A stretch of 64,000 nt of DNA from positions 48,399-112,398 of the forward strand of contig NZ_SRMF01000007.1 in the NCBI RefSeq assembly GCF_004768465.1, written 5' to 3'. A program made the position numbers and the translations under genes. The notes beneath the pieces were generated by a model. That model had not been told where the DNA came from. It made no database searches and saw only the letters and a program-made list of their open reading frames with translations. The DNA is from Natronospirillum operosum. Its GTDB lineage: Bacteria > Pseudomonadota > Gammaproteobacteria > Pseudomonadales > Natronospirillaceae. How positions within the stretch are numbered: the first letter of the stretch is position 1; every line of letters starts with the position of its first letter. Positions 1-64,000 of this stretch are shown piece after piece.

Positions 1-114
1 TGGGTTTTAGTCGACAGATGACGGTCGACAGTAGACAGTGGGTTTTAGTCGACAGATGACGGTCGACAGTAGACAGTGGGTTTTAGTCGACAGATGACGG
101 TCGACAGTAGACAG
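1..114. repeat. 38-bp direct tandem repeat, three copies
   Basis: Three consecutive identical 38-bp units occupy 1-38, 39-76 and 77-114. Each begins TGGGTTTTAGTCGACAG and contains two GTCGACAG-like words and a GTAGACAG word. The array may extend beyond the left edge of the window. It is followed by a short hairpin at 118-131 (GGGTT, TGAC loop, AACCC). No reading frame of note is present. It lies upstream of the dioxygenase gene that starts at 335; the function is unknown. Confidence 0.95.
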
Positions 115-150
115 TGAGGGTTTGACAACCCTTGGAGGTCGTTTAACGAT

Positions 151-227
151 TCTACCGTCTACCGTCTACCGTCTACCGTCTACCGTCTACCGTCTACCGT
201 CTACCGTCTACCGTCTACCGTCTACCG
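151..227. repeat. Heptanucleotide tandem repeat (TCTACCG x11)
   Basis: Eleven perfect head-to-tail copies of TCTACCG run from 151 to 227 and break down into TGCACTGTCTACT. On the other strand the unit reads CGGTAGA, related to the GTAGACAG word in the 38-bp repeat just upstream, so the two tracts probably share an origin. Perfect short tandem repeats like this are prone to slipped-strand length change. The tract lies about 110 bp upstream of the next start codon, so copy number could alter spacing but not a reading frame. Confidence 0.95.
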
Positions 228-334
228 TGCACTGTCTACTAAAAGACTGAACCCCCCGTTTAAACTTCCTGACTATCATCACCCCGGCCACGGGCACTAC
301 ACTTGAGTCCAGATGTTCATTTGGAGAGTGCCCC

Positions 335-1144
335 ATGTCTGCCCCGGATCGTATGCCCACCTATTTTATCTCCCATGGCGGAGGCCCCTGGCCCTGGATG
401 AAGGATCAGTTGGGTGACGCCTATGCGCCGCTGGAGCATTTTCTGCGTGCGTTGCCGGAGCAGTTGCCGGCGCGGCCGAGAGCGCTGCTGGTGATTACCG
501 GCCACTGGGAGACGCCGGATCTGCGGGTCAGCAGTGGTGAGCGCCCGGGCATGATCTACGATTACTACAACTTCCCGCCGCACACCTACGAGATAGAGTA
601 CCCGGCTGCGGGCGACCCCGAACTGGCCGAGCTGATCAGTCAGCGTCTGCAGGCGGCGGGCATCACCGTTCGCCAGGACCCGGCGCGCGGTTTCGATCAT
701 GGCACCTTTGTGCCGCTGGCGGTGAGCTGGCCCGAGGCCGATGTGCCGGTGGTCATGCTGTCCATGCTGGACCATCGTGACCCGGCGCAGCATATCGCCA
801 TAGGCCGGGCTCTGGCCTCGCTGCGTGATGAAGGCGTGCTGATCATCGGCAGCGGTCTCAGCTACCACAACCTGCGGCTGATGAACGCAGCCGGCGCCGA
901 ACCGTCACGCCAGTTCGACAACTGGTTGCAGCAGACTCTGACAGGCGCCATCGGCACCGAACGCTCACAGGCACTGACGCAATGGGAAGCCGCTCCGGCA
1001 GCCCGTATCGCTCATGCTGAAGAGGACCACCTGGTGCCGCTCTTTGTCGTCGCCGGCGCCGCCGAAAATGACCCGGCGGAATGTGTCCATCATGAAGAGG
1101 GCGCCTTTGGACACATCACCGTATCCAGCTTTCGGTTTGGGTAA
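335..1144 (+). CDS. DODA-type extradiol ring-cleavage dioxygenase (LigB superfamily, YgiD-like)
   Basis: This 269-residue protein matches the class III extradiol dioxygenase family related to E. coli YgiD and plant DOPA 4,5-dioxygenase. Visible family motifs are ISHGGGP near residue 14, ITGHWE with His57, FDHGTFVPL with His122, GSGLSYHNL with His178 and EEDHLVPL with His232. These histidines correspond to the metal-site positions of the family. Length is normal and there is no signal peptide, so it should be cytosolic. The start is ATG at 335 with a GGAGAG-type ribosome site just upstream. It appears monocistronic. The true aromatic substrate cannot be read from sequence; many bacterial members open catecholic rings. 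Confidence 0.88.
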   Translation: MSAPDRMPTYFISHGGGPWPWMKDQLGDAYAPLEHFLRALPEQLPARPRALLVITGHWETPDLRVSSGERPGMIYDYYNFPPHTYEIEYPAAGDPELAELISQRLQAAGITVRQDPARGFDHGTFVPLAVSWPEADVPVVMLSMLDHRDPAQHIAIGRALASLRDEGVLIIGSGLSYHNLRLMNAAGAEPSRQFDNWLQQTLTGAIGTERSQALTQWEAAPAARIAHAEEDHLVPLFVVAGAAENDPAECVHHEEGAFGHITVSSFRFG

Positions 1145-1187
1145 GAAGTCGCCAGAGGACAGAGAGAGTACCCTGTGCATTGACTGG

Positions 1188-1682
1188 TCACTCTCCTGAG
1201 TCCTGGGCGGCGAGAAGGTCAACCAGGCTTTTTACTGTTTCGTCAAAGGGTTCGTCCCAGTGAGCAGAGAAGTGTTTGAACAAGAACTTGATCAGGCGAG
1301 CCTTCGCGGCCGGGCTCAACCGAATACTTCTTGAGTCCAGTTCCTCAAAGGCGGCTCTGGAGACTGCCTCGACAAGCTCCAGATCCCTCGGGCTGGCTTC
1401 TTGCCTGTATCCCACAGATAACCCGTCCGGGCTCCCCTCTCCTGTCGCCAGCCATTCCAGTGGCACCTTGCTGACGCGCGCAATGCCAACCAGCTTGCTT
1501 CGAGACGGGTCTGAGCGTCCGGCCTTCCACTTTCGTAGTACAGAGCTCGAGACGCCAATCTGTTTTGCTACAATTGTAGCGCCCCCAGCACGATTAATCG
1601 CCAGGGCAAGACGGTCCCCAAATGTGTTGAGGTTGTCGGGTTGAGCTTCTGCCTCCTTGTCTTCCGAGGTTTGACGCGTCAT
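1188..1682 (-). CDS. CI-like (phage repressor type) helix-turn-helix regulator
   Basis: A 164-residue cytoplasmic DNA-binding protein. Residues about 20-75 hold a lambda-repressor-like helix-turn-helix (FGDRLALAINRAGGATIVAKQ, then the recognition segment VSSSVLRKWKAGRSDPSRSKL). The C-terminal half is helical and lacks a recognisable LexA-type peptidase motif (no Ser/Lys context seen), so it is unlikely to be self-cleaving. I chose ATG at 1682 because CACAGGTGACTAC gives a good ribosome site; a longer frame back to 1778 has none. A 10-bp inverted repeat lies about 75 bp upstream and is a candidate autoregulatory operator. Phage-like repressors of this kind also occur as isolated chromosomal genes; no phage structural gene is nearby. 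Confidence 0.8.
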   Translation of the reverse strand: MTRQTSEDKEAEAQPDNLNTFGDRLALAINRAGGATIVAKQIGVSSSVLRKWKAGRSDPSRSKLVGIARVSKVPLEWLATGEGSPDGLSVGYRQEASPRDLELVEAVSRAAFEELDSRSIRLSPAAKARLIKFLFKHFSAHWDEPFDETVKSLVDLLAAQDSGE

Positions 1683-1757
1683 GTAGTCACCTGTGATTTG
1701 TTGATCTAACTGGATCAAATCCAATATCATCACGAATGGATCGTTTTTCTTGTTGAT

Positions 1758-1793
1758 CGATACATATATGATTGACACGACACATATGTATCG
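1758..1793. promoter_or_regulatory. Inverted repeat upstream of the CI-like repressor
   Basis: CGATACATAT at 1758-1767 is repeated as its exact reverse complement at 1784-1793, with a 16-bp spacer. Each arm contains or abuts an ACATATGT-like core. The dyad lies between the repressor start at 1682 and the rightward region towards 2089, the position expected for a repressor operator. Confidence 0.5.
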
Positions 1794-1842
1794 TTACTGT
1801 TCGAGTATGGGCACAACAAAACTCGACAGGGACGGTAAGCAC

Positions 1843-1968
1843 ATGCCTCAACGAAATACTCTCCAAAAGCCACTGCAACATGAATGGATTCATCATGGTG
1901 GTCTGCGCCTGGCGTTGGCGAGCGCCGGCAGGAGTGCCATACCTTGGTTGAGAACCAGTCTGATCTGA
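1843..1968 (+). other. Possible 41-codon reading frame in the repressor-MCP gap
   Basis: The interval 1794-2088 has no convincing gene. A 41-codon frame starting at ATG 1843 is preceded by a weak ACGGTAAG site and lies just right of the inverted repeat, where a cro-like target could be. Its product is basic and shows no domain I recognise. I would not annotate it as a gene without homologues. Confidence 0.15.
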
Positions 1969-2088
1969 TTGCGCGCTTTGATCATGCACTGCCCGCTGCT
2001 GATCTTGAAGCAGCATGGCCGGTAGCAGGACGAACATCACGTTTTACATTGACCAACCCCAATCGTAGTAGAGTACATCATACATTAC

Positions 2089-4095
2089 ATGATCAAAGTG
2101 GCCTTGTTTCGCTCCTTGAGTCTCCGTATCCAGATTCTGTTGGTTTTGGCATTGCCCATGACAGGTATGCTGTGGCTGGGTATGACAAATTTTCTCAGCC
2201 AGTGGCAACTGTACAACGAAATGCGCCAGATTGACCGCCTGGTCCGTTATGCCATCCACGGCGGGGAACTGGTTCATCAACTACAGCGAGAGCGCGGGGC
2301 ATCCGCGCTGGTGCTGAGTGGTGGCAACAGCAGTGATCGGGACGCTCTGATCGCACAGCGCCGGTTAACCGATAGTGCGGAGCAGGATCTGGATGAACTT
2401 CTGGACGGTCTGGATGCGGCCAGTATTCATTCTGATTTCGGGCGTCTGATCCGGCAGGAGCAACAACAGCGTGAAGGCTTGCATGGCATACGCACCGCGA
2501 TTGATAACGGCCAACTCAGCCTGTCCAACAGTACCGCATGGTATTCGGACATTATTGACCACCTGCTGCACAACATTATTTTTATCTCCACCGTGACCTC
2601 CGATCCGGAGACAGTACTGCAGTTGCGGGCCTACATTGATTACCTTGAAGCCAAGGAACGGGCCGGACTGGAGCGTGCCAACGGTGCAGCTGGTCTGACT
2701 GCGGGTCGATTTGATGCAGAGCAACATCAGGCGTTCCAGCGCCTTGTGGCAGAGCAGAACCTCTATCTCTCACTGGCCATAGGGAGCCTGTCGCCGGAGC
2801 TTTCGGAGTTTCATCAGCGCACCCTGCGGGACGCTGATAACGATGAAGTGGTGCGCATCCGCCAGTTGATCCTCGACGGCGGGCTGAGTGGCGAACTGGA
2901 GCGCGTTGAGCCCAATCATTGGTTCAGCGTGACCACCGCTCGTATTGACCGGATGAAGCAGGTCGAGGATCAGATTGCGACGGCTATAATTGCCCGGGCC
3001 GATGAACTGAGGCAGGAGGCGCGGAACGCCCTGATCCTTCATTCGTCGTTGGGATTCGCTGTCTTGTTGCTGACCGTCGGACTTGCCCTGCTGCTGATTC
3101 GTGGCATTGTCACCGCGCTGGCCGCTGTGGCCCGGCAGGCAGAGCAACTTGCCGCCGGAGATCTGACCGGCAGGCTCGAAGCCGGCGGGCAGAACGAGAT
3201 TGGGCAACTCCAGAACGCAATGATACGTATGACCGATACTCTGTCGCAAACCCTGCATGAAATTTCCAGCGCCGCCGACTCTCTGGCAACCGCTTCCGAG
3301 CAGGCTTCTGCCGTTACACTTCAGACCAGCCAGGGCGTGCATCAACAGCAACAGGAGGTTGACCAGGTGTCCACCGCGACACAGGAGATGGCTTCTTCGG
3401 TCAAGGCTGTCGCGGAAAATACCAGTAGCGCGGCGGAGCAGTCACAGTTGCTGGACAGCAGTGCGCAGGCCAGCCTGGACGAGCTGAATAACGCTGTGAC
3501 ATTGATCAACGGCCTGACCGAACAGGCCACACAGACGTCCGACGCGGTCGGGCGGCTGCAGGAGCAGTGTCAGTCCATTCGCACTGTGCTTGATGTGATC
3601 CGAAACATCGCCGAGCAGACCAATCTGCTGGCGCTGAATGCCGCCATTGAAGCGGCAAGGGCCGGTGAGCATGGGCGCGGATTCGCCGTTGTAGCCGATG
3701 AGGTGCGCACCCTGGCGCAACGGACGCAAGGCTCGACCGGCGATATTCAGACCATGATTGAGCGTTTGCAGCAGGAGTCGGATCAGGCAGTTAATTATAT
3801 GCAGCTCAGCCTGGAGCAGTCGCAACAGGGCGCGGAGACCATTCAGCATGCGTCTGAACGTGTGAACCAGATTGTGCAGGGGGTTGTCGCTATCCGCGAC
3901 ATGAATACCCAGATCGCGACGGCAGCTGAACAGCAAAGCCTGGTGGTGGAAGAGGTCAATCAGAACATTGTGCGCATCAGTGATGTCGCCACACAGACCA
4001 GCGCCGGGGCAGAGGAAACAGCCGCCACCAGTCAGGAACTGGCGAAGCTGGCGGAAACCCTGCAACAGCAGGTCCGACAATTCAAACTGTCCTGA
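2089..4095 (+). CDS. Methyl-accepting chemotaxis protein with NIT sensor domain
   Basis: A 668-residue transmembrane chemoreceptor. Residues 10-30 form the first membrane helix. A periplasmic nitrate/nitrite-sensor-type (NIT) domain follows, with its hallmark [15 protein letters not shown] near residue 65. The second membrane helix (about 315-337) leads into a HAMP domain and the cytoplasmic four-helix signalling domain. The highly conserved hairpin tip ([21 protein letters not shown]) lies around residue 508. It should couple ligand binding to CheA/CheW, but no che genes are in the window, so it is an orphan receptor. No strong Shine-Dalgarno is visible before the ATG at 2089. It ends just before a remnant of pnuC on the opposite strand. 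Confidence 0.95.
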
Positions 4096-4118
4096 CCTGT
4101 CGATGCGGTTGCCGGACT

Positions 4119-4284
4119 TCACGCCTGACGAAACAGCGCTGTCTGGTGTGACGGGTCGGCTTTCATCCAGGCCAGCAGGCCGAGAGTTGCCAGCCCCAGC
4201 GAGACGAAGGCGACCCCTTTCACCAAGTAGAGCCAGATGCTGACCACATCGACAGCGATCCACAGTACCCAGCCTTCGGTTTGG
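4119..4284 (-). pseudogene. Duplicated 3' end of pnuC (remnant)
   Basis: On the minus strand this segment encodes the last roughly 50 residues of a PnuC protein (TEGWVLWIAVDVVSIWLY..., ending ...WMKADPSHQTALFRQA and a stop at 4119-4121). It aligns with the 3' end of intact pnuC at 5972-6118, with about nine of ten aligned bases identical by hand. It differs by one in-frame 18-base deletion that removes LYVVLL. No 5' part is present. Together the remnant and intact pnuC bracket the diguanylate cyclase gene, so this looks like a scar of that gene's insertion. Confidence 0.85.
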
Positions 4285-4452
4285 CTAACGTCAAGCCGTT
4301 CTGATCAAGCAGGCCGTGACAAGGCGCCTCTCCGCTATTACTCAACCGTGGGTGTGATGTAATATTCACCTCGGATACGTGCCGGGCGCCACCGTCCTGA
4401 GGGTTGTTGGTTAACGCCGGTCATAGCGTGATCATTAAGTAATGGGGTATTA

Positions 4453-5937
4453 ATGGGTCAGTATCACGGCGACTCCGGCACGACCAGCGGTATTGGCGCA
4501 GTATCGAATGAGGTGCCAGCCGGCAGAGATGCCTGGCGATGGTTGCTTCTGGGTGGGCTGATACTGACGCTGTTTTATGTTGTGATTCCCTACGGTCGCC
4601 TGGCCAGCGCGGTTTACGTGGTCACCACTGCGCTGGCGGCGATCGCCGTTATCCTTGCCGTGAAACGCCGGCTGCAGCTGTTTCGTCCGGCGGCGTGGCG
4701 CCTGATTGCGAGCGCGCTGGCGCTGGCCGCGTGCGGTCATGCGGTCTGGTACTGGCTGGATCTGCGTGGTCTGGAACCCTTCCCATCGCTTGCCGATGCA
4801 TTCTATCTCGCTGTCTATCCGCTGTTCATGGCCGCTCTGTGGATGCTGGGGCAAGGCAGTGGACGGGATGAAGGTGCGCTAAGCGATGCACTGATTGTCG
4901 GTATCGCGGCGGCCGTTCCGGGTTGGGCGCTGTTGATTGCGCCGTACCTGGAGGACCCCAACCTGACTCTGGTGCAGCTGCTTGTGGCCACGGCGTATCC
5001 GGTTGCGGATCTGATTATGTTGCCGCTGGCCCTGAGGCTGGTTTTTCTGCATCGAGGCAGAGTTGCAGCCCACCTTTTCCTGCTTTGGGGCATGTTGGCC
5101 TATATGGCCGCTGACTTGTTGTACGCTCATGGAAATTCGGCGGGCTGGTATGGGCCTGGTGGCCTGACCGACGGTCTGTGGCTGGTAGCCTATGTGCTGA
5201 TTGTGGCTGCGATATGGCATCCGTCGGCGGCGTCCGAGCTGCGCTCCCATGTTTCCATAGCCGAATTGTCGGGACGACGACTTGTCGTTCTTGGGGCGGC
5301 GTCCATGCTGGCGCCGTCAGTGATTCTTGTCACCGCCGGTGTCGATGTAGAGGTGGTCCGTGTCGCCGCCATCGGTTCGATACTGCTGTTCCTGCTGGTC
5401 ATGCACCGCATGGCAGGATTGATGCGAAAGACCCATCGCCAGGCCGATGAACTGGCAAAGCTGTCGCGCACTGACCCATTGACCGGTGCTGCCAACCGCA
5501 GGCAACTGGACGTCGAACTGGAACGGGAAATGTCCCGCGCCCGGCGCTCCGGCCTGCCCCTGACACTGGCTTTCATCGACCTGGATCACTTCAAACGCTA
5601 TAACGACACCCATGGGCACAATGCAGGGGATGCCCTGTTGGAAACATTGGTGGATGGATGGCGCCCAGTCCTGCGCGACCTGGATTTGCTGGCTCGTATC
5701 GGCGGCGAAGAGTTTGTCGTGGTGATGCCCGATACGGACGTTGATGAAGCCCGGCGTGTGGTGGAGCGAATGCGGCAACGGATTCCTCAGCAGCAGACCT
5801 GTTCAGCCGGTATCGCCGATTACAGAGCCGGCGATACGGCAGAGATGCTCCTGGCCCGGGCCGATCGTGCCATGTACGCGGCAAAGCATAACGGCCGGAA
5901 CCAGGTTGCCCTCGCTGAAAAGGAAAGCCCGCACTAG
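4453..5937 (+). CDS. Membrane-bound diguanylate cyclase (GGEEF)
   Basis: This 494-residue protein has about nine hydrophobic helices in residues 25-315 and then a C-terminal GGDEF domain (about 335-490) that makes cyclic di-GMP from two GTP. The signature is GGEEF at residue 417, an active variant. RDLD lies exactly five residues before it, matching the RxxD inhibitory I-site, so product feedback is likely. The N-terminal membrane region resembles the poorly defined multi-pass sensors of many cyclases; no ligand can be named. It converges with pnuC, overlapping it by four bases. Both sides carry pnuC 3'-end sequence, which suggests later arrival at this position. Confidence 0.93.
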   Translation: MGQYHGDSGTTSGIGAVSNEVPAGRDAWRWLLLGGLILTLFYVVIPYGRLASAVYVVTTALAAIAVILAVKRRLQLFRPAAWRLIASALALAACGHAVWYWLDLRGLEPFPSLADAFYLAVYPLFMAALWMLGQGSGRDEGALSDALIVGIAAAVPGWALLIAPYLEDPNLTLVQLLVATAYPVADLIMLPLALRLVFLHRGRVAAHLFLLWGMLAYMAADLLYAHGNSAGWYGPGGLTDGLWLVAYVLIVAAIWHPSAASELRSHVSIAELSGRRLVVLGAASMLAPSVILVTAGVDVEVVRVAAIGSILLFLLVMHRMAGLMRKTHRQADELAKLSRTDPLTGAANRRQLDVELEREMSRARRSGLPLTLAFIDLDHFKRYNDTHGHNAGDALLETLVDGWRPVLRDLDLLARIGGEEFVVVMPDTDVDEARRVVERMRQRIPQQQTCSAGIADYRAGDTAEMLLARADRAMYAAKHNGRNQVALAEKESPH

Positions 5938-6605
5938 CTCACATACTCGCTGGTCAATCTGTGCGAGGGCCTGCCGGCTTTCAGCCAGGCCAGCAGCCCG
6001 AGTGTAGCCAGCCCCAGCAGGACCACATACAGCAGCGAGACAAAGGCGACTCCCTTGACGAAGTAGAGCCAGATGCTGACCACATCGACAGCGATCCACA
6101 GCACCCAGCTCTCGGTGCGCTTGCGCGCCATCAACCACATGGCCACCAGGCTGGTGACGGTGGTCGCGGCGTCGATCAGCGGGAAGGCTGCCGCTTCCGG
6201 AAACAGCGTCGGCGCCCATTCATGCACCCGGGTCATGACAAGGCCGAGCGCCGCCGAGAGCACGACGATAACGCCCAGCCACTTCAGCAGCGTGGGCACC
6301 GGGCTGAAACCGACACCTTCCACCCTGCCTGCCTGAATGCCGGACTGTGCCCAGTACCACCAGCCGTAGGTGCAGGCGGCCAGATAGACCATCTGTTCGG
6401 CAGCGGCCGAATACAGCCGAATCTGATAGAACAGCACCATGAACAGCAGCACACTGACGATGCCCACGGGCCAGGTCAGCACATGGCGCTTTGCTACCAG
6501 ATAGACCGATGCCAGATACAGCACGGTGCCGAAAAACTCGATATAACTCAGCGGGTAACCAAGCACGGTGACCAGAATCATTTCCACACTGAATAAATTG
6601 CTCAT
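5934..6605 (-). CDS. pnuC: Nicotinamide riboside transporter PnuC
   Basis: This 223-residue integral membrane protein has the PnuC pattern of seven to eight helices, including the Trp/Tyr-rich segment AACTYGWWYW and the VDVVSIWLYFVKG loop near the C-terminus. The family carries nicotinamide riboside by facilitated diffusion, and intracellular phosphorylation traps the substrate. The start at 6605 overlaps the nadR stop as ATGA, so translation is coupled and the transporter is made with the kinase that traps its substrate. Its own 3' end is duplicated at 4119-4284 beyond the cyclase gene. Confidence 0.95.
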   Translation of the reverse strand: MSNLFSVEMILVTVLGYPLSYIEFFGTVLYLASVYLVAKRHVLTWPVGIVSVLLFMVLFYQIRLYSAAAEQMVYLAACTYGWWYWAQSGIQAGRVEGVGFSPVPTLLKWLGVIVVLSAALGLVMTRVHEWAPTLFPEAAAFPLIDAATTVTSLVAMWLMARKRTESWVLWIAVDVVSIWLYFVKGVAFVSLLYVVLLGLATLGLLAWLKAGRPSHRLTSEYVS

Positions 6606-7663
6606 GCCACCACGTTCTCCTTGGGTTGGGGCGGGTTCCTGTACTTGCGAAAGTGTCTCAGTATTTCGGCAACCTGGGCGGCACGCGCTTCCACGGTGCC
6701 CTGCAGCAGGGTGAAGGGGATCTCGCGCTGCTTCAGGTCGGCAATGATCTGCTGCTGAAAGGCCCGGCGCTGCATGTCTCCGGAGCGGTCCCATGTGTCC
6801 TCGTAGGGTATATCCGCAGCGCAGACAAGGGTCAGGTCGTAACGCGTTGCCGCCTGGTCTGCCAGGGCGGCCAACTGCGGCGGTATGGCGCCGTGGTAGT
6901 GGCGGGCGAACTGTGCGGTGGTGAGCGCATTGGTGTCGGTGAACAGGTAGTGGTCTGCCTGCAGCAACAGGGCCTCTTCCCGTGCCAGATGCCCCTCGGC
7001 GATGTCCACCAGTTGTTCCGCGCTCAGGCGGCGGTTGATCTGATGCTGTGCCCAGTACTCGCGGCCGTATTCCGGCATCCACAGGGTATGGAACTGCTGC
7101 GCCAGTCGCTCGCAAAGCGTGGTCTTGCCGGTGCTCGGCGCACCCAGAACGGCCACCTTGGTGATCAGGTCCCGATAGACCAGGGGATCGAGATAATCAC
7201 GATACCTGAAAGGGTGTGGTCGGATGCGGCTCGCCGAAATGGGCACCTTGATCCGCGTTGGGTCGACCTGGCGGTCCACGGCGCCGAGCGCCCGGCTGAT
7301 GTGGTCGCCATAGGGCTCGCTGGAATAGAAATGGGTGATGCCGGAGATGCCCAGCGTGTCGATGATATAGCGCTCATGGGCCCGCATGATGTCGTCGGTG
7401 TAACCGACCTGTGTCGGGCCCTCCCACGCCTCGATTACCTGCAAGGCAGGGTAGAGTTCACGGAGCCAGCGCGCACGCACGGGGAGAGGAATGTCGGTGA
7501 CGTCCGGGGCATCGTAGATCAGCACGACCACCTCGTCCATTTCCGCGAGGGCCGTTTCGATCACCAGTTGATGGCCACGATGGAAGGGCGCGTATTTGCC
7601 CAGCGCCAGCCCTCGTCTGATCTTGCGGTCCGCTTCGAGTCGCGTCTTCACGCCCGATGCCAT
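6602..7663 (-). CDS. nadR: Bifunctional NMN adenylyltransferase / ribosylnicotinamide kinase (NadR-like)
   Basis: This 353-residue enzyme lacks the N-terminal repressor domain of enterobacterial NadR. Residues 1-170 are a nucleotidyltransferase with GKYAPFHRGHQ (a GxFxPxHxGH motif) and PISASRIRPHPF. Residues 175-350 are a P-loop kinase with GAPSTGKTT. It should phosphorylate imported nicotinamide riboside to NMN and then adenylate NMN to NAD. The start ATG at 7663 has a GGGAGTG ribosome site. It is the first gene of a two-gene operon with pnuC. A GC-rich 6-bp hairpin (7698-7713) lies in the leader; I could not match it to a known NAD riboswitch. Confidence 0.94.
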   Translation of the reverse strand: MASGVKTRLEADRKIRRGLALGKYAPFHRGHQLVIETALAEMDEVVVLIYDAPDVTDIPLPVRARWLRELYPALQVIEAWEGPTQVGYTDDIMRAHERYIIDTLGISGITHFYSSEPYGDHISRALGAVDRQVDPTRIKVPISASRIRPHPFRYRDYLDPLVYRDLITKVAVLGAPSTGKTTLCERLAQQFHTLWMPEYGREYWAQHQINRRLSAEQLVDIAEGHLAREEALLLQADHYLFTDTNALTTAQFARHYHGAIPPQLAALADQAATRYDLTLVCAADIPYEDTWDRSGDMQRRAFQQQIIADLKQREIPFTLLQGTVEARAAQVAEILRHFRKYRNPPQPKENVVA

Positions 7664-7842
7664 GGGCCACTCCCTGTGCCTGTTCTGTAGTAGCTGCCCG
7701 CCCTCGGGGGCGGAACCACGACAGTATCTGGACACACGCAGAAGGCGTCAAGCGGCTACAGGCTCTGGATGTGAACCAGCGCTCACTGTGCCGAGTGCGA
7801 TTGTACACTCAGACAGCAGCAAGCGCTGGGTATCCTGTTGCC

Positions 7843-8172
7843 CTAGGCCTTCTGCACCGCCTCAGCCTGCTGACCCTGCCCCTGACTCATCAGCTCGAAA
7901 TGGTGCATGGTCATGTCTGGCTCCATGCAGGCCATCAGGCGGGGCCCGCTGGGGAAGTCGGAAAAATGCGCATTGGCTTTTTCGAAATCCGCCATGGATT
8001 CCCACACAATGTGGTGACACAGCAGGCAGGGGTCTTCTGTCGAGCGGTAGGTGCGGTGCTCGCGCATGCGGCCAAATTTGGCGGCTTCCTGTGGTACCTT
8101 CCTGGCCAGCTCAAGACCTTCATCAGCGCAGTCGGGCTTGGTGCGGAACAGGACGATTTCAGTGACGTGCAT
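7843..8172 (-). CDS. Dimeric alpha/beta-barrel protein (antibiotic biosynthesis monooxygenase-like)
   Basis: A 109-residue protein with the small ABM-type ferredoxin-like fold: MHVTEIVLFRTKP at the start, a middle segment HHIVWESMADFEKANAHF and the closing strand TMHHFEL. Such proteins form dimers and include monooxygenases, haem or quinol-modifying enzymes and many of unknown function. ATG at 8172 has a GAGGTT site; the longer upstream frame lacks support. It lies 76 bp downstream of a WYL-domain regulator in the same direction, with a perfect 8-bp inverted repeat between them, so it is a likely target of that regulator. Substrate unknown. Confidence 0.8.
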   Translation of the reverse strand: MHVTEIVLFRTKPDCADEGLELARKVPQEAAKFGRMREHRTYRSTEDPCLLCHHIVWESMADFEKANAHFSDFPSGPRLMACMEPDMTMHHFELMSQGQGQQAEAVQKA

Positions 8173-8220
8173 GGCAGTAGAACCTCGTGTTGTTGAATGG
8201 AGCTCTACTATGACGCAGAC

Positions 8221-8242
8221 CACTGACAGCACTGTGTCAGTG
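8221..8242. promoter_or_regulatory. Inverted repeat between WYL regulator and ABM gene
   Basis: CACTGACA at 8221-8228 and TGTCAGTG at 8235-8242 are perfect reverse complements with a 6-nt spacer. The element lies about 50 bp upstream of the ABM-like start codon and just after the regulator stop codon. It could be an operator for the neighbouring regulator or a weak hairpin terminator; there is no T-tract on the minus-strand exit, which favours an operator. Confidence 0.5.
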
Positions 8243-8248
8243 CCGTTT

Positions 8249-8947
8249 TCAGGAAGCTGCGGTTCCTGCCTCTTTCTGTGAGATCGAACGCAAATAAGCC
8301 GCCAGAGTGACGCCGGGTGGCAGCGGTGGCGCATCTTCTGCGGCTTGCAGGGCTTCAATGCGATCCAGACGGAAGTCGCGGTAGTCGTGGCGCTGGTGGC
8401 ACCAGGCCCCCAGCGTCCACTTGCTGCCCCAGAAGGACAGGTTCAGTGGGTGCACCATACGTTCGGTCAGTTGCTGCTGCCCGTCTCTGTAGTTGATCTG
8501 CAGGGCAGTGCCCTGGCGAATGGCGTCTTTCACCGAGTCCCAGTAGCCCGCCTCCACTGTGCGCTCGAACATTACCGGGGAAATCACATTCTCGAACAGC
8601 AGATCCAGCGCTGGCCCTCTGGCGGTGGCTTCCATCTTGTGCAAGAGGCTGGCTGCCGCCTCGGACATCCTGGCGCCGGTCCATGAGCGCACCAGCTTCA
8701 CGCCGGTAACCAGAGCATCGAACTCCTCCTGGGTGACGGCCAGTGGTGGCAGTTCAAAGCCATCGAGTAACCGATAGCCCTGTCCGTCATCGTAGTAGAC
8801 CGGAATGCCTGCCGCCGACAGATCGTCAATGTAACGATAGATGGTGCGCACCGACAGGCCCATCTCTTCGGCCAGGGTGCGGGCAAACAAGGGCTGTCGG
8901 CTGCGGATCAGGTTGGTCATCTGAAACAGCCGATCTGATTTTCTCAT
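8249..8947 (-). CDS. YafY-family transcriptional regulator (HTH + WYL)
   Basis: A 232-residue regulator. Residues 1-60 form a winged helix of the DeoR/HTH_11 type (FARTLAEEMGLSVRTIYRYIDDLSAAGIPVY). The C-terminal half is a WYL-type ligand-binding domain, with LQINYRDGQQQLTERMVHPLNL and WGSKWTLGAWCHQRHDYRDFRLDRI. Members typically repress a nearby small metabolic or detoxification gene in response to a small molecule or nucleic acid. Here that neighbour is the ABM-like gene immediately downstream. Its ATG at 8947 is well placed. Confidence 0.9.
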   Translation of the reverse strand: MRKSDRLFQMTNLIRSRQPLFARTLAEEMGLSVRTIYRYIDDLSAAGIPVYYDDGQGYRLLDGFELPPLAVTQEEFDALVTGVKLVRSWTGARMSEAAASLLHKMEATARGPALDLLFENVISPVMFERTVEAGYWDSVKDAIRQGTALQINYRDGQQQLTERMVHPLNLSFWGSKWTLGAWCHQRHDYRDFRLDRIEALQAAEDAPPLPPGVTLAAYLRSISQKEAGTAAS

Positions 8948-9087
8948 GCAGGTCTCTCTTGCTGTGGCCTCCGGCCATCATAGCCTGCCACCGAACAGCA
9001 GGAATATCACTACCAGCAAAAGAACCATGGTAACGATGAGCCCCAACTGATTCGATACAGGGCAGAACTGGGCGGCCCTTGGTCTGG

Positions 9088-9507
9088 TCAGGTGTCATTG
9101 ACCAGACGCTTGCCCAAACCCACGACATGGTCATCGCCATAACCCAGAGCAGCATAGAACTCGATTACCCCAACATTGGTGGCTCTGACCTGAAGATTGA
9201 TCTTGGGGCATCCACGTTTTTTCAACAGTCTCTCTGCTGTCTCCATCAACTGCCGTGCGTAACCATTGCGCTGATGCATTGGGCTCACCGCCAGATAGTT
9301 GATCCAGCCCCGATGCCCCTCATAACCCGCCATGACAGTGGCCACCACTTCGCCATTGATTTCTCCGATCAGAAACAACTCCGGATCGACCCGCAGCTTG
9401 CGGTTGATGTCCTCGTCCGGGTCATTCTGTGGGACGGTCAGGCCGGTACCCTGCCACAGCGTAATGACGGCTGATCTGTCTGCTTCCTGAAAGGGTCGGA
9501 TATTCAT
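9088..9507 (-). CDS. ypeA: GNAT acetyltransferase YpeA
   Basis: This 139-residue protein resembles E. coli YpeA along its whole length: an initial MNIRPFQEAD, ITLW near residue 15, NDPDEDINRKL, the strand VVATVMAGYEGHRGWINYLAV, the acetyl-CoA loop around QRNGYARQL, RGCPKINLQVR and GLGKRL at the end. The GNAT fold transfers acetyl from acetyl-CoA to an amine; the acceptor for YpeA is not well defined. I use ATG at 9507, which gives the family N-terminus; an in-frame TTG at 9531 is an alternative. No operon partner is evident. Confidence 0.9.
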   Translation of the reverse strand: MNIRPFQEADRSAVITLWQGTGLTVPQNDPDEDINRKLRVDPELFLIGEINGEVVATVMAGYEGHRGWINYLAVSPMHQRNGYARQLMETAERLLKKRGCPKINLQVRATNVGVIEFYAALGYGDDHVVGLGKRLVNDT

Positions 9508-9552
9508 GTTGTCGGATGGGATCCTGAACAAGTGGCTGCAAGGTAGGTGGGC

Positions 9553-10320
9553 CTATCGTAATGCCTGGCGAATGGCTTCTTCAACAGGCACATAATCACC
9601 GTCTGCCTTGCCTTCGAGCTGAAATGGCATCTGCAGGTAGAGCGGCGGCTGGGCCATGAATCTGGGTCCAGTACCCCGGTTGAGTTGTGCCGCGTGAACG
9701 AGAAAGGGATGACACAGAAATACGGTACCTGCCGGGCCCGTTGCCAGAGTTTCCTTGTACCCCTCTGTAGTGCCGAGATCAAAGGATTCAAGGCCTGCCT
9801 CTCCAGCGGGGGCCAGGATGCGTGCGACCTCCTGGTGGGAGCCGACCCGGATGCGTGTTGGTGCGTCCAGCGGGCCGACATCGGAAAACAGGAACAGCAT
9901 CAGCAATGCCCGGTCGCGGGAGAAGATATTGATGCGCCAACTGGAGAAGTCATTGGGATCGGCATCAGGTCCCGCGAAGCTCGCATCGACATGCCAGCCA
10001 GTATCGCCGGTGTCTTCATCGGCAGGGAAGCGCACGGGAAAGGTACCCAGACTGTAGCGTGGCTCCCAGCGACCTGGGCCGACCAGTTGGTCGAAGGCAG
10101 TGTGCAGCGCCGGAGTGTTTGCGGCCGCCACAAAGGGTTCCTGATCGTAATCCCACAGCCAGACCACGGGCGCCTTCCAGGTGGCGGGGTCATTCGGATC
10201 ACAGCCGGTATCGGCCCACAGAATGTCTCGACACTGCCTGGCCAGATCCGGAGCAAAGGCATTCTCCAGCTTGATGAAGCCATCCGTTACAAACTGCCTG
10301 ATTTGCGCTTCTGTCAGCAT
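9553..10320 (-). CDS. Phytanoyl-CoA dioxygenase family protein (first copy)
   Basis: A 255-residue non-haem Fe(II)/2-oxoglutarate oxygenase. The metal triad appears as GWHVDASF (His and Asp, mid-protein) and HPFLVHAAQLN, where a distal His should complete the site. RFMAQPPLY follows, holding the Arg that usually binds 2-oxoglutarate. The family hydroxylates diverse small molecules, so the substrate is open. ATG at 10320 has an AGAGG site six bases upstream; ATG at 10335 is possible but has none. Its promoter region (10357-10410) is nearly the same as that of the second family member at 62221-63072, implying shared control. Confidence 0.88.
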   Translation of the reverse strand: MLTEAQIRQFVTDGFIKLENAFAPDLARQCRDILWADTGCDPNDPATWKAPVVWLWDYDQEPFVAAANTPALHTAFDQLVGPGRWEPRYSLGTFPVRFPADEDTGDTGWHVDASFAGPDADPNDFSSWRINIFSRDRALLMLFLFSDVGPLDAPTRIRVGSHQEVARILAPAGEAGLESFDLGTTEGYKETLATGPAGTVFLCHPFLVHAAQLNRGTGPRFMAQPPLYLQMPFQLEGKADGDYVPVEEAIRQALR

Positions 10321-10356
10321 ATGAGGCCTCTTCATTGTGCTGTTGCAGTAATCCTC

Positions 10357-10410
10357 GGCAGCTTGACTGACTCTGGCGGGCGGCAATTGTAAAAAATGGA
10401 CATCCTGAGG
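10357..10410 (-). promoter_or_regulatory. Promoter block shared with the second PhyH-family gene
   Basis: Read on the minus strand, this 54-bp block begins CCTCAGG, two variable bases, then GTCCATTTTTTACAA. It contains a TTTACA candidate -35 and ends TCAGTCAAGCTGCC. The block at 63102-63155 has the same length, the same internal spacing (21 bases from TTTACA to the [CT]AAGCT word) and 22 of 24 identical bases in its first part. It starts about 90 bp and ends about 37 bp before the start codon at 10320. An activator site overlapping the -35 is a reasonable reading. Confidence 0.65.
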
Positions 10411-10468
10411 TCCCGCGTCGCCTGTGCTGTCACAGCCCGGAATTGTTCAAAGGCTTCGCTATCTCGTT

Positions 10469-10771
10469 CTACTTCGACAGCCGCAGCCGCAACGGCTTGG
10501 TGTTCTCTCGTTGAATAATACCCTTCGCTTCAAGGTCCAGTTGCGTCCCCTTGAGCCACCATCCGGCCTTGGCCCCATCGGGGAACAGCGATTGCGGCAA
10601 CAAAGGGAGCAGTTGAGCCTTGGCTTCGGCGACAGTCAGCCCCGGTGAGGTGCTGGGCAACACGGACAGCAGCGCTTCCTTCATGGCCATATACTTGGCG
10701 CGATCCACACGCTGCACGCGACCCGGAGAATTGGGGTTTTCAACTTCAATCTTGTCAGTGTCACCGGACAT
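10469..10771 (-). CDS. DUF6958-like small conserved protein
   Basis: A 100-residue soluble protein with the pattern of the uncharacterised DUF6958 group: NPNSPGRVQRVDRAKYMAMKEALL, then a segment with LLPLLPQSLFPDGAKAGWW, then LDLEAKGII and TKPLRL at the end. It looks like a small winged-helix-type fold. No enzymatic residues are obvious. The start at 10771 has a strong GGAGATCTCG site and overlaps the preceding gene by 11 bases, so the two are co-transcribed. Function unknown. Confidence 0.75.
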   Translation of the reverse strand: MSGDTDKIEVENPNSPGRVQRVDRAKYMAMKEALLSVLPSTSPGLTVAEAKAQLLPLLPQSLFPDGAKAGWWLKGTQLDLEAKGIIQRENTKPLRLRLSK

Positions 10772-11300
10772 CGAGATCTCCTTCAATAAAGTCCAGCCTG
10801 GGTGTTCGAAAACGCATCGCCGCCCAGGCCAGCAGAAGTTTGGCAAAAAACGAAAAGTTATGGGTATTGGGGTTGGGAACATCGTCCGGGAGGGCAACAC
10901 CTTCCGGTCGACTGCGGGCCATGGTTCTGAGCTCCAGGGTGGGCAGGGTTTCCGCTGGCCAGAGACCTCCGTACAGACTGAGCCAATGACCCTGGGTAAA
11001 CTCCAGAAACACAGGGGTATTGCAACAGCCAGCCACGACACGACGTGTTTTCGAATCCTTCGACAACCGGTGTTCACGCAGCAGGTGCTGCCCCCTGTTC
11101 CACCGAATCCTGTCTTTTCTGTACAGCACAAACCGGGTGGCCCCTTTGTCATCTACCAGTGGCGGTGCGTCAGGCAGAGACTGCAAATCAGCCCCCGCGC
11201 TCTGGCAGTCGGCACAGAGACACTCCGTACTGACAATGGGCTTGCCCTGAAGCACCAGAGCCACCTGCTCACAATTGCAGGTCAGTTCTTTCTCGACCAT
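10761..11300 (-). CDS. GFA-like zinc protein (DUF6151 type)
   Basis: A 179-residue protein related to glutathione-dependent formaldehyde-activating (GFA/CENP-V) proteins. Cysteine pairs that would bind zinc are visible: CNC near residue 9, CLCADC near residue 27, and CC in VVAGCCNTPVF mid-protein. ATG at 11300 has a GAGAGGGG ribosome site. The pattern fits the DUF6151 subgroup better than true GFA enzymes, so formaldehyde chemistry should not be assumed. It is the first gene of a two-gene unit with the DUF6958-like gene. Confidence 0.75.
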   Translation of the reverse strand: MVEKELTCNCEQVALVLQGKPIVSTECLCADCQSAGADLQSLPDAPPLVDDKGATRFVLYRKDRIRWNRGQHLLREHRLSKDSKTRRVVAGCCNTPVFLEFTQGHWLSLYGGLWPAETLPTLELRTMARSRPEGVALPDDVPNPNTHNFSFFAKLLLAWAAMRFRTPRLDFIEGDLDVR

Positions 11301-11503
11301 AAACCCCTCTCTTGATCCGGACACGGGAAACCGCGAATGGTGCCCCTTCTGTAATGGTCGAGTGAGATACCTTCGATTAGACAGTCGCCAGTGTTTCCTG
11401 ATACGGATCAAAAACCATGAGCTGATTCTGGCCCTGTGCTGTGGTCAGAATAGCAGCGTTGTAATATGGTCGTTCGAGACTGACTGAAGTTCTGGCTGCC
11501 CGG

Positions 11504-11971
11504 TCAGGCCGCAGTGGTTATGGTGAGTTCCATGAACACACTGTTGGGATCTTCCCTGTAGTCCGCAAAGGGCGGGCAGTACTGAAAGCCGAATTTCTCG
11601 TAGAGCCGGCGCGCGGGTTTGAAAAACTCCATGGAGCCCGTCTCGAGGCTGAGCTTGTGATAACCGCGCTGTTCGGCTTCCTGCAGGATATGGGTCAGGA
11701 GTTTCGAGGCCAGGCCGCTGCCTCTGAGTGAGGATGAGATCCGCATCGATTTGATTTCCGCATGGGTGGGTGTGAGCTCCTTCAGGGCCCCACACCCGAC
11801 CAGATCGCTATCAACCCAGGCCGTCCAGAAGGTGACATCAGGCTTTTTCAGCCCATCCAGGTCCAGAGCATGGGTGCTCTCGGGCGGGGAGGTTGCCCTC
11901 ATGTCGGTGAGGTGTTCGTCCAGAAATGCCGCTATTCTGGGGTCTGACAGATCATCGATTCTGATTTCCAT
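11504..11971 (-). CDS. GNAT family N-acetyltransferase
   Basis: A 155-residue acetyltransferase of the GNAT fold. Visible elements are LVGCGALKEL (beta4), HAEIKSMRISSSLRGSGLASKLLTH (beta4-alpha3 with the acetyl-CoA pyrophosphate loop RGSGLA), LSLETGSMEFFKPARRLYEKFGF and the closing VFMELTI. This is the common YhhY/PaiA-like architecture; the acceptor amine is unknown. AAGGAAATA precedes the ATG at 11971. It appears to be transcribed alone. Confidence 0.87.
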   Translation of the reverse strand: MEIRIDDLSDPRIAAFLDEHLTDMRATSPPESTHALDLDGLKKPDVTFWTAWVDSDLVGCGALKELTPTHAEIKSMRISSSLRGSGLASKLLTHILQEAEQRGYHKLSLETGSMEFFKPARRLYEKFGFQYCPPFADYREDPNSVFMELTITTAA

Positions 11972-12144
11972 TATTTCCTTTCCTTGCAGTGCCTGACAGA
12001 TGACGGATCGTCCGCCTTGGAAGGCTGATAATACGACCCCAGTGCCAATAATTATGCTCAGGTTTAGATTGAATTTCCAATGATGGACGTCATGGCGACA
12101 GTCAGCGCCGGACTCGTGCCTGGTCGGATGTGCGTGTCGCGCGG

Positions 12145-12765
12145 TCAGGCAATAATCAGTTGGCCGCCGAATCCTATAAGTAATGCACCGAATACTCCGC
12201 GCTGCAAACGCTGCATTATCGGGTATCTGGTTAGCCATTGTCTGAGCAATGAAGCAGTGATGGCATAAAACGTATCAAACAGAATGCCAACACCAACAAC
12301 AAGCAATCCGAGGATCAGGAATTGCAGCAGAATGTCGCTTCGTCCTGTGTCCAGGAACTGGGGCAGCAGGACAGAACAGAAGAGCAACGATTTGGGGTTC
12401 AGCAGGTTGGTCAGCAGACCGCGCTTGCAGGCCGCTTTCAGGTCTGCCGAGGGAATGGGGGGCAGGGTCGAGTCTACGGCAGCGAGATCTGGACCCGAGC
12501 GCAGGACCTGAATGCCCAGCCAGATCAGGTAGCCGGCGCCAGCCAGCCGGACGATATCCAGGGCCCAGGGGCTTGCGGCGAAGATGGCGGCAAGCCCGGT
12601 CGCCGCCAGCAGAACATGGGCACCCCGTGCCATGGCCAGCCCCGCTGCAGTGGCCAATGCCGGCAGGCGCCCGTTGGCGACACCGGTTTGCAACACCAGG
12701 ATCATGTCCGGCCCCGGCAACAGGTAGATCATGACCAGTGAGCCGACAAATAACCACAACTCCAC
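12145..12765 (-). CDS. LysE/RhtB family amino-acid exporter
   Basis: A 206-residue inner-membrane protein with six hydrophobic segments. It has the LysE-family signature MIYLLPGPDMILVLQTGVANGR near the N-terminus and NLLNPKSLLFCSVLLPQF in the middle. The family exports amino acids or analogues by proton exchange. It is divergent from an Lrp/AsnC regulator at 12900, a frequent pairing in which the regulator senses the exported amino acid. The specific substrate cannot be told. The 134-bp gap should hold both promoters. Confidence 0.9.
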   Translation of the reverse strand: MELWLFVGSLVMIYLLPGPDMILVLQTGVANGRLPALATAAGLAMARGAHVLLAATGLAAIFAASPWALDIVRLAGAGYLIWLGIQVLRSGPDLAAVDSTLPPIPSADLKAACKRGLLTNLLNPKSLLFCSVLLPQFLDTGRSDILLQFLILGLLVVGVGILFDTFYAITASLLRQWLTRYPIMQRLQRGVFGALLIGFGGQLIIA

Positions 12766-12899
12766 GACGCAGTCTCCAATGTTTGATTATTCCTGCGTCA
12801 GTTTATGGGGTGTCCTCCAGACATGTCCTTGCGTAGTTGACCAACAATTGGGTTAATATTGGCACACTGTGCCTTTATTTTTACTGTTGCTTTATATTT

Positions 12900-13394
12900 A
12901 TGCCAAAAAGAACTCTGGACAACCTTGATCGACGGATTTTGGCCGCGTTGCAGCGCGATGCCCGCCTGACGAATGTTCAGCTTGCCGAAGAGGTGGGACT
13001 ATCGCCTTCGCCCTGCCTGCGTCGAGTGCGCAGACTGGAAGCCGCAGGGATCATTCGTGGTTACCATGCCGAGTTGGGCCGCAGTGAGACAGGGTTTGGT
13101 CTCACCGTTTTTGTAGGCATCAAGGTGGAGCGGCATCACGAGGAGCAGGCGAGTGCTTTTCGGAAAGCCGTTCAGGCCCTGCCGGAGGTGATCTCCGCCC
13201 ATCTGGTATCAGGGGAGGCCGACTTCCTGCTCCAGGTCGTGGTACCTGACCTGGCTGCCTATGAGTCGTTTCTGACCGAGACATTGCTGAGGCTGCCCTG
13301 GGTAAGTGATATACGCAGCAACTTTGCCATCCAGACGGTCAAGCCGGCCGGCCCATTACCGTTGCAGCAGCTGCCGCGAGAGGAGGATACCTGA
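12900..13394 (+). CDS. Lrp/AsnC family transcriptional regulator
   Basis: A 164-residue regulator with an N-terminal helix-turn-helix (LDRRILAALQRDARLTNVQLAE, then VGLSPSPCLRRVRRLEAAGII) and a C-terminal RAM domain (LTVFVGIKVE ... GEADFLLQVVVPDLAAYESFL) that binds amino acids and drives octamer formation. I chose ATG 12900 because it gives the usual Lrp N-terminus; it lacks a clear ribosome site. Its divergent neighbour is a LysE exporter, so it probably activates export when an amino acid accumulates. Confidence 0.9.
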   Translation: MPKRTLDNLDRRILAALQRDARLTNVQLAEEVGLSPSPCLRRVRRLEAAGIIRGYHAELGRSETGFGLTVFVGIKVERHHEEQASAFRKAVQALPEVISAHLVSGEADFLLQVVVPDLAAYESFLTETLLRLPWVSDIRSNFAIQTVKPAGPLPLQQLPREEDT

Positions 13395-13475
13395 ACGGCA
13401 GAGCCGCCCGGACAGATGAGGCCCAGAAGGCGTCAGGGGGGCATTGCACCCCCTGAACCATGCCGGCAAAGGCCG

Positions 13476-13787
13476 TTAGCGCTTGTAGCGCGCCCGGCGC
13501 TCCTGAAGTGCCTTGAGCGCATCCACTTGCAGTGGCAGGCCCAGGGCCCACTGGATGTCGCTGCGCCGGTGCCCCATGTCCTCGAGCATATGGTCGTCAT
13601 AGGCCAGCAAGGGCTGGAAGCGCTGCCGGAACTGGCGCCGCCGCCGGTAGCGCCACCACCAGAGCTCAAGTGCATGGATAAGCCCAAGCGGCGGCGTGGC
13701 TGGCATATAGAGCGCCAGTCGGGTTGGCGGGGTTGGCGCGTTGTCGTCTTGCGACGCTTCATGCTGCAAGGGTTGGTACTGGTTCAT
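13476..13787 (-). CDS. DUF1127-related small basic protein
   Basis: A 103-residue basic protein whose last 60 residues resemble the YjiS/DUF1127 motif: WWWRYRRRRQFRQRFQPLLAYDDHMLEDMGHRRSDIQWALGLP. The L..d..LeDiG..R.di spacing is characteristic. Some DUF1127 proteins bind RNA and affect phosphate, carbon or virulence metabolism. The start ATG at 13787 has a near-perfect GGAGGTG site. It faces a LysR regulator across 168 bp, as the DUF1127 genes near 17.9 and 24.9 kb also face regulators. Confidence 0.8.
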   Translation of the reverse strand: MNQYQPLQHEASQDDNAPTPPTRLALYMPATPPLGLIHALELWWWRYRRRRQFRQRFQPLLAYDDHMLEDMGHRRSDIQWALGLPLQVDALKALQERRARYKR

Positions 13788-13955
13788 ATTGCACCTCCGT
13801 TGGCCGCCGCAGGTAGGGCGGCTGCGGCAACTCACTGTTTTTGCTGTTTGTGAATGGAGGGTCGCGACCTCTGTGTGACAGCATGGCTGAGCTCTATTGA
13901 TCAAACAAACGAAAAGAACTACAGTTTCAGTTAAGAAAAATTGAAAGATTCGAGC

Positions 13956-14852
13956 ATGACAGAGATGCCTTCACTCACCGGCCACCGCGCCTTGCCCCTG
14001 CTGGACAGCGATGTGCTGCGGACCTTCGTGACCATTGCCGAGAGCGGCAGCTTCACCCGCGCCGCCCAGCAGGTCTTTCGTACGCCGTCGGCGCTGAGCA
14101 TGCAGATCAAGCGTCTGGAAGAGACCCTGGGCCAGACGCTGTTCATCCGCGAAGCCCGGCAGGTGCGGCTGACCCCGGAAGGGGAGGTGTTGCTGGGTTA
14201 TGGCAGGCGCCTGCTCAAGCTCAACGAGGAGGCGGTAACGCAGTTTCTGGCTCCGTCACTGGAAGGGCGGGTGAGCCTGGGCACCACCGACGATGTGGGC
14301 ACGCGCATTTTGCCCGGCGTATTGGCCCGGTTCGCCCGTTCGCATCCGGCCGTGCATGTGGATGTGGTAGTGGGCAACAGCGCCACCATGTTGCAGCGTC
14401 TGGACGCCGGCGAACTGGACCTGATTCTGATCACGGCCGGCAACCCGGGTCAGGAGTCACGCGGCGAGATCGTGCACAGCGAGCCGCTGGTATGGGTCGG
14501 GCGGGAAGGGGGTGTGGCCGTGCAGCGCTCACCCCTGCCGGTGGCGCTGGCGCATCAGGGTTGCGCCTGGCGGAGCATGGCGCTGGATGCTCTGGACAAT
14601 GCCGGCATCGCTTACCGCATTGCCTACACCTGTGAGCACTCCGCCGGGCAGGAGGCGGCCATGCTCGCCGACCTGGTGGTGTCACCCTACCCGCGCAGTC
14701 TGATTCGTGCGCCATTGCGGCGTATCGAGCAAGATCAGCTGCCACCCCTGGGTGACTACCAGATAGCACTGGTCAAGCGCAGTGACCTCAGCGAGACCGG
14801 TGACGCCCTGTCGGGCTATGTGGTGGATGCCTTTGGTGAGCGCCACCACTGA
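13956..14852 (+). CDS. LysR family regulator divergent from DUF1127 gene
   Basis: A 298-residue LysR-type regulator. Residues 15-75 form the winged helix-turn-helix (LRTFVTIAESGSFTRAAQQVF, then TPSALSMQIKRLEETLGQTLFIRE), followed by a substrate-binding domain. ATG 13956 is used; a TTG at 13941 is an alternative. It converges with an AraC gene 20 bp beyond its stop. The divergent DUF1127 gene is the most likely target. The effector is unknown. Confidence 0.9.
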   Translation: MTEMPSLTGHRALPLLDSDVLRTFVTIAESGSFTRAAQQVFRTPSALSMQIKRLEETLGQTLFIREARQVRLTPEGEVLLGYGRRLLKLNEEAVTQFLAPSLEGRVSLGTTDDVGTRILPGVLARFARSHPAVHVDVVVGNSATMLQRLDAGELDLILITAGNPGQESRGEIVHSEPLVWVGREGGVAVQRSPLPVALAHQGCAWRSMALDALDNAGIAYRIAYTCEHSAGQEAAMLADLVVSPYPRSLIRAPLRRIEQDQLPPLGDYQIALVKRSDLSETGDALSGYVVDAFGERHH

Positions 14853-14872
14853 CGGATGTCCTCACCGTTGCG

Positions 14873-15697
14873 CTATTGTATCGCTTTCTGAAAGACGCCG
14901 GGTGTAACCCCCATCATCCGGCGAAACCAGCGAGTGAGGTGCGCCTGATCTGCAAATCCTGTCAACATCGCCACTTCACTCAGGGGTCTGTTGTCCCGGA
15001 TGAGACTCGTGGCGAGCCGCACACGGGCCTGACGTTGATAGGCGTGCGGTGTCATGCCCGTGGACTTCTCGAAAGCGCGATAGAACCTGAAGGGAGGCAA
15101 GCCCGCAGCGCCCGCCATTTCCGTCAGGCTGAGATGTTTGTCCAGGCTTTCATCAATAAACCTTCTGGCCATATCGATGGCACGACTCTCTGAGCCAACG
15201 ACGTCGTCTGTTCGGCCATTTTTCACATAGCGCTCAAACAGTCTTGTTGTGAATGCCAGGTATTGCTCTTCACGGTCTGCCTGTGGCCCGTCAAACTGTG
15301 AACAGCGGTGGACGCCATAGAACAATGACGAAAGTTCCCGGTCATTGATGATGGGTCCCATAAAATCCAGAGAACTTTCTGTTCCTTCCGTACCGACAAG
15401 AGACCTCAGGTGAGCTGTATCGACATACAATGTGCGCAGGTTCCATCCTGCACTGTCTACAGGCCAGCCAGCATGGGGTTCGTCCGCTTCAATTGCATAG
15501 AGGTCACCCTGGCGCGCGGTAAAGGTCTGGCCGCGCATCTTGATACGAATGGCACCTCGAGTAATCAACGACAAGCACGCGGTATCATGTGTATGAATAT
15601 CATAAGAGAAGTTGGAAAAATGACCGCTGAGCAACTCAGCCTTCAGGTCGCGGGCGCGCCAAAACGAAATTGCGTTGTGTTCTCTTCTCTGCTGCAT
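14873..15697 (-). CDS. AraC family regulator with cupin sensor
   Basis: A 274-residue regulator. The N-terminal half is a cupin-like sensor (YDIHTHDTACLSLITRGAIRIKMRGQ ... GDLYAIEADEPHAGWP). The C-terminal 100 residues contain two helix-turn-helices (LSLTEMAGAAGLPPFRFYRAFEKSTGMTPHAYQRQARV and PLSEVAMLTGFADQAHLTRWFRRMMGVTPG). This AraC_binding plus HTH_18 layout often controls amino-acid exporters or small catabolic genes, but no exporter adjoins it. A gap of 297 bp with a long hairpin separates it from the divergent DUF2000 gene. Confidence 0.9.
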   Translation of the reverse strand: MQQRREHNAISFWRARDLKAELLSGHFSNFSYDIHTHDTACLSLITRGAIRIKMRGQTFTARQGDLYAIEADEPHAGWPVDSAGWNLRTLYVDTAHLRSLVGTEGTESSLDFMGPIINDRELSSLFYGVHRCSQFDGPQADREEQYLAFTTRLFERYVKNGRTDDVVGSESRAIDMARRFIDESLDKHLSLTEMAGAAGLPPFRFYRAFEKSTGMTPHAYQRQARVRLATSLIRDNRPLSEVAMLTGFADQAHLTRWFRRMMGVTPGVFQKAIQ

Positions 15698-15855
15698 GAA
15701 TAGGCACCATTTAGCTCATTGGCTTGAGATGCAAAGTGTCTCCTGGTCAGTCTAGCGTGTTTACATCGAAATTCTCGGTGTGGGTCAAACCAGCACTCCG
15801 ATACCGCGCAAAGCGAAACGCTGTCGAAAGCACTGATCATCCTCGTGTACCCACA

Positions 15856-15938
15856 ACCTGTCTTGAACGCTATTGCAAAGCCCTTGCCTGCAGGCAGATG
15901 TGCCTTGCCACCTGGATGCAACAGCGTTCAAGACAGGT
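15856..15938. repeat. Long imperfect palindrome (22-bp arms) in the AraC-DUF2000 gap
   Basis: ACCTGTCTTGAACGCT at 15856-15871 is exactly complementary to 15923-15938. Pairing continues five more bases after one mismatch, giving 22-bp arms around a roughly 40-nt centre that itself holds a GCCTGCAGGC palindrome. The gap 15698-15994 contains no gene. The element lies between two divergent genes, so it is not a simple terminator. A small mobile palindrome, a leader RNA structure for DUF2000, or a long operator are all possible. Confidence 0.7.
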
Positions 15939-15994
15939 CACGGCGCAGAAGAGATCATCACTGACATGGCTACTGCTTTTTGTGGAGGGATCAA

Positions 15995-16429
15995 ATGACA
16001 GATACTTTTCGTGACCGGGCACCCATACCAGAACGTTGCGTTATCGTGGTCGATGATGAACTGGCGGCGGGACAGGCAGCCAACGCGGCAGCGGTAATCG
16101 CACTGACGGTAGGACAAAGGCACCCCGGCCTGGTTGGTGCTCCGTTGATCGATGCCTCCAATCATGAACACCCGGGGTTGATCCCGATCGGCATTGCGGT
16201 GCTGGCCGCTGGGCAGGATGATCTGGTTGAAATTCGCCACAAGGGCATTATCGCCAACTGCGATATCGTTGACTTCCCCATACAGGGGCAACAGACCAAG
16301 GATTATGCGGCGTTTCGGGACGCGGTGGCGCAGGTTGAAACTCGGGATCTGCGCTATGCCGGTATTGCCCTTGTAGGTGACAGCAAGCCGATCAGGAAAA
16401 CTGTCGCCAAGTGCAGGCTGTTCAAATAG
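15995..16429 (+). CDS. DUF2000 family protein
   Basis: A 144-residue cytosolic protein with the DUF2000 pattern: CVIVVDDELAAGQAANAAAVIALTVG at the start, then PLIDASNHEHPGLIPIGIAVLAAG and DIVDFPIQGQQTKDYAAF. The family is about this size and is related to the peptidyl-tRNA hydrolase 2 fold, but no activity is established. ATG at 15995 follows a strong GGAGGGATCAA site; an ATG at 15980 is less well placed. Whether the large upstream palindrome lies in its transcript is an open point. Confidence 0.82.
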   Translation: MTDTFRDRAPIPERCVIVVDDELAAGQAANAAAVIALTVGQRHPGLVGAPLIDASNHEHPGLIPIGIAVLAAGQDDLVEIRHKGIIANCDIVDFPIQGQQTKDYAAFRDAVAQVETRDLRYAGIALVGDSKPIRKTVAKCRLFK

Positions 16430-16446
16430 AGGTATAGCAGACCCCG

Positions 16447-16809
16447 TTAGCTCACCATTCGGGAGAGCCTGTAGCTCTCCCCGTCCTCTGCGATGATCCG
16501 GACGGAGCCAGCGGCGGCCAACGTCATAAGTTCTTCCAGCGACACCCTGGCAGACGACAGATCTACCGTTCGCTGCGGCAGGTCATGGGTGTCGATGGGT
16601 TGGCGTTTGTGAGGTTCGGCAATGATTTCCTTGTTGGAAATGTCGACCTGTCCGGCCATCAGCAAACGCATGTCCTGAATCAGATGGGCAGCCAACTGGT
16701 CATCGGAAATATCATCGCCGGGAATATCGAGGCGAAAATCCTGTGCAGAGAGACTGCCCCCATTGGTGAAGTGGACTGTGAAGTCAAATTTGACTCGCTT
16801 GTCGGCCAT
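16447..16809 (-). CDS. Conserved hypothetical protein (120 aa)
   Basis: I do not recognise this protein. It is soluble and acidic, with an N-terminal strand-rich segment (VKFDFTVHFTNGGSLSAQDFRLDIPGDD), a helical segment (DQLAAHLIQDMRLLM) and a later EIIAEPHKR word followed by SVRIIAEDGESYRL. The codon use and a strong GGAGGCACGC site before ATG 16809 support a real gene. It lies 48 bp downstream of a RibD-like reductase gene in the same direction and may be co-transcribed with it. Confidence 0.65.
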   Translation of the reverse strand: MADKRVKFDFTVHFTNGGSLSAQDFRLDIPGDDISDDQLAAHLIQDMRLLMAGQVDISNKEIIAEPHKRQPIDTHDLPQRTVDLSSARVSLEELMTLAAAGSVRIIAEDGESYRLSRMVS

Positions 16810-16857
16810 GCGTGCCTCCTTGGGTTCTGTTCACGGGTCTGATACCAATGACTGCTG

Positions 16858-17436
16858 TTACCCGTCTGACGCAGCCTCTGCTCCGGCCGGGCGATAGCGG
16901 ATCTGAACGACACCGGACGGGAAGGTTGTCGTGGCAACAAGTTCCAGCGGGACGGTAACCAGTTCGTCAAAGATTCTGGGGCCGGTTGACCACAGGCAGG
17001 GGTTTACTGCGAACCTGAATTCGTCGACGAGCCCCTGGGCGACAAGGTTGCGAGCCAGTTCACCGGCTCCTGTTACCACCAGGTTGCCTTGATGCTTTGC
17101 CTTGAGATTGCCAATGCTGGCCGCCAGGTCGCCTTCAAGGAGGGTGGCGTTCCAGGTCAGCGGGTCGTTCAGTGTATTGGACGCGACGTACTTCTGCATG
17201 CTGTTCATGCGGTGCGCGTACGCCTCGTAGCCTGGAACAGAGGCCAGTTGCGGCCACACTGCAGCCAGGCCTTCGTAGGTCTTGCGCCCGATCACCATCG
17301 CATCGGCTGCCTCCCACATCTCAAGTGATGCCTGAACCCATCCCGGATCCATGGTCAGCCACCCATTTGGGGTGGGTTCGGGTGCCTCAAATGCGCCATT
17401 GACGGTGACGGACGCGACAAAAATCAATTGCCCCAT
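16858..17436 (-). CDS. Dihydrofolate reductase-like / RibD C-terminal domain protein (copy 1)
   Basis: A 192-residue member of the bacterial bifunctional deaminase-reductase C-terminal family. Visible features are LIFVASVTVNGAFE at the start, AMVIGRKTYEGLAAVWP near residue 55, NLVVTGAGELARNLVAQGLVDEFRF and PRIFDELV. The family reduces small heterocyclic or carbonyl substrates with NADPH, and most stand-alone members have no assigned substrate. ATG at 17436 has a GGAGGT site. Related genes are at 22923 and 56756. Confidence 0.87.
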   Translation of the reverse strand: MGQLIFVASVTVNGAFEAPEPTPNGWLTMDPGWVQASLEMWEAADAMVIGRKTYEGLAAVWPQLASVPGYEAYAHRMNSMQKYVASNTLNDPLTWNATLLEGDLAASIGNLKAKHQGNLVVTGAGELARNLVAQGLVDEFRFAVNPCLWSTGPRIFDELVTVPLELVATTTFPSGVVQIRYRPAGAEAASDG

Positions 17437-17514
17437 GATTGGACCTCCAGTTGAAATAATAGTGCCGGTAAGTCGCATGGTTGTCGAATGAGGATAATCG
17501 ATTTCGACACCGAA

Positions 17515-17748
17515 CTAGTATCGGCGACCGATATCACTCAGATCATCCCGATAATGCGCCATCACGGAGCGCTCGGATTGCCCGTCTATTCCGGAGCGAT
17601 CCAGCCCGATATCACGCAGTTGTCGGTCTGACAGACTGGAGACGTCTGGTTGCGTCAGTTGCTTGCGAAGATAATGCACCAAGCTGATCCAGAGGCGGGA
17701 CAGCAGCTTGAAAGCGTCAGGCTTTCCAGAACGGTTTAGTTGCTTCAC
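17515..17748 (-). CDS. DUF1127 protein, cassette 1 second gene
   Basis: A 77-residue basic protein with the DUF1127 core LSRLWISLVHYLRKQLTQPDVSSLSDRQLRDIGLDRSGID. It starts with GTG at 17748 after an AGGAGACC site and overlaps the preceding gene by 32 bases, so the two are translated from one message. Its paralogue at 24441-24674 has exactly the same length. The C-terminal extension after DIGL (SVMAHYRDDLSDIGRRY) is shared with the paralogue (SIMPHHRDDLRDIDIWR). Confidence 0.85.
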   Translation of the reverse strand: MKQLNRSGKPDAFKLLSRLWISLVHYLRKQLTQPDVSSLSDRQLRDIGLDRSGIDGQSERSVMAHYRDDLSDIGRRY

Positions 17749-17926
17749 GCAGCAGGTCTCCTGTAGTCAGGCCCGTATCCTGTTCGGTGCGGGCTATATC
17801 CATTTCCTGCAGCTCCGTGCGCAAACGTGAACGAATGTTGTGGCGCCGGTGCCATTCCCTGATAGTGGCTCTGACACACCCTGTAAAAGACTCGGCGGCA
17901 GAGGTGGTGTTCTGTTTGGTGACCAT
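17717..17926 (-). CDS. DUF1127-associated small protein, cassette 1 first gene
   Basis: A 69-residue basic protein. Its core (REWHRRHNIRSRLRTELQEM, then DIARTEQD) is nearly identical to that of the 73-residue protein encoded at 24643-24864. It is a divergent DUF1127-like helix pair with an Arg-rich start, so RNA binding is a reasonable guess. ATG at 17926 has an AGGAGCG site. It is the first gene of a two-gene cassette and faces a MocR regulator across 236 bp. Confidence 0.82.
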   Translation of the reverse strand: MVTKQNTTSAAESFTGCVRATIREWHRRHNIRSRLRTELQEMDIARTEQDTGLTTGDLLREATKPFWKA

Positions 17927-17984
17927 GGTGACGCTCCTGTCATCCGGTGTGGATAGGAGCTGTTATGCTAGTTCCTGGTCAGTT

Positions 17985-18161
17985 GGCAAAACAGATTCAG
18001 AAAATGGCAATTATTGCGGTACAGATGGCTGTCACTGGCCGACTGTTATGGTCATAATGTGCTCAACTGTGCCGGTTCATCAGCCGGGTGCACTGTTAAC
18101 CTGTGCTGTCAGAACTGGCATAACAGATTGAATGAGCGCTAATCGAGGCATTACAGATTGA
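17985..18161. promoter_or_regulatory. Direct repeats upstream of the MocR gene
   Basis: GGCATAACAGATTGA at 18117-18131 and GGCATTACAGATTGA at 18147-18161 are 14/15 identical and begin exactly 30 bp apart. A third, weaker copy (GGCAAAACAGATTCA) lies at 17985-17999 near the divergent DUF1127 start. MocR proteins commonly bind direct repeats, and three helical turns of spacing would suit a dimer. The copy at 18147 abuts the MocR start codon, which favours autorepression. Confidence 0.65.
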
Positions 18162-18162
18162 T

Positions 18163-19635
18163 ATGACAGTGACCGAGTCAGTGCTCTATGAGGGCCTTGC
18201 CGAGCGGGTACAACAGCAAATTCAGCAGGGGCTGTTTCAGCCCGGTGAACGCCTGCCGTCTGTACGCAAGCTGGCCGAGCGTGAATCGGTCAGCGTGTCG
18301 ACCGTGCTCGCCGCCTATGAACGGCTGGAACGTCTGCGGCTGATCGAGGCGCGCCCCAAGTCGGGTTATTTTGTGCTGCACCAGGCGCGTGAACAGCTCT
18401 CGGAGCCGTCCATCTGCAGCCCGCCGGCGCGGCCGGTACCGGCGCATATCAGCCCGCTGATGATGGATCTGATCGATACCCGCAAACGTGGTCGCCTTAA
18501 TTTCAGCACCGCCATGCCGGCTCAGGACACGAACATTGGCAGAACACTGAGACGCACCTTCGCCCGCCTGTCCCGGGAGGGCAAATTCCTGCACAACGGC
18601 GGCTACGGGGCACTGGATGGTGCAGAACCCCTGCGCAGGCAGATTGCGCTGCGGTCGCTGGATGCCGGGCTGACGGTGTCTGCCGATGATATCATTGTGA
18701 CAGTGGGTTGCCAGAATGCCATCTCGCTGGCGCTCAGGGTGGCCACCAGACCCGGCGATGTGGTGGCCGTGGAGTCGCCCTGCTATCTGGGCTTCCTGCA
18801 GATGATAGAGGCCTATGGCCTGAAGGCCATAGAGATACCGTCGCACCCTTCGGATGGCCTCAGTCTGGAAGCGCTGCAGCTGGCGCTGGAGCAGTGGCCG
18901 ATCAGGACCCTGATCAGCGTGCCCAGTTTCTCCAATCCGCTGGGCAGTTGCATGCCCACGGCCAAGCGGCGTGCTCTGGTCGACCTGCTGGGAAAATATG
19001 ATCTGACCATGATCGAGGACGACATCTACGGCGAAATGTCATTCTTTACCGGCCAGCGGCCCACGGCGGTAAAGGCCTTTGATCGTGATGGCCGCGTCAT
19101 GCTCTGCTCGTCGCTGTCCAAGTCCATTGATCCGCAACTGCGGGTGGGCTGGATCATGCCCGGACGGCACTACAACGAAGTGCTGCACCAGAAGTACATC
19201 ACCACCCTGTCATTGCCGGAGCTGCCACAGCTGGCAGCCGCCGAACTGATGGCGGGGGGCCAGTATGACCGCCACCTGCGCCATTGCCGTGAACTTTACT
19301 GCAGTCGGCTGGCAGAGCTGACCGACCTGGTGGCAGAACACTTTCCCCCGGAAACGAAGGCCGCCCGCCCCCAGGGTGGCATCGGCCTGTGGCTGGAACT
19401 GCCGCGCCATGTGGACGCCACCCGACTTTACTACCGGGCCCGCGAGCATGACTTTGCCTTCTCGCCGGGGGAGCTCTTTGCCGTCGACAACCGCTACCAG
19501 CACTGTCTGCGCATCATCTTTGCCCAGCCCTGGACCGACGAACGCAAACAGGCCATTGCCCAGCTCGGTGCCTGGGTGAAGGAAGCCATTGCCGTGCCAC
19601 CGGTGAGCCAGCGGCTGCCTTCGGAGGTGTCGTGA
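18163..19635 (+). CDS. MocR-type regulator (GntR helix-turn-helix fused to aminotransferase domain)
   Basis: A 490-residue fusion. Residues 1-75 are a GntR winged helix (YEGLAERVQQQIQQGLFQPGERLPSVRKLAERESVSVSTVL). Residues 110-480 are a class I aminotransferase fold with NGGYGALDG, VPSFSNPLGS, IEDDIYGEM and SSLSKSIDPQLRVGW; the last contains the PLP-binding lysine context. Such proteins use PLP to sense vitamin B6 or amino compounds. The AraC gene starts at its stop codon, with a LysE exporter after that, so an amine or amino-acid response is likely. Its divergent neighbours are the DUF1127 genes. Confidence 0.93.
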   Translation: MTVTESVLYEGLAERVQQQIQQGLFQPGERLPSVRKLAERESVSVSTVLAAYERLERLRLIEARPKSGYFVLHQAREQLSEPSICSPPARPVPAHISPLMMDLIDTRKRGRLNFSTAMPAQDTNIGRTLRRTFARLSREGKFLHNGGYGALDGAEPLRRQIALRSLDAGLTVSADDIIVTVGCQNAISLALRVATRPGDVVAVESPCYLGFLQMIEAYGLKAIEIPSHPSDGLSLEALQLALEQWPIRTLISVPSFSNPLGSCMPTAKRRALVDLLGKYDLTMIEDDIYGEMSFFTGQRPTAVKAFDRDGRVMLCSSLSKSIDPQLRVGWIMPGRHYNEVLHQKYITTLSLPELPQLAAAELMAGGQYDRHLRHCRELYCSRLAELTDLVAEHFPPETKAARPQGGIGLWLELPRHVDATRLYYRAREHDFAFSPGELFAVDNRYQHCLRIIFAQPWTDERKQAIAQLGAWVKEAIAVPPVSQRLPSEVS

Positions 19636-20450
19636 TGGCTGCAGCCGGAACACACCAGGCCATAAGCCACTGTACCGGGTTGCCGGGCGTGCAGGCGTTG
19701 ACGCTGAGGTCTGATCACAGCTTTCCGCGCCACTCCCATGACCAGTATGGCGTGGGTTACATTGTTCGCGGCGCGCAGCGGTCATGGAGTGGTCGTGGCC
19801 AGGTGGAGGCCGTCGCCGGGGATCTGATTACCGTCAACCCGGGTGAAATGCATGATGGCAGTGCGCTGACGGACGGTGGTCGACAATGGCACATGATCTA
19901 TCTGGACCCGGACCGGTTTCCGGCTCAGTTGGCGCAGGAGGGCGCCTGTACCGAGGCAGAGCTGACCCGGCCGGTTTTCCGCCACGCTGCGTTGGCAGGG
20001 CAGTTTCGGGCGGCTTTCCGCGCCCTGGCGAACCCGGCATGTTCAACTGAAAGCAGGGAGGAGCAACTGGTGTTGCTGGTCTGCAGCCTGTTTGCGGAAC
20101 TGGGCGCGCAGCCTGCCAGGCGGGGCTGTGCGGCCCCCAACCTGAAGCCGGTGCTGGAATACCTGCATGATGCACCGGAGATGTCTGTATCGCTGGGGGA
20201 TCTGGCTCGCCAGGCAGATCTCAGCCGTTTTCAGCTGATCCGGGCGTTCAAGGCACAACTGGGCATTACGCCGCATGCCTATCTGTCCCAGTTGCGCGTC
20301 AATCAGGCCCGGCGTCTGATCAGCCAGGGCCTGCCAATCGCCGAGGCCGCCCTTGCCGCAGGCTTTTCGGACCAGAGCCATCTGAACCGGGTGTTCAGGA
20401 ACCAGTTCGGTATCACCCCGGGCCGCTGGCAGCGCGCTGCCACGGCCTGA
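19635..20450 (+). CDS. AraC family regulator, partner of LysE exporter
   Basis: A 271-residue AraC protein. The N-terminal cupin shows FPRHSHDQYGVGYIVRG and GDLITVNPGEMHDG. The C-terminal domain shows SLGDLARQADLSRFQLIRAFKAQLGITPHAYLSQLRV and PIAEAALAAGFSDQSHLNRVFRNQFGITPG. The ATG at 19635 overlaps the MocR stop (GTGATG), so the two regulators are co-translated. A LysE gene follows 76 bp later. This AraC-LysE layout is common for regulated amino-acid export. Confidence 0.9.
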   Translation: MAAAGTHQAISHCTGLPGVQALTLRSDHSFPRHSHDQYGVGYIVRGAQRSWSGRGQVEAVAGDLITVNPGEMHDGSALTDGGRQWHMIYLDPDRFPAQLAQEGACTEAELTRPVFRHAALAGQFRAAFRALANPACSTESREEQLVLLVCSLFAELGAQPARRGCAAPNLKPVLEYLHDAPEMSVSLGDLARQADLSRFQLIRAFKAQLGITPHAYLSQLRVNQARRLISQGLPIAEAALAAGFSDQSHLNRVFRNQFGITPGRWQRAATA

Positions 20451-20526
20451 GCGGCGCGCAATATCGTCCAATATTTCCCCGTGATGTCAGAGCATTCTGA
20501 TCGGATCCAATTGCAAGGAGCCGATC

Positions 20527-21141
20527 ATGTCTGCAGATTTTCTGGTGACGTCTCTGATCATCATCGCCACGCCGGGTACCGGCTCGCTCTACACGGTCGC
20601 TATCGGACTGGCGCAGGGACGTCTGGCCAGCTTCCATGCCGCACTCGGCTGTACCCTGGGTCTGCTGGTTCATATGGCGGTGGCCATTTCGGGGGCGGCG
20701 ACTGTTTTTCATACCAGCCCGCAGGCGTTTTCAGCGCTGGCGCTGCTGGGTGCAGCCTATATGCTGTATATGGCGGCCTCGATGCTGCGCAGCAACGGCC
20801 TGATGCCCGCAAACGGCCAGGCACCCGAGCGTCACGGCAGCCAGATCATTCGGCATGCCATTGTGATCAATCTGCTCAACCCCAAACTGTCGGTCTTCTT
20901 CCTGGCCTTTCTGCCGGCCTTTGTAACCGCTGCCGATGGCCCGGTGACGCTGCAGCTTATAGGGCTGAGCCTGTGGTTCATGGGGCTGACACTGCTTGTG
21001 TTTGCCCTCTATGGCTGGTTTGCGGCCCTGTTCAGCTCGGCCCTGATGCGTCGTCCCAGAGTACAGTTGGGCATGCGTCTGGGTTTTGCAGGCGCCTTTG
21101 TGGTGATTGCCGTTCAACTGGCAGCCAGTGCGTTGTCCTGA
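20527..21141 (+). CDS. LysE family translocator (copy 2)
   Basis: A 204-residue membrane protein with six predicted helices. It has the family words LIIIATPGTGSLYTVAIGLAQGR (a variant of the PGP motif) and NLLNPKLSVFFLAFLPAF. Strong ribosome site CAAGGAGCC before ATG 20527. It follows an AraC regulator in the same direction and probably exports the compound that the MocR/AraC pair senses. It converges with the kinase-like gene, 11 bp apart. Sequence differs clearly from the LysE gene at 12145. Confidence 0.9.
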   Translation: MSADFLVTSLIIIATPGTGSLYTVAIGLAQGRLASFHAALGCTLGLLVHMAVAISGAATVFHTSPQAFSALALLGAAYMLYMAASMLRSNGLMPANGQAPERHGSQIIRHAIVINLLNPKLSVFFLAFLPAFVTAADGPVTLQLIGLSLWFMGLTLLVFALYGWFAALFSSALMRRPRVQLGMRLGFAGAFVVIAVQLAASALS

Positions 21142-21152
21142 GCGCTTTCGGG

Positions 21153-21662
21153 CTATAGCTCCAGGCGACGCAGGAGTGTGGCGACGAGCTCTTCGGGTGG
21201 CGCCGAGACATCAAAGAGCTCGCCCAGCTCGCCGCCTGTGGCCTGCGACAGGATCTCCCGCTCTTCCGCGACCGTCTGCAGCTCGAACTCCGTCTCGTCG
21301 ATGGCCCGTACACCCTGGCGCCGCTCGATCCGCGCCAGGTTTTCTGCCCTGGGCAGGGTCAGGAGAAAGCAGCGCATATCGGCATCGGCGTCGACGTCCA
21401 GCAGCCGGGTACGCAGGTCGGCGAGTGCCTCGGGGGTGCACCACAGGTGATTGATCACAAAGTGGCGATAGCCAAAGCGCCGATGGTGCGCGACCAGCAG
21501 TGCGATTGTCGCATGCAAGTACTCTGTTTCATCGGCTGGGGGTGGGTTGGCGGCGACGAGATGGTCGCCATCCAGCATCACGCAGCTGTCGATGCTTTCC
21601 GAGAGCGCTTCGGCGAGCGTCGATTTGCCGATGCCGAGCGGGCCATTGAAGACAATGATCAT
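21153..21662 (-). CDS. P-loop NTPase, small-molecule kinase-like
   Basis: A 169-residue AAA_18-type protein. It begins directly with the Walker A strand MIIVFNGPLGIGKSTLAEAL, has LDGDHLVA near residue 35 and an LTLPRAENLARIERRQGVRA segment that resembles a lid with arginines. Fold and size fit kinases of the shikimate/gluconate/chloramphenicol-phosphotransferase type; the substrate is unknown. An upstream GTG at 21686 overlaps the AraC stop as GTGA, so an eight-residue longer start is possible. It is the last gene of a probable five-gene operon running left from 24321. Confidence 0.78.
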   Translation of the reverse strand: MIIVFNGPLGIGKSTLAEALSESIDSCVMLDGDHLVAANPPPADETEYLHATIALLVAHHRRFGYRHFVINHLWCTPEALADLRTRLLDVDADADMRCFLLTLPRAENLARIERRQGVRAIDETEFELQTVAEEREILSQATGGELGELFDVSAPPEELVATLLRRLEL

Positions 21663-21682
21663 GTGCAGTGAGTCCTTGTTGT

Positions 21683-22504
21683 TCACTTGTCCCGAGGGTT
21701 GGAATTGTTCTCTCTTTTTCTGTTTTTTGGCAAGCCCCGCAGCCCGTTTTTCAGGTAACCACCGGGCGAGTGCCCGGTGAACTCCCGAAAGCTGCGATTG
21801 AAATGGCTCTGATCCGCGTAACCCGCTTGCAGTGCAAGGTCCGTCAGGTCCTCTGCACCGCCGTGCTGAAGCTGCTGGAAAGATTGCTGGAACTGGCAGA
21901 GCCGCCTGAACCGGTTGGGGCTCAACCCGACATAGGTATTGAACAGTCGTTGCAGTCGGCGATCACTCACTGCGCAGAGGTCCTTTATTTCGCGCAGGGT
22001 GTCCTGCTCGGGGTGAGTCAGGATCATGTCGACGGCCTGACGGATGATCTCGCACAGCTCCCGGTTGCGGTGAATGCGCCGCAGCAGATAGCCCTCGACC
22101 AGTTCGCACAGGCCGGCTGCCGCGGCATCCGGTTTTGCTGCCAGGGCGCTCAGCGCAGCAGTCAACTGGTCGGCGGCGTCTGAATCGACTTCCGACAGCG
22201 AAACAGGTCCCTGCATCAGTCGGTCCACCGGCACCCCGAACACGGGAGCCGCCATGAATGGACGAAAGAAAACCGCAGCAAGCAGGCATTCGTTGCCATG
22301 AAGCTCGAAATCGCGAGGTGACAGGGTTTGGCTCTGCAGCCAGAACCGGCAACTGCCCCCTGCCTCACCCAGACAGACAAAGGCCGAAACCCCGGCCGGC
22401 AGCACCGGCCAGCCGGGCTCGCCTGACGACCGGTAGTGCCAGGTCAGCAGGGTGCTCAGGTAGGCCGCAGTACCCGAGCCTGGACGATGATAGCCATGGT
22501 CCAT
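21683..22504 (-). CDS. AraC family regulator (DUF6597-like N-terminus)
   Basis: A 273-residue regulator. The C-terminal helix-turn-helix pair is clear: LREIKDLCAVSDRRLQRLFNTYVGLSPNRFRRLCQFQQ and DLTDLALQAGYADQSHFNRSFREFTGHSPGGYL. The N-terminal half carries a CFWLQSQ/RDF-type sensor segment and lacks a cupin HxH motif, as in the group often found next to VOC or YdhR-like genes. It starts three bases after a small membrane-protein gene and overlaps the kinase frame, so it is inside a leftward operon. Effector unknown. Confidence 0.87.
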   Translation of the reverse strand: MDHGYHRPGSGTAAYLSTLLTWHYRSSGEPGWPVLPAGVSAFVCLGEAGGSCRFWLQSQTLSPRDFELHGNECLLAAVFFRPFMAAPVFGVPVDRLMQGPVSLSEVDSDAADQLTAALSALAAKPDAAAAGLCELVEGYLLRRIHRNRELCEIIRQAVDMILTHPEQDTLREIKDLCAVSDRRLQRLFNTYVGLSPNRFRRLCQFQQSFQQLQHGGAEDLTDLALQAGYADQSHFNRSFREFTGHSPGGYLKNGLRGLPKNRKRENNSNPRDK

Positions 22505-22507
22505 CTG

Positions 22508-22912
22508 TTATCCCCAGGCGTTCGCCTTTCGTCTGCGGTCGGCCAATACTCCGCCAAGCCACACGGATGGATAGATCAAGAGCATCAGCGTGACGGGAAA
22601 CCACAGGGGCGCCCGGTCAATCATGACGCTCATGCCGATCAGAGTGATCAGCATTCCGATGGTACCCAGAATCAGGCAATGCAGCATGGGTTTTTGCCGT
22701 GCGATCAGCGCTGTCAGATACGCGCCTGCTACCATGAACAGAGTACGGTAAAACAGCGCCACAACTATCATCCAGGTGACATGCAGCCCTTGGTCCGGCG
22801 GCGGGAACACGCCTGTACTTTCCAGCAGGATATCAATCAATGTGGCCGGTATCGCAGTCACCAACAGCCCGCCCACGACTGCACCAATCGAACGAGAAAC
22901 TGTGCGTATCAT
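22508..22912 (-). CDS. Small four-helix integral membrane protein
   Basis: A 134-residue inner-membrane protein with four hydrophobic segments: IGAVVGGLLVTAIPATLIDILL, MIVVALFYRTLFMVAGAYLTALIA, LHCLILGTIGMLITLIGMSVM and FPVTLMLLIYPSVWLGGVLA. It has a short basic C-terminus. ATG at 22912 follows AGGAGCTTG. It sits 10 bp after a RibD-like gene and 3 bp before an AraC gene in the same direction. I do not recognise the family well; small proteins of this shape are common and uncharacterised. Confidence 0.72.
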   Translation of the reverse strand: MIRTVSRSIGAVVGGLLVTAIPATLIDILLESTGVFPPPDQGLHVTWMIVVALFYRTLFMVAGAYLTALIARQKPMLHCLILGTIGMLITLIGMSVMIDRAPLWFPVTLMLLIYPSVWLGGVLADRRRKANAWG

Positions 22913-22922
22913 GAACAAGCTC

Positions 22923-23489
22923 CTACGCCGATCGCGGTCGATAACACAGGCGAAGCATCCCGTGTTCAAAGCGGTGCGTTTCGGTCAGCTCCATCCATTG
23001 CGGTGCGTCAAACAGACGATGGCCCTCCCCGAGAACGCACGGGCACAGGCGAACCTGTATTTCATCGACCAGGCCGGCATTCAACAGACGCTGGGCTACC
23101 GATACACTGCCCCATACAAGGATCGACGCGCCGGTGCCTTGCTTCAGCTCACTAGCTGCCGCAACGGGGTCGGCGACCAATGTGGCTGCAGGAAAACTGC
23201 CCCAGGGGGCCCGTTCCAGCCTGTTGGAGACCACGACCTTTTGCAGTGCATTCAGCTTTTCTGCGAATCTGGCCTCCGCGCCGCCAGCATGGGGCCAGTA
23301 CGCCTCGAGCAGCTTGTAGGTTTTGGCGCCGAGCAACAAGGTGTCCACCGAGTCGAGCGAAGCTTCGGCATCTTCGATGTAGGTGCGATCACCAAGGGCC
23401 GCGTACTCGGCAATAAACCCGACACCGCCTTCCTTGTCGGCGATGTACCCATCCAGAGACATATAGTGCTGCAGAATCAGTTTACGCAT
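22923..23489 (-). CDS. Dihydrofolate reductase-like / RibD C-terminal domain protein (copy 2)
   Basis: This 188-residue protein starts MRKLILQHYMSLDGYIADKEGG, the usual opening of the family. It has DTLLLGAKTYKLLEAYWP, SILVWGSVSVAQRLLNAGLVDEIQV and PCVLGEGHRLFD. NADPH-dependent reduction of an unknown small molecule is expected. Its start lies eight bases inside the VOC gene, so the two are translationally coupled. It is only distantly similar to the copies at 16858 and 56756. Confidence 0.88.
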   Translation of the reverse strand: MRKLILQHYMSLDGYIADKEGGVGFIAEYAALGDRTYIEDAEASLDSVDTLLLGAKTYKLLEAYWPHAGGAEARFAEKLNALQKVVVSNRLERAPWGSFPAATLVADPVAAASELKQGTGASILVWGSVSVAQRLLNAGLVDEIQVRLCPCVLGEGHRLFDAPQWMELTETHRFEHGMLRLCYRPRSA

Positions 23490-24321
23490 AGCCCTTCCCC
23501 GCTCTGATCAGTTGTTCGATGTTGATTTTCTTCATCTCCATCAGCGCTTCGGAGGCTTTCTGTGCAGTATCATGGTCACTGAGAATTTCCGGCAGGATGG
23601 AGGGCAGAATCTGCCAGGCAACCCCGAAGCGGTCCCGTAGCCAGCCGCACATCTGTTCCTGGCCCCCGGTGCTCAGGGTTCGCCAGTACCGATCGATTTC
23701 TTCCTGGGTTTCGCAGTAGACCGTCAGTGAAACGCCTTCATCAAAGTCGAACGTTTTGGGGCCGGGCAGTTCCATCAGCAGGCATTGCTGTCCCTTTCGC
23801 TCGAGAGCGGCGTAGCGCTGTGCACCGTTGCTGTCACCCGGCCTGATCCGGGGAAACAGGCAGGCGTAAAGCTCCAGTGCCTCGTCCATCCGGTCACGCT
23901 GGTCACCACCGAAGTGCAGCACCGGCACTATGCGTTGCGCTTCTCGGGCACTGGCATCAACAAGGAGATACCAGGCCACGCCCCAGCGATCCTGAACCCA
24001 GACGCTGTCCTGGGGCCAGAAGACGTCCGCGCGCTCGGACAGGACTTGTCCCCCGGCTGCCAGGCCCGCTGTCAGCCTTTGCTGTTCTTCCTCGTCGCTG
24101 CAGACATAGCGAAAACTGATGGACGGGTTGGGGCTGTACTGCGGCCCGCCGTTCAGGCTCACAAAGGGCTGGCCGGCAATCTCGAAATCCACGGCCACCG
24201 GGGTGGCCGCGACAATACGCGCGTCTGGAAACAGGTCGCAGTAGAAACGGGCGGCGTCTTCACCATCGCCGTCAAACCAGAGACAGGGCGTGATGGGTTT
24301 GGTTTCTGCGTTGTCGTTCAT
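23482..24321 (-). CDS. Two-domain VOC protein (PhnB-like)
   Basis: A 279-residue protein of two tandem glyoxalase/VOC domains of the PhnB (3-demethylubiquinone methyltransferase-like) type. Domain 1 (about 8-135) has ITPCLWFDGDGEDAARFYCDLFPDA and QPFVSLNGGPQY. Domain 2 (about 140-265) repeats this as IVPVLHFGGDQRD and ends with MCGWLRDRFGVAWQILP. The C-terminal AQKASEALMEMKKINIEQL tail is typical of the family. Metal or substrate is unknown; relatives may act on halogenated or aromatic compounds. It is the first gene of the leftward operon. Confidence 0.88.
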   Translation of the reverse strand: MNDNAETKPITPCLWFDGDGEDAARFYCDLFPDARIVAATPVAVDFEIAGQPFVSLNGGPQYSPNPSISFRYVCSDEEEQQRLTAGLAAGGQVLSERADVFWPQDSVWVQDRWGVAWYLLVDASAREAQRIVPVLHFGGDQRDRMDEALELYACLFPRIRPGDSNGAQRYAALERKGQQCLLMELPGPKTFDFDEGVSLTVYCETQEEIDRYWRTLSTGGQEQMCGWLRDRFGVAWQILPSILPEILSDHDTAQKASEALMEMKKINIEQLIRAGKGYA

Positions 24322-24440
24322 GCTGATCTCCTCTCGCGATGACTTCCCCGCCGAATTTACTCCAGTGCATTGCGCAACTATTGAACAAAAACGACGCCAG
24401 GGGAACAGGCGAGAGTGCTTCCTTCACTGCATGCGTGCGG

Positions 24441-24674
24441 CTAGCGCCAAATATCGATATCCCTCAGGTCATCTCTGTGATGGGGCATTATGGAGGGGTC
24501 GGACAGCCCGTCGACCCCGGCGCGATCCAGCCCGATATCGCGCAACAACCTGTCTGAAAGCCCTGAGACGTCTGGCCGCCTCTGCCGGTTGCGACGGTAA
24601 CGAACCAGGCTGACCCACAAACGGCGCAGCAGGGTGGAGGCGTCAGGCTTTCCAGAATGGCTTGGTCGCTTCAT
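24441..24674 (-). CDS. DUF1127 protein, cassette 2 second gene
   Basis: A 77-residue basic protein with LLRRLWVSLVRYRRNRQRRPDVSGLSDRLLRDIGLDRAGVDG, matching the cassette 1 protein at 17515-17748 position for position. It overlaps its upstream partner by 32 bases, the same overlap as in cassette 1. ATG at 24674 is used rather than the cassette 1 GTG. The conserved overlap shows that the two cassettes descend from one two-gene unit. Confidence 0.85.
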   Translation of the reverse strand: MKRPSHSGKPDASTLLRRLWVSLVRYRRNRQRRPDVSGLSDRLLRDIGLDRAGVDGLSDPSIMPHHRDDLRDIDIWR

Positions 24675-24864
24675 GACGCAGCTCCCCGGTTGGCAAACCC
24701 ACATCCTGTTCGGTGCGGGCGATATCCATTTCCTGCAGTTCCGTGCGCAACCGTGAACGGATATTGTGGCGCCGTTGCCACTCCCTGAAAGTCGCCCTGA
24801 CGCGCTCAGGGAAGGGCACTGCAGCTTTGGATGGGTGGTCAGAGCAATAGCGTAGGTTGTTCAT
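24643..24864 (-). CDS. DUF1127-associated small protein, cassette 2 first gene
   Basis: A 73-residue protein whose central block is nearly identical to the cassette 1 first gene (REWQRRHNIRSRLRTELQEM, then DIARTEQD). Its N-terminus (MNNLRYCSDHPSKAAVPFPERV) differs completely, so only the core is under strong constraint. ATG at 24864 follows GAGGTTACGTT. It faces a LysR regulator that begins at 24971. Confidence 0.82.
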   Translation of the reverse strand: MNNLRYCSDHPSKAAVPFPERVRATFREWQRRHNIRSRLRTELQEMDIARTEQDVGLPTGELRHEATKPFWKA

Positions 24865-24970
24865 AACGTAACCTCATGAAATATGAATTGAGGCAGGCCT
24901 GCAATTGCTATTAAACTGCTCTGTAGTGGTACTATCCATCAGTCTTTAATGAAGGCGGCGTTCAGAAAAC

Positions 24971-25891
24971 ATGAACATAAAGCTGGATAAACTGCGCTCG
25001 TTCGTGCTCGTGGCCGACGAGGGCAACCTGACGCGGGCTGCCCGGCGGCGCCACACCACGCCCTCGGCTGTCAGCGAACACCTGCGGCAACTCGAAGGCC
25101 AGTTCGGCCTGCCCCTGTTTGATCGGTCCAGCCGGGGCATGGAGCTCACACCCGAAGGCCGCAAGCTGCTGCCCTCGGCCCGTCAGGCCCTGATGCAGAT
25201 CGCGGAGCTGGACGAGATTGCCCGCACACTGCGCTGTGAAGCGCCGACGACGCTGGTGCTGGGGCTGAATGCGCCACCGGAATATCTGAAAGTCGACCAG
25301 CTGCTGCGTCAGGCGGCGCAGGAACTGCCCGAGGCGCAGCTGGAGCTGATTACCAGCAATTCCTATCTGATTGTCGACCAGGTGCGCGAGGGCAAGATGG
25401 ATCTGGGCTTCATGTACGGTGATCCGAAGCATGACGTCCTGAAAGCCATGCGGCTGATGGATGTCGAGTTCTGCGTGGTCGGCCCGCCCGACAGCGAGCT
25501 GAGTGCCCTGCCGTCCGATCCGGAAGAGCGCCGGTCACTGCCCTGGATCTGGGCCTCCGACAAGTGCCCGATATCGCACATGATGCCCGACATCATCGGT
25601 TTTGAGCGCGAGCAGACCCGGGTGGTGTCCACTTCAGAAGACGAGCATGTCACCCTGTCCATGATCAGGGCAGGCCTGGGTTATGGCGTGGTGGAGAAGG
25701 AGATGGCACAGCACTGGGCGGACCGGGGCAGTGTGCGTATCCTGGCTGGGCCACCGACCACAACCAACCTCAACCTGGTGGTGCGTCGGGATCAGGCAGA
25801 GCGCAAGCCAATAACCGCCGTTGTCGAAATGATCAGCCGGCTCTGGCAGGACAGCACTACCCTGGCGGCAGAGGTGGAAGCTGTCGATTGA
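24971..25891 (+). CDS. LysR family regulator divergent from DUF1127 cassette 2
   Basis: A 306-residue LysR protein with the helix-turn-helix LRSFVLVADEGNLTRAARRRH, then TTPSAVSEHLRQLEGQFGLPLFDRSS, and a full effector domain. It is divergent from the DUF1127 cassette across 106 bp, in the same geometry as the LysR/DUF1127 pair at 13.5-14.9 kb and the MocR/DUF1127 pair at 17.5-19.6 kb. The C-terminus converges with and overlaps the ECF41 sigma gene by 35 bases. Effector unknown. Confidence 0.92.
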   Translation: MNIKLDKLRSFVLVADEGNLTRAARRRHTTPSAVSEHLRQLEGQFGLPLFDRSSRGMELTPEGRKLLPSARQALMQIAELDEIARTLRCEAPTTLVLGLNAPPEYLKVDQLLRQAAQELPEAQLELITSNSYLIVDQVREGKMDLGFMYGDPKHDVLKAMRLMDVEFCVVGPPDSELSALPSDPEERRSLPWIWASDKCPISHMMPDIIGFEREQTRVVSTSEDEHVTLSMIRAGLGYGVVEKEMAQHWADRGSVRILAGPPTTTNLNLVVRRDQAERKPITAVVEMISRLWQDSTTLAAEVEAVD

Positions 25892-26741
25892 AGGGCAACT
25901 TGTCAGGGTTGACCACCGAGTAGATGCGGAGCACCCGGCCGCCCTCCGTTTCGAGCACCGTCACTGAGCGAACTTCGCCGTCCACCCAGAGTATTGCGCC
26001 CGGCTGACCATTGACCGGCACCAGAGTGACATGCCAGCGCCCGCGCCAACTGCGCGCCAGGCCCATGGCCATTCGCGTTGCGGCTCTGATTCCATGCACC
26101 GGCTGACTCGCTGCCTGGGCCTTGCCGCCACCGTCCGCGACCCAGCACACCTCCTCGGCCATCAGGCGGGCAAAGGCTTCGCTGTCCTCGCTCATCATGG
26201 CATCGATAAAGCGGGTAACGACCTGGCGCTGCTGGTCGGCGTCAACGCGATAGCGCGGCCGTTCATCGCGCAGCCGGGCCCGGGCTCGGCTCACCAGTTG
26301 GCGGCTGGCGGCGGCGGTCTTGTTCAGGATGCCGGCAATATCTTCATGGCTGTAGTCGAACACTTCACGCAGCAGAAAAGCCGCACGCTCTTCTGCACTC
26401 AACGCTTCCAGGGTGACCAGAAAGGCCATGGACAGATCCGATGCCAGGGTCATCGTGGCCTCGGCATCCTGTTCTGTCTCATCCAGAAGCGGCTCGGGCA
26501 ACCAGGGCCCCTTGTAGGTTTCGCGGTGACGCTTCAACTCGCGCTGTCGATCAATGCCCAGGCGGGTGACCACGGTGACCAGCCAGGCCTCCGGATCACT
26601 CAACCCGGCGGTATCGACAGCCCGCCACTTGAGCCACGCCTCCTGTACGACATCTTCTGCCTCCACGCGGCTGCCCAGCAGTCGATAGGCCAGGCCGAAC
26701 AGGCGGGTGCGGGTGGCCTGATAGGTATCGATGGTGCTCAT
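25857..26741 (-). CDS. ECF41-type RNA polymerase sigma factor
   Basis: A 294-residue sigma factor. Region 2 occupies about 5-75 (TRTRLFGLAYRLLGSRVEAEDVVQEAWLKW) and region 4 about 110-165 (LSAEERAAFLLREVFDYSHEDIAGILNKTAAASRQLVSRARARL). A SnoaL-like C-terminal extension follows, with the two ECF41 signature words DGGGK (near 202) and NPDKL (near 275). In characterised ECF41 proteins this extension replaces an anti-sigma factor. A consensus ECF41 promoter lies upstream, so autoregulation is expected. The divergent neighbour is an AhpD-like protein, the standard genomic partner of this group. Confidence 0.95.
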   Translation of the reverse strand: MSTIDTYQATRTRLFGLAYRLLGSRVEAEDVVQEAWLKWRAVDTAGLSDPEAWLVTVVTRLGIDRQRELKRHRETYKGPWLPEPLLDETEQDAEATMTLASDLSMAFLVTLEALSAEERAAFLLREVFDYSHEDIAGILNKTAAASRQLVSRARARLRDERPRYRVDADQQRQVVTRFIDAMMSEDSEAFARLMAEEVCWVADGGGKAQAASQPVHGIRAATRMAMGLARSWRGRWHVTLVPVNGQPGAILWVDGEVRSVTVLETEGGRVLRIYSVVNPDKLPFNRQLPPLPPG

Positions 26742-26786
26742 GAGTTTGCTGTTCACGAAGTCGGTCCATTGCATCTTTGCAGCACA

Positions 26787-26813
26787 GACGTTTGAGCGCC
26801 AGAAAATGTGACA
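26787..26813 (-). promoter_or_regulatory. ECF41-type promoter for the sigma gene
   Basis: On the minus strand TGTCACA (26813-26807) is followed by exactly 16 bases and then CGTC (26790-26787). This matches the published ECF41 promoter form (TGTCACA, 16 nt, CGTC). The -10 lies 46 bp before the sigma gene start, so the factor probably transcribes itself. Confidence 0.85.
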
Positions 26814-26834
26814 GGACGCGGAGGGAAGACGTCT

Positions 26835-26861
26835 TGTCACATATCGATAGCGCCACACGTC
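26835..26861 (+). promoter_or_regulatory. ECF41-type promoter for the AhpD-like gene
   Basis: TGTCACA at 26835-26841, 16 bases, then CGTC at 26858-26861, pointing right towards the ATG at 26910. It is an exact second copy of the motif used by the divergent sigma gene, showing that both genes form one regulon. Confidence 0.88.
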
Positions 26862-26909
26862 CTGGTCAGGCCAATACCGGCAAAATACCGATTCAAGGAG
26901 CATTCCATC

Positions 26910-27410
26910 ATGACTGTACGTCTGGACTATTTAAAGCACGCCGCCCCCGAACCGCTCACCGCCCTGTCCGGGCTGAGTGGCTATGTGCACCACAGCGGGC
27001 TGGACCCGCAACTGATGCAGCTGGTACAGCTGCGCGCTTCACAGTTGAATGGCTGCGCCTACTGTGTGGAGATGCACACGCTGGACCTTGAGGCATTGGA
27101 AGAAAAGCCGGCACGCCTGTATCTGCTCCCGGTGTGGCGGGAGGCCGATGTGTATACCGAGGCCGAGCGTGCGGCGCTGGCCTGGGCCGAGGCGCTGACG
27201 CAGCTGCATGTCGGCCAGGACCTGGATGCGGATTATCAGGCCCTGACGCAACACTACTCACCCCAGACCATCCTGCAGCTAACCTTTGCCATTGTGGCCA
27301 TCAACGGCTGGAACCGCTTGAGCGTGGCTTTTGGGCGAGATACCGGCACCTATCAGCCGGGTGATCTGGATGGTTTTCTGGCTCAGGCACTGGCCAGGCT
27401 GCGTGCGTAA
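26910..27410 (+). CDS. Carboxymuconolactone decarboxylase / AhpD-family protein (ECF41 partner)
   Basis: A 166-residue AhpD-like protein. The redox pair and histidine CAYCVEMH start near residue 49, and the second conserved stretch FAIVAINGWNRLSVAF is near 130. The CxxC suggests a thiol peroxidase-type or reductase role; the native substrate is not known for ECF41 partners. CAAGGAG precedes the ATG at 26910. The last roughly 20 codons are duplicated in damaged form at 28424-28484, beyond the SDR gene that follows. Confidence 0.9.
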   Translation: MTVRLDYLKHAAPEPLTALSGLSGYVHHSGLDPQLMQLVQLRASQLNGCAYCVEMHTLDLEALEEKPARLYLLPVWREADVYTEAERAALAWAEALTQLHVGQDLDADYQALTQHYSPQTILQLTFAIVAINGWNRLSVAFGRDTGTYQPGDLDGFLAQALARLRA

Positions 27411-27439
27411 AGTGCCGCGCCTGGCACTGGATGGCATGT

Positions 27440-28366
27440 TCAGACTCCCGGGTCAACCCCCGTCATCTCGATGGAAAAATCCCACAAACGCTTTGCCTTC
27501 TCCAGGTCTTTGCTTGCGGGGCTTGAATCTACCTGCTGTGCAGGGCCGGCTCCTTCACTTCGTCTCCCAGGGCCAAAGTATTGCCCTCCCTCAACGTCTT
27601 TTGCCGTGGCAGCGAGGAGTGTAGGCCAGGCTCCCTGTGCTGATGAGTTCATAAATGGTTTGAGTAGCGGTACAACCAGTTGGAGCAGTATCCCTATGAA
27701 ACCGTCCACGTAGCGGTAGAGTTCGGTAGAGGCCATGCCGGGATGACAGGCAACGGCCATGACAGAGACGTTTTTCTGGCGCAGCCGGCGGTCAAGTTCA
27801 TAGGTAAAGAGCAGGTTGGCAAGCTTGCTGGCATAGTAACGCCTCCGTGGGTGGTAGTCCTTTTCTGCCTTGATGTCGTCCAGGAACAGCTCACCCTTAC
27901 CCAGTTTGTGACCGATACTGGAGACCGTCACAATTCGGCTGTTCGGCGTTGCCAGGAGCTTCGGCAGCAGATGCCCGGTGAGGGCAAAGTGCGCGAGGTG
28001 GTTGACGCCAAACTGAGACTCGAAGCCATCCTGGGTAATTGCCTTTGGATTCCACATGATCCCGGCATTGTTGACAAGAACATCGAGCTTCGGTTCCTGA
28101 GAAACGACCGCTGCCGCTGTGCTCACACTTGAGAGATCAGACAGGTCCAACATAACCAGCTTGGTATCAGCGTCTGGATAGGTCGCGAGGATATTGGCTA
28201 TCGCTGCTTCCCCCTTCTCTGCGTTGCGGCACCCGAGCAACACTCGTGCTCCTTTCCCGGCCAGCTCTTTTGCTGCTTCGAATCCGATGCCAGTATTGGC
28301 GCCCGTTATGAAGACTGTCTTGCCGTCCTGGTTGGGCACATCGGCTGCTGTGAAGTTGTTGATCAT
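27440..28366 (-). CDS. Short-chain dehydrogenase (retinol dehydrogenase-like)
   Basis: A 308-residue SDR with a classical Rossmann start (TVFITGANTGIGFEAAKELAGKGARVLLGCRN), LDVLVNNAGIM, SRIVTVSS and the active-site YYASK. Size and motif spacing fit the retinol-dehydrogenase/WW-oxidoreductase group, NADP-dependent with broad carbonyl or alcohol substrates. ATG at 28366 has GGGAGC. It lies convergent to the AhpD-like gene with only 29 bp between and is flanked on its other side by a duplicate of that gene's 3' end, suggesting insertion here. Confidence 0.9.
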   Translation of the reverse strand: MINNFTAADVPNQDGKTVFITGANTGIGFEAAKELAGKGARVLLGCRNAEKGEAAIANILATYPDADTKLVMLDLSDLSSVSTAAAVVSQEPKLDVLVNNAGIMWNPKAITQDGFESQFGVNHLAHFALTGHLLPKLLATPNSRIVTVSSIGHKLGKGELFLDDIKAEKDYHPRRRYYASKLANLLFTYELDRRLRQKNVSVMAVACHPGMASTELYRYVDGFIGILLQLVVPLLKPFMNSSAQGAWPTLLAATAKDVEGGQYFGPGRRSEGAGPAQQVDSSPASKDLEKAKRLWDFSIEMTGVDPGV

Positions 28367-28423
28367 GGGTGCTCCCAAGTGAGAAGACATGGCTTGATGT
28401 AAAATTCACATGAACAAGGTGAT

Positions 28424-28484
28424 GCCGGCACCTGTCAGCCGGGTGACCTTGATGGTTCAGGCGCTGGCCAAACTGCGCTCCTGA
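28424..28484 (+). pseudogene. Duplicated 3' end of the AhpD-like gene (remnant)
   Basis: This 61-bp stretch repeats the end of the AhpD-like gene (27342-27410): GCCGGCACC, CAGCCGGGTGA, GATGGTT, then CAGGC, CTGGCCA and a stop. An 8-base deletion breaks the frame. No upstream part of the gene is present. The last 28 bases also encode, on the other strand, the final residues of the metallo-beta-lactamase gene, so the original neighbour of this 3' end was that gene. Confidence 0.82.
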
Positions 28485-29506
28485 GGCATCAGTGACTGCC
28501 ACCAGCGCGTACCGGTCACCAGTTGACGCATATTCAGAATGTCACCCGGCACGGGCGTCGCCAGCCGAACATTCCTTTCGTCAGCCACCCGGGCGACTCG
28601 TTCAAGGGGCTCATACCAGGCATGGAAGGCCAGATCAAAGGTGCCGTTGTGGATGGGCATCATGGTATGCCCCTGCAGATCGATGTTCGCCTGCACACTC
28701 TGTTCCGGCGTCATGTGAATCTCGGGCCAGTCCCGGTCGTAGGCGCCGGTTTCGATCATGGTCAGATCAAAGGGGCCATAACGCCGGCCGATCTGTCCGA
28801 AGCCATGGAAATAACCGGAGTCACCACTGAAAAACAGGCTTTCATCGGGTGTCTTGATGACCCAGGAGCCCCACAGGCTGCTGTTGCCATCGTTCAGGCC
28901 GCGGCCGGAGAAGTGGCGCGCCGGGGTGAAGGCGATCAGTCCCTGGCCGACATTGAGTTCCTGCCACCAGTCAAATGACAGAATGTCTGTTGGACGAACA
29001 CCCCAATCGATCAGGTTCTTTTCTACACCCAGAGGGACCAGAAATTGCCGGGTCTTGCCCTTGAGTTGGCGGATCGTGGCCTTGTCGAGATGATCATAGT
29101 GGTTGTGCGAAATCAGCACCTTGTCAATCGGCGGCAGGTCAGCGACAGTGATCGGCGGGCGATGAAAACGCTTGGGGCCAATGAATGAGAAGGGTGAAGC
29201 CCGTTTTGACAACACCGGGTCCAGCAACCAGAACTCGCCATAGACCTTCAGCAACACCGAAGAGTGCCCCAGCCTGATCACAAACAGGCTGTCATTGGGC
29301 AGTTGCCGCAGTTGCTCCTGGTCAAGGTCCCGCACGGGCAGTGCTTCATCCGGGGAGGCATCCACCTTGCGTTCCATGATAAAGCGCTTCAGCAGACCGA
29401 AGAAGGTTGCGGAGGTGCCCAGTGGCATTGCTTCTTCATTGCGGAATCGACCGTTGCGGAAGTTTTTCCGCATCGGCTCATTGCGTACGACCATTTGGTT
29501 GTGCAT
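28457..29506 (-). CDS. Metallo-beta-lactamase fold hydrolase (UlaG/NAPE-PLD-like)
   Basis: A 349-residue MBL-fold enzyme. The metal-binding motif HNHYDHLD appears near residue 134, with other ligands expected in TPARHFSGR, FFSGDSGY and MPIHNGTFD. LGHSSVLLKVYGEFWLLDPVLSKRASPF is the usual strand before the active site in NAPE-PLD/RomA-like members. Related proteins hydrolyse phosphodiesters or lactones; the substrate here is unknown. ATG at 29506 follows GGGAGGG. It is divergent from a TetR regulator, with a near-perfect palindrome in the gap, so it is probably that regulator's target. Confidence 0.9.
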   Translation of the reverse strand: MHNQMVVRNEPMRKNFRNGRFRNEEAMPLGTSATFFGLLKRFIMERKVDASPDEALPVRDLDQEQLRQLPNDSLFVIRLGHSSVLLKVYGEFWLLDPVLSKRASPFSFIGPKRFHRPPITVADLPPIDKVLISHNHYDHLDKATIRQLKGKTRQFLVPLGVEKNLIDWGVRPTDILSFDWWQELNVGQGLIAFTPARHFSGRGLNDGNSSLWGSWVIKTPDESLFFSGDSGYFHGFGQIGRRYGPFDLTMIETGAYDRDWPEIHMTPEQSVQANIDLQGHTMMPIHNGTFDLAFHAWYEPLERVARVADERNVRLATPVPGDILNMRQLVTGTRWWQSLMPQERSLASA

Positions 29507-29581
29507 GGAAGACCCTCCCATAGTCAGGACAAAACCCAGAAACATAATTCAGAGTATCCTGTTCATTTAGAATTCAACAAA

Positions 29582-29602
29582 TAAACTACACCGTGCAGTT
29601 TA
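29582..29602. promoter_or_regulatory. Candidate TetR operator (21-bp near-palindrome)
   Basis: TAAACTACAC (29582-29591), one central base, and GTGCAGTTTA (29593-29602) are reverse complements except for one mismatch. It lies in the 177-bp divergent gap between the MBL gene (start 29506) and the TetR gene (start 29684). A further AAACCGCCC word follows to the right. Confidence 0.6.
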
Positions 29603-29683
29603 CATGTTGATAATGAAAAGTAAACCGCCCAGTGTATATTTCATCGCAAGGGTTTATACTGGGACCCGAGTGCAGAGGTAGCC

Positions 29684-30280
29684 ATGAAACTTTCAGAACA
29701 GAAACGCCTGAGTATCCTGCGGGCAGCAGAACGGCTGTTTTGCAGACACGGGGTCGAAAAGACCAGCATGGACCAGGTGGCAGACCAGGCCAGGGTCTCC
29801 AAACGTACCGTTTACAACCACTTTGACACCAAGGAAACGCTGTTCCACACCATTCTGCAGCAAATGCAGCAGCCCCTGGCTGAAGAGCAGGAAGTGGTGT
29901 TTGACCCGCAACAGGATATTGAGGTTCAACTGCGCAGTATCGCCGAGCAGGAGGCCCGACTGCTCTCCTCCGAGCAGGTTCTGAGCCTGGCTCGGGTTGC
30001 CTTCATGCACATGCTGCAGCGCCCGGAGCTCGCCCAGCAGTTCAACTCCGGCAAGCTTGGTTGCATGGTCTATCTGGACCGGTTTCTGCAGCAGGCGGTG
30101 GCCGCCGGTGTGCTGGACATCGAAGACATCGACCTGGCCGCCCGGCAGTTTGTCGCCCTGCTCAAATCCTTTATCTTCTACCCGCAGCTGTACGGCCTTG
30201 AGGCGCCGGACATGGCCCGGCAGCAGTACGTGATACAGCAGTCTGTCGACATGTTTCTCGCCCGATACCGCGCTCGCTGA
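29684..30280 (+). CDS. TetR/AcrR family regulator
   Basis: A 198-residue repressor. Residues 10-55 form the TetR helix-turn-helix (ILRAAERLFCRHGVEKTSMDQVADQARVSKRTVYNHFDTKETLFHTIL). The rest is an all-helical ligand and dimer domain of the TetR_C_7/AefR type (LSLARVAFMHMLQRPELAQQF). It should repress itself and the divergent MBL hydrolase through the palindrome between them. Ligand unknown. Confidence 0.92.
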   Translation: MKLSEQKRLSILRAAERLFCRHGVEKTSMDQVADQARVSKRTVYNHFDTKETLFHTILQQMQQPLAEEQEVVFDPQQDIEVQLRSIAEQEARLLSSEQVLSLARVAFMHMLQRPELAQQFNSGKLGCMVYLDRFLQQAVAAGVLDIEDIDLAARQFVALLKSFIFYPQLYGLEAPDMARQQYVIQQSVDMFLARYRAR

Positions 30281-30299
30281 GTCCGCAATGGCCGGCGCT

Positions 30300-30458
30300 T
30301 TACCGCGCCTTGCGTTCGGAGTACCGGTCCGTCAGCGTATCGACATGGGGGCGCATCAGCAGGGTGGTGCGCACCAGCCCCGCAGTCGGATTCCTGTGGG
30401 CAAAACGCTGATCAAGAGCGGGCAGATGGTCGGGGTCAGCGAGTGTGCGCAGGCGCAT
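30300..30458 (-). CDS. Possible 52-codon protein at the end of the MFS gene
   Basis: A 52-residue basic frame begins inside the end of the MFS gene (23-base overlap) and reads MRLRTLADPDHLPALDQRFA, later VRTTLLMRPHVDTLTDRY. No ribosome site is clear, but codon choice looks coding. It could be a small downstream gene of the MFS operon or a truncated 3' end of a lost gene. I do not recognise a family. Confidence 0.3.
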   Translation of the reverse strand: MRLRTLADPDHLPALDQRFAHRNPTAGLVRTTLLMRPHVDTLTDRYSERKAR

Positions 30459-31623
30459 AGTCATTCCTCGTCAGATATTGAAGCAGAGACAGGGCGCCCA
30501 GCGCCACCAGGCTGAGCGCGGCGGAAACAGCCAGAGCGCCGCTGCCGAGCCGTTCGATCAGCAGGGCGAACAGAAACGGGGAGAACGCCTGGCCGAAACG
30601 GGCCGGCGCCATCAGCCAGCCCTGGCGTCGGCCATAACCCTGGGGACCAAAAATGGCCAGCGGCAGCGTCCCCTTGGCGATGGTCAGAATGCCGTTGCCG
30701 GCGCCGTGCAGCAGAGTGAACAGGGCGGCCACCGGGGCGCCGAAGGTCAGTACGGCCACAGCGCCCAGCGGGTGGGCAGCGCAGGCCAGGCGCGCAGAAA
30801 ACAGCGGATGGAAGCGCCGCAACAGGGAGAACTCCAGCAGTCGGGCGGCCACCTGGGCTGGCCCGACCAATGCTGCCAGCCCAATGGCGGCGGTGGCGGT
30901 CAGGCCCACTTCCTGTAACAGTCGCGGCAGGTGCGCCGCCATGGCGGTGCTGAGAACCCAGGTAATGGTGAACACCAGTGCCAACAGGAACATCGTAAGG
31001 CGTGGCGCGACCTGGTGAGGCGGCTGTTGCTCGGGGCGACTCTGGTCGGCCTGAACCGTTCTGGGCAGCAACAGGCGGTTGAGCGGCAGGCCTATCAACA
31101 GATGCGCCGCACTCCAGACAAGACAGGCCACCCGCCAGCCGAACTCGGCATCCATCCAGCCGGTCAGCGGCCAGCACACGGTGCTGGCAAACCCTGCGAC
31201 CAGGGTTATGCCTGTAATGGGGCCGCGCGCCTGGCGCCCATACAGGCCAGTCAGGGTGGAAAAGGCCGCTTCGTAGAGGCCTACCGCCATGCCGACACCA
31301 ATGATCGCCCAGGCGACCCAGAGCATGACCGGCCCCTGAGCCAGACCGAGAACCAGCAGGCCGATGGCGAACAGCAGGCTGGAGGTTGCGAGCAACCCCC
31401 TGCCGCCGTGCAGATCGATCCGATGGCCGGCGGCAGGGCCGAGAAGGGCTGTAATGATCAGGGCGAGAGAGAAAGCGCCAAAGACACTACCGGTTGATAC
31501 ACCAAGATCCCGTGCCATGGGCACCGCCAGAATGGCCGGCAGGTAATAGGTGGAGCCCCAGGCCAGGGTTTGTGTCAGGCCCAGAGTAATGGTCACCTGG
31601 CGTTGCGCGCTCATGGGCGACAT
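30436..31623 (-). CDS. Major facilitator superfamily transporter
   Basis: A 395-residue inner-membrane protein with 12 predicted helices. N-terminal QTLAWGSTYYLPAILAVPMARDLG is characteristic of a subgroup often annotated as MFS permease next to PadR or ArsR regulators. A conserved loop GRQARGPITGITL follows helix 4, and LMAPARFGQAFSPFLFALL lies near helix 11. Substrate unknown; efflux of toxic or antibiotic-like compounds is the usual guess. A PadR regulator in the same direction lies 110 bp upstream, with a nested dyad between them. Confidence 0.88.
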   Translation of the reverse strand: MSPMSAQRQVTITLGLTQTLAWGSTYYLPAILAVPMARDLGVSTGSVFGAFSLALIITALLGPAAGHRIDLHGGRGLLATSSLLFAIGLLVLGLAQGPVMLWVAWAIIGVGMAVGLYEAAFSTLTGLYGRQARGPITGITLVAGFASTVCWPLTGWMDAEFGWRVACLVWSAAHLLIGLPLNRLLLPRTVQADQSRPEQQPPHQVAPRLTMFLLALVFTITWVLSTAMAAHLPRLLQEVGLTATAAIGLAALVGPAQVAARLLEFSLLRRFHPLFSARLACAAHPLGAVAVLTFGAPVAALFTLLHGAGNGILTIAKGTLPLAIFGPQGYGRRQGWLMAPARFGQAFSPFLFALLIERLGSGALAVSAALSLVALGALSLLQYLTRNDYAPAHTR

Positions 31624-31653
31624 CTCCAGGGCAGGCCTCTTGCGTCAATGCGT

Positions 31654-31690
31654 TGACCACCTAGGCATCGATCATCGATGTATGTGGTCA
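31654..31690. promoter_or_regulatory. Nested dyad between PadR and MFS genes
   Basis: Outer arms TGACCAC (31654-31660) and GTGGTCA (31684-31690) enclose inner arms CATCGAT (31666-31672) and ATCGATG (31674-31680), all nearly co-centred. The element lies 31-67 bp upstream of the MFS start, a good position for a PadR repressor site. Confidence 0.5.
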
Positions 31691-31733
31691 TAAAATATAT
31701 AGTCACAAAAAAAGCCATGCTGTATCCCTCTCT

Positions 31734-32132
31734 TCAGCGGCGCTCAGCGGCTGATTTGCTGGCAACAATGCAGTCGGTAGCTTCCAGCCAGGCGTCCACC
31801 GCCACCTTGAACGCCTCCCGGCCCTTGTCCGTCAGTGCATACACCTTGCGTGACCGGCCCTGAACCACCTCGCTGGTGGCGCTCAGATAGCCGCCCGCCT
31901 CGAACTCGTTGAGCATGGGGTACACGGTGCCCTCCGACGGGCTGCAGCAGCCGCTGGTGCTCTTTTCGACCGCCTGCACCACCTCATAACCGTGCATGGG
32001 CTTGCGGTGCAGCACGCTGAGCACAAAGAACTTGGACAACGACATCTTTATGGTGCCGCGCCAATACTTCGGGTCACTGTAGTCCGGCACCTGGCGGTTA
32101 CCGGCACGGGCTGATCGGGTTGCTGCGTTCAT
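31734..32132 (-). CDS. PadR family transcriptional regulator
   Basis: A 132-residue PadR protein. The winged helix spans about 30-105, with KFFVLSVLHRKPMHGYEVVQAVEKST, SPSEGTVYPMLNEFEAGGYL and SRKVYALTDKGREAFK. It has an N-terminal extension of about 25 residues before the fold and a short C-terminal helix, so it belongs to the small subfamily 2. A Cys pair GCCSP in the winged helix could matter for redox sensing, but this is inference. It probably represses the downstream MFS gene. Confidence 0.9.
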   Translation of the reverse strand: MNAATRSARAGNRQVPDYSDPKYWRGTIKMSLSKFFVLSVLHRKPMHGYEVVQAVEKSTSGCCSPSEGTVYPMLNEFEAGGYLSATSEVVQGRSRKVYALTDKGREAFKVAVDAWLEATDCIVASKSAAERR

Positions 32133-32243
32133 GAGGTTGAACTCTATGCCTTGGTGTTCGAGGTGTCAAGCAGGCAGACAACTCTGGTATGCGAAATTGC
32201 GGGGCTGGTGTTCTAGGCGGTAGAGGTGATCGGCGATCGGCGA

Positions 32244-32675
32244 TCAGCTCTTGTGCAAATAGTGGGATATTCTGTCCGTGCCCAATTGATCCAGCGTGAT
32301 CTGGCCAAATCGTTGCAGCATCAATGCCTCGGCCTCATCCATGACGTCCTTCAGGGCGGCATTGACGGCCTGCTCAATCACGCAGTGGCTGTGCTCGTCG
32401 GTCAGGCCGATGGTGAAAACACTGCCCTCGCCAAGCGCATGGTGGATATCCAGCAGTGTGATGTCGGCGAGAGGCTGCGCCAGTTGCCAGCCGCCATGGT
32501 GCCCCCTGGCTGAAGTGACATAACCCGCCTTGCGTAAAAGTGCCATGGTACGGCGCACCACCACGGGGTTGGTGGATATCATCCCTGCCATCTCTTCGGA
32601 CGTGACCGGCCGGTCAATGGCCGCCATATGCACCAGTATGTGCAGCACCCGGGACAGTCTGCTGTCTTTTCTCAT
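32244..32675 (-). CDS. Rrf2 family regulator lacking the Fe-S cysteine cluster
   Basis: A 143-residue Rrf2 protein with SRVLHILVHMAAIDRPVTSEEMAGMISTNPVVVRRTMALLRKAGYV and GHHGGWQLAQPLADITLLDIHHALG. The three-cysteine motif that binds an iron-sulfur cluster in IscR/NsrR is missing; only one Cys (SHCVIEQAV) remains in that region. It therefore fits the YwnA-like, cluster-free group. It is divergent from the methyltransferase gene at 32834 and probably controls it. Confidence 0.9.
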   Translation of the reverse strand: MRKDSRLSRVLHILVHMAAIDRPVTSEEMAGMISTNPVVVRRTMALLRKAGYVTSARGHHGGWQLAQPLADITLLDIHHALGEGSVFTIGLTDEHSHCVIEQAVNAALKDVMDEAEALMLQRFGQITLDQLGTDRISHYLHKS

Positions 32676-32833
32676 GGTTCACCTGTATCAACCTGCGCAG
32701 CTTATCATGACACTGTTCGGGTTACATGTGTTGCCTCCTTTCGCGCTATCATGTAACAATAAAAGTTACTTTGTTGCTCTGTGGGTCTGGTCGCCCACCG
32801 TGCGTTCATGGTCAACCTGTGAGAGGCGTTCCA

Positions 32834-33532
32834 ATGACAACCGATTCTCCCGTGATCGAGCATTTCTCTGGCACTGCTGGTGCTTATGACGAAAAAAACC
32901 GGCCCCTGTCGAGCATTGCCGATACCCTGCACTTCCTGACCGCCCTTGTTCTGCAGCGTGCGCCTGCCCGCGCTCGTGTGCTGTGTGTGGGCGTTGGAAC
33001 CGGTGCTGAAGTACTGTCACTGGCGCAGTCATTCCCGGAATGGACCTTTGTCGGCGTCGATCCCGCCCGGGGCATGCTCGAGGTCTGTGGCGACAGGCTT
33101 GAGCAGGCCGGCGTGCGGGAGCGCTGCGAACTGATTCAGGGCTATGTTCAGGACGTACCCGAAGACGAAAGCTTCGACATCGTCTTGAACATTCTGGTGG
33201 CGCATTTTGTGAAGCGTGAAGACCGCCCCGCTTTCTATCAGGCCATGTGGCAGCGCTTGCGCGCCAACGGCTTCCTGGTCAGCGCAGAAATCAGCTACGA
33301 CCTGAGCGCCGATGCCTTTCCCCTGATGCTGAAAAACTGGGAAACCGTGCAATCCTTGATGGGTGCCAGCGCCGAATCACTGGACAATCTTCCCGTGGTG
33401 CTGCGCGAACAGCTTGCGGTTATCTCGCCAGCAGAAACGGCAGCGCTGCTTGAACAATGTGGCATCGATATGCCTGTGTGGTTCTTTCAGGCGTTCATGA
33501 TCAGCGGTTGGTACAGCATAAAAGCGGGCTGA
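32834..33532 (+). CDS. Class I SAM-dependent methyltransferase
   Basis: A 232-residue Rossmann methyltransferase. Motif I is [16 protein letters not shown] near residue 49, the acidic end of strand 2 is [13 protein letters not shown], and motif IV is [13 protein letters not shown]. No substrate-specific domain is seen. ATG at 32834 follows GAGAGGCG. A divergent Rrf2 regulator suggests stress-linked expression. Its last bases run straight into a truncated AraC gene, so the end of this gene marks a recombination joint; the final residues ([10 protein letters not shown]) still look family-like. Confidence 0.88.
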
Positions 33533-33795
33533 GCGTAACCTCGTTTCATCGGCATTTCCGCGCAATCACCACCCTGACCCCGATTCAGTACCAGAAACAG
33601 CTTCGCCTGCAGGTGGCGCGCTCAATGCTGATGGGCGCCAGCAAAAACGTCACAGCCGTGGGCTATGCTGTTGGCTACGACAGCCCCTCGCAATTCAGCC
33701 GGGAATACAAAAGGCTGTTTGGCTACCCACCGGGTGAAGATGGGAAGCGCCTGGCAAAAATTCTGTCTACGGTTTCACACTTTGAACAAGACTGA
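33529..33795 (+). pseudogene. AraC regulator remnant (C-terminal DNA-binding domain only)
   Basis: Starting at the methyltransferase stop codon, 89 codons encode an AraC C-terminal domain ([25 protein letters not shown], then [29 protein letters not shown]) of the YqhC-like group. The N-terminal sensor and the first helix-turn-helix are missing and no start codon or ribosome site fits. It is most simply a gene tail left by a deletion or by insertion of the methyltransferase. Confidence 0.82.
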
Positions 33796-33870
33796 ACCTG
33801 GGGATAGTGTTCCCGACCCGTTGATGCACTAGCCTGACTCTGAACTTCGCAGATTACCAAGGACAGAGTC

Positions 33871-34288
33871 ATGCAAAGGACGGTAGGGGCATGGGTGTTG
33901 TCTTCGATCTTTTTTGTTGTTGGGTCGGGGGTCGCAAAGGCATCGGAATGTACGCTCAATTTCACCTCGCCGGATGATGGCACGGTGGTCAGTAGCCCGA
34001 GCGTCACTATATTCGGCCAGGGTGGGGCCAGCGCTGATCTGGGCAACACTGGGAGATGAGCGCCCCGAGCGATAGTATCTTTATGAACTGGACGACTTCC
34101 CCCACCACCTCACCGGTGTCATTGACGACCGTGCCATCGCCACCGAACATCACGACGGCGCGGACCGAGTTTCTGTCAGCTACCCCGAAGACAATACCAC
34201 CATCGTGCGGTACTACCGCGATACCCAGGCCGACCAATACCGAGAAGAGCACCTTGCTTACGAGCAGTTCCGGGCGCGTATCGCCTGA
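33871..34288 (+). pseudogene. Collapsed RHS/YD-repeat protein gene (signal peptide plus C-terminal scrap)
   Basis: The first 62 codons give a signal peptide (VLSSIFFVVGSGVAKA) and the start of an Ig-like domain (CTLNFTSPDDGTVVSSPSVT), then a stop. From about 34078 another frame encodes a YD-repeat-like stretch (YELDDFPHHLTGVIDDRA, RVSVSYPEDNTTIVRYYRDT) ending at 34286-34288. A large exported RHS-type protein with most of its middle deleted explains both parts. Such proteins carry variable C-terminal toxins. A DUF6869 gene follows at once. Confidence 0.68.
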
Positions 34289-34369
34289 CGCGACCGGATA
34301 TCAATCAGACGCCTGGGATTGGGCTACTAAGCCTCCGGCCTCTCAGCCAGCACAATGAGAAAGTAGTAA

Positions 34370-34723
34370 ATGGATAAGAAGTTACTTGTTGATAAATGGA
34401 TTGAACTCCAGTCTTTGTCGCGAGACTCAGCTGAGGCAAATAACCTTATGTGGGCAGCAGAGGAATTTTTTGCTCTTACTGATACCGACCCCCAAGAGTG
34501 CTGGGATGTCATCCTTGAAGTAGTAAACAAGACTGACAACGAATGGGTTTTGATAAACTTGGCGGCAGGCCCGTTGGAGGATCTGTTGGCGTTGCATCCC
34601 AAAGAATCCATCGTCTGGCTCGAAAGGGAGGTTCCAAAGAACCCCAGACTGAAAAGCATTCTGTCGGGAGTATGGAAAAACCTGATCCCGGATGATGTAT
34701 GGGAACGGGTTCAAACGCTGTAA
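34370..34723 (+). CDS. DUF6869 family protein (possible orphan immunity protein)
   Basis: A 117-residue soluble acidic protein matching the DUF6869 pattern: VDKWIELQSL near the start, a WAAEEFFALTDTDPQECWDVILEVV helical segment, LINLAAGPLEDLLALHP in the middle and SGVWKNLIPDDVWERVQTL at the end. Proteins of this family are often found beside polymorphic toxins. Here the gene directly follows a collapsed RHS gene, so an immunity role is plausible but unproven. The frame is intact, the start is ATG 34370, and lower GC suggests transfer. Confidence 0.72.
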   Translation: MDKKLLVDKWIELQSLSRDSAEANNLMWAAEEFFALTDTDPQECWDVILEVVNKTDNEWVLINLAAGPLEDLLALHPKESIVWLEREVPKNPRLKSILSGVWKNLIPDDVWERVQTL

Positions 34724-35139
34724 TTGATCGAGATATTTATACAGAAAGCCCCGGTTATCCTGTTGTTGGGCGTTCAGTGCACGCTCGAGGGATCAGTCGT
34801 ATGCCAGGAAATACGGTTGCATCTGTGTTATAAGGTGTATCTTGGGAAGAGTTTAATAACAATCTGATATATATGGTTTATTTCATGTTTTATTCCTTAT
34901 TTCTACTGCCCCGGGTGCATTTCATTTTAAGAAACATTACTTTCGGGGCTTGCAGAAAATGGGTTGTTTTTCCAAGCGTCGATAGCAACGTGAATGAGTG
35001 GGGAGGTCATCGAACAATGAATAACTATTGGGGACAGAAAACCACTGAATTATTAGTCGCCGATTCACGGTAAAATCCGACCATCATATAGAGTTGGTGC
35101 ATATATGGGAATAGAAGTTATTGGGTGGTAAATAATATT
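34724..35139. other. AT-rich gap without a supported gene
   Basis: About 415 bp of AT-rich sequence between two intact small genes. Short frames exist (for example 34873-35073) but have no ribosome site or recognisable product. It contains the left copy of a diverged direct repeat at 35045-35085. Nothing else stands out. Confidence 0.6.
35045..35085. repeat. Diverged direct repeat, left copy
   Basis: The segment begins CTGAATTATTAGTCGCC and ends AAAATCCGACCATC. A similar segment at 36406-36442 begins CTGAATTAATCGCC and ends AAGATCCGACCATC. The pair brackets three AT-rich small genes, two of them broken. Both are followed by a GTG CATATATA-like word. Confidence 0.55.
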
Positions 35140-35565
35140 ATGTACATGAGTAACTTTCGCGACATGCCAGTCCCATTAAAGTTAATCTGCGGAATGAGCT
35201 TATCTATTCCAGTTCTAACTGCCCTGACAATAGTCTCAGGAGGATTGGGGGTGGTTGGCGACTCCCCAGAAGAAGGTTATGGGTTTGCCAGTAACTATAT
35301 AGAATTAGTGCTGGTATTTTTGCTTACCATCCCCATTTCAGTGTGCGCTTTTTTTATGCTAAAGAGAAGCTCTCGCTCTAGAGCTTGGTACGCAGTTGGC
35401 TGGGTGCTTTTTGTACTCTCGACCGGAGTGTTTGAATCAAATCGAGAAAATATCGATTTGTTCTTAATAGGATCCTTGTTTAATTTATTGATTGGTGCAG
35501 TTGTAGTTGGGTACTTGTTTTTCGGGCGCCAGGCCAAATGCTATTTCCAGGGCGGCTCAGGCTAG
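35140..35565 (+). CDS. Small AT-rich membrane protein (four helices)
   Basis: A 141-residue integral membrane protein with four hydrophobic segments: LKLICGMSLSIPVLTALTIVSG, YIELVLVFLLTIPISVCAFFML, WYAVGWVLFVLSTGVF and LFLIGSLFNLLIGAVVVGYLFF. I do not recognise the family. Codon use is unlike the high-GC neighbours. Small membrane proteins among decayed RHS remnants are often immunity proteins against pore-forming toxins, but this is context only. The start is uncertain (GTG 35125, ATG 35140 or ATG 35146). Confidence 0.55.
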   Translation: MYMSNFRDMPVPLKLICGMSLSIPVLTALTIVSGGLGVVGDSPEEGYGFASNYIELVLVFLLTIPISVCAFFMLKRSSRSRAWYAVGWVLFVLSTGVFESNRENIDLFLIGSLFNLLIGAVVVGYLFFGRQAKCYFQGGSG

Positions 35566-35603
35566 TTTTGGTGAAGTGGATAAATTGCCGGGGCGCAGAT
35601 CCA

Positions 35604-35890
35604 ATGACTGTAATTGACAGGCTGCGAAAGGCATTTGAGCGCCGCGTTCGCCCTTCCAGAGTTCACAGTGAACAAGTCAATAGACAGGAAATGATATCTG
35701 TAGAATATTTCCTGGAAGGGCCTTGTGAGGGCAAGGTCGACAATGCGCTTTTAACAGAGCTTTAGAAGTTCGTTCGACACAGGCTTTAGTGGCATTGAAT
35801 GAAGCATGGCAACGGGAGGAGGTACGGAAAGTAGAAACGATGACTGATAAGTATCCAAACGAGATAATGGCCTCGATTGCGCCATGGTAG
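35604..35890 (+). pseudogene. Frameshifted small gene A in the immunity-like cluster
   Basis: The frame from ATG 35604 (MTVIDRLRKAFERRVRPSRV ... ISVEYFLEGPCEGKVDN) stops at 35763-35765. A one-base shift near the run CGCTTTT at about 35750-35756 continues into an open frame (FNRALEVRSTQALVALNEAW ... NEIMASIAPW) up to 35890. Together they would make a protein of about 95 residues. Either the gene is decayed or a homopolymer read error is present. Family not recognised. Confidence 0.5.
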
Positions 35891-35897
35891 TTGAAAT

Positions 35898-36382
35898 ATG
35901 AGCTATGAATATTACGTCGGCGAATTGAATGGCTATTTGAAAGCGCTTGGCCGAGTCTGCGGACCGAGACACTCTTTTGGTGTTAAAGCAGAACGACAGG
36001 GCGGCAGGTCAATCAGTGAGTTCGTTCAGCATATTTTGGCCGAACGAAACAAGTATCATTCAGAGGTGTATGTCGGCCAGGAAGTCATAAATAGAGATCA
36101 ACTGTTTGATAGAATTGAATCGATGCTATTCGGCGGGCACATGAGAAACATAAAACCGAACAAAACACTAGGGATGACTACGCCACTGTATTTATTGAGG
36201 ACATAAATGAATATTTCGGATTAATATCTACCTCCATTAATCAAGAGGGTGTTTTCCATCCATTATTGAACAGCACTGTATTTGGGATTGAGGTATTGAA
36301 TGAAGAGTATGAGTCGTCATTTTATTTTGCTTTGGGCATCGAAGACTTGTATATATTTGTTTATTTTTGCAAGCGACGATGA
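35898..36382 (+). pseudogene. Frameshifted small gene B in the immunity-like cluster
   Basis: The frame from ATG 35898 (MSYEYYVGELNGYLKALGRV ... LFDRIESMLFGGHMRNIKPN) ends at 36206 out of register. A one-base shift around GAACAAAAC near 36157-36165 opens a second frame (DDYATVFIEDINEYFGLIST ... YFALGIEDLYIFVYFCKRR) to the stop at 36380-36382. The joined product would be about 161 residues, soluble and acidic, the usual size of an immunity protein. It starts seven bases after gene A, so they formed one operon. Confidence 0.55.
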
Positions 36383-36405
36383 CTAATATTTTGATTAGGG
36401 AATGT

Positions 36406-36442
36406 CTGAATTAATCGCCACTCGCGATAAGATCCGACCATC
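36406..36442. repeat. Diverged direct repeat, right copy
   Basis: Begins CTGAATTAATCGCC and ends AAGATCCGACCATC; partner of 35045-35085. It marks the right edge of the AT-rich small-gene cluster, about 120 bp before the high-GC reductase gene at 36560. Confidence 0.55.
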
Positions 36443-36559
36443 GTCCATAAATGTAGATGTTGAATTTATAAAACGGATCTCGCAGAGCCGTTGTGCACAT
36501 ATATAAACTAATCTCGCTTGACCTGAACTTCCTGATACTTCATTAAAGCGAGAGAAATC

Positions 36560-37441
36560 ATGAACAACATTAACATTACCATTATCGGACTCGGTGCCAT
36601 GGGCACCGCAGTGGCGAAAGCCTTTCTGGAAAAGGACTTCACCGTAACGGTCTGGAGTCGCTCACCGCAGAAAGCGCAGCCTCTGGTGGCCCAAGGTGCG
36701 CGCCACGCCGAAGTGATCGACGAGGCTTTGGAAGCCAGTCCACTGCTGCTGATATCGGTGCTCGACTATCCCGCTGTGGACGACATATTTCGCCCCATGA
36801 GCAAGGGGCGTCTGGCCGGCAAGACAGTGGTCAACCTCACCAACGGTACACCCGAGGAAGCACGGAAAATGGCAGCGTGGGCAGACGCTCAGGGCGCTGA
36901 CTATATTGATGGCGGTATCATGGTTACGCCGGAACTGATCGGCCAGCCCGAGGCCTTTGTGCTGTACAGCGGTGCCGAGGACTCGTTTCGCGCCGTTGAG
37001 TCGACACTCTCCATTCTGGGCAACCCGGCCTATGTGGGTGAAGATCCGGCTTTTGCACCCCTGTATGACTTGAGCCTGCTCAGCGCCATGTTCGGGATGT
37101 TTGGCGGCTATCTGCATGCCGCCGCACTGCTGCGCTCGGAGAAGATCCCCGTGTTTGAGGGGGTGCCCATGATCATGGCCTTGCTCAAGGCCATGATCGA
37201 ACTCTTTCCCGAAATCGCCCGCGAGATCGACAACCGGGAATACCCCACGCCCAGTTCGAACAACGCCATGATGGCTACGGCGTTGCGCAAGGTGCTGGAC
37301 GGGAGCCGGGAACAGGGCGTGCGCGGTGCCCTGATGGAGCCTGTCTGGCAGCTGTTCCACCAGGGCACGCAGAGCGGGCAGGGAGAGCGTGATATCTCGG
37401 CCCTGGTGCCTCTGCTGTTCGCGGCTCACTCGGAGGGCTGA
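36560..37441 (+). CDS. NAD(P)-binding oxidoreductase of the imine reductase / 6PGDH-like family
   Basis: A 293-residue protein with an N-terminal Rossmann fold (ITIIGLGAMGTAVAKAFLEKDFTVTVWSRSPQKA) and LAGKTVVNLTNGTPEEARKMAAW, followed by DYIDGGIMVTPELIG, the usual position of the 6PGDH-like catalytic signature. The C-terminal all-helical domain dimerises. The subgroup includes NADPH imine reductases and uncharacterised relatives. It overlaps the convergent LysR gene by 16 bases. High GC returns sharply here after the AT-rich cluster. Confidence 0.87.
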   Translation: MNNINITIIGLGAMGTAVAKAFLEKDFTVTVWSRSPQKAQPLVAQGARHAEVIDEALEASPLLLISVLDYPAVDDIFRPMSKGRLAGKTVVNLTNGTPEEARKMAAWADAQGADYIDGGIMVTPELIGQPEAFVLYSGAEDSFRAVESTLSILGNPAYVGEDPAFAPLYDLSLLSAMFGMFGGYLHAAALLRSEKIPVFEGVPMIMALLKAMIELFPEIAREIDNREYPTPSSNNAMMATALRKVLDGSREQGVRGALMEPVWQLFHQGTQSGQGERDISALVPLLFAAHSEG

Positions 37442-38331
37442 TCACCCAACTGCTGGATGATCAGGTCTGCAACCACACGCACCGATGGCAGTTGACCGCG
37501 TCGGTGCGGCATCAGCAATGTGGAGGTGATCTTGCCGGCGGTCCAGTCCGGCAACACCCGAGTGAGATGTCCGGCGGTGACTGCCTGGCTGCAAAGGCGG
37601 CTCGGCAGGCAGGTGATGCCCAGTCCGGCCTTGGCTGCCTCCAGCAGGGGGGTGGTTTCGTTGGCGTAATAGCGGGCGGGCAGGGTAACGGTTTGTGTCT
37701 CTCGCCCGCTGTTGCTCAGTGTCCACCCGGTATCGCCTGGCGCCGGGAACAGCCCTTCGGCGTTCTCCAGGTCCGATGGCTGCCGGATGGAGCCCAGTTG
37801 GGCCAGGTAGGCTGCCGAAGCGACCAGCCAGAACGGGTCGGTACAAAGCCGGCGCTGTACCAGGCCGGAATCTGGCAGGGGGTTCATGTGATCCCTGATA
37901 GCGATATCAATGCCCTCCTGCACGATATCCACGAAGCCGTCCGTGATATGCAACGCAACCCGAATTTTCGGATAGGCGGCAGCCACTTCCGGCAACAGTG
38001 GCGCCAGAAAATGCTGCGCCGTGGGAATGGAGGCGGTCACTCGAACGGTTCCACTGGGCTCGGCCAGCCGGCCAAAGACAACATTTTCAGCTGCCTCTGC
38101 CTCAATCAGCATGGCGGAGGCGTGCCGGTAAAGCGACTGCCCCAGCTCGGTCACGGTAAAACTGCGCGAGGTTCGGTGAATCAGGCGCACTCCGGCTTGC
38201 TGCTCGAGCTCCTTTATCCGTTTGCTCAGCGTTGACTTGGGCACACCCAGCTTGCGGCTTGCGGCGGTGAACCCTCCGTGGTCCACCACTTGCACGAATA
38301 CTTCCAGGTCATTGAGGTTCAGTGTACTCAT
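37426..38331 (-). CDS. LysR family regulator, second of a tandem pair
   Basis: A 301-residue LysR protein: LEVFVQVVDHGGFTAASRKLG, then VPKSTLSKRIKELEQQAGVRLIHRTSRS at the N-terminus and a full substrate domain (VRVTASIPTAQHFLAPLLPEVAAAYPKI). It belongs to the CrgA/AaeR-like group that often represses oxidoreductases. Its ATG overlaps the stop of the upstream LysR gene as ATGA, so two LysR proteins are made from one message. Its 3' end converges on the imine-reductase-like gene. Confidence 0.92.
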   Translation of the reverse strand: MSTLNLNDLEVFVQVVDHGGFTAASRKLGVPKSTLSKRIKELEQQAGVRLIHRTSRSFTVTELGQSLYRHASAMLIEAEAAENVVFGRLAEPSGTVRVTASIPTAQHFLAPLLPEVAAAYPKIRVALHITDGFVDIVQEGIDIAIRDHMNPLPDSGLVQRRLCTDPFWLVASAAYLAQLGSIRQPSDLENAEGLFPAPGDTGWTLSNSGRETQTVTLPARYYANETTPLLEAAKAGLGITCLPSRLCSQAVTAGHLTRVLPDWTAGKITSTLLMPHRRGQLPSVRVVADLIIQQLGDQPSE

Positions 38332-39287
38332 GGGGTCCTTGAATTCAGTGTGTTTGCTGCTTTGCGGGCAGGTTGGTGCACAGATCCAGGCGACAATGCG
38401 GCGGGCTCCTTGAGCACATCAATGACCGCTCGCAAGGCAGCGGGCATATGGCGGTTCCTGGGAAAGTACAGATAGAGGCCCGGCCAGTCGGGGTTCCACT
38501 TTTCCAGCAGGACCACCAGTTCCTTTGACGCGATCTCGTCGTGCATCAGCGGTTCCGCAAAGTGCGCGATGCCCAGCCCGTTCCTGACCGCCCTCATCAT
38601 CACGCCCGGGTTGTTTGTGGTCAGTGTGCCTTTGACATCAACGACCAGGCGTTCCTCCTGTTGACGGAACTCCCACTCATAGCGACGGCCGCTTTGAAAG
38701 CGGAAACCGATGCAATTGTGCCCCAACAGATCGGTGGGTGTCCTGGGTAAACCGCGGCGGGCTATGTAATCGGCTGATGCAACAGTGACAAAGCGGAAAT
38801 TCTGCACCATGGGTATGGCCACCATATCCTGCGGTATCGCATCCCTGAGCCTGACCCCCAGATCAAAACCCTCGGCCACGATGTCGAGCAGGCGGTTGTC
38901 CACGATCAACTCGATCTCTATGTCGGGGTACCGCTGCTGAAACTCGAGATCCAGTTTGTCGAGCAGGATGGGTGCGGCCACTTCGTTCACGCTGATTCTT
39001 ACCCGGCCGCGAGGCTGTTTGTCATCGGCATCCAGGTTTTCCACCGCATGATTGAGGTCGCTCAATATCACATTGACCTGGCCAAAGAGGGCATGACCAG
39101 ATTGGGTCAGCGAGACACTGCGTGTTGTGCGGTTGAACAGCCGCGTCTTCAGCCGGTCCTCAAAGGTGCGTATCAGATGGCTGAGCGTGGATGGCGTCAG
39201 GTTCAGCTCTGCCGCTGCCTTCTTGAAACTCAGCTGGGTGGCAACCTTCTGGAAGGCCAGCAACTCGTTCATGGGTGGCAGCGACAT
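38328..39287 (-). CDS. LysR family regulator, first of a tandem pair
   Basis: A 319-residue LysR protein: LLAFQKVATQLSFKKAAAELN, then LTPSTLSHLIRTFEDRLKTRLFNRTTRSVSLT, and the effector domain with VRISVNEVAAPILLDKL and GFDLGVRLRDAIPQDMVAI. It is divergent from an SDR gene, and a 6-bp dyad with LysR-type spacing lies in the gap. The closely similar LysR at 45147 also faces an SDR, suggesting duplication of a LysR-SDR module. Confidence 0.92.
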   Translation of the reverse strand: MSLPPMNELLAFQKVATQLSFKKAAAELNLTPSTLSHLIRTFEDRLKTRLFNRTTRSVSLTQSGHALFGQVNVILSDLNHAVENLDADDKQPRGRVRISVNEVAAPILLDKLDLEFQQRYPDIEIELIVDNRLLDIVAEGFDLGVRLRDAIPQDMVAIPMVQNFRFVTVASADYIARRGLPRTPTDLLGHNCIGFRFQSGRRYEWEFRQQEERLVVDVKGTLTTNNPGVMMRAVRNGLGIAHFAEPLMHDEIASKELVVLLEKWNPDWPGLYLYFPRNRHMPAALRAVIDVLKEPAALSPGSVHQPARKAANTLNSRTP

Positions 39288-39315
39288 TAGTGGCTCCTGT
39301 CGAATAACGTATAAG

Positions 39316-39340
39316 GATTATAGCTATTTTACTCATAATC
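39316..39340. promoter_or_regulatory. Candidate LysR operator before the SDR
   Basis: GATTAT (39316-39321) and ATAATC (39335-39340) flank a 13-bp centre in the 124-bp gap between divergent LysR and SDR genes. The form agrees with the T-N11-A rule for LysR sites. Confidence 0.45.
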
Positions 39341-39411
39341 GTTAGCGCTGATACTCGAAATGCAGGTGAACCGTCATTACGACTTCACGCAATCGAGAGA
39401 GAAGCAGGACC

Positions 39412-40131
39412 ATGAGCAAGAAAATATTTCTGGTGACCGGTGGCAACAAGGGCATCGGCAAGGCCATCACCACCCAGTTGGCGCAGGCCGGCCACACCGT
39501 TTACCTGGGTGCACGCAAGGTTGAGGAGGGCATGAAGGCGGCAGAAGAACTCAAGGCGATCGGAGATGTGCGCTTTGTGCAGCTCGACCTGACCGACCTG
39601 GGCTCACAGGCGGCAGCGGCCGAGCAGATACAGTCACAAAGCGGGCATCTGGATGGGCTGATCAACAACGCCGGCATCATTGCCGACTATGGCATGGCGT
39701 CCGGTGTGCGTCTGGAAAACCTGAGAACAACCTTTGAAACCAATTATTTTGGCACCATCATGGTGACCCAGCACATGCTGCCACTGTTGCGTGCCGGCAG
39801 CAGCAAGGTGATCGTCAATGTCTCCACTGGCCTGGGTTCCATTACCCAGCACGGTGATCCATCCTGGCCCTTTCACGGTGTTACACCGCTGGCCTACAAC
39901 TCGTCCAAAGCGGCTTTGAACATGTTTACGGTGCTGCTGGCGAAGGAACTGAGAGACGAAGGTTTCAGGGTGAACGCCGTCAGCCCCGGCTGGATCGCCA
40001 CTGACCTCGGTGGCGACAGCGCGCCCGGCACACCTGAAGAAGGTGCGCAAATCGCCGTGAAGTGCGCGCTTGAAGGGCCCGATGGCGCAACCGGTCTGTT
40101 TCTGACTACCGGTGGTGTTATTCCCTGGTAG
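39412..40131 (+). CDS. Short-chain dehydrogenase (carbonyl reductase-like)
   Basis: A 239-residue classical SDR: IFLVTGGNKGIGKAITTQLAQAGHTVYLGAR at the NAD(P) site, LDGLINNAGI, KVIVNVSTGLG with the catalytic Ser region and YNSSKAAL with Tyr and Lys. It closely fits the plant and bacterial carbonyl-reductase-like group. GAAGCAGGA precedes the ATG at 39412. Divergent from the tandem LysR genes, which are probable regulators. Substrate unknown. Confidence 0.92.
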   Translation: MSKKIFLVTGGNKGIGKAITTQLAQAGHTVYLGARKVEEGMKAAEELKAIGDVRFVQLDLTDLGSQAAAAEQIQSQSGHLDGLINNAGIIADYGMASGVRLENLRTTFETNYFGTIMVTQHMLPLLRAGSSKVIVNVSTGLGSITQHGDPSWPFHGVTPLAYNSSKAALNMFTVLLAKELRDEGFRVNAVSPGWIATDLGGDSAPGTPEEGAQIAVKCALEGPDGATGLFLTTGGVIPW

Positions 40132-40159
40132 TGAGGTGTAAACAAGAACGACGACTGGC

Positions 40160-40181
40160 CCGCTGGGCGAATGCCCAGCGG
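40160..40181. terminator. Probable bidirectional terminator hairpin
   Basis: CCGCTGGGC (40160-40168), a GAAT loop and GCCCAGCGG (40173-40181) form a perfect 9-bp GC-rich hairpin between the convergent SDR and azoR genes. There is no long T-tract, so efficiency is uncertain. Confidence 0.6.
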
Positions 40182-40197
40182 CTGCTCTGTGCCTGTA

Positions 40198-40812
40198 TCA
40201 GAGAGCGAACTCGGCTTTGGGCATTAGTTGCATGATTCGCTGCTCCGCAGCGGCCAGGCTTTCCGCCTTGGTGTCTTCACTGATCGCCAGACCTTCTGCA
40301 TGAATAAACTCTATATCGGTGATGCCAATGAACCCGAGAATCTCTCGGAGGAAATTGGTCTGGGCGTGATCCTCACCGTATACACCGCCGCGGGTGATGA
40401 AGATGTAGGCCTTTTTGCCCTTGATCAGGCCTTCGGGACCATCCGCAGAATAGCGGAAGGTGACGTCGGCGCGTGCAATATGGTCGAAATAGGTGTGCAA
40501 CACCGACGGAACCTGGAAATTGTACATCGGTACCCCAAGGACGATCACGTCGGCATGGTTCAATTCCTCAATCAATGCATCCGACTGCGCGACCACTTCA
40601 CGCTGTACCTCCGTCATCTCGGACGGGTTGGTTGCGAAGGCCTGGAATCGAGGCAGATCAAGATGTGGAATCGGGTTTTCGGCCAGATTTCGATTAACCA
40701 CTGTTCCCTCAGGGTTCAGTTCCTGCCAGTTTTTCACGAAGTGGTCGATAAGGGCGGACGACTGTCCATGCTCATTGAACAGACTGCTTTGGATCTTTAG
40801 TAAGGTGCTCAT
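40198..40812 (-). CDS. azoR: FMN-dependent NADH azoreductase / quinone reductase AzoR
   Basis: A 204-residue flavodoxin-fold protein. The FMN-binding words are clear: LLKIQSSLFNEHGQSS, VIVLGVPMYNFQVPSVLHTYFDHIARADVTFRYSADGPEGL and FITRGGVYG. The family reduces quinones and azo dyes with NADH as a cytosolic homodimer. ATG at 40812 follows AGAGGC. It is divergent from a LysR regulator at 40918, the usual partner that induces azoR under electrophile stress. Confidence 0.95.
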   Translation of the reverse strand: MSTLLKIQSSLFNEHGQSSALIDHFVKNWQELNPEGTVVNRNLAENPIPHLDLPRFQAFATNPSEMTEVQREVVAQSDALIEELNHADVIVLGVPMYNFQVPSVLHTYFDHIARADVTFRYSADGPEGLIKGKKAYIFITRGGVYGEDHAQTNFLREILGFIGITDIEFIHAEGLAISEDTKAESLAAAEQRIMQLMPKAEFAL

Positions 40813-40917
40813 GCTATAGCCTCTAGGCAAGGTGATCATTGACTGGGGCATTTCAGCATTGATTCAGTTGACAGATAAGTGTAAATATTAGCTTCAAACT
40901 ATCACTTGAGTAGATAT

Positions 40918-41859
40918 ATGAGCGCCAAACCTGCCACTACACCGCATATCACTCTGGAGCAATGGCGCACTCTGGTCGCCGTGGTCGACGAAGGGGGTTA
41001 TGCACAGGCGGCTGAGGCACTGCACAAGAGCCAATCCTCAATCACCTATGCTGTGCAGCGGCTGGAACATGTGCTGAATGTGAAGGTCTTCTCCATTGAA
41101 GGTAGAAAAGCGATTCTGACCCCGGTGGGGCGAATGCTGTACCAGCGTGCACGCCAGTTGCTTGAGGATTCATTCAGCATGGAGCGAGCGGCGGGCAAGG
41201 CCTCGTCGGGTTGGGAAAGCGAGATTTCCCTTGCGGTGGAGGTGCTGTTTCCCACCTGGTTGCTGCTTGAATGCCTCAACCGGTTTGGTGAAGTCAGCCC
41301 GCAAACCCGGATCAACCTGCACGAAACCATCCTTGATGGCGGTACGGAGTTGTTGCAGCAAGGCCGGGTCGATCTGGCGATTCTGCCGACGATTCCGGCC
41401 GGCTATAACGGCAATGTCCTGCGACGTGCCGTGCGGTTCATTCCCGTTGCCCACCCCAGCCACCCCCTGCATCAGTTGCAACGGGAGCTGTCCCTGCGTG
41501 ATCTGCGCAAACACCGGCATATTGTGGTGCGTGACAACTCTGTCAGCCGCAACGACAAAACGTACACATTGGAGGTGGGGCAGGGTTGGACCGTGACCAA
41601 TATGGCGACCTTGATTGGTGCGGTATCCCGTGGCTTCGGTTTCGCCTGGCTGGCGGAGGACAAGATTCTCCATGAACTGGATGCAGGTGTTCTCAAGATA
41701 TTGCCGCTCTGTGACGGCCACGAAAGATTTGCAGACCTCTATCTGATCTTGCCTGATTCCGAAGCAGTCGGGCCGGGCGTTGCCCGTCTCACACAAATCA
41801 TCAACGAAAGAACCGAAGTCGCCTGCATTGCCCATGGAGCAAGTGCAGGTTTCCGCTGA
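40918..41859 (+). CDS. LysR family regulator divergent from azoR
   Basis: A 313-residue LysR protein with LEQWRTLVAVVDEGGYAQAAEAL, then HKSQSSITYAVQRLEHVLNVKVF, and an effector domain (EISLAVEVLFPTWLLLECLNRFGEVSPQTRINLHE). It begins at ATG 40918; a TTG at 40906 is less likely. The 105-bp divergent gap contains AT-rich LysR-like half sites but no clean palindrome. It probably activates azoR in response to a quinone or azo compound. Confidence 0.92.
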   Translation: MSAKPATTPHITLEQWRTLVAVVDEGGYAQAAEALHKSQSSITYAVQRLEHVLNVKVFSIEGRKAILTPVGRMLYQRARQLLEDSFSMERAAGKASSGWESEISLAVEVLFPTWLLLECLNRFGEVSPQTRINLHETILDGGTELLQQGRVDLAILPTIPAGYNGNVLRRAVRFIPVAHPSHPLHQLQRELSLRDLRKHRHIVVRDNSVSRNDKTYTLEVGQGWTVTNMATLIGAVSRGFGFAWLAEDKILHELDAGVLKILPLCDGHERFADLYLILPDSEAVGPGVARLTQIINERTEVACIAHGASAGFR

Positions 41860-41892
41860 GCCAACCGATCGCCTGAAGCGAGGTTCTGCTGT

Positions 41893-42516
41893 TCAATAAA
41901 GAGAATTCTTCAGGCGCTGGGGCAGCTCCTGATCGTACTGCTCGCCGTCGATTTCCGATTGACTCAGCGCTTCAAGAATCGCTCCCGTACTGGGCAGACT
42001 CTTGCGATCAACTTGCCGGGCTGGGTCCCATAGTCCGGCTCTCAAAACAGCGCGAGCGCACTGAAAGTAGACGGACTCCACATGCACCACAAGCACGGTT
42101 TTCGGCAACTTCTCGGCAACGGCAAAACGACCGAGCAGTTCCGGGTCGGTGGTAATCCGTGCGTGCCCCATGACGCGCAGAGCTTCCCCGACGCCGGGTA
42201 CAAGAAATATCAGCGCCACCCGAGGATCGGTGACGATATTGCGCAGTGTATCGATGCGATTGTTGCCTCGCCGATCGGGCAGCAACAGGGTTTTATCGTC
42301 CTTTACCTCGACAAATCCTGGTTGATCGCCTCGGGGCGATACGTCCAGGCCGCCAGGGCCACTCGACGCCAAAACCATAAAGGGCGAGGCCGCAATGAAA
42401 GCCTGATAGTGCGGATGGATGTAGTCAACTTCCTTGCGCAGTGAAGCGACTGCGGGGGTGCCGTAGAGTGCTTCCAGCGCCGCTGAATCCGTTATCTGGA
42501 AAGGATCTTCATTCAT
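41893..42516 (-). CDS. Pyridoxamine 5'-phosphate oxidase-like FMN protein
   Basis: A 207-residue split-barrel flavoprotein of the MSMEG_1061-like group: HYQAFIAASPFMVLASSGPGGLDVSPRGDQPGFVEV at the FMN site, LLLPDRRGNNRIDTLRNIVTDPRVALIFLVPG in the second strand pair and a C-terminal CARAVLRAGLW tail. Such proteins bind FMN or F420-like cofactors and may reduce xenobiotics. ATG at 42516 gives the family N-terminus. It is divergent from an SDR-TetR operon whose double operator lies between them, so it may share that regulation. Confidence 0.87.
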   Translation of the reverse strand: MNEDPFQITDSAALEALYGTPAVASLRKEVDYIHPHYQAFIAASPFMVLASSGPGGLDVSPRGDQPGFVEVKDDKTLLLPDRRGNNRIDTLRNIVTDPRVALIFLVPGVGEALRVMGHARITTDPELLGRFAVAEKLPKTVLVVHVESVYFQCARAVLRAGLWDPARQVDRKSLPSTGAILEALSQSEIDGEQYDQELPQRLKNSLY

Positions 42517-42669
42517 GGCTTCTATGGACTGTTCCCTGTTGCCCCCAACCATAGCATCCGGAAGCAGCCAAATCATCCAGCGGGGTTCGGGAGATTCGTG
42601 CTGGCGGAGGCAATCTGGAGTGTCTGGGCAACAGAAACGCGCGACCATCACTGCATACATCTTGCGTAA

Positions 42670-42702
42670 TGACCATTGGTCACTTAATATGACCACTGGT
42701 CA
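42670..42702. promoter_or_regulatory. Double TetR operator
   Basis: Two near-identical perfect palindromes, TGACCATTGGTCA (42670-42682) and TGACCACTGGTCA (42690-42702), are spaced 20 bp centre to centre, two helical turns, so two TetR dimers could bind the same DNA face. They lie 15-47 bp before the SDR start, where bound repressor would block the promoter of the SDR-TetR operon. Confidence 0.85.
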
Positions 42703-42716
42703 TTAACTGGAATGTC

Positions 42717-43523
42717 ATGATGGATACCCGTACCCTTCCCTGGGCAGTCGTTACCGGTGCATCGAGCGGTCTCGGAGAGGCTCTGGCACGCGACCTTGCG
42801 GCACGTCAGCACAATATCGTTCTTACCGCACGCACGGTGGACGCAATGGAGCGCCTGGCAGGCGAACTGCGTGAACTCCATGGCGTTGCGGTGCATGTGG
42901 AGTCACTTGATCTGTCGGTACCAGGCAGCGCCAATACCTTGTGCGAGCGCCTGGACAAGGCGGGCATTCAGCCTGACGTGTTAGTCAATAACGCGGCCTT
43001 CGGCATCGCCGGGCCGTTTATCGATCACGATGACGACCGGCTGCGCGCCATGCTGCAACTCGATATTGTCAGTGTGACGGAGCTGACTTTGTTGCTTGGT
43101 CGGCGCATGGCACAGCGCGGACACGGCAGGATACTCTTCGTCGGCAGTCTCGCTGCGTTTCAGCCCGCCCCGGCCCTGGCCGCCTATGGCGCGGCGAAGG
43201 CCTATCTCCTGTCATTTGCCGAAGCGTTGCATATTGAACTGGCGCCGACGGTCAGTGTCACCATCCTCTCGCCGGGCCTGATGGACACCGGGTTCAACAC
43301 AGCCTCGGGCTATAGCACCCCGGCCAACCTCAGGCGTACGATTCTGCCGCCCGCGAAAGTGGCACAGATCGGGCTCAATGCCTTGTTCGAAGGTCGCTCC
43401 GGGGTTGTTGCCGGTCGGATCAACAAGATAATGGCGTTCAGTAGCCGCTTGTTGTCACGGCATTTTTCCGCTAAAACAACCTATCGAATGGGTCAAGAGC
43501 ATACAAAAGCGACCAATGGCTAA
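42717..43523 (+). CDS. Short-chain dehydrogenase in operon with TetR
   Basis: A 268-residue SDR: AVVTGASSGLGEALARDLAARQHNIVLTART, PDVLVNNAAFGIAGPFIDHD, RILFVGSLAAFQPAPALAAYGAAKAYLLSFAEAL (catalytic Ser, Tyr and Lys). Its C-terminal MAFSSRLLSRHFSAKTTYRM resembles the DltE/YqjQ-like group that acts on hydrophobic substrates. ATG at 42717 or 42720. Its end overlaps the TetR start by eight bases, so both are co-translated. Confidence 0.9.
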   Translation: MMDTRTLPWAVVTGASSGLGEALARDLAARQHNIVLTARTVDAMERLAGELRELHGVAVHVESLDLSVPGSANTLCERLDKAGIQPDVLVNNAAFGIAGPFIDHDDDRLRAMLQLDIVSVTELTLLLGRRMAQRGHGRILFVGSLAAFQPAPALAAYGAAKAYLLSFAEALHIELAPTVSVTILSPGLMDTGFNTASGYSTPANLRRTILPPAKVAQIGLNALFEGRSGVVAGRINKIMAFSSRLLSRHFSAKTTYRMGQEHTKATNG

Positions 43524-44157
43524 ACGCGCCTATGGACATGACGACAAGCAGGAGAGGCGCGAGGTGATACTGAACGCCGCTGCCGATCTCTTTGGAGACG
43601 GTGTCGGCGAACTGCCGTCAGCCGCCGCAATCGCCAAAGGCGCAGGCCTCGCCAAGGGCACCCTGTACCTTTATTTCAGCACCAAGGAGACCATCTTCTC
43701 GGCGCTGCTGCTCAAGGGCTGGGGCAGGGTCGCCGCTCTTACCGAAGAGATTTTCGCGTCCTCCCTTGCTCCGGCAGCCAAGGTCGATACCTTCCTTTCT
43801 ACCTATGTCTCCTATCTCGACCAACACCGTGACTTGTTGCGGCTCGACGCGCAGAGGTCGGCACTGGAACGTAACCTGGAAATGGATACCCTGATCGCGT
43901 CCAAGAAAGAGTTTGTCGAACAACTGATTCGAGCCGGAGGGCTGATAGAAGCTTCTCTTGATCTCCAGAGTGGCCAGGGTGTTCAACTATTACTGCGAAC
44001 TCATGCTTTGACCTGTGGGTTATGGCAATCCTTCAACCCGGATACGAAGATACCTGCCTCACCCGAGTTTGCGCTACTCCAACTGGACTTCACGGAAGAG
44101 CTGTCCCAGGCGCTCGCTGAATACTGGCGCGGTGCCCTGATGGTTCAGCGTGAATAG
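43516..44157 (+). CDS. TetR/AcrR family regulator (autoregulated)
   Basis: A 213-residue repressor with RREVILNAAADLFGDGVGELPSAAAIAKGAGLAKGTLYLYFSTKETIFSALL and an all-helical C-terminal TetR_C domain. It is the second gene of an SDR operon preceded by two identical-class palindromes, so it very likely represses its own operon and perhaps the divergent PPOX-like gene. The ligand should be a substrate of the SDR. Confidence 0.92.
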   Translation: MAKRAYGHDDKQERREVILNAAADLFGDGVGELPSAAAIAKGAGLAKGTLYLYFSTKETIFSALLLKGWGRVAALTEEIFASSLAPAAKVDTFLSTYVSYLDQHRDLLRLDAQRSALERNLEMDTLIASKKEFVEQLIRAGGLIEASLDLQSGQGVQLLLRTHALTCGLWQSFNPDTKIPASPEFALLQLDFTEELSQALAEYWRGALMVQRE

Positions 44158-44201
44158 TCAGCCGTTTGCGCCAAAGGATACCTTCAGGAACTGCCGCAAA
44201 C

Positions 44202-45041
44202 TCACCGATCGGCAGAAAGTGTCAGGCTTTTCTGCTGCTCCAGCACACGAAGCCGTTCGGTCAGCACCTGGCTGATGGAGGTATAGGCACTGCTGCCCAA
44301 GGCAAGACGCAAAGGTGGCTGTTCCGCATCTGCCGCTGCGATCATGGCATCGACTGTCCTGGCAAGGTCACTCTTGATGGTAAAGGTGCCGGACGAAAAA
44401 TCGCCGGAGGTAAACACCCGTCGGACCTCACCGACAGAAGTATCTTCATAGCAGGCCAGGGGCTGAGCGAGGTCCAGACCCACAGCGAAGTTGGTTTCCG
44501 TCGGGCCCGGCTCCATGATCAGGCAGTCGATTCCGAATGCTGCAACTTCCTGGGCGATGGACTCGATAAAGCCCTCGATGCTCCACTTGGTTGCATGATA
44601 GAGGCTGAAGCCCGGATACGCGGTTTGTCCGCCCTCCGACGATATCTGAACGATGCGGCCACCCTGTTGCGCCCGAAAATAAGGCAAAGCGGCACGAACA
44701 AGCTGAATGGAGCCAGTAAGGTTGGTGGCGATCTGACGCTCAATCTGCGTATCACTGAGTTCTTCCGCCGCGCCAAAGAGGCCATAACCCGCATTGTTTA
44801 CCAGCACATCGATGCGACCGAGATCAGCAAAGGCGGCATTGACCACCTCGTGCACCTGCTTTGTATCGGTGACATCAAGCAGCCCAATCCAGAGACGATC
44901 GCCGTATTGCGCCTTCAGATCATCAAGACTGCCGTGCTTGCGTAATGTCGCAGCAACGGTGTCACCACGTGCCAGCAGTTTCTCGGTCAGCAATCTACCC
45001 AGGCCTGTTGAGGTGCCTGTAATAAACCATGTCTTTTTCAT
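44202..45041 (-). CDS. Short-chain dehydrogenase
   Basis: A 279-residue SDR: TWFITGTSTGLGRLLTEKLLARGDTVAATLRK, IDVLVNNAGYGLFGAAEELSD, RIVQISSEGGQTAYPGFSLYHATKWSIEGFIESIAQE (Ser, Tyr, Lys) and a C-terminal LALGSSAYTSISQVL tail. This is the large clan of oxidoreductases with unknown ketone or alcohol substrates. ATG 45041 has AGGAGACTG. It is divergent from a LysR gene, a probable regulator. Confidence 0.92.
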   Translation of the reverse strand: MKKTWFITGTSTGLGRLLTEKLLARGDTVAATLRKHGSLDDLKAQYGDRLWIGLLDVTDTKQVHEVVNAAFADLGRIDVLVNNAGYGLFGAAEELSDTQIERQIATNLTGSIQLVRAALPYFRAQQGGRIVQISSEGGQTAYPGFSLYHATKWSIEGFIESIAQEVAAFGIDCLIMEPGPTETNFAVGLDLAQPLACYEDTSVGEVRRVFTSGDFSSGTFTIKSDLARTVDAMIAAADAEQPPLRLALGSSAYTSISQVLTERLRVLEQQKSLTLSADR

Positions 45042-45146
45042 CTTCAGTCTCCTGTTAAAGGGTATTGCAAAGCAGCAGGTCATTGTAGGCGAGCCAGACA
45101 TATGCAACTATCCGTTTAATATTGGATTGCCAGATGTAAATTTCAC

Positions 45147-46055
45147 ATGAATAAGAAGCCGGATCTGAATGTGCTTGCTGCTTTTGCGGCCATTGCGGCC
45201 CATGGCAGTTTTCGCAAGGCCGCAGATGAGTTGGGTATGCCGCCATCCACGCTGAGCCACATGATGCGCACATTGGAAGCACAACTGAGTGCACGGCTAT
45301 TCAACCGAACCACCCGAAGTGTTGCCTTAACGGATGTCGGAGCCAGGTTACTGAGCCGTATTCGCCCACTGCTGCGTGACTTTGATACCGCATTCGAGGA
45401 GATTGAAATACAGCAGAACCGGCTGAGCGGCACGGTTCGAATCAATTCAAATGAACCTGCCGCCCGCATGTTGCTGCACCAGGTTGTTCCGGTTTTTCAC
45501 CAACGGTTTCCGGATATTGAGGTCGATCTTGTTACCGAAGGCCAACTGGTGGATATCGTGGCAGGGGGCTTTGATGCGGGCATCCGTTTGGGTGAAGACG
45601 TACCTCAGGACATGATTGCGGTGCGCTTCGGCCCGCAGATCCGCTTTCTGGCCGTTGCGTCACCCGCTTATCTGGCGGCAAATCCGCCGCCACAAAGTCC
45701 TGATGACTTGCAAAAGCACCGCTGTATCCGTCATCGTCTGCCCAGTGGCAAACTCTATCGCTGGGAATTTGCAAAGGACAGGGAGGAAGTTACAGTCGAG
45801 GTGCATGGCAGCATCACCCTCGACCATTTGAACCTGATGGCCGACGCCGCAGCGGCCGGCATGGGTATCGCCTACCTCCCCGATCTGGTTGCCGGGCCTT
45901 ATCTGCAACAAGGCAAGCTGGTGCCGGTATTGGCGGACTGGTGCCCAACGGGACCGGGGCTTTGCATCTATTACCCTGGTCACCGGCATGTACCGGCGCC
46001 ATTGCGTGCGTTTATTGATGTGCTCAAGGCAGTGGATATTCCCGCTTCACAATAG
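45147..46055 (+). CDS. LysR family regulator divergent from SDR
   Basis: A 302-residue LysR protein with LAAFAAIAAHGSFRKAADELG, then MPPSTLSHMMRTLEAQLSARLFNRTTRSVALT, and NEPAARMLLHQVV and GFDAGIRLGEDVPQDMIAVRF in the effector domain. These segments match the LysR at 38328 closely, so the two share recent ancestry. The gap to the divergent SDR is 105 bp. Ends 33 bp before a convergent epimerase-like gene. Confidence 0.92.
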   Translation: MNKKPDLNVLAAFAAIAAHGSFRKAADELGMPPSTLSHMMRTLEAQLSARLFNRTTRSVALTDVGARLLSRIRPLLRDFDTAFEEIEIQQNRLSGTVRINSNEPAARMLLHQVVPVFHQRFPDIEVDLVTEGQLVDIVAGGFDAGIRLGEDVPQDMIAVRFGPQIRFLAVASPAYLAANPPPQSPDDLQKHRCIRHRLPSGKLYRWEFAKDREEVTVEVHGSITLDHLNLMADAAAAGMGIAYLPDLVAGPYLQQGKLVPVLADWCPTGPGLCIYYPGHRHVPAPLRAFIDVLKAVDIPASQ

Positions 46056-46088
46056 ACTCTGCAGTGATGTCACTGAATGACGACTTTG

Positions 46089-47132
46089 TCACGCGGCAGA
46101 GCTCAAGCTTTCCCCGGCCGCGACAATGGAGTCGAGCGCGGGACGGGGGGTCCATCCAAGCAGCCGGTGCGCTTTGTCCGAACTGAGCTCTGTGGTTCGC
46201 CCCAATTCGGGAACCATACCCGCAACCTGTGGGTTGAAGACGCCAATCAGCTTGAACAGCCAATCCGGCAGGCGACGAACCGAGACTTTCGAGGCCTGAG
46301 CACCGAAGGTCTCCTTGAGGATCCTTGCTATATCCAGGAACCACAGGAAGTCGCCGCTGGCGATGAAGCGTTGTCCCGCAGCCTCTGGCGCCACCATTGC
46401 CCGGATGTGAAGGTCAACAAGGTCACGGATATCAACAATGCCCAAACCTATATTGGGCAGCGCAGGCATTTTCCCTCTCAGCATGTTCGCAATCAGGCCC
46501 ACGGAGTCGGAATACAGGCCAGCCAGGGCTGGCCCTTGAATGAAGCCTGGCAGAATGGTGACCAGTTCAAGGTCGATATCAGGCCTCCCGACGAAAGCCC
46601 ATGCGTCCAGCTCGGCCAGTGTCTTGGCGCGCATGTAGTCGCCGACAGCAGGCTGGTCGAGGTCAGTCCAGGAAGACTCGTCGATAGGCTGGCCCGGCGG
46701 AATGGAACCCGGCGTCGGGCGGCTTGCGGCAAGACCGGAGGAGGTCAGCACCACACGCCTGACGCCTGCCACAGCACTGGCCTTGAGCACCCGCATCGTG
46801 CCGTCCCGCGCGGCGGAGATGAGGTCCTTGCCCGACATGGGTGATGCCTGATGCAAAACATAGTCGACACCTTCGAGCGCATCCGCCCATCCGTCGTCTT
46901 TGAGGAGGTCAGCGCTGTAGAGCTTCAGGCGAGCAAGTCCGCTGGTGTATTGCGCCAGGCGTGTCCGTAACTCAGCCTCACTGTTCATGGATCGCACCGT
47001 GGCACGCACTCTATGGCCGTTTTCGAGCAGTCGGATGATGGTCCAACCCGCCAGATAGCCAGTCCCGCCGGTGACCAGGACGGTCGCCGGATCGGCTGTA
47101 CTCATAGCGCTTAAAGCGTCTTCAGGTGCCAT
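46089..47132 (-). CDS. Extended SDR / dihydroflavonol 4-reductase-like aldehyde reductase
   Basis: A 347-residue extended SDR: VLVTGGTGYLAGWTIIRLLENGHRVRATVRS at the NADP site, VDYVLHQASPMSG, VVLTSSGLAAS and YMRAKTLAE with the catalytic Tyr and Lys. It fits the DFR-like group that reduces aldehydes or ketones. A start at 47105 (second Met) is also possible. It is divergent from an HxlR regulator across a gap with a perfect palindrome, so it is a likely target. Confidence 0.92.
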   Translation of the reverse strand: MAPEDALSAMSTADPATVLVTGGTGYLAGWTIIRLLENGHRVRATVRSMNSEAELRTRLAQYTSGLARLKLYSADLLKDDGWADALEGVDYVLHQASPMSGKDLISAARDGTMRVLKASAVAGVRRVVLTSSGLAASRPTPGSIPPGQPIDESSWTDLDQPAVGDYMRAKTLAELDAWAFVGRPDIDLELVTILPGFIQGPALAGLYSDSVGLIANMLRGKMPALPNIGLGIVDIRDLVDLHIRAMVAPEAAGQRFIASGDFLWFLDIARILKETFGAQASKVSVRRLPDWLFKLIGVFNPQVAGMVPELGRTTELSSDKAHRLLGWTPRPALDSIVAAGESLSSAA

Positions 47133-47165
47133 CTCTGTGATCTCCGGCCAGGTTTCACTTTATTG

Positions 47166-47200
47166 GTCTCCATTGGAGACTTTAGTATATTAAGGAGACC
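47166..47200. promoter_or_regulatory. HxlR operator candidate
   Basis: GTCTCCATTGGAGAC at 47166-47180 is a perfect 15-bp palindrome around one base. GGAGACC at 47194-47200 repeats its right arm in direct order. The site lies 27-61 bp before the HxlR start and 34-68 bp before the divergent reductase start. Confidence 0.75.
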
Positions 47201-47226
47201 GCTCTGCAAATCAAGAAGGCACTTTA

Positions 47227-47607
47227 ATGAGACTAGGGAACATCGATATCCCCAGAGACACCTGTCAACTGGTCGGCAACATTCTTGGGCGGGTGGGTGA
47301 CAAGTGGTCCGTGCTAATCATCGTGCTACTGCGCGAGCGTCCGATGCGTTATTCTGAACTCGAGCGGCAGATTGAAACTGTTTCGAAGAAGATGCTGACA
47401 CGTACCTTGCGCAATCTGGAACGCGACGGCTTCGTCAGCCGCACGGTCACACCGTCCATTCCACCGCGCGTCGATTACCAGCTAAACGATCTGGGCCGCG
47501 AGGTCATGGTGCCACTGGATGAACTGGCGCGCTGGGCGCTCAGTAACAAGGACAGGGTTGTCGAGGCACGGTTGCGCTACGATGCGACGCAAGATGAAAA
47601 AGAGTAG
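47227..47607 (+). CDS. HxlR family transcriptional regulator
   Basis: A 126-residue winged-helix HxlR protein: DTCQLVGNILGRVGDKWSVLIIVLL, PMRYSELERQIETVSKKMLTRTLRNLERDGFVSRTV and VDYQLNDLGREV. It keeps one N-terminal cysteine (Cys13), the position used for redox or electrophile sensing in YodB/HypR-type members, and no other Cys. The divergent reductase and a palindrome upstream suggest an aldehyde- or quinone-responsive switch. Confidence 0.93.
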   Translation: MRLGNIDIPRDTCQLVGNILGRVGDKWSVLIIVLLRERPMRYSELERQIETVSKKMLTRTLRNLERDGFVSRTVTPSIPPRVDYQLNDLGREVMVPLDELARWALSNKDRVVEARLRYDATQDEKE

Positions 47608-47649
47608 CGTTGGGCAAAAGAGTTGCCTTTCAACTGGTGTCCTGTCTGG

Positions 47650-48318
47650 TTAATTCGACACTCCTCTGCGATCCTTGGCCTGTGTTGACCTCCCTTGCTG
47701 TGGGTCCACCACACCGGCTGGATCGCCGCTGACCGGTTTTGACGGCCAGGTCGACAAGGCCTGGTCGGCAATTGCCCTTAGCGTCTCGTGGCTGAAGCCC
47801 GCTTTGGCTTGCACCGCCATACCGTGGGTCATGGTCATCACGAAGGCCGCCAGGGTTGCACAGTCAGCGTCTTCGGGCAGGTCGCCTTCTTCCTTTGCCC
47901 GCTCGAGGCGCTTGCGCAACGATGACTCGCCGGCCCTACGTGCGGCAATAAGAGTACGTCGCACCGGCTCGGCATCGTCGGAGCCTGCCAGAACTCCGTG
48001 TGTACCCAGGCACCCCTTGCAGTCCGGATACCGGGTATGCAGTTCGGCGGCACTGTAGAGAATATGGGCGGCCACTTCTCGCGAGGTCGGCAGCTTCAGG
48101 GCTTCCGGAAAGAAATTCAGATGACGTTCATAGTAGCGCTTCAGGGCTTGCCGGAATAAGGCTTCCTTGTTGCCGAAGGCCGAATACAGCGCCGGGCGCT
48201 CGACGCCCGCAGCCTGCGTCAGGTCGGTATAGGAGGCACCCTCGTAGCCCTTGTGCCAGAACACACACAGCACCGAATCCAGTACCTCGTCCACATCAAA
48301 CTCGCGGCGACGTCCCAT
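47650..48318 (-). CDS. TetR family regulator
   Basis: A 222-residue repressor: DEVLDSVLCVFWHKGYEGASYTDLTQAAGVERPALYSAFGNKEALFRQAL, then a C-terminal domain with CKGCLGTHGVLAGS, typical of TetR_C_16/YxaF-like members that hold a Cys-rich turn. ATG at 48318 follows GAGGTC; a GTG at 48321 is an alternative. It faces an SDR across a gap with an 11-bp inverted repeat around a near-consensus promoter. Confidence 0.92.
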   Translation of the reverse strand: MGRRREFDVDEVLDSVLCVFWHKGYEGASYTDLTQAAGVERPALYSAFGNKEALFRQALKRYYERHLNFFPEALKLPTSREVAAHILYSAAELHTRYPDCKGCLGTHGVLAGSDDAEPVRRTLIAARRAGESSLRKRLERAKEEGDLPEDADCATLAAFVMTMTHGMAVQAKAGFSHETLRAIADQALSTWPSKPVSGDPAGVVDPQQGRSTQAKDRRGVSN

Positions 48319-48336
48319 CACTTGACCTCAGATTTT

Positions 48337-48413
48337 TCATAACGATCGATATTAAAACCCTTGACAGCGTTTGTCCAATAACATAATAATCATTATGGTA
48401 ATGATCGTTATGA
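48337..48413. promoter_or_regulatory. Divergent TetR/SDR control region with consensus promoter
   Basis: TCATAACGATC (48337-48347) and GATCGTTATGA (48403-48413) are perfect 11-bp inverted copies. Between them TTGACA (48361-48366), 17 bases and TAATAA (48384-48389) make a strong sigma-70 promoter towards the SDR. A further ATAATCATTAT dyad overlaps the -10. Repressor at both arms could close the promoter. Confidence 0.75.
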
Positions 48414-48458
48414 AAAAGCGATCTCAACGAGGGTTCATTCAAGATCAAAGAGGTTTTC

Positions 48459-49232
48459 ATGCAAACGGTATTGAAAGGCAAGGTTGCGCTCGTCACTGGT
48501 GGCTCACGTGGGCTGGGTGCAGTCATTGCAGAAACACTGGCGGAGCAGGGGGCTGACGTGGCCATCAGCTATGTCTCGTCGGCCGACAAGGCCAATGTCG
48601 TCGTCGAGAAACTCAGGGAGAAGGGCGTTCGTGCCATCGCGATTCAAAGCGATCAGGCCGACCTCGCTGCCGCCAGGCCTCTGATCGAGGCGGTTACCAG
48701 CCACTTCGGCAAGCTCGACATCCTCGTCAACAATGCGGCGATTGCCGTGCAGGGCAAGCTGGTTGATGACCCCGAGCTCGACACAGTCAATCTCGACCGG
48801 CAGTGGCAAATCAATGTCATGGGCGCCGTGGCGACGACTCGTGCGGCAGCGCCGGTGCTGTCAGACGGCGGTCGGATCATCTTTGTTGGCTCCCTTTTGG
48901 GCAGCCACGTCCCATTCCCGGGCGCTGCCGATTACGCGGGAACCAAGGCGGCAATTGCCGGGTATGCGCGGGGCGTCGCCCGCGATCTGGGTGGCCGCAA
49001 TATCACGGTCAATGTTGTTCAGCCCGGCATCATGCCAACTGATATGGGTGCAGAAGTGTTGGGCGAAGGCGTTGCCGACGGAATCCTGCCCGACGTGATC
49101 CTGGATATGCACCCCATTCGCCGGATCGCGACGCTGGAGGAAGTGTCGGCCACCGTGAGCTTCCTGGCAGGACCGAATGCAGGCTACATCACCGGCGGTG
49201 CAATCAACCTGGCCGGTGGTTTCGCCATATGA
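48459..49232 (+). CDS. Short-chain dehydrogenase (FabG-like)
   Basis: A 257-residue classical SDR: KVALVTGGSRGLGAVIAETLAEQGADVAISYVSS (NADP-type loop), LDILVNNAAIAVQGKL, IIFVGSLLGS and YAGTKAAIAGYARGVARDLGGRNITVNVVQPG. The last part ends YITGGAINLAGGFAI, the usual SDR C-terminus. AGAGGTTTTC precedes the ATG at 48459. It is followed 56 bp later by a dinucleotide-binding protein gene in the same direction. Confidence 0.93.
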   Translation: MQTVLKGKVALVTGGSRGLGAVIAETLAEQGADVAISYVSSADKANVVVEKLREKGVRAIAIQSDQADLAAARPLIEAVTSHFGKLDILVNNAAIAVQGKLVDDPELDTVNLDRQWQINVMGAVATTRAAAPVLSDGGRIIFVGSLLGSHVPFPGAADYAGTKAAIAGYARGVARDLGGRNITVNVVQPGIMPTDMGAEVLGEGVADGILPDVILDMHPIRRIATLEEVSATVSFLAGPNAGYITGGAINLAGGFAI

Positions 49233-49288
49233 TCACTGCAGGCAGACCCGCAAGCGCAAGCAGCATCAACACTGAGGAGAAACGAAAC

Positions 49289-49942
49289 ATGACCACTATC
49301 GGCATTATCGGCGCCGGCGAGGTTGGCAGCCAGGTCGCCCGTGCGGCGATCGCGAGCGGCTACGAGGTTGTGATTGCCAATTCCCGTGGCCCTGAGACAT
49401 TGGCTGATCTTATAGAGGAACTGGGCCCTTCCGCGCGCGCGGCCACAGCAGCGGGCGCTGCCACCGCAGGCGATTTCGTTGTGGTGGCCGTGCCGCTGAA
49501 ACTCGACAATGACATGCCGGTGGCGGAACTGGCTGGCAAGGTCGTGCTGGACACCAACAACTACATGGCCTGGCGTGATGGCCACTTCCCCATGATCGAA
49601 TCGGGCGAGAAAACCATCCACCAACTGCGCCAGGAGCAATTGCCCGACTCGAAGGTGGTTCAGGCATTCACTCACATCAAGGCACCGCGTCTTCTCATAT
49701 CAGCCAGACCGGCTGGTACACCAGACCGCCATGCGATGTCGGTGTCCAGCAACTACCCGGAAGCTGTGGCGGTGGCGACACGACTGTACGATGATATTGG
49801 ATTCGACACCGTCGACAACAGCCCACTCAGAGAGTCCTGGCGCTGCGGCCCCGGTCAACCGGCATGGAACGCACACGCGCACCAGACCAAAGCCGAGCTG
49901 GCTGTCAATCTGGCCAGCGCGCAGCGCAATGCGCTGGCCTGA
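49289..49942 (+). CDS. NADPH-dependent F420 reductase-like dinucleotide-binding protein
   Basis: A 217-residue Rossmann protein: IGIIGAGEVGSQVARAAIASGYEVVIANSRGPETL, FVVVAVPLKLDNDM, KVVLDTNNYMAWRDG and VQAFTHIKAP. It fits the NADP oxidoreductase, coenzyme F420-dependent family, which in proteobacteria lacks F420 and probably acts on other carbonyl or flavin substrates. ATG at 49289 follows GAGGAGAAAC. It is likely co-transcribed with the preceding SDR under TetR control. Confidence 0.87.
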   Translation: MTTIGIIGAGEVGSQVARAAIASGYEVVIANSRGPETLADLIEELGPSARAATAAGAATAGDFVVVAVPLKLDNDMPVAELAGKVVLDTNNYMAWRDGHFPMIESGEKTIHQLRQEQLPDSKVVQAFTHIKAPRLLISARPAGTPDRHAMSVSSNYPEAVAVATRLYDDIGFDTVDNSPLRESWRCGPGQPAWNAHAHQTKAELAVNLASAQRNALA

Positions 49943-49966
49943 CGCTCAATACTGCTCTGGTGTCCA

Positions 49967-49997
49967 GGCCCACTCTCCTTTAATTGGTTTGTGGGCC
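49967..49997. terminator. Possible bidirectional terminator
   Basis: GGCCCAC (49967-49973) pairs with GTGGGCC (49991-49997) around a 17-nt loop that includes a T-rich part, between convergent genes ending at 49942 and 50024. The stem is GC-rich but the loop is long, so this is a moderate call. Confidence 0.45.
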
Positions 49998-50023
49998 GCC
50001 GGTCAGCGTGATGCAGTTGTCAC

Positions 50024-50995
50024 TTACTTGGTGTCGATCTGCCCCAGCGCGCTTGCACGATCTTTCAGTGCCTCCTGTGCTTCCTGCCAGGCAGTGTCGA
50101 CCGGGTTCAGGGCGGACATCAAATACGCCCAAGTCAGCCGTTGCACTGCCGCCAGAGTATCCGGTTTCTCATCGTCACCGGTTTCCCTGGCGTCATAACC
50201 GGGGATTCCCCCCAAACTGTGCTTGGCACCCTGCAAGGTCAACATCTGCTGTATGCCAGGAGCATCATGAAACGCATCGGTGTACCAGTCTGCACCTCTG
50301 ACCGTCATGTAAGGGTTGACGTCCGCACTGCCCACAACAGACAAAGTGGGCGTAATCAGGAGGGTGTAATCCGGATTCAACTCGGTGAAATGCTCGCGGG
50401 CAAATTCACTCAAACTGTCCCCACCATTGCCCGGGGCTGCCAACAGCACCCCTGCCTTGATGCGCGGTTCAAACACACTGACGTCAACATCATCCCGGCG
50501 TTTGCTATCGGTTAGATGTGCCCCCAGCAACATGGCCGCTGTTTGCCCACCCATGGAGTGCCCCACCACAGCGATGGATTCCTTGTCCAGCCGGCCCTTG
50601 AGCAGCGGCAGACTGGCTTCCATTTCTTCAAGCTGATCCAGTATCAGCTTCATCTCTTCCACTCGGGTTCGCCAGAACAAGGGTGCGCCGGGCAAATCAT
50701 GGGGATAGCCTGCCACCTTGGAATTTGCGTGCGTTGGTTGAATCACCACAAATCCGTGCTCGGCATAGAAGTTAACCAGGGGGCCATAGCCGTCCTTGGA
50801 TGGAAGATACAGAGACGGGCCATCACCATGTGAAAACAGAATGACTGGCAGGTTGGCACCCTCAACCGGTGCGGTAATGCGAAGTTCCAATGGTTGTGGC
50901 CGGTCATTGGAGTGCAGTCGTACGGGTGCAATGGAAACAGTCTGTACTGCTTCATTCACGGGCAGGTAACGGGCAAGTTCGATTAAACGGTTCAT
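50024..50995 (-). CDS. Alpha/beta hydrolase (PAF-acetylhydrolase/chlorophyllase-like)
   Basis: A 323-residue hydrolase: LPVILFSHGDGPSLYLPSKDGYGPLVNFYAEHGFVVIQPTH, then nucleophile elbow VVGHSMGGQTAAML (GHSMG), and late GSADVNPYM and GAKHSLGG, the expected acid and base regions. The layout fits predicted dienelactone hydrolase or PAF-acetylhydrolase-like enzymes. It is divergent from a LysR gene whose operator-like dyad lies in the gap. Substrate unknown. Confidence 0.88.
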   Translation of the reverse strand: MNRLIELARYLPVNEAVQTVSIAPVRLHSNDRPQPLELRITAPVEGANLPVILFSHGDGPSLYLPSKDGYGPLVNFYAEHGFVVIQPTHANSKVAGYPHDLPGAPLFWRTRVEEMKLILDQLEEMEASLPLLKGRLDKESIAVVGHSMGGQTAAMLLGAHLTDSKRRDDVDVSVFEPRIKAGVLLAAPGNGGDSLSEFAREHFTELNPDYTLLITPTLSVVGSADVNPYMTVRGADWYTDAFHDAPGIQQMLTLQGAKHSLGGIPGYDARETGDDEKPDTLAAVQRLTWAYLMSALNPVDTAWQEAQEALKDRASALGQIDTK

Positions 50996-51071
50996 GTTTG
51001 AGCTCTCCTGTTAAGACGAGCTGCAGAATAGAAAACCGGGCTTTCAGGATAAATCTTAAAGATCTAAACTC

Positions 51072-51095
51072 ATTGTTATGAAAACCAATAACAAT
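51072..51095. promoter_or_regulatory. Candidate LysR operator
   Basis: ATTGTTAT (51072-51079) and ATAACAAT (51088-51095) are perfect 8-bp inverted arms with an 8-bp centre, just left of the LysR start (51114) and about 80 bp upstream of the divergent hydrolase start. Confidence 0.65.
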
Positions 51096-51113
51096 TGAGA
51101 AGATTGATCGGCC

Positions 51114-52010
51114 ATGGACAAGATGCAGACCTACCGAGTGTTCTCGACCGTGGCGGAACAGCTCAGCTTCACCAAAGCCGCAGAATTGCTGAACCTGCCC
51201 CGGGCAACAGTTTCAACCACTGTACGAAGCCTTGAAACGCGCCTGGGTGTGCAACTGCTTAACCGCACGACCCGCAGTGTCTCACTAACCATTGAAGGCG
51301 AGCTATTCCTGGAGCAGTGCCTGAAAGTACTGAACGATGTGGATGAACTGGAAGGCATTTTCCGGCGCTCCGGACAGCTGCTCAGTGGTCGAATACGAAT
51401 CGACATGCCGGTGAATTTTGCGAAGGAAATGGTCCTGCCTTACCTGCGCGAGTTTCGTGCGCAATACCCGGAGATCCTGATTGATCTGAGTTCCACGGAT
51501 GACTTCATAGATGTTGCGAGCGAAAGCGTGGATCTCGTGATTCGCAGCGGGGCCTACGCCCAGGGCAACTTTACGGTCAAGAAACTGATGGATGTGCGCA
51601 TGGGGAACTATGTCAGTACCCGTTATAGCGAGCAGTTCGGCATCCCCTCTTCATTGGCAGAACTCCGACATCATGCTCTGGTGTCTTATGCCAGGCGGCT
51701 CAGCAACCCGGAAGTGGATTTTGTCTATGAACAGGCTGGCAAGGTATACAAGACCAGGGTCATGAGCAGCATCAATGTGAACAATACAGTGACCTATACA
51801 GACGCCTGCCTGGGTGGACTGGGCATTGCTCAACTGCCGACGAAGGCGGTTCAGAAATACATAAACTCGGGTGAGCTGATTGAAATACTGCCGGACTATC
51901 GCATGCCGGACGGACGGATAGACCTGATTTATCTGCGCAACAAACAGCTCTCCGGGCGCGTACTGGCATTTATTGAGTGGCTTGAAGCCACGCTAAGTCA
52001 TCCGAGTTAA
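51114..52010 (+). CDS. LysR family regulator divergent from hydrolase
   Basis: A 298-residue LysR protein: YRVFSTVAEQLSFTKAAELLNLPRATVSTTVRSLETRLGVQLLNRTTRSVSLT and an effector domain (GRIRIDMPVNFAKEMVLPYLREF). It belongs to the CrgA-like group. It converges with another LysR gene, overlapping by four bases (GTTAA/TTAA stop regions). It probably controls the divergent hydrolase. Confidence 0.92.
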   Translation: MDKMQTYRVFSTVAEQLSFTKAAELLNLPRATVSTTVRSLETRLGVQLLNRTTRSVSLTIEGELFLEQCLKVLNDVDELEGIFRRSGQLLSGRIRIDMPVNFAKEMVLPYLREFRAQYPEILIDLSSTDDFIDVASESVDLVIRSGAYAQGNFTVKKLMDVRMGNYVSTRYSEQFGIPSSLAELRHHALVSYARRLSNPEVDFVYEQAGKVYKTRVMSSINVNNTVTYTDACLGGLGIAQLPTKAVQKYINSGELIEILPDYRMPDGRIDLIYLRNKQLSGRVLAFIEWLEATLSHPS

Positions 52011-52924
52011 GCAAGCCTGGAGAATCCCGCAGTTCCGTCTTGCAGGCGCTCCTGCAAGGGCCCTGCCACAGCATCCAGAAACTGCCGCACGCGCGGTGAC
52101 AGCAGACGGCTGTGGGGAAACACAAACTGCACGGGCAAAGCAGGGGCGCTGTATTCGGTCAATATCGGTACCAGGGTGCCACGCTCCAGATCCTGCTGTG
52201 CCTGATAGCCCAGCACCCGGCAGATGCCCAGGCCGTCGCGGGCGGCGGCAAGCCCGGTATCGATCTGATTGGCACTCACCACGGGGTTGATGCGCTGCTC
52301 CCAGACCTTGCCCTCTACCTGAAACTGCCAGACTTCGCCGGAAGGTGAAAAGCACACCGTGGGCCAGTCTGACAGCTGCTCGGGATGCGTAGGCTGCCCG
52401 CGTTGTTCGATCAACGCCGGGCTGGCGCAAAGTACATAAGGCGTGCTGCCAATGGTACGCGCCACCAGCGAGGAATCGGCCAGGTGGCCAATACGCAGGG
52501 CCAGATCAAAGCCTTCCTCAATCACATCCACGACCCGGTCGAGCAGCGTCAGCTCTGCACTCATGGTGGGGTTCTGCTTCAGCCACTGGTTCAGCAGCGG
52601 TGCCAGGTGCAGGCGACCGAACATCACCGGGGCAGTAATCGACAGCTTGCCGGCCGGGTCGGCACGTCGACTGTCGAGCTGGAACTCGGCGGCCTGAACA
52701 TCCAGCAGAATACGGCGGCAATTCTGCAGATATTCACTGCCTTCATCGGTGAGCGCGATACGACGCGTGCTGCGGTTGAGCAGACGCACACCCAGGTGTT
52801 GTTCCAGGTTGGCGAGGGTGCGCACGATGGCGGCCGGAGATCGGTCCAGCTTCTCGGCAGCGGCAGACAGGCTGCCCTGATCCACAATGGCGACAAAGGT
52901 ACTCATGGCCTTGAGCTTGTCCAT
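52007..52924 (-). CDS. LysR family regulator
   Basis: A 305-residue LysR protein with MSTFVAIVDQGSLSAAAEKLDRSPAAIVRTLANLEQHLGVRLLNRSTRRIALT and an effector domain (KLSITAPVMFGRLHLAPLLNQWL). It is divergent from a VOC-GST gene pair at 53058-54114 across 133 bp and is the likely regulator of those detoxification genes. No clean palindrome was seen in the gap. Confidence 0.92.
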   Translation of the reverse strand: MDKLKAMSTFVAIVDQGSLSAAAEKLDRSPAAIVRTLANLEQHLGVRLLNRSTRRIALTDEGSEYLQNCRRILLDVQAAEFQLDSRRADPAGKLSITAPVMFGRLHLAPLLNQWLKQNPTMSAELTLLDRVVDVIEEGFDLALRIGHLADSSLVARTIGSTPYVLCASPALIEQRGQPTHPEQLSDWPTVCFSPSGEVWQFQVEGKVWEQRINPVVSANQIDTGLAAARDGLGICRVLGYQAQQDLERGTLVPILTEYSAPALPVQFVFPHSRLLSPRVRQFLDAVAGPLQERLQDGTAGFSRLA

Positions 52925-53057
52925 CGGCGGGTTCCGCTGCAGCCTGAAAGGAAGGATTTGTGCAAAAAACTGAATAACACTGACAGCTTGGCGGCATTTA
53001 TCGCATCCGTCAAACGGCGTCTAATGGCACCGCAATGTCGCATCTTCGGAATCAGCA

Positions 53058-53507
53058 ATGAAGCAACCTCAGCCTATTCGTCAGTTTGATCATGTCGGTA
53101 TTCGGGTCAGTGACCGCCAGCAGGCCGTGGCCTTTTATGAACAGCTCGGGTTTCGGGAGGTTCGTAGCTTCGAGAAATACGAAGCCAATGAAATGGAAAC
53201 ATCTGACGGTGTACGCATCAATCTGATCTTCAACGCCACCCGTCTGCCCCATGGCCGGAATGTGCTGCTGGATGAGCCGATCAAGCTGCCCGGTGTGACA
53301 CACCCGGCATTTGTGGTCGATGACCTCTATGCCCTGAAAGACTGGCTTGATGAAGCCGGTATCGCCATTACCGAGGGCATTCATCGCCTGGGCCCGCGTC
53401 GAATCACCCTGTTCATTCGTGACCCGGACAGGAATGTCCTGGAATTCAACCAACTGGTGGCTGAACCCGCGTCTGCAAGTACATCCCCCGAATCCATAAC
53501 CCGATAA
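53058..53507 (+). CDS. VOC / glyoxalase-like protein
   Basis: A 149-residue single VOC domain: FDHVGIRVSDRQQAVAFYEQLGFREV, THPAFVVDDLYALKDWLDEAGIAI and RITLFIRDPDRNVLEFNQL. The metal positions His near residue 12 and Glu near residue 132 are kept, so a metal-dependent isomerase or dioxygenase fold is likely. A GST follows 10 bp later, suggesting glutathione-linked detoxification. Regulated probably by the divergent LysR. Confidence 0.9.
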   Translation: MKQPQPIRQFDHVGIRVSDRQQAVAFYEQLGFREVRSFEKYEANEMETSDGVRINLIFNATRLPHGRNVLLDEPIKLPGVTHPAFVVDDLYALKDWLDEAGIAITEGIHRLGPRRITLFIRDPDRNVLEFNQLVAEPASASTSPESITR

Positions 53508-53517
53508 GGCACCTGTC

Positions 53518-54114
53518 ATGAAACTGTACGATCTGGAACTGTCCGGCAACTGCTACAAGGTCCGTCTGTTTGCCGCCCTGGTGGGTATCGAACTGGAACT
53601 GGAACCTGTGGATATCCCAGGCGGCGCGCACAAGCGACCCCCGCTCATTGATCTCAACCCCTGGGGCGAACTGCCGGTGCTGGTTGATGGTGATGTCGTG
53701 CTGCGCGACTCGCAGGCGATTCTGGTGTATCTGGCGCGACGCTATGGCGGCAACCAGTGGTGGCCGGATGGCGCCGCGCAGCAAGGCGAGGTGATGCAAT
53801 GGCTGTCGACCGCTGCCAACGAGATTCACAACGGCCCCAATACTGCCCGCCTGGTGGAGAAGTTCGGCTACCCGTTGAACAAGGCGCGGGCACTGGAAGT
53901 CAGCGCCCAGCTCTTGCCGTTGATCGAACAACACCTGAGCCGACACGATTGGCTGGCGCTCGGTCGCCCGACCATCGCCGAGTGCGCCGTGTTCCCATAC
54001 CTGGCGGTGGGCTGGGAAGGCGGCGTGACGCTCAATGATTACCCGGCCATTCAGGCCTGGATCGAACGCACCAAGGCGCTGCCGGGGTTCGTCGGCATGC
54101 CCGGGGTCAGGTAA
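53518..54114 (+). CDS. Glutathione S-transferase
   Basis: A 198-residue GST. The N-terminal thioredoxin-like domain has LYDLELSGNCYKVRLFAALVGIELELEPVDI, LNPWGELPVLVDGDVVL with the cis-Pro, and DSQAILVYL, the gamma-Glu contact (Asp in place of the more usual Glu). The C-terminal helical domain has WLALGRPTIAECAVFPYL. It conjugates glutathione to electrophiles. Overlaps the convergent MFS gene by eight bases. Confidence 0.92.
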   Translation: MKLYDLELSGNCYKVRLFAALVGIELELEPVDIPGGAHKRPPLIDLNPWGELPVLVDGDVVLRDSQAILVYLARRYGGNQWWPDGAAQQGEVMQWLSTAANEIHNGPNTARLVEKFGYPLNKARALEVSAQLLPLIEQHLSRHDWLALGRPTIAECAVFPYLAVGWEGGVTLNDYPAIQAWIERTKALPGFVGMPGVR

Positions 54115-55684
54115 GTTCGATGTCCTGGCCTTCGTCATTGCGCACATGCCGGAGAGAAACGGCAGCCAGCACGGACACACCGAGAATGCCGACTCCGCCA
54201 ACGGCGGCGGTCGTATTCAGTCCTTGAAGAAAGGCCGCTCTGGCTGCATCCAGCGTGCCGGCAGGCAACTCTCCGGCTATGGTGGTGGCTGCCCAAAGGC
54301 TATCGCTGAGAGCGCTGGTCAATTCGGTGCCGAGCTGTGGAGTCTGAGCCAGAATATCCGTCACCTGAACGCGGTACAGTAGTGTAGCCAGACTACCTAA
54401 CAGTGCGACTCCCAGTGCTACTCCCATCTCCTGTGCCATTTCCGACATGGCTGAAGCGGAGCCGGCGCGTTCCGGTGGGGCGGCTCCGACTACCAGGTCG
54501 GTGCCCAGGGCTGCGATGCAACCCAGGCCCAAGTAGACCAACGAAAAGCCCGCCACTGCCTGAATGAGTTCAGAGGGAAAAATACACAGATTGCTGATCC
54601 CCAGCCGCGCCAAAAACAGGTAGCCGCCAACGGATATCAACAGAGCTCCAGCGGTCACAAAGCCGGGGCGAATACGCCGCGCAATCAGTGGTGCTGCGAT
54701 GCCTGCAATAACCATCATCAATGCCGGTGGCCCCATCCACAGGCCCGCTACCAACGGCGACAATGTCGCCACCAGTTGCAGGTATTGCGTTACCAGCAAC
54801 ATGACCCCGGAGACACCCACCAGCCCCGTGAGCAACACGACCAGTGCTGCCGTGAAAGTGCGGCTGGCGAACAAGCGCATATCCAGCAAGGGGCTGGCCA
54901 ATTGCTGCTGGCGGCGCACAAACCACAGGGTGCACATGGCTCCAAGCATGATCGCCAGCAGTGGACCCGCAGCCAGGCCTGCCTTGGCGATTTCCTTGAT
55001 GCCATAGATGATGGGCAGGATCGCTGCCAGTGACAGCAACACACTGAACAGATCGAGTGGGCCTGCGTCTGTAGAACGGTATTCCGGCAACAGTTGCGGG
55101 GCCAAAATCAGCAGCAGGATAATCACCGGTACCGCCGCCAGAAATGCCGCTCCCCACCAAAAACTCGCCAAGAGCACACCACCCACCAATGGCCCGGCTG
55201 CCATGCCCAGGGCAAACATCGTTGCCCAGACTCCAATCGCCAAACCGCGCTGGCGGGGATTGGTGAACAGGTTGCTGATCAGCGCCAGGGTGGATGGCAT
55301 CAGCGTTGCGCCGGCGATGCCGAGGGCCGCTCGGGCGGCGATCAACATCTCCGCGCTGGGTGCAAAAGCGGCCAGTACCGAAGCCGCCCCAAACGCCGTG
55401 GCGCCGATCATCAGCAAACGGCGGCGCCCAATACGGTCCCCCAGCGTACCCATGGTGATCAGAAAACCCGCTATCAAAAAGCCGTAAATATCCATCACCC
55501 ACAATGCCTGGGTGCTGCTGAGTTGCAGATCGGTAGCAATGGCAGGCAGTGCCAGATACAGCAAGGTCACATCCAGGCCGAGCAGGAATGTGGGCAATGC
55601 CAGCACCGCCAGGCCAGCCCACTCCCGGAGACCGGCGTCGGTGATTGTATGGGTGGGTGATAAGGATAGTTGTTCTGATGTCAT
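54107..55684 (-). CDS. MFS efflux transporter, DHA2 (14-helix) type
   Basis: A 525-residue membrane protein. Hallmarks are ALPTFLLGLDVTLLYLALPAIATDL in helix 1, QALWVMDIYGFLIAGFLITMGTLGDRIGRRRLL (motif A), ARAALGIAGATLMPSTLALISNLF (motif B/C region) and SASAMSEMAQEMGVALGVALLGS near helix 11-12. It resembles SmvA/EmrB-like exporters of cationic dyes and disinfectants. ATG at 55684 follows AGGAGATGAC. Divergent from an XRE regulator, probable control partner. Confidence 0.9.
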   Translation of the reverse strand: MTSEQLSLSPTHTITDAGLREWAGLAVLALPTFLLGLDVTLLYLALPAIATDLQLSSTQALWVMDIYGFLIAGFLITMGTLGDRIGRRRLLMIGATAFGAASVLAAFAPSAEMLIAARAALGIAGATLMPSTLALISNLFTNPRQRGLAIGVWATMFALGMAAGPLVGGVLLASFWWGAAFLAAVPVIILLLILAPQLLPEYRSTDAGPLDLFSVLLSLAAILPIIYGIKEIAKAGLAAGPLLAIMLGAMCTLWFVRRQQQLASPLLDMRLFASRTFTAALVVLLTGLVGVSGVMLLVTQYLQLVATLSPLVAGLWMGPPALMMVIAGIAAPLIARRIRPGFVTAGALLISVGGYLFLARLGISNLCIFPSELIQAVAGFSLVYLGLGCIAALGTDLVVGAAPPERAGSASAMSEMAQEMGVALGVALLGSLATLLYRVQVTDILAQTPQLGTELTSALSDSLWAATTIAGELPAGTLDAARAAFLQGLNTTAAVGGVGILGVSVLAAVSLRHVRNDEGQDIELT

Positions 55685-55823
55685 GTCATCTCCTGATATC
55701 AAGCGCTCCGGGAGCGGGAAATGACCGCATTGTGAGACTGATTTTATAGGGTTACAATATAGCCAATTATCCTATTACTAGTGGTAACAGGCCGTTCTCC
55801 AGGCGGCAAACCAAGGACACTCC

Positions 55824-56645
55824 ATGGCTGAGCGTACTCTGGCTCGCACTCGCAGCGAGCTGACCGATTTCCTGCTGCATCACCGCCACAAGCTGACCCC
55901 GGCGGATGTGGGTCTGCCTGTGACCGGACGCCGCCGCACACCTGGCCTGCGACGGGAGGAGGTGGCCACGCTCGCTGGCGTCGGACTGACCTGGTACACC
56001 TGGTTCGAGCAGGGGCGTGATATCAGTGTGTCGGAAGATTTCCTGCTCAACATCTCGCGGGCACTGAAACTGGATGACGCCGAGTGCTGTCACCTGTTCC
56101 TGCTGGCCCACCGTCGGCCACCGCCGCCTGAGGGTTATCAGTGGCAGGAAATCCCGCCTCGGGTTCAGATTTTGATGGATGACCTGGCCGCGCGTCCGGC
56201 CTATGTCATCAATATGCGCTGGGATGTGATTGCCTGGAATGCGGCCGCGGATGCATTGTTTGACTTCAATTCACGCAACCAGGAAGGCCGCAATCTGTTG
56301 CGGATGCTGTTCGCCGACCCCGAACTTCGCCGCCGCCTGCCGGTCTGGCGCGAAGAAGCCCCCAAGGTGCTCACCCAGTTTCGCTGTGATCTGGCCATGG
56401 CGCCGGACGACCCCGCGCTGGTCAGTTTGGTCGACGAACTGAAGAGTGTCTCGCCGGATTTTAAGCGCTGGTGGAGTATGCCGGCACAGGGCAGCTATAT
56501 GCAGGGCATATGCAACATGTTGGATACCAGTGGTCAGCCGCAGCAGTTTGAGCATCAGGTGCTAACGGTGGATGAACACCGGCATCTGTGGATGGTGGTG
56601 TACTTTGCAGCCGAAGGTGAGCCCAAAAGCCCAGGCGCTGAGTAA
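55824..56645 (+). CDS. XRE helix-turn-helix regulator with MmyB-like ligand domain
   Basis: A 273-residue protein. Residues 5-90 form an XRE-type domain beginning ELTDFLLHHRHKLTPADVGLP and TPGLRREEVATLAGVGLTWYTWFEQGRDISVSEDFLLNISRAL. The C-terminal MmyB-type PAS-like domain has YVINMRWDVIAWNAAADALF and NLLRMLF. Such proteins sense fatty acids or other hydrophobic molecules and often face an SDR or MFS gene. It is divergent from the DHA2 transporter. Confidence 0.92.
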   Translation: MAERTLARTRSELTDFLLHHRHKLTPADVGLPVTGRRRTPGLRREEVATLAGVGLTWYTWFEQGRDISVSEDFLLNISRALKLDDAECCHLFLLAHRRPPPPEGYQWQEIPPRVQILMDDLAARPAYVINMRWDVIAWNAAADALFDFNSRNQEGRNLLRMLFADPELRRRLPVWREEAPKVLTQFRCDLAMAPDDPALVSLVDELKSVSPDFKRWWSMPAQGSYMQGICNMLDTSGQPQQFEHQVLTVDEHRHLWMVVYFAAEGEPKSPGAE

Positions 56646-56755
56646 TGCTGGTCCCGGCATGGGGGTTAACAGCGGCCACTTTTTTGTATGGACTGTCGAA
56701 ATCACTCTGTCCGGTGCGACTACCCGACAGACATTCTGCTTAAATGAGGTACACC

Positions 56756-57409
56756 ATGACTCTTGTACGCGTCGAGAGCTTTTCGATCTCGCTGGACGGC
56801 TACGGCGCCGGCCCCAATCAAAGCCTGGACCACCCACTGGGCGAAGGCGGGCCGGATCTGCATCAGTGGGCGCTGCCTACCCGCACCTTCCAGCGGGCGG
56901 TCTTCGGGAAGGATGGTGGTACAACCGGCGTTGATGAAACATTCGCCGCCCGTGGGTTTACCAATATTGGTGCCTGGGTGATGGGGCGCAACATGTTCGG
57001 GCCCATTCGCGGCCCCTGGCCTGATTTCAACTGGCGAGGCTGGTGGGGTGACAACCCGCCCTACCACGTGCCGGTGTTTGTTCTGACCCACCACGAGCGC
57101 CCGCCACTGGAGATGGAAGGCGGCACCGTCTTCCACTTTGTCACCGGTGGTATCCAGGAAGCCATCGAGCGGGCGCGCGCCGCCGCCAAGGGCGAGGATG
57201 TGCGCATCGGCGGTGGTGCCGATACCATTCGCCAGGCCCTCAGCGCTGGCCTTGTGGACGAAATGCACATTGCCATCTCTCCGGTGATACTGGGCCAGGG
57301 CGAGCCGTTGTTCGAAGGGATTGACCTGAAAGCACTGGGTTATCAGTGTGTTGAGCACGTCGGTACCGAGCACGCGACTCATATCGTACTCAAGCGGCAG
57401 GAGGGGTGA
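56756..57409 (+). CDS. Dihydrofolate reductase-like / RibD C-terminal domain protein (copy 3)
   Basis: A 217-residue protein: LVRVESFSISLDGYGAGPNQSLDHPLGEGG at the start, FTNIGAWVMGRNMFGPIRGPW, VFVLTHHERPPLEMEGGTVFHFV and VRIGGGADTIRQALSAGLVDEMHIAISPVILGQGEPLF. This is the longer YwjB-like form of the family. ATG 56756 has GAGGTACACC. It overlaps the next gene by four bases, forming an operon with an AHSA1-type protein, a common association. Confidence 0.9.
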   Translation: MTLVRVESFSISLDGYGAGPNQSLDHPLGEGGPDLHQWALPTRTFQRAVFGKDGGTTGVDETFAARGFTNIGAWVMGRNMFGPIRGPWPDFNWRGWWGDNPPYHVPVFVLTHHERPPLEMEGGTVFHFVTGGIQEAIERARAAAKGEDVRIGGGADTIRQALSAGLVDEMHIAISPVILGQGEPLFEGIDLKALGYQCVEHVGTEHATHIVLKRQEG

Positions 57410-57876
57410 TGACGAATTCAGACAGAGTCGATAGTGCATCCAGATACATCGTGGCATCCCCAACAGCCGTATATCGGGCCTTCTCGGAGCCGAGCGCCAT
57501 TGTGCAGTGGATGGCCCCTGCCGGCATGACCGGCACCATGCTTGCGTTTGATTTTCGTGAAGGCGGCTCCTACCGAATGCGATTGACCTACAGCGAACCG
57601 GGGCAGGGCAAAACCACGGCTGATGCCGATGAGTTTTCTGCCCAGTGGGTGCGCCTTGTTGATGGGGAATGCATTGAACAAGCCATCGCCTTCGATAGCA
57701 GTGACCCTCAGTTCGCGGGCGTGATGCGCATGATCTGGACCTTTCAGCCGGGAACGGACGGTACGCTGGTCACCGTCCGCTGCGAAAATGTGCCGGCGGG
57801 CATCCGACCGGAAGATCATGAAGTCGGGCTGAATTCCACGCTGGCCAACCTGGCGGCTTTTCTGGAGTCAGAATAG
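57409..57876 (+). CDS. SRPBCC / AHSA1-like protein
   Basis: A 155-residue START-like fold: ASRYIVASPTAVYRAFSEPSAIVQWMAPAGMTGTMLAFDFREGGSYRMRLTY, a long central strand run and NVPAGIRPEDHEVGLNSTLANLAAFLE at the end. Members bind hydrophobic ligands in a cavity. The GTG at 57406 or ATG at 57409 start overlaps the preceding reductase stop, so the pair is co-translated. Ligand unknown. Confidence 0.88.
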   Translation: MTNSDRVDSASRYIVASPTAVYRAFSEPSAIVQWMAPAGMTGTMLAFDFREGGSYRMRLTYSEPGQGKTTADADEFSAQWVRLVDGECIEQAIAFDSSDPQFAGVMRMIWTFQPGTDGTLVTVRCENVPAGIRPEDHEVGLNSTLANLAAFLESE

Positions 57877-57988
57877 CGGCCAGGCGAATCAAGGGAGGCA
57901 GAGTCATCGACCACGACCCTCCCGAAAGCGTGCGAGGTCAATGTTTGTCGCCAACAAGAAGCACATCCTGCTTTACATCAAATACGAT

Positions 57989-58026
57989 CTCCAATTAATA
58001 TCCGTCCAGATGGTTATTAATTGGAG
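57989..58026. promoter_or_regulatory. TetR operator before the TetR-SDR operon
   Basis: CTCCAATTAATA (57989-58000) and TATTAATTGGAG (58015-58026) are perfect 12-bp inverted repeats around a 14-bp centre. The right arm contains the ribosome site (GGAG) of the TetR gene at 58035, so binding would block translation start and promoter alike. Confidence 0.8.
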
Positions 58027-58034
58027 CGTAGATT

Positions 58035-58622
58035 GTGGCTCGAACACGCAGTATTGATCAGGAAAGCATTCTGGATGCGGCTGAAGCAGTCGTCGCCCGC
58101 GATGGTGCCACCCGCCTGACCCTGGAAGCAGTAGCCGCCCAGGCTGGCGTCAGTAAGGCATCAGTGCTCTACGACTACAAAAACAAGCAGGCTTTGATTG
58201 CCGCTGTCGTTCGTCGCGCCACCGCCCGGGACAACGCCTTCAATCAAAGTCGAATCGAGGCTCTGGGGTCGGTCGACAGCCCAACCATACGGGGACGCAT
58301 CGACGCCGCCAGCCAGCCCTTTCCGGAAGAGTTTGGCGCCGTTGCACTGCAGTTGTGCGCCGCTCTTGCCCAGGATCAGACGCTGCGCGGCATTATCCAA
58401 ACCAATCAACAACAAACCCTGGCGTCGGTGCTCGACACCGCCAAAAACCCACGCGGCGCACGCCTCGCCTATCTGGCGCTGGAAGGTTTAAAGCTGCTGG
58501 AATCCCTGGATTACCTGCATTGGCCGGACGATGTCCGGCGCAGCATCCTCGACGACATCAACTGGCTGGTGGACTCTCAGCCCGGCACCCCAACCGACAA
58601 CCTTCATACACCTCTGGTTTGA
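58035..58622 (+). CDS. TetR family regulator, first gene of operon with SDR
   Basis: A 195-residue repressor: QESILDAAEAVVARDGATRLTLEAVAAQAGVSKASVLYDYKNKQALIAAV and a TetR_C domain with LQLCAALAQDQTLRGII. It begins with GTG at 58035 after GGAG. A reductase gene starts 10 bp beyond its stop. The strong inverted repeat overlapping its ribosome site indicates autorepression. Confidence 0.92.
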   Translation: MARTRSIDQESILDAAEAVVARDGATRLTLEAVAAQAGVSKASVLYDYKNKQALIAAVVRRATARDNAFNQSRIEALGSVDSPTIRGRIDAASQPFPEEFGAVALQLCAALAQDQTLRGIIQTNQQQTLASVLDTAKNPRGARLAYLALEGLKLLESLDYLHWPDDVRRSILDDINWLVDSQPGTPTDNLHTPLV

Positions 58623-58632
58623 GAATCGATAA

Positions 58633-59613
58633 ATGACAGCAACTTCCTACTTTCTAACCGGTGGCAGTGGCTACATCGGCCGTAACCTTATCCGTTCTCT
58701 GACTGCTCAGGGCCACCGAGTAGTCGCTTTAGCCCGCAGTGATGATTCCGCTGCTCGCATCGAGGCCCTGGGTGCTCAGGTGTTTCGTGGTGATTTGCTC
58801 GCAGACAACCTGGCCGATGGTATGGCCGGCTGTCAGGTGGTGATCCACGCCGCCGCCGATACCGATCACAACAACCAGTCCAGATCCCAGTATCAAACCA
58901 ATGTTGATGGCACCCTCAATGTACTGAACAGCGCTCGCCGGGCGGGCATCAAAAAAGCGCTCTATATCAGTACCGAATCAGTGTTGCTCGATGGCCAACC
59001 CTTACACCAGGTCAGTGAAGACCACCCCCTGCCCAGGCGAGCCATTGGTGAATACAGCCGCAGCAAAGCCGCCGCAGAAAAAATCGCCCTGAACTGTGCC
59101 GACGATGACTTCACGGTGGTGGTGGTGCGGCCGCGCTTTGTCTGGGGGCGTGATGACACCACAGCCTTGCCGCAATTGGTTGACGCCGCGAAATCCGGTC
59201 AACTGGCCTGGATTGACGGTGGCCATTACCTCACCTCCACCACGCATATTCTTAATCTCTGTGCCGGTATCAGCTCAGCTCTGGAACACGGCAAGAACGG
59301 TGAAGTCTATTTTATAACCGACGCCGAGCCGGTTGAGTTCCGTCAGTTTGCCACAGAGTTGCTGGCGACTCAGGGCATGACCGCGCCGGATAAAAGTGTG
59401 CCCTTGTGGTTATTGAAAATACTGGCCTGGGGTGGCGATATGATCAGCCGCCTCAGCGGTGGCCGCTTGCGCGGCCCGGTCACCCGCCAATCCCTGGCCA
59501 CGTCCGCTGTGGAAGTCACGATCGATATCAGCAAGGCGAAGGCCGAGCTCAATTATCAACCGGTTGTCAGTCGGGCCGAGGGTTTGGCCGAGCTTGAACA
59601 CCATTCCTGGTGA
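58633..59613 (+). CDS. Extended SDR (NAD-dependent epimerase / 3-beta-HSD-like)
   Basis: A 326-residue extended SDR: SYFLTGGSGYIGRNLIRSLTAQGHRVVALARS, CQVVIHAAADTDHNN, ALYISTESVLLDGQ and YSRSKAAAEKIAL with catalytic Tyr and Lys, then VVVVRPRFVWGRDD. The group includes sterol and flavonoid dehydrogenases and nucleotide-sugar epimerases. Co-transcribed with the TetR gene, so it is probably induced by its own substrate. Confidence 0.92.
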   Translation: MTATSYFLTGGSGYIGRNLIRSLTAQGHRVVALARSDDSAARIEALGAQVFRGDLLADNLADGMAGCQVVIHAAADTDHNNQSRSQYQTNVDGTLNVLNSARRAGIKKALYISTESVLLDGQPLHQVSEDHPLPRRAIGEYSRSKAAAEKIALNCADDDFTVVVVRPRFVWGRDDTTALPQLVDAAKSGQLAWIDGGHYLTSTTHILNLCAGISSALEHGKNGEVYFITDAEPVEFRQFATELLATQGMTAPDKSVPLWLLKILAWGGDMISRLSGGRLRGPVTRQSLATSAVEVTIDISKAKAELNYQPVVSRAEGLAELEHHSW

Positions 59614-59633
59614 ATATTGTGCTGCTGCTCCAA

Positions 59634-59707
59634 CCCTCGGCCCGGTAGCCACTGACCGAGGGTGACCCCCGGCCTTCCAGATTCACAGAGTCGGACCGCC
59701 GGGGTCA
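59634..59707. terminator. Paired hairpins in the convergent SDR-hydrolase gap
   Basis: CCCTCGG (59634-59640) pairs with CCGAGGG (59656-59662); then TGACCCC (59663-59669) pairs with GGGGTCA (59701-59707). Two stems in a 98-bp gap between convergent stops are reasonable terminators, though no T-run follows. Confidence 0.4.
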
Positions 59708-59711
59708 AAGG

Positions 59712-60560
59712 TCAGGGCCTGTTTGTGTGCTTTTGTATGGCATGAATAATCACCGGCCAATCTCCCGGATGCAGCTCATGCCCCGTCCCTTCCAGTGTCA
59801 GCAATTCCGAATCTTGAATTGCTGCCTTCAGCGCCAGACCGTGGGCATAGGGCAATGCCGGGTCTTCGGTGCCATGGATGATCAATGTCGGCACGATAAC
59901 CTCGTCCAGTCTTTTCAGGATCTCATCGTCACCGCCCAGCGTGGTGTGATTGAAGGTGGTTAGCACGTTGGGCGTGCGGTCAAAACTGGCTCGGGCGATA
60001 TTGCGAATGAGTTCATCGTCAAATGGGTGGGCCGTGCCCGCGTTGATTCGCCATGCGCCGACCTGGTATTCCACCACGGCATCTCTGTCTGACCAGTCCA
60101 GCGTTTGCGCCTGTTGGTGATACTCGAGTATGGCCGGATCAAAAGGGGGAAGGGTGGGGTCGGTTTCATCAATGCGCTCCGATGCAATCAGCGTCAGGCT
60201 TTTTACCCGGTGTGGGTATTTGAGCGCGACAAGTCGGGACAGCAGCCCGCCCAGAGACATCCCCACCAGATGGGCGCTTTCAAGGTCATAACCATTCAAC
60301 ACGCGAACAATATCATCGGCCAGGTCTTCAACCGAATAGGGCGCCTGGCCCGGCGCATAGCTGGTTGACTGGCCGGTATCCCGGTGGTCGTAGCGGATCA
60401 CGTAGCGATCCGCTGCGGCCAGGTCGTTACAGAAGTCATCAGGCCACCATACCGCCGATGACATGGCGCCCATGACCAGAATGATCGGATCATGGGAGGG
60501 GTCGCCGAAGGCTTCAGTATGGATTGAGATTTCGTTATCGGTAATGACTTTGCTTTTCAT
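59712..60560 (-). CDS. Alpha/beta hydrolase (RdmC-like), second gene of pair
   Basis: A 282-residue hydrolase: [52 protein letters not shown], the nucleophile elbow [16 protein letters not shown] (GMSLG), [21 protein letters not shown] (acid) and [11 protein letters not shown] (base). It matches the aclacinomycin-methylesterase-like group that cleaves esters. Its ATG overlaps the stop of the upstream hydrolase gene by four bases. Confidence 0.92.
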
Positions 60561-61423
60561 ATTGCCTCCGGGCTATTTGCTTTGAGCCAATCGATCAATA
60601 CCCGATCAAAATCCTCCGGCTCTTCCAGCGGCGGCGTATGACCGCTGCGTTCAAACAGGTGAAAGGTCAGGTTCGCTTGCGCTTTCCGCGCTTCGGTCCA
60701 CAGCGTGTGCGGGACGGCGTAGTCATATTCGCCCATGACTACCAGTATGGGCGCGGCGAGTTGTCCGGGGTTCCACTGTAGTTCGTAGCCATCGGCAAAG
60801 AAATCGCGAAACACTTCAATGATGTCCATATCAAGGGGCACCCCCTGCCATAGCGCCAACGCATCGTGGCTTGCGTCGTACCAGTACCTTGGCCCGTCAG
60901 CCACATACCGGGCCACATAGGCCTGTTCGCGTGTTGTCTGGTCTGTTATCTCTGCCTGCCGTTGCCGAAGTGTTGTTTTTCTCTCGTCAGAAGCATGGAC
61001 TTCCCAGTATAGCTGCGCAGCTTTCCTGATGGCGTGCACATCCACCGGTGGCGATCCAATCAGGACAATATGGGTGACTCGCTCGGGGCGTCTTTTTGCG
61101 TATTCCAGTGCAAGATTTCCATGATGGGAATGCCCTATCAGTACAACTCGATCCAGACCAAGATGTGCCCGAACTCGTTCAATGTCATCCAGGTAGGTGT
61201 CCAGAGACAGCCTGTCCGGGTCGAGCGAGTTATCTACTTCCGCAAAGTGCCGGACATCCATGAATATCAGGCGCAGACTTTTGCGCAGCTGGCGCGAGAA
61301 TACCCTTGGGTAGTAGATAGCTGAGCCGATTACCAGTGCTGGCAGGCCAGACCCTTCACAGCGATAGCGAAGAACCGCTCCATCTACATTAATAGCCCCA
61401 CCGGTAATGAGCCTTTGTGTCAT
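60557..61423 (-). CDS. Alpha/beta hydrolase, first gene of pair, unusual nucleophile elbow
   Basis: A 288-residue hydrolase resembling proline iminopeptidase or haloalkane-like members. The elbow reads [14 protein letters not shown], so the usual GxSxG has His in place of the second Gly. The acid and base regions are [13 protein letters not shown] and [16 protein letters not shown]. Whether the His permits activity is uncertain. It is divergent from a TetR gene across 106 bp with a perfect 16-bp palindrome, the probable control site. Confidence 0.88.
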
Positions 61424-61467
61424 GGATCTCCTGTGCGAACGCTGTATGTAGTGTGGGCGGAGTTTCG

Positions 61468-61483
61468 CTCAACATATGTTGAG
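61468..61483. promoter_or_regulatory. TetR operator (16-bp perfect palindrome)
   Basis: CTCAACATATGTTGAG is fully self-complementary. It sits between the divergent hydrolase (start 61423) and TetR (start 61530) genes, 45 and 47 bp from the two start codons, so a single bound TetR could control both. Confidence 0.85.
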
Positions 61484-61529
61484 AATATCGTGCTTGTTCA
61501 GTTCAGTCAACGGCTGTAGAGTGAATGCC

Positions 61530-62123
61530 ATGAGCGAATCTGACGATCAATATCTATCCCGAAAGGAACGCCGCGAACGCACAAGAAGCGCTATTCTGGC
61601 CACCGCCAAGATGTTGTTCGCCGAGCACGGCTATGAGGGGACGACCATCCGCGCTGTGGCGAGGGAGGTGGGGGTCGATCCGGCGCTGGTAATGCAGCAC
61701 TTCGGGAGCAAAGACAGGCTCTTCGCCGCTGCCGCGCTCTCCACGGTGGATACGGACTCACTGGTGCAGGCCGAGCAGGGCGATCTTGCACAGATGGCAT
61801 TGGAGCATATATTCGCTGACTTCGAAGACCCTGAGCGTCGTGCCGGTGCTGTAGCGCTGCTTCGAAGTTGTTTGACCCATTCGGTGGCCAGGCAAGTACT
61901 GCGTGATGAGGTAATGGGGAAGACTCAGGCGCAGGTGGCCCGAACGATCGGCGGTGAGGACGCCGCCCTGAGAGCTGCAGTACTCAACGCCTCTACACTC
62001 GGGTTGACCATCGCCCGCTATCTGCTGGAAGACCCTGTGCTGGCGGGTGCCAGCCAGGGCGACATTGAGCGGGTCATGCTGCCAGCGCTACAGGCAATTG
62101 CAAGGGAAGAGGGGCAGGTTTAA
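61530..62123 (+). CDS. TetR family regulator divergent from hydrolase pair
   Basis: A 197-residue repressor: RSAILATAKMLFAEHGYEGTTIRAVAREVGVDPALVMQHFGSKDRLFAAA and a TetR_C_17-like C-terminal domain. ATG 61530 is chosen because a start at 61476 would lie inside the operator. The ligand is probably a substrate of the divergent hydrolases. About 95 bp beyond its stop, a convergent PhyH-like gene ends. Confidence 0.92.
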   Translation: MSESDDQYLSRKERRERTRSAILATAKMLFAEHGYEGTTIRAVAREVGVDPALVMQHFGSKDRLFAAAALSTVDTDSLVQAEQGDLAQMALEHIFADFEDPERRAGAVALLRSCLTHSVARQVLRDEVMGKTQAQVARTIGGEDAALRAAVLNASTLGLTIARYLLEDPVLAGASQGDIERVMLPALQAIAREEGQV

Positions 62124-62220
62124 GGCTCGGCTGTTTGAAGGGATCTGCGAGCGCTTGAGTGAGGAGGCCAAGTTGGCCATTGAGACGGATTAGCTGGCCA
62201 ACACGACAGTCTGGCCACGC

Positions 62221-63072
62221 TCAGCCTGACCTGATCTTAGGGAACCTTGAGTTCGGCAGTGGATCTCCGGGCTGGAGTCCCTTCATGCTCTGCGGCAGAT
62301 AGCCCTCCATGTTTTCATCGTCAGCATAGCTCTCTATATGGCCTGGGGCATAACGGGCCCCTGCATCGGTGTATACCGTTGCCAGAGAGTATCTGGGCTG
62401 CCCGGTCTGGTTGGTGCCAGCCATGTGTACCGTTCGCGCGTGATGAAACGTACAGTCACCGGCGCGCAGCGGTGGGGTAACCCGCGTGGACCAATTCAGG
62501 TCGGGCCAGATTTGCAGCGGCTTCATCATCATGTCTTCCCAACTGGCCTCGGGAGGCGCATCCTCCGAGGATGCCATACCTGCAGACACCAGGCGGTGAG
62601 AGCCCGCAAGAAACGTCATACATCCCTTTTCGACCGGCACATCCACCAGAGCCACCCACACAGTCAGGGTATTGGGCGCATCCTCAAGAGGAAATGCAAA
62701 GTCATCAATATGCATGGGTGTGTCGGTGGCGCCCTGCTGCCGTTTTAGCAGCAGTTCAGACTTGAACAAGCGCAGAGCGTTGCCTGCCAATGCTTCCGCA
62801 ATGGCTGTAATGCGCGGATGCAGCACCAACCGTCGCATGACGTCACTGCGCAGCTCGACATCGGCTACCCAGTCCATGACATTGCCTCCGGCTTCATCCC
62901 AACTGACCATTTGCTCCCGTTCGAACATGGCCTGTGCTTCCGCCAGGTAACCCCTTACCTCGTCAGCGTTGAGCATGCCCGGAACATGCAGGAATCCGTC
63001 TCTCCGATAGTGACCGATCATCTCATCAGACAGAATGCCAGCCACTTTTTCGCTGCTACTGTGGATAGTCAT
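62221..63072 (-). CDS. Phytanoyl-CoA dioxygenase family protein (second copy)
   Basis: A 283-residue Fe(II)/2-oxoglutarate oxygenase: HYRRDGFLHVPGMLNADEVRGYL at the start, TPMHIDDFAFPLEDAPNTLTVWVALVDV with the HxD pair, KGCMTFLAGSHRL, and FHHARTVHMAGTNQTGQPRYSLATVY with distal His and the 2-oxoglutarate Arg. AGGAAAGTG precedes ATG 63072. It shares only family-level similarity with the copy at 9553, yet their promoters are nearly identical. Substrate unknown. Confidence 0.9.
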   Translation of the reverse strand: MTIHSSSEKVAGILSDEMIGHYRRDGFLHVPGMLNADEVRGYLAEAQAMFEREQMVSWDEAGGNVMDWVADVELRSDVMRRLVLHPRITAIAEALAGNALRLFKSELLLKRQQGATDTPMHIDDFAFPLEDAPNTLTVWVALVDVPVEKGCMTFLAGSHRLVSAGMASSEDAPPEASWEDMMMKPLQIWPDLNWSTRVTPPLRAGDCTFHHARTVHMAGTNQTGQPRYSLATVYTDAGARYAPGHIESYADDENMEGYLPQSMKGLQPGDPLPNSRFPKIRSG

Positions 63073-63101
63073 CAGCACTTTCCTCCCTATATACAGGCAC
63101 A

Positions 63102-63155
63102 GGTAGCTTAACTGAACAGGTTGACCTGCACTTGTAAAAAATGGACGGCCTGAGG
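63102..63155 (-). promoter_or_regulatory. Promoter block shared with the first PhyH-family gene
   Basis: On the minus strand it reads CCTCAGGCC, GTCCATTTTTTACAA, then 21 bases after TTTACA a TTAAGCT word and CC. The same block of the same length lies at 10357-10410, 53 kb away. It ends about 30 bp before the PhyH start at 63072. The strong conservation between otherwise unlike genes marks it as a regulatory site. Confidence 0.65.
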
Positions 63156-63178
63156 CATTGTGCGCGCCTGTTTTGCGG

Positions 63179-63586
63179 TCACACTTCAGGCTGACTGACC
63201 ACCATCCACAGGTGATGATCAGGGTCGCTGAACGAGCCGGTATAGCCCCAGGGCTGATCAGCCGGTGCAGAGACCACATGCCCGCCGGCCTGCTCCGCCC
63301 GCGCTATCAGTTCATCCACCTCGGCTCTGGATTCAGTGGTGATCCCCAGCACGCACTCACTGGCTCCAGGCGGTGCCGGTTCATGGTTGCCAATGATCCA
63401 ACCAAAGCCAACTGTGGGTACGAGCATTATGTGCAGCCCCGGATTTACCCGAAACTGCAGTGGTTCGGGCAACCCATCCCGTCCGAGTTCTCCCAGTGGC
63501 TCCAGATTCAGTCCCCGGTAGAAACTGAACGCAGTTTTTCGGTCTGCTATTGGCAAACTGAGTACAATCGGCTTGTCGTTCATCAT
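63179..63586 (-). CDS. VOC / glyoxalase-like protein
   Basis: A 135-residue single VOC domain: IVLSLPIADRKTAFSFYRGLNLEPLGELG, LHIMLVPTVGFGW and PWGYTGSFSDPDHHLWMVV at the C-terminal metal strand. The usual Glu at the last metal position is replaced by a Trp/Met segment, and the first ligand is not the usual His, so it may be non-metallic. GAGGGTT precedes the start at 63586. It may be co-transcribed with the following PhyH gene, but the shared promoter lies between them. Confidence 0.85.
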   Translation of the reverse strand: MMNDKPIVLSLPIADRKTAFSFYRGLNLEPLGELGRDGLPEPLQFRVNPGLHIMLVPTVGFGWIIGNHEPAPPGASECVLGITTESRAEVDELIARAEQAGGHVVSAPADQPWGYTGSFSDPDHHLWMVVSQPEV

Positions 63587-63624
63587 ATAACCCTCTTTCT
63601 GTACGTGATTGTTGGGACTCCAGA

Positions 63625-63806
63625 TCAGGAGCTCACCGCAGCCCGGTGCAGATGCTCCGCCAGCACTTCAGGGATCGTAAGCATGGGCCAGTGTCCCCCA
63701 TCGATTGTGATGAAGTTCCATGCCGGTGCTTCTCGCAAGGCATCGAAGCGAGTTCTTCCCAGCCCCATTCACCCATCCAGGCGCCAGGTACGAGTACATA
63801 GTTCAT
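63625..63806 (-). pseudogene. Alpha/beta hydrolase with internal deletion
   Basis: From ATG 63806 the minus strand starts like an alpha/beta hydrolase (MNYVLVPGAWMGEWGWEEL). Just after, in another frame, it continues as the end of one (FDALREAPAWNFITIDGGHW, PMLTIPEVLAEHLHRAAV) to a stop at 63625-63627. The middle, including the nucleophile elbow, is missing, so it cannot be active. The right edge of the window (63807-64000) holds nothing I can support. Confidence 0.8.
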
Positions 63807-64000
63807 GTGGTTGCAGACCTCCGTCGAGCAGATAACTATTTGCGAATTTGTCAGGTGATAGTCGAGTGAGAAAACTCGGATTCGACAATCGCGGGTATTG
63901 AAACTGAAGGTCTTTTGCGGGGGAGGAATTCAGTGCCGGAACAGGACACCAGGTGCAGGCTGACAGCGACAGCCTGCACCAGAGAGACAACAGATTGGGC

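Follow-up and report, generated by a model that had tools for sequence, protein, structure and literature searches.

The 3' end of an AhpD-like gene (ahpD) of Natronospirillum operosum occurs twice, once intact and once as a diverged remnant on the far side of a complete SDR oxidoreductase gene, and the remnant probably marks a site where this bacterium gained an extra gene. We give a probability of about 0.5 to the reading that homology-anchored recombination with a diverged relative would have brought in the new gene along with the intact gene end, while the end already resident stayed in place beyond it. A matching arrangement of pnuC and a GGDEF gene was found in the same window (the whole stretch of DNA analysed, 64 kb), and homology-anchored recombination would, at the same even odds, explain both scars most economically.

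The displaced end of ahpD

The features of the locus, in window positions, are as follows.

25857–26741, minus strand: SigJ/ECF41-type ECF sigma factor gene (Sigma70_r2, Sigma70_r4_2; start codon picked within the open reading frame 25857–26903)
26787–26813, minus strand: ECF41-type promoter TGTCACA-N16-CGTC, directed to the sigma factor gene (motif as in PMC3426412)
26835–26861, plus strand: ECF41-type promoter TGTCACA-N16-CGTC, directed to ahpD (same source)
26910–27410, plus strand: intact AhpD-like gene (CMD family), 166 aa, whose tail at 27339–27410 is the intact copy of the repeat
27440–28366, minus strand: SDR oxidoreductase gene, PRK06197-like subfamily, 308 aa, between both tail copies
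28421–28484, plus strand: diverged ahpD 3' end remnant with a stop codon, 8 nt of the intact gene being deleted from it
28457–29506, minus strand: MBL-fold hydrolase gene, Lactamase_B_2 superfamily, 349 aa (start picked within the open reading frame 28457–29545)
29574–29610, no strand: imperfect palindrome with 18-nt arms (83%) in the MBL/TetR divergent region, candidate TetR operator
29684–30280, plus strand: TetR-family regulator gene (domain match), divergent from the MBL gene

The end of ahpD at 27339–27410 is repeated at 28421–28484 with an 8-base gap, and 11 of the 63 aligned bases are different. The direct repeat with an 8-base deletion reported in the original prediction is real, although its actual start is 28421, so that the 28424 given there was 3 nt short; the SDR gene is complete and lies between the two ahpD ends, as had been claimed. 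Without gaps, the repeat covers 27339–27375 and 28421–28457 (89% over 37 nt), and the gapped alignment joins 27339–27403 to 28421–28477 with a single 8-nt gap. Followed in codon register, 21 codon pairs (12 before the gap and 9 after it) reach the stop codons at 27410 and 28484, where TAA and TGA of the intact tail and the remnant lie opposite each other; 16 of 20 residues are identical, and a Tyr of the intact tail is Cys in the remnant. The repeat scored 60, whereas the maximum among 1000 dinucleotide shuffles was 28, and when the remnant was compared with the 4.34-Mb genome, the ahpD tail was the only other match above noise (E 2.4e-8; next 0.29), so that a chance match is ruled out. The edges of the repeat are sharp: without gaps, only 7 of 40 bases are identical on the upstream side, and beyond the stops again 7 of 40. 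Because its stop codon was kept in register with that of ahpD, the remnant is a true gene end.

Antisense to the remnant lie the MBL stop codon (28457–28459), the last 8 residues of the MBL protein (QERSLASA) and one base of its ninth-last codon, the remnant starting in MBL codon 341; the remnant had indeed been predicted to encode the MBL end on its opposite strand. Most alignments of related MBL proteins to the MBL protein of the window stop at residues 336–345, and a few at 348–349. The MBL end may thus be natural or may have been formed by reading into ahpD, and in both cases the two genes adjoined. As the remnant's stop is in register with that of ahpD and MBL reads into the remnant, an ahpD 3' end once abutted MBL convergently, and the sequence backs this part of the original prediction.

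The sigma factor scored 311.6 bits for the SigJ subfamily (cut-off 271), which we take to be a part of ECF41, and 309.5 bits for TIGR02957, below the cut-off of 323; for the SnoaL-like extension that ECF41 factors carry fused at the C-terminus, SnoaL_2 matched weakly at residues 175–255 (21.3 bits, below the cut-off of 27). The AhpD-like protein scored 65.2 bits for CMD (cut-off 23), and its gene is divergent from the sigma factor gene; in ECF41/COE loci, an ECF sigma factor gene adjoins a CMD, oxidoreductase or epimerase gene. Exact matches to TGTCACA-N16-CGTC, the ECF41 promoter signature in PMC3426412, numbered 2 in the 64-kb window against 0.01 expected, and both lie between the sigma factor gene and ahpD. 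Like the ECF41/COE loci described there, the locus has divergent sigma factor and CMD genes that both carry the motif, and it looks like an ordinary ECF41/COE member that served as an anchor.

The SDR protein was assigned to its subfamily by NF004846 (355.5 bits, above the curated cut-off of 268). Its gene follows MBL on that strand at a distance of 90 bases. A simple scan found no terminator-like site between the two, so that the SDR gene may be read together with MBL under the TetR regulator. The palindrome at 29574–29610 is a possible operator of that regulator; a second inverted pair in the same MBL/TetR region is formed by 29587–29603 and 29620–29636. Domain and subfamily profile searches gave no mark of a resistance function for the MBL gene. 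The third-position GC of the SDR gene, 0.625, is 0.75 s.d. below the mean of 57 long open reading frames of the window, some of them surely spurious; since this carries little information, a foreign composition of the SDR gene was dropped.

A second displaced end at pnuC

Self-comparison of the window gave a direct repeat of 4157–4280 and 5975–6116 (79% with an 18-base gap counted), to which the following features belong.

4157–4280, minus strand: diverged pnuC 3' end remnant (the part aligned by blastn)
4453–5937, plus strand: complete GGDEF gene, between the remnant and intact pnuC
5934–6605, minus strand: intact pnuC, NMN transporter family, whose stop overlaps the GGDEF stop

By protein search, the pnuC remnant is 85% identical over residues 162–216 and contains no in-frame stop, and an MCP gene ends at 4095, ahead of the remnant and without overlapping it. 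The geometry is common to both cases, the 5' side of the new gene facing the remnant and its 3' end facing the stop of the intact gene. Six residues absent from the remnant are kept in the pnuC proteins of genomes G003 and G004, so that the deletion in the remnant is probably the later state. In both of these genomes nadR adjoins pnuC, as in this genome, and no GGDEF or MCP protein match was found in flanks of about 1.5 kb around their pnuC. At E <= 1e-30, pnuC is present in 3 of 380 genomes of the order, this genome included, and neither a pnuC donor nor an empty site was found among these 380.

In the two core blocks of the pnuC alignment (126 bases), third codon positions account for 10 of 13 differences (P 0.0016, with one third as the expectation); the full alignment gives 12 of 15 (P 0.0003) and the blastn alignment 10 of 12. 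Given this bias and the lack of an in-frame stop in the remnant, both pnuC versions appear to have diverged as working genes before the remnant arose; because the remnant does not overlap the MCP gene, the bias can be attributed to selection on pnuC at that earlier time. In the ahpD tails, third positions hold 6 of 11 differences (P 0.12). Seven of the 11 lie inside the MBL overlap; there the two reading frames share their third positions, so that selection on MBL could also produce these differences. Just 4 differences remain outside the overlap, and third positions hold 2 of these. The argument for divergence before the event is therefore carried by pnuC and would extend to ahpD by analogy, which makes pnuC/GGDEF the better example of the two. 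Note that paralogues would yield an equal third-position pattern.

Further scars were searched for with a DNA scan (40-nt limit) that covered 864 kb of this genome and, from three other members of the family, 800 kb. A protein scan covered 868 kb of this genome, a figure that includes overlaps between window pieces, with those 800 kb again as the control; the ahpD case escaped it. Besides the two window cases, no further clear scar was found in the 864–868 kb of this genome by either scan, and an elevated scar rate was accordingly dropped. The presence of two scars within one 64-kb window, the window that was examined first, is suggestive. Hits at loci L254, L260, L267, L302, L303, L305, L306, L308, L309, L313 and L314 of this genome were set aside after inspection by eye of their coordinates and codon counts; they were taken for paralogues or for repeats, either dispersed or non-coding. 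L264 and L269, which were viewed base by base, were classed likewise. Among the control hits, L277, L279 and L285 of G015 and L322 of G003 are paralogue-like, while L287 of G015 is a 94-nt, 93% repeat around a 167-aa open reading frame and apparently non-coding; the protein scan gave L319 and L323 of G003 (an 88% fragment 334 bases from its gene).

Two possible weaker brackets were seen, both with complete open reading frames between the fragment and the intact copy. At L255 (10691–10734 and 11866–12531), a 44-nt piece repeats sequence from the 5' part of a gene that was labelled DsbA-like by eye; blastn gives a match of 39 nt, below the 40-nt limit of the DNA scan; at L266 (5653–5993 and 8286–9203), the fragment fuses pieces of two genes. 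The region of L302, L303 and L306 (contig C1 of G000, about 420–520 kb) holds many dispersed direct repeats of about 40–260 nt, partly non-coding, and could be integron-like or otherwise repeat-rich. Within the window, 17529–17875 and 24455–24801 are 347-bp copies, 78% identical and 7 kb apart, of a region with a small arginine-rich open reading frame that presumably resembles DUF1127, and many adjacent LysR-type regulator-like and SDR-like open reading frames, named by eye, lie at 36000–62000.

Candidate routes of gene gain

Under homology-anchored recombination, the ancestral resident chromosome would have carried ECF41-ahpD tail to tail with TetR-MBL, and the incoming DNA of a diverged relative would have carried an ahpD allele with the SDR gene on its 3' side. 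The donor DNA would have paired with the resident ECF41/ahpD by homologous recombination, and the non-homologous end of the SDR segment would have been joined illegitimately within the resident ahpD tail. The outcome would be an ahpD of donor or mosaic origin whose end is intact, followed by the SDR gene and then by the displaced resident tail overlapping MBL, and the same process would have acted on pnuC and the GGDEF gene at 4157–6605. In the minimal mobile elements of Neisseria, recombination in conserved flanking genes likewise changes which genes lie between them; unlike there, a diverged tail was left behind here.

Recombination that is homologous at one end and illegitimate at the other (HFIR) is an established process (PMC3240628, PMC2884548); the former paper reports it for three competent species as well as for conjugation in E. 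coli, and PMC5361080 proposes it for displaced gene parts left downstream in Vibrio T6SS clusters. As in the HFIR of PMC3240628 and PMC2884548, non-homologous DNA would have been added beside a homologous anchor, whereas what is seen here is a footprint, and the two copies of the anchor are separated by 13 differences in 126 bases for the pnuC core and by 11 in 63 for ahpD. Acquired effector-immunity modules (Vibrio T6SS, Rhs) likewise have a new gene behind a homologous anchor and older 3' parts kept downstream (PMC5361080), but the displaced piece here is a gene tail without evident function, not an immunity gene. The HFIR-type trait seen at our locus is a complete SDR gene adjoining intact ahpD, with an ahpD tail at the far side of the SDR gene. 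This genome has a ComEC-family gene, which says little because the family is also present in 10 of 14 control genomes. Against HFIR stand the lack of a donor or an empty site for ahpD or pnuC among the relatives searched, the weak codon bias of ahpD, the identical look that a decayed tandem paralogue would have, and the rarity of HFIR reported in PMC5361080.

That paralogue reading, in which ahpD-SDR-ahpD2 faced MBL and ahpD2 was deleted save for the tail overlapped by MBL, fits diverged functional copies and third-position bias equally well, and it is hard to exclude because pairs of ahpD-like matches no more than 40 bases apart occur in relatives (G099 C23, G375 C9, G343 C7 and G197 C1). It requires, however, an SDR gene between paralogues and a near-complete deletion, both repeated for pnuC/GGDEF, and at E <= 0.001 only one ahpD match turns up in this genome. 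The paralogue would also need to be close, since the tails share 16 of 20 residues and the best other AhpD-like proteins listed reach at most 56% identity to the intact protein; we consider this history doubtful. The original prediction, that insertion of the SDR gene between convergent ahpD and MBL duplicated the ahpD 3' end, which then decayed, is in our estimate unlikely. Gene order and MBL overlap agree with it, and decay could have set the copies apart by the 8-base gap and the Cys in place of Tyr, but a recent duplication should have left the copies more alike than the 11 differences in 63 bases allow and was dropped as first choice, and the parallel pnuC differences resemble those of functional versions rather than decay. 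Moreover, no transposase or integrase family was found among the 20 window proteins scanned, nor any repeat pair flanking the SDR gene as element ends. What stands of that prediction is the trace of a gene gain, which the ahpD-SDR-MBL repeat probably is; the duplication by insertion fits less well.

It is quite unlikely, in our view, that TetR-MBL-SDR is the old unit and that an ahpD-bearing segment was inserted between or beside its genes and partly deleted, leaving its tail. In favour of this reading, an SDR gene adjoins MBL in at least 3 of the 390 genomes compared within the order (only matches with E <= 1e-60 counted, five candidates scored per genome): G006 and G011, of the same family, have it directly after MBL and on the MBL strand, and G308 has the order TetR-SDR-MBL. 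The rarity of this neighbourhood speaks against an old unit, as do the identities of these SDRs (42–44%) and MBLs (40–48%) to those of the window, the best SDR elsewhere being that of G215 (54%), and the lack of any SDR match (E <= 1e-4) in 29 MBL loci of relatives with flanks of about 1.5 kb. The e14 element and phage 21 integrate at the 3' end of icd and restore the gene end with their own copy, and an intact end with a displaced diverged end is the footprint they leave. A small site-specific element of this kind would match two inserts of the same geometry; yet each insert is one ordinary gene (SDR or GGDEF) with no recombinase, and the two junctions share no common core by eye, making such an element highly improbable. 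An undescribed recurrent route in this lineage that would always dock a new gene tail to tail at a stop codon, swap the resident gene end for the incoming one and leave the old end as a scar is likewise very improbable; if it were true, scars could date and polarise single-gene acquisitions genome-wide. The displaced ends look like the tidy footprint of a mode of gene gain already known, not of a new system.

Relatives and meaning of the scars

In the one other species of the genus that was compared, ahpD has a remote match (25%) and MBL and pnuC have none. Across the order, ahpD is present in 153 and MBL in 162 of 390 genomes, this genome counted in both, with best identities in other genomes of 50% for ahpD and 62% for MBL among the matches listed; in a wider collection, AhpD-like proteins reach 56% identity among the best 80 of 403 loci. 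The ahpD-MBL junction expected in relatives was found neither in 152 loci (own loci apart) nor in 60 wider neighbourhoods (20 picked for MBL, 20 for ahpD and 20 for SDR), some of which were ended by contig ends; the relatives sampled are too distant to decide the matter. An ahpD donor or empty site was likewise not found among the relatives searched, and a plasmid search with the SDR protein returned 28 records, every one below 60% identity, with no lead.

A TetR relative adjoins MBL in 12 of 29 MBL loci of relatives. In loci L198, L199 and L200, MBL adjoins SDR in G011, G006 and G308, respectively, with TetR divergent in G308; these SDRs are called PRK06197-like by their similarity to the SDR of the window. 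The recurrence suggests that MBL and a PRK06197-like SDR may be a functional pair, and because of it the SDR gene may be a non-random insert. Remote SDRs (23–27%) were also seen near an ahpD-like gene in four loci (L016, L020, L061 and L079) and, judged by identity, would be of another subfamily.

The way in which a single gene was acquired can, to our knowledge, seldom be read from the sequence afterwards. Here, a diverged displaced gene end records the entry site, the former neighbours and the divergence of the incoming allele, and the likely route is a known one. The ahpD remnant would probably mark a place of gene gain, and with two scars of this kind in 64 kb, close strains offer a test of whether the remnant belongs to the resident lineage and the intact gene to a donor lineage.
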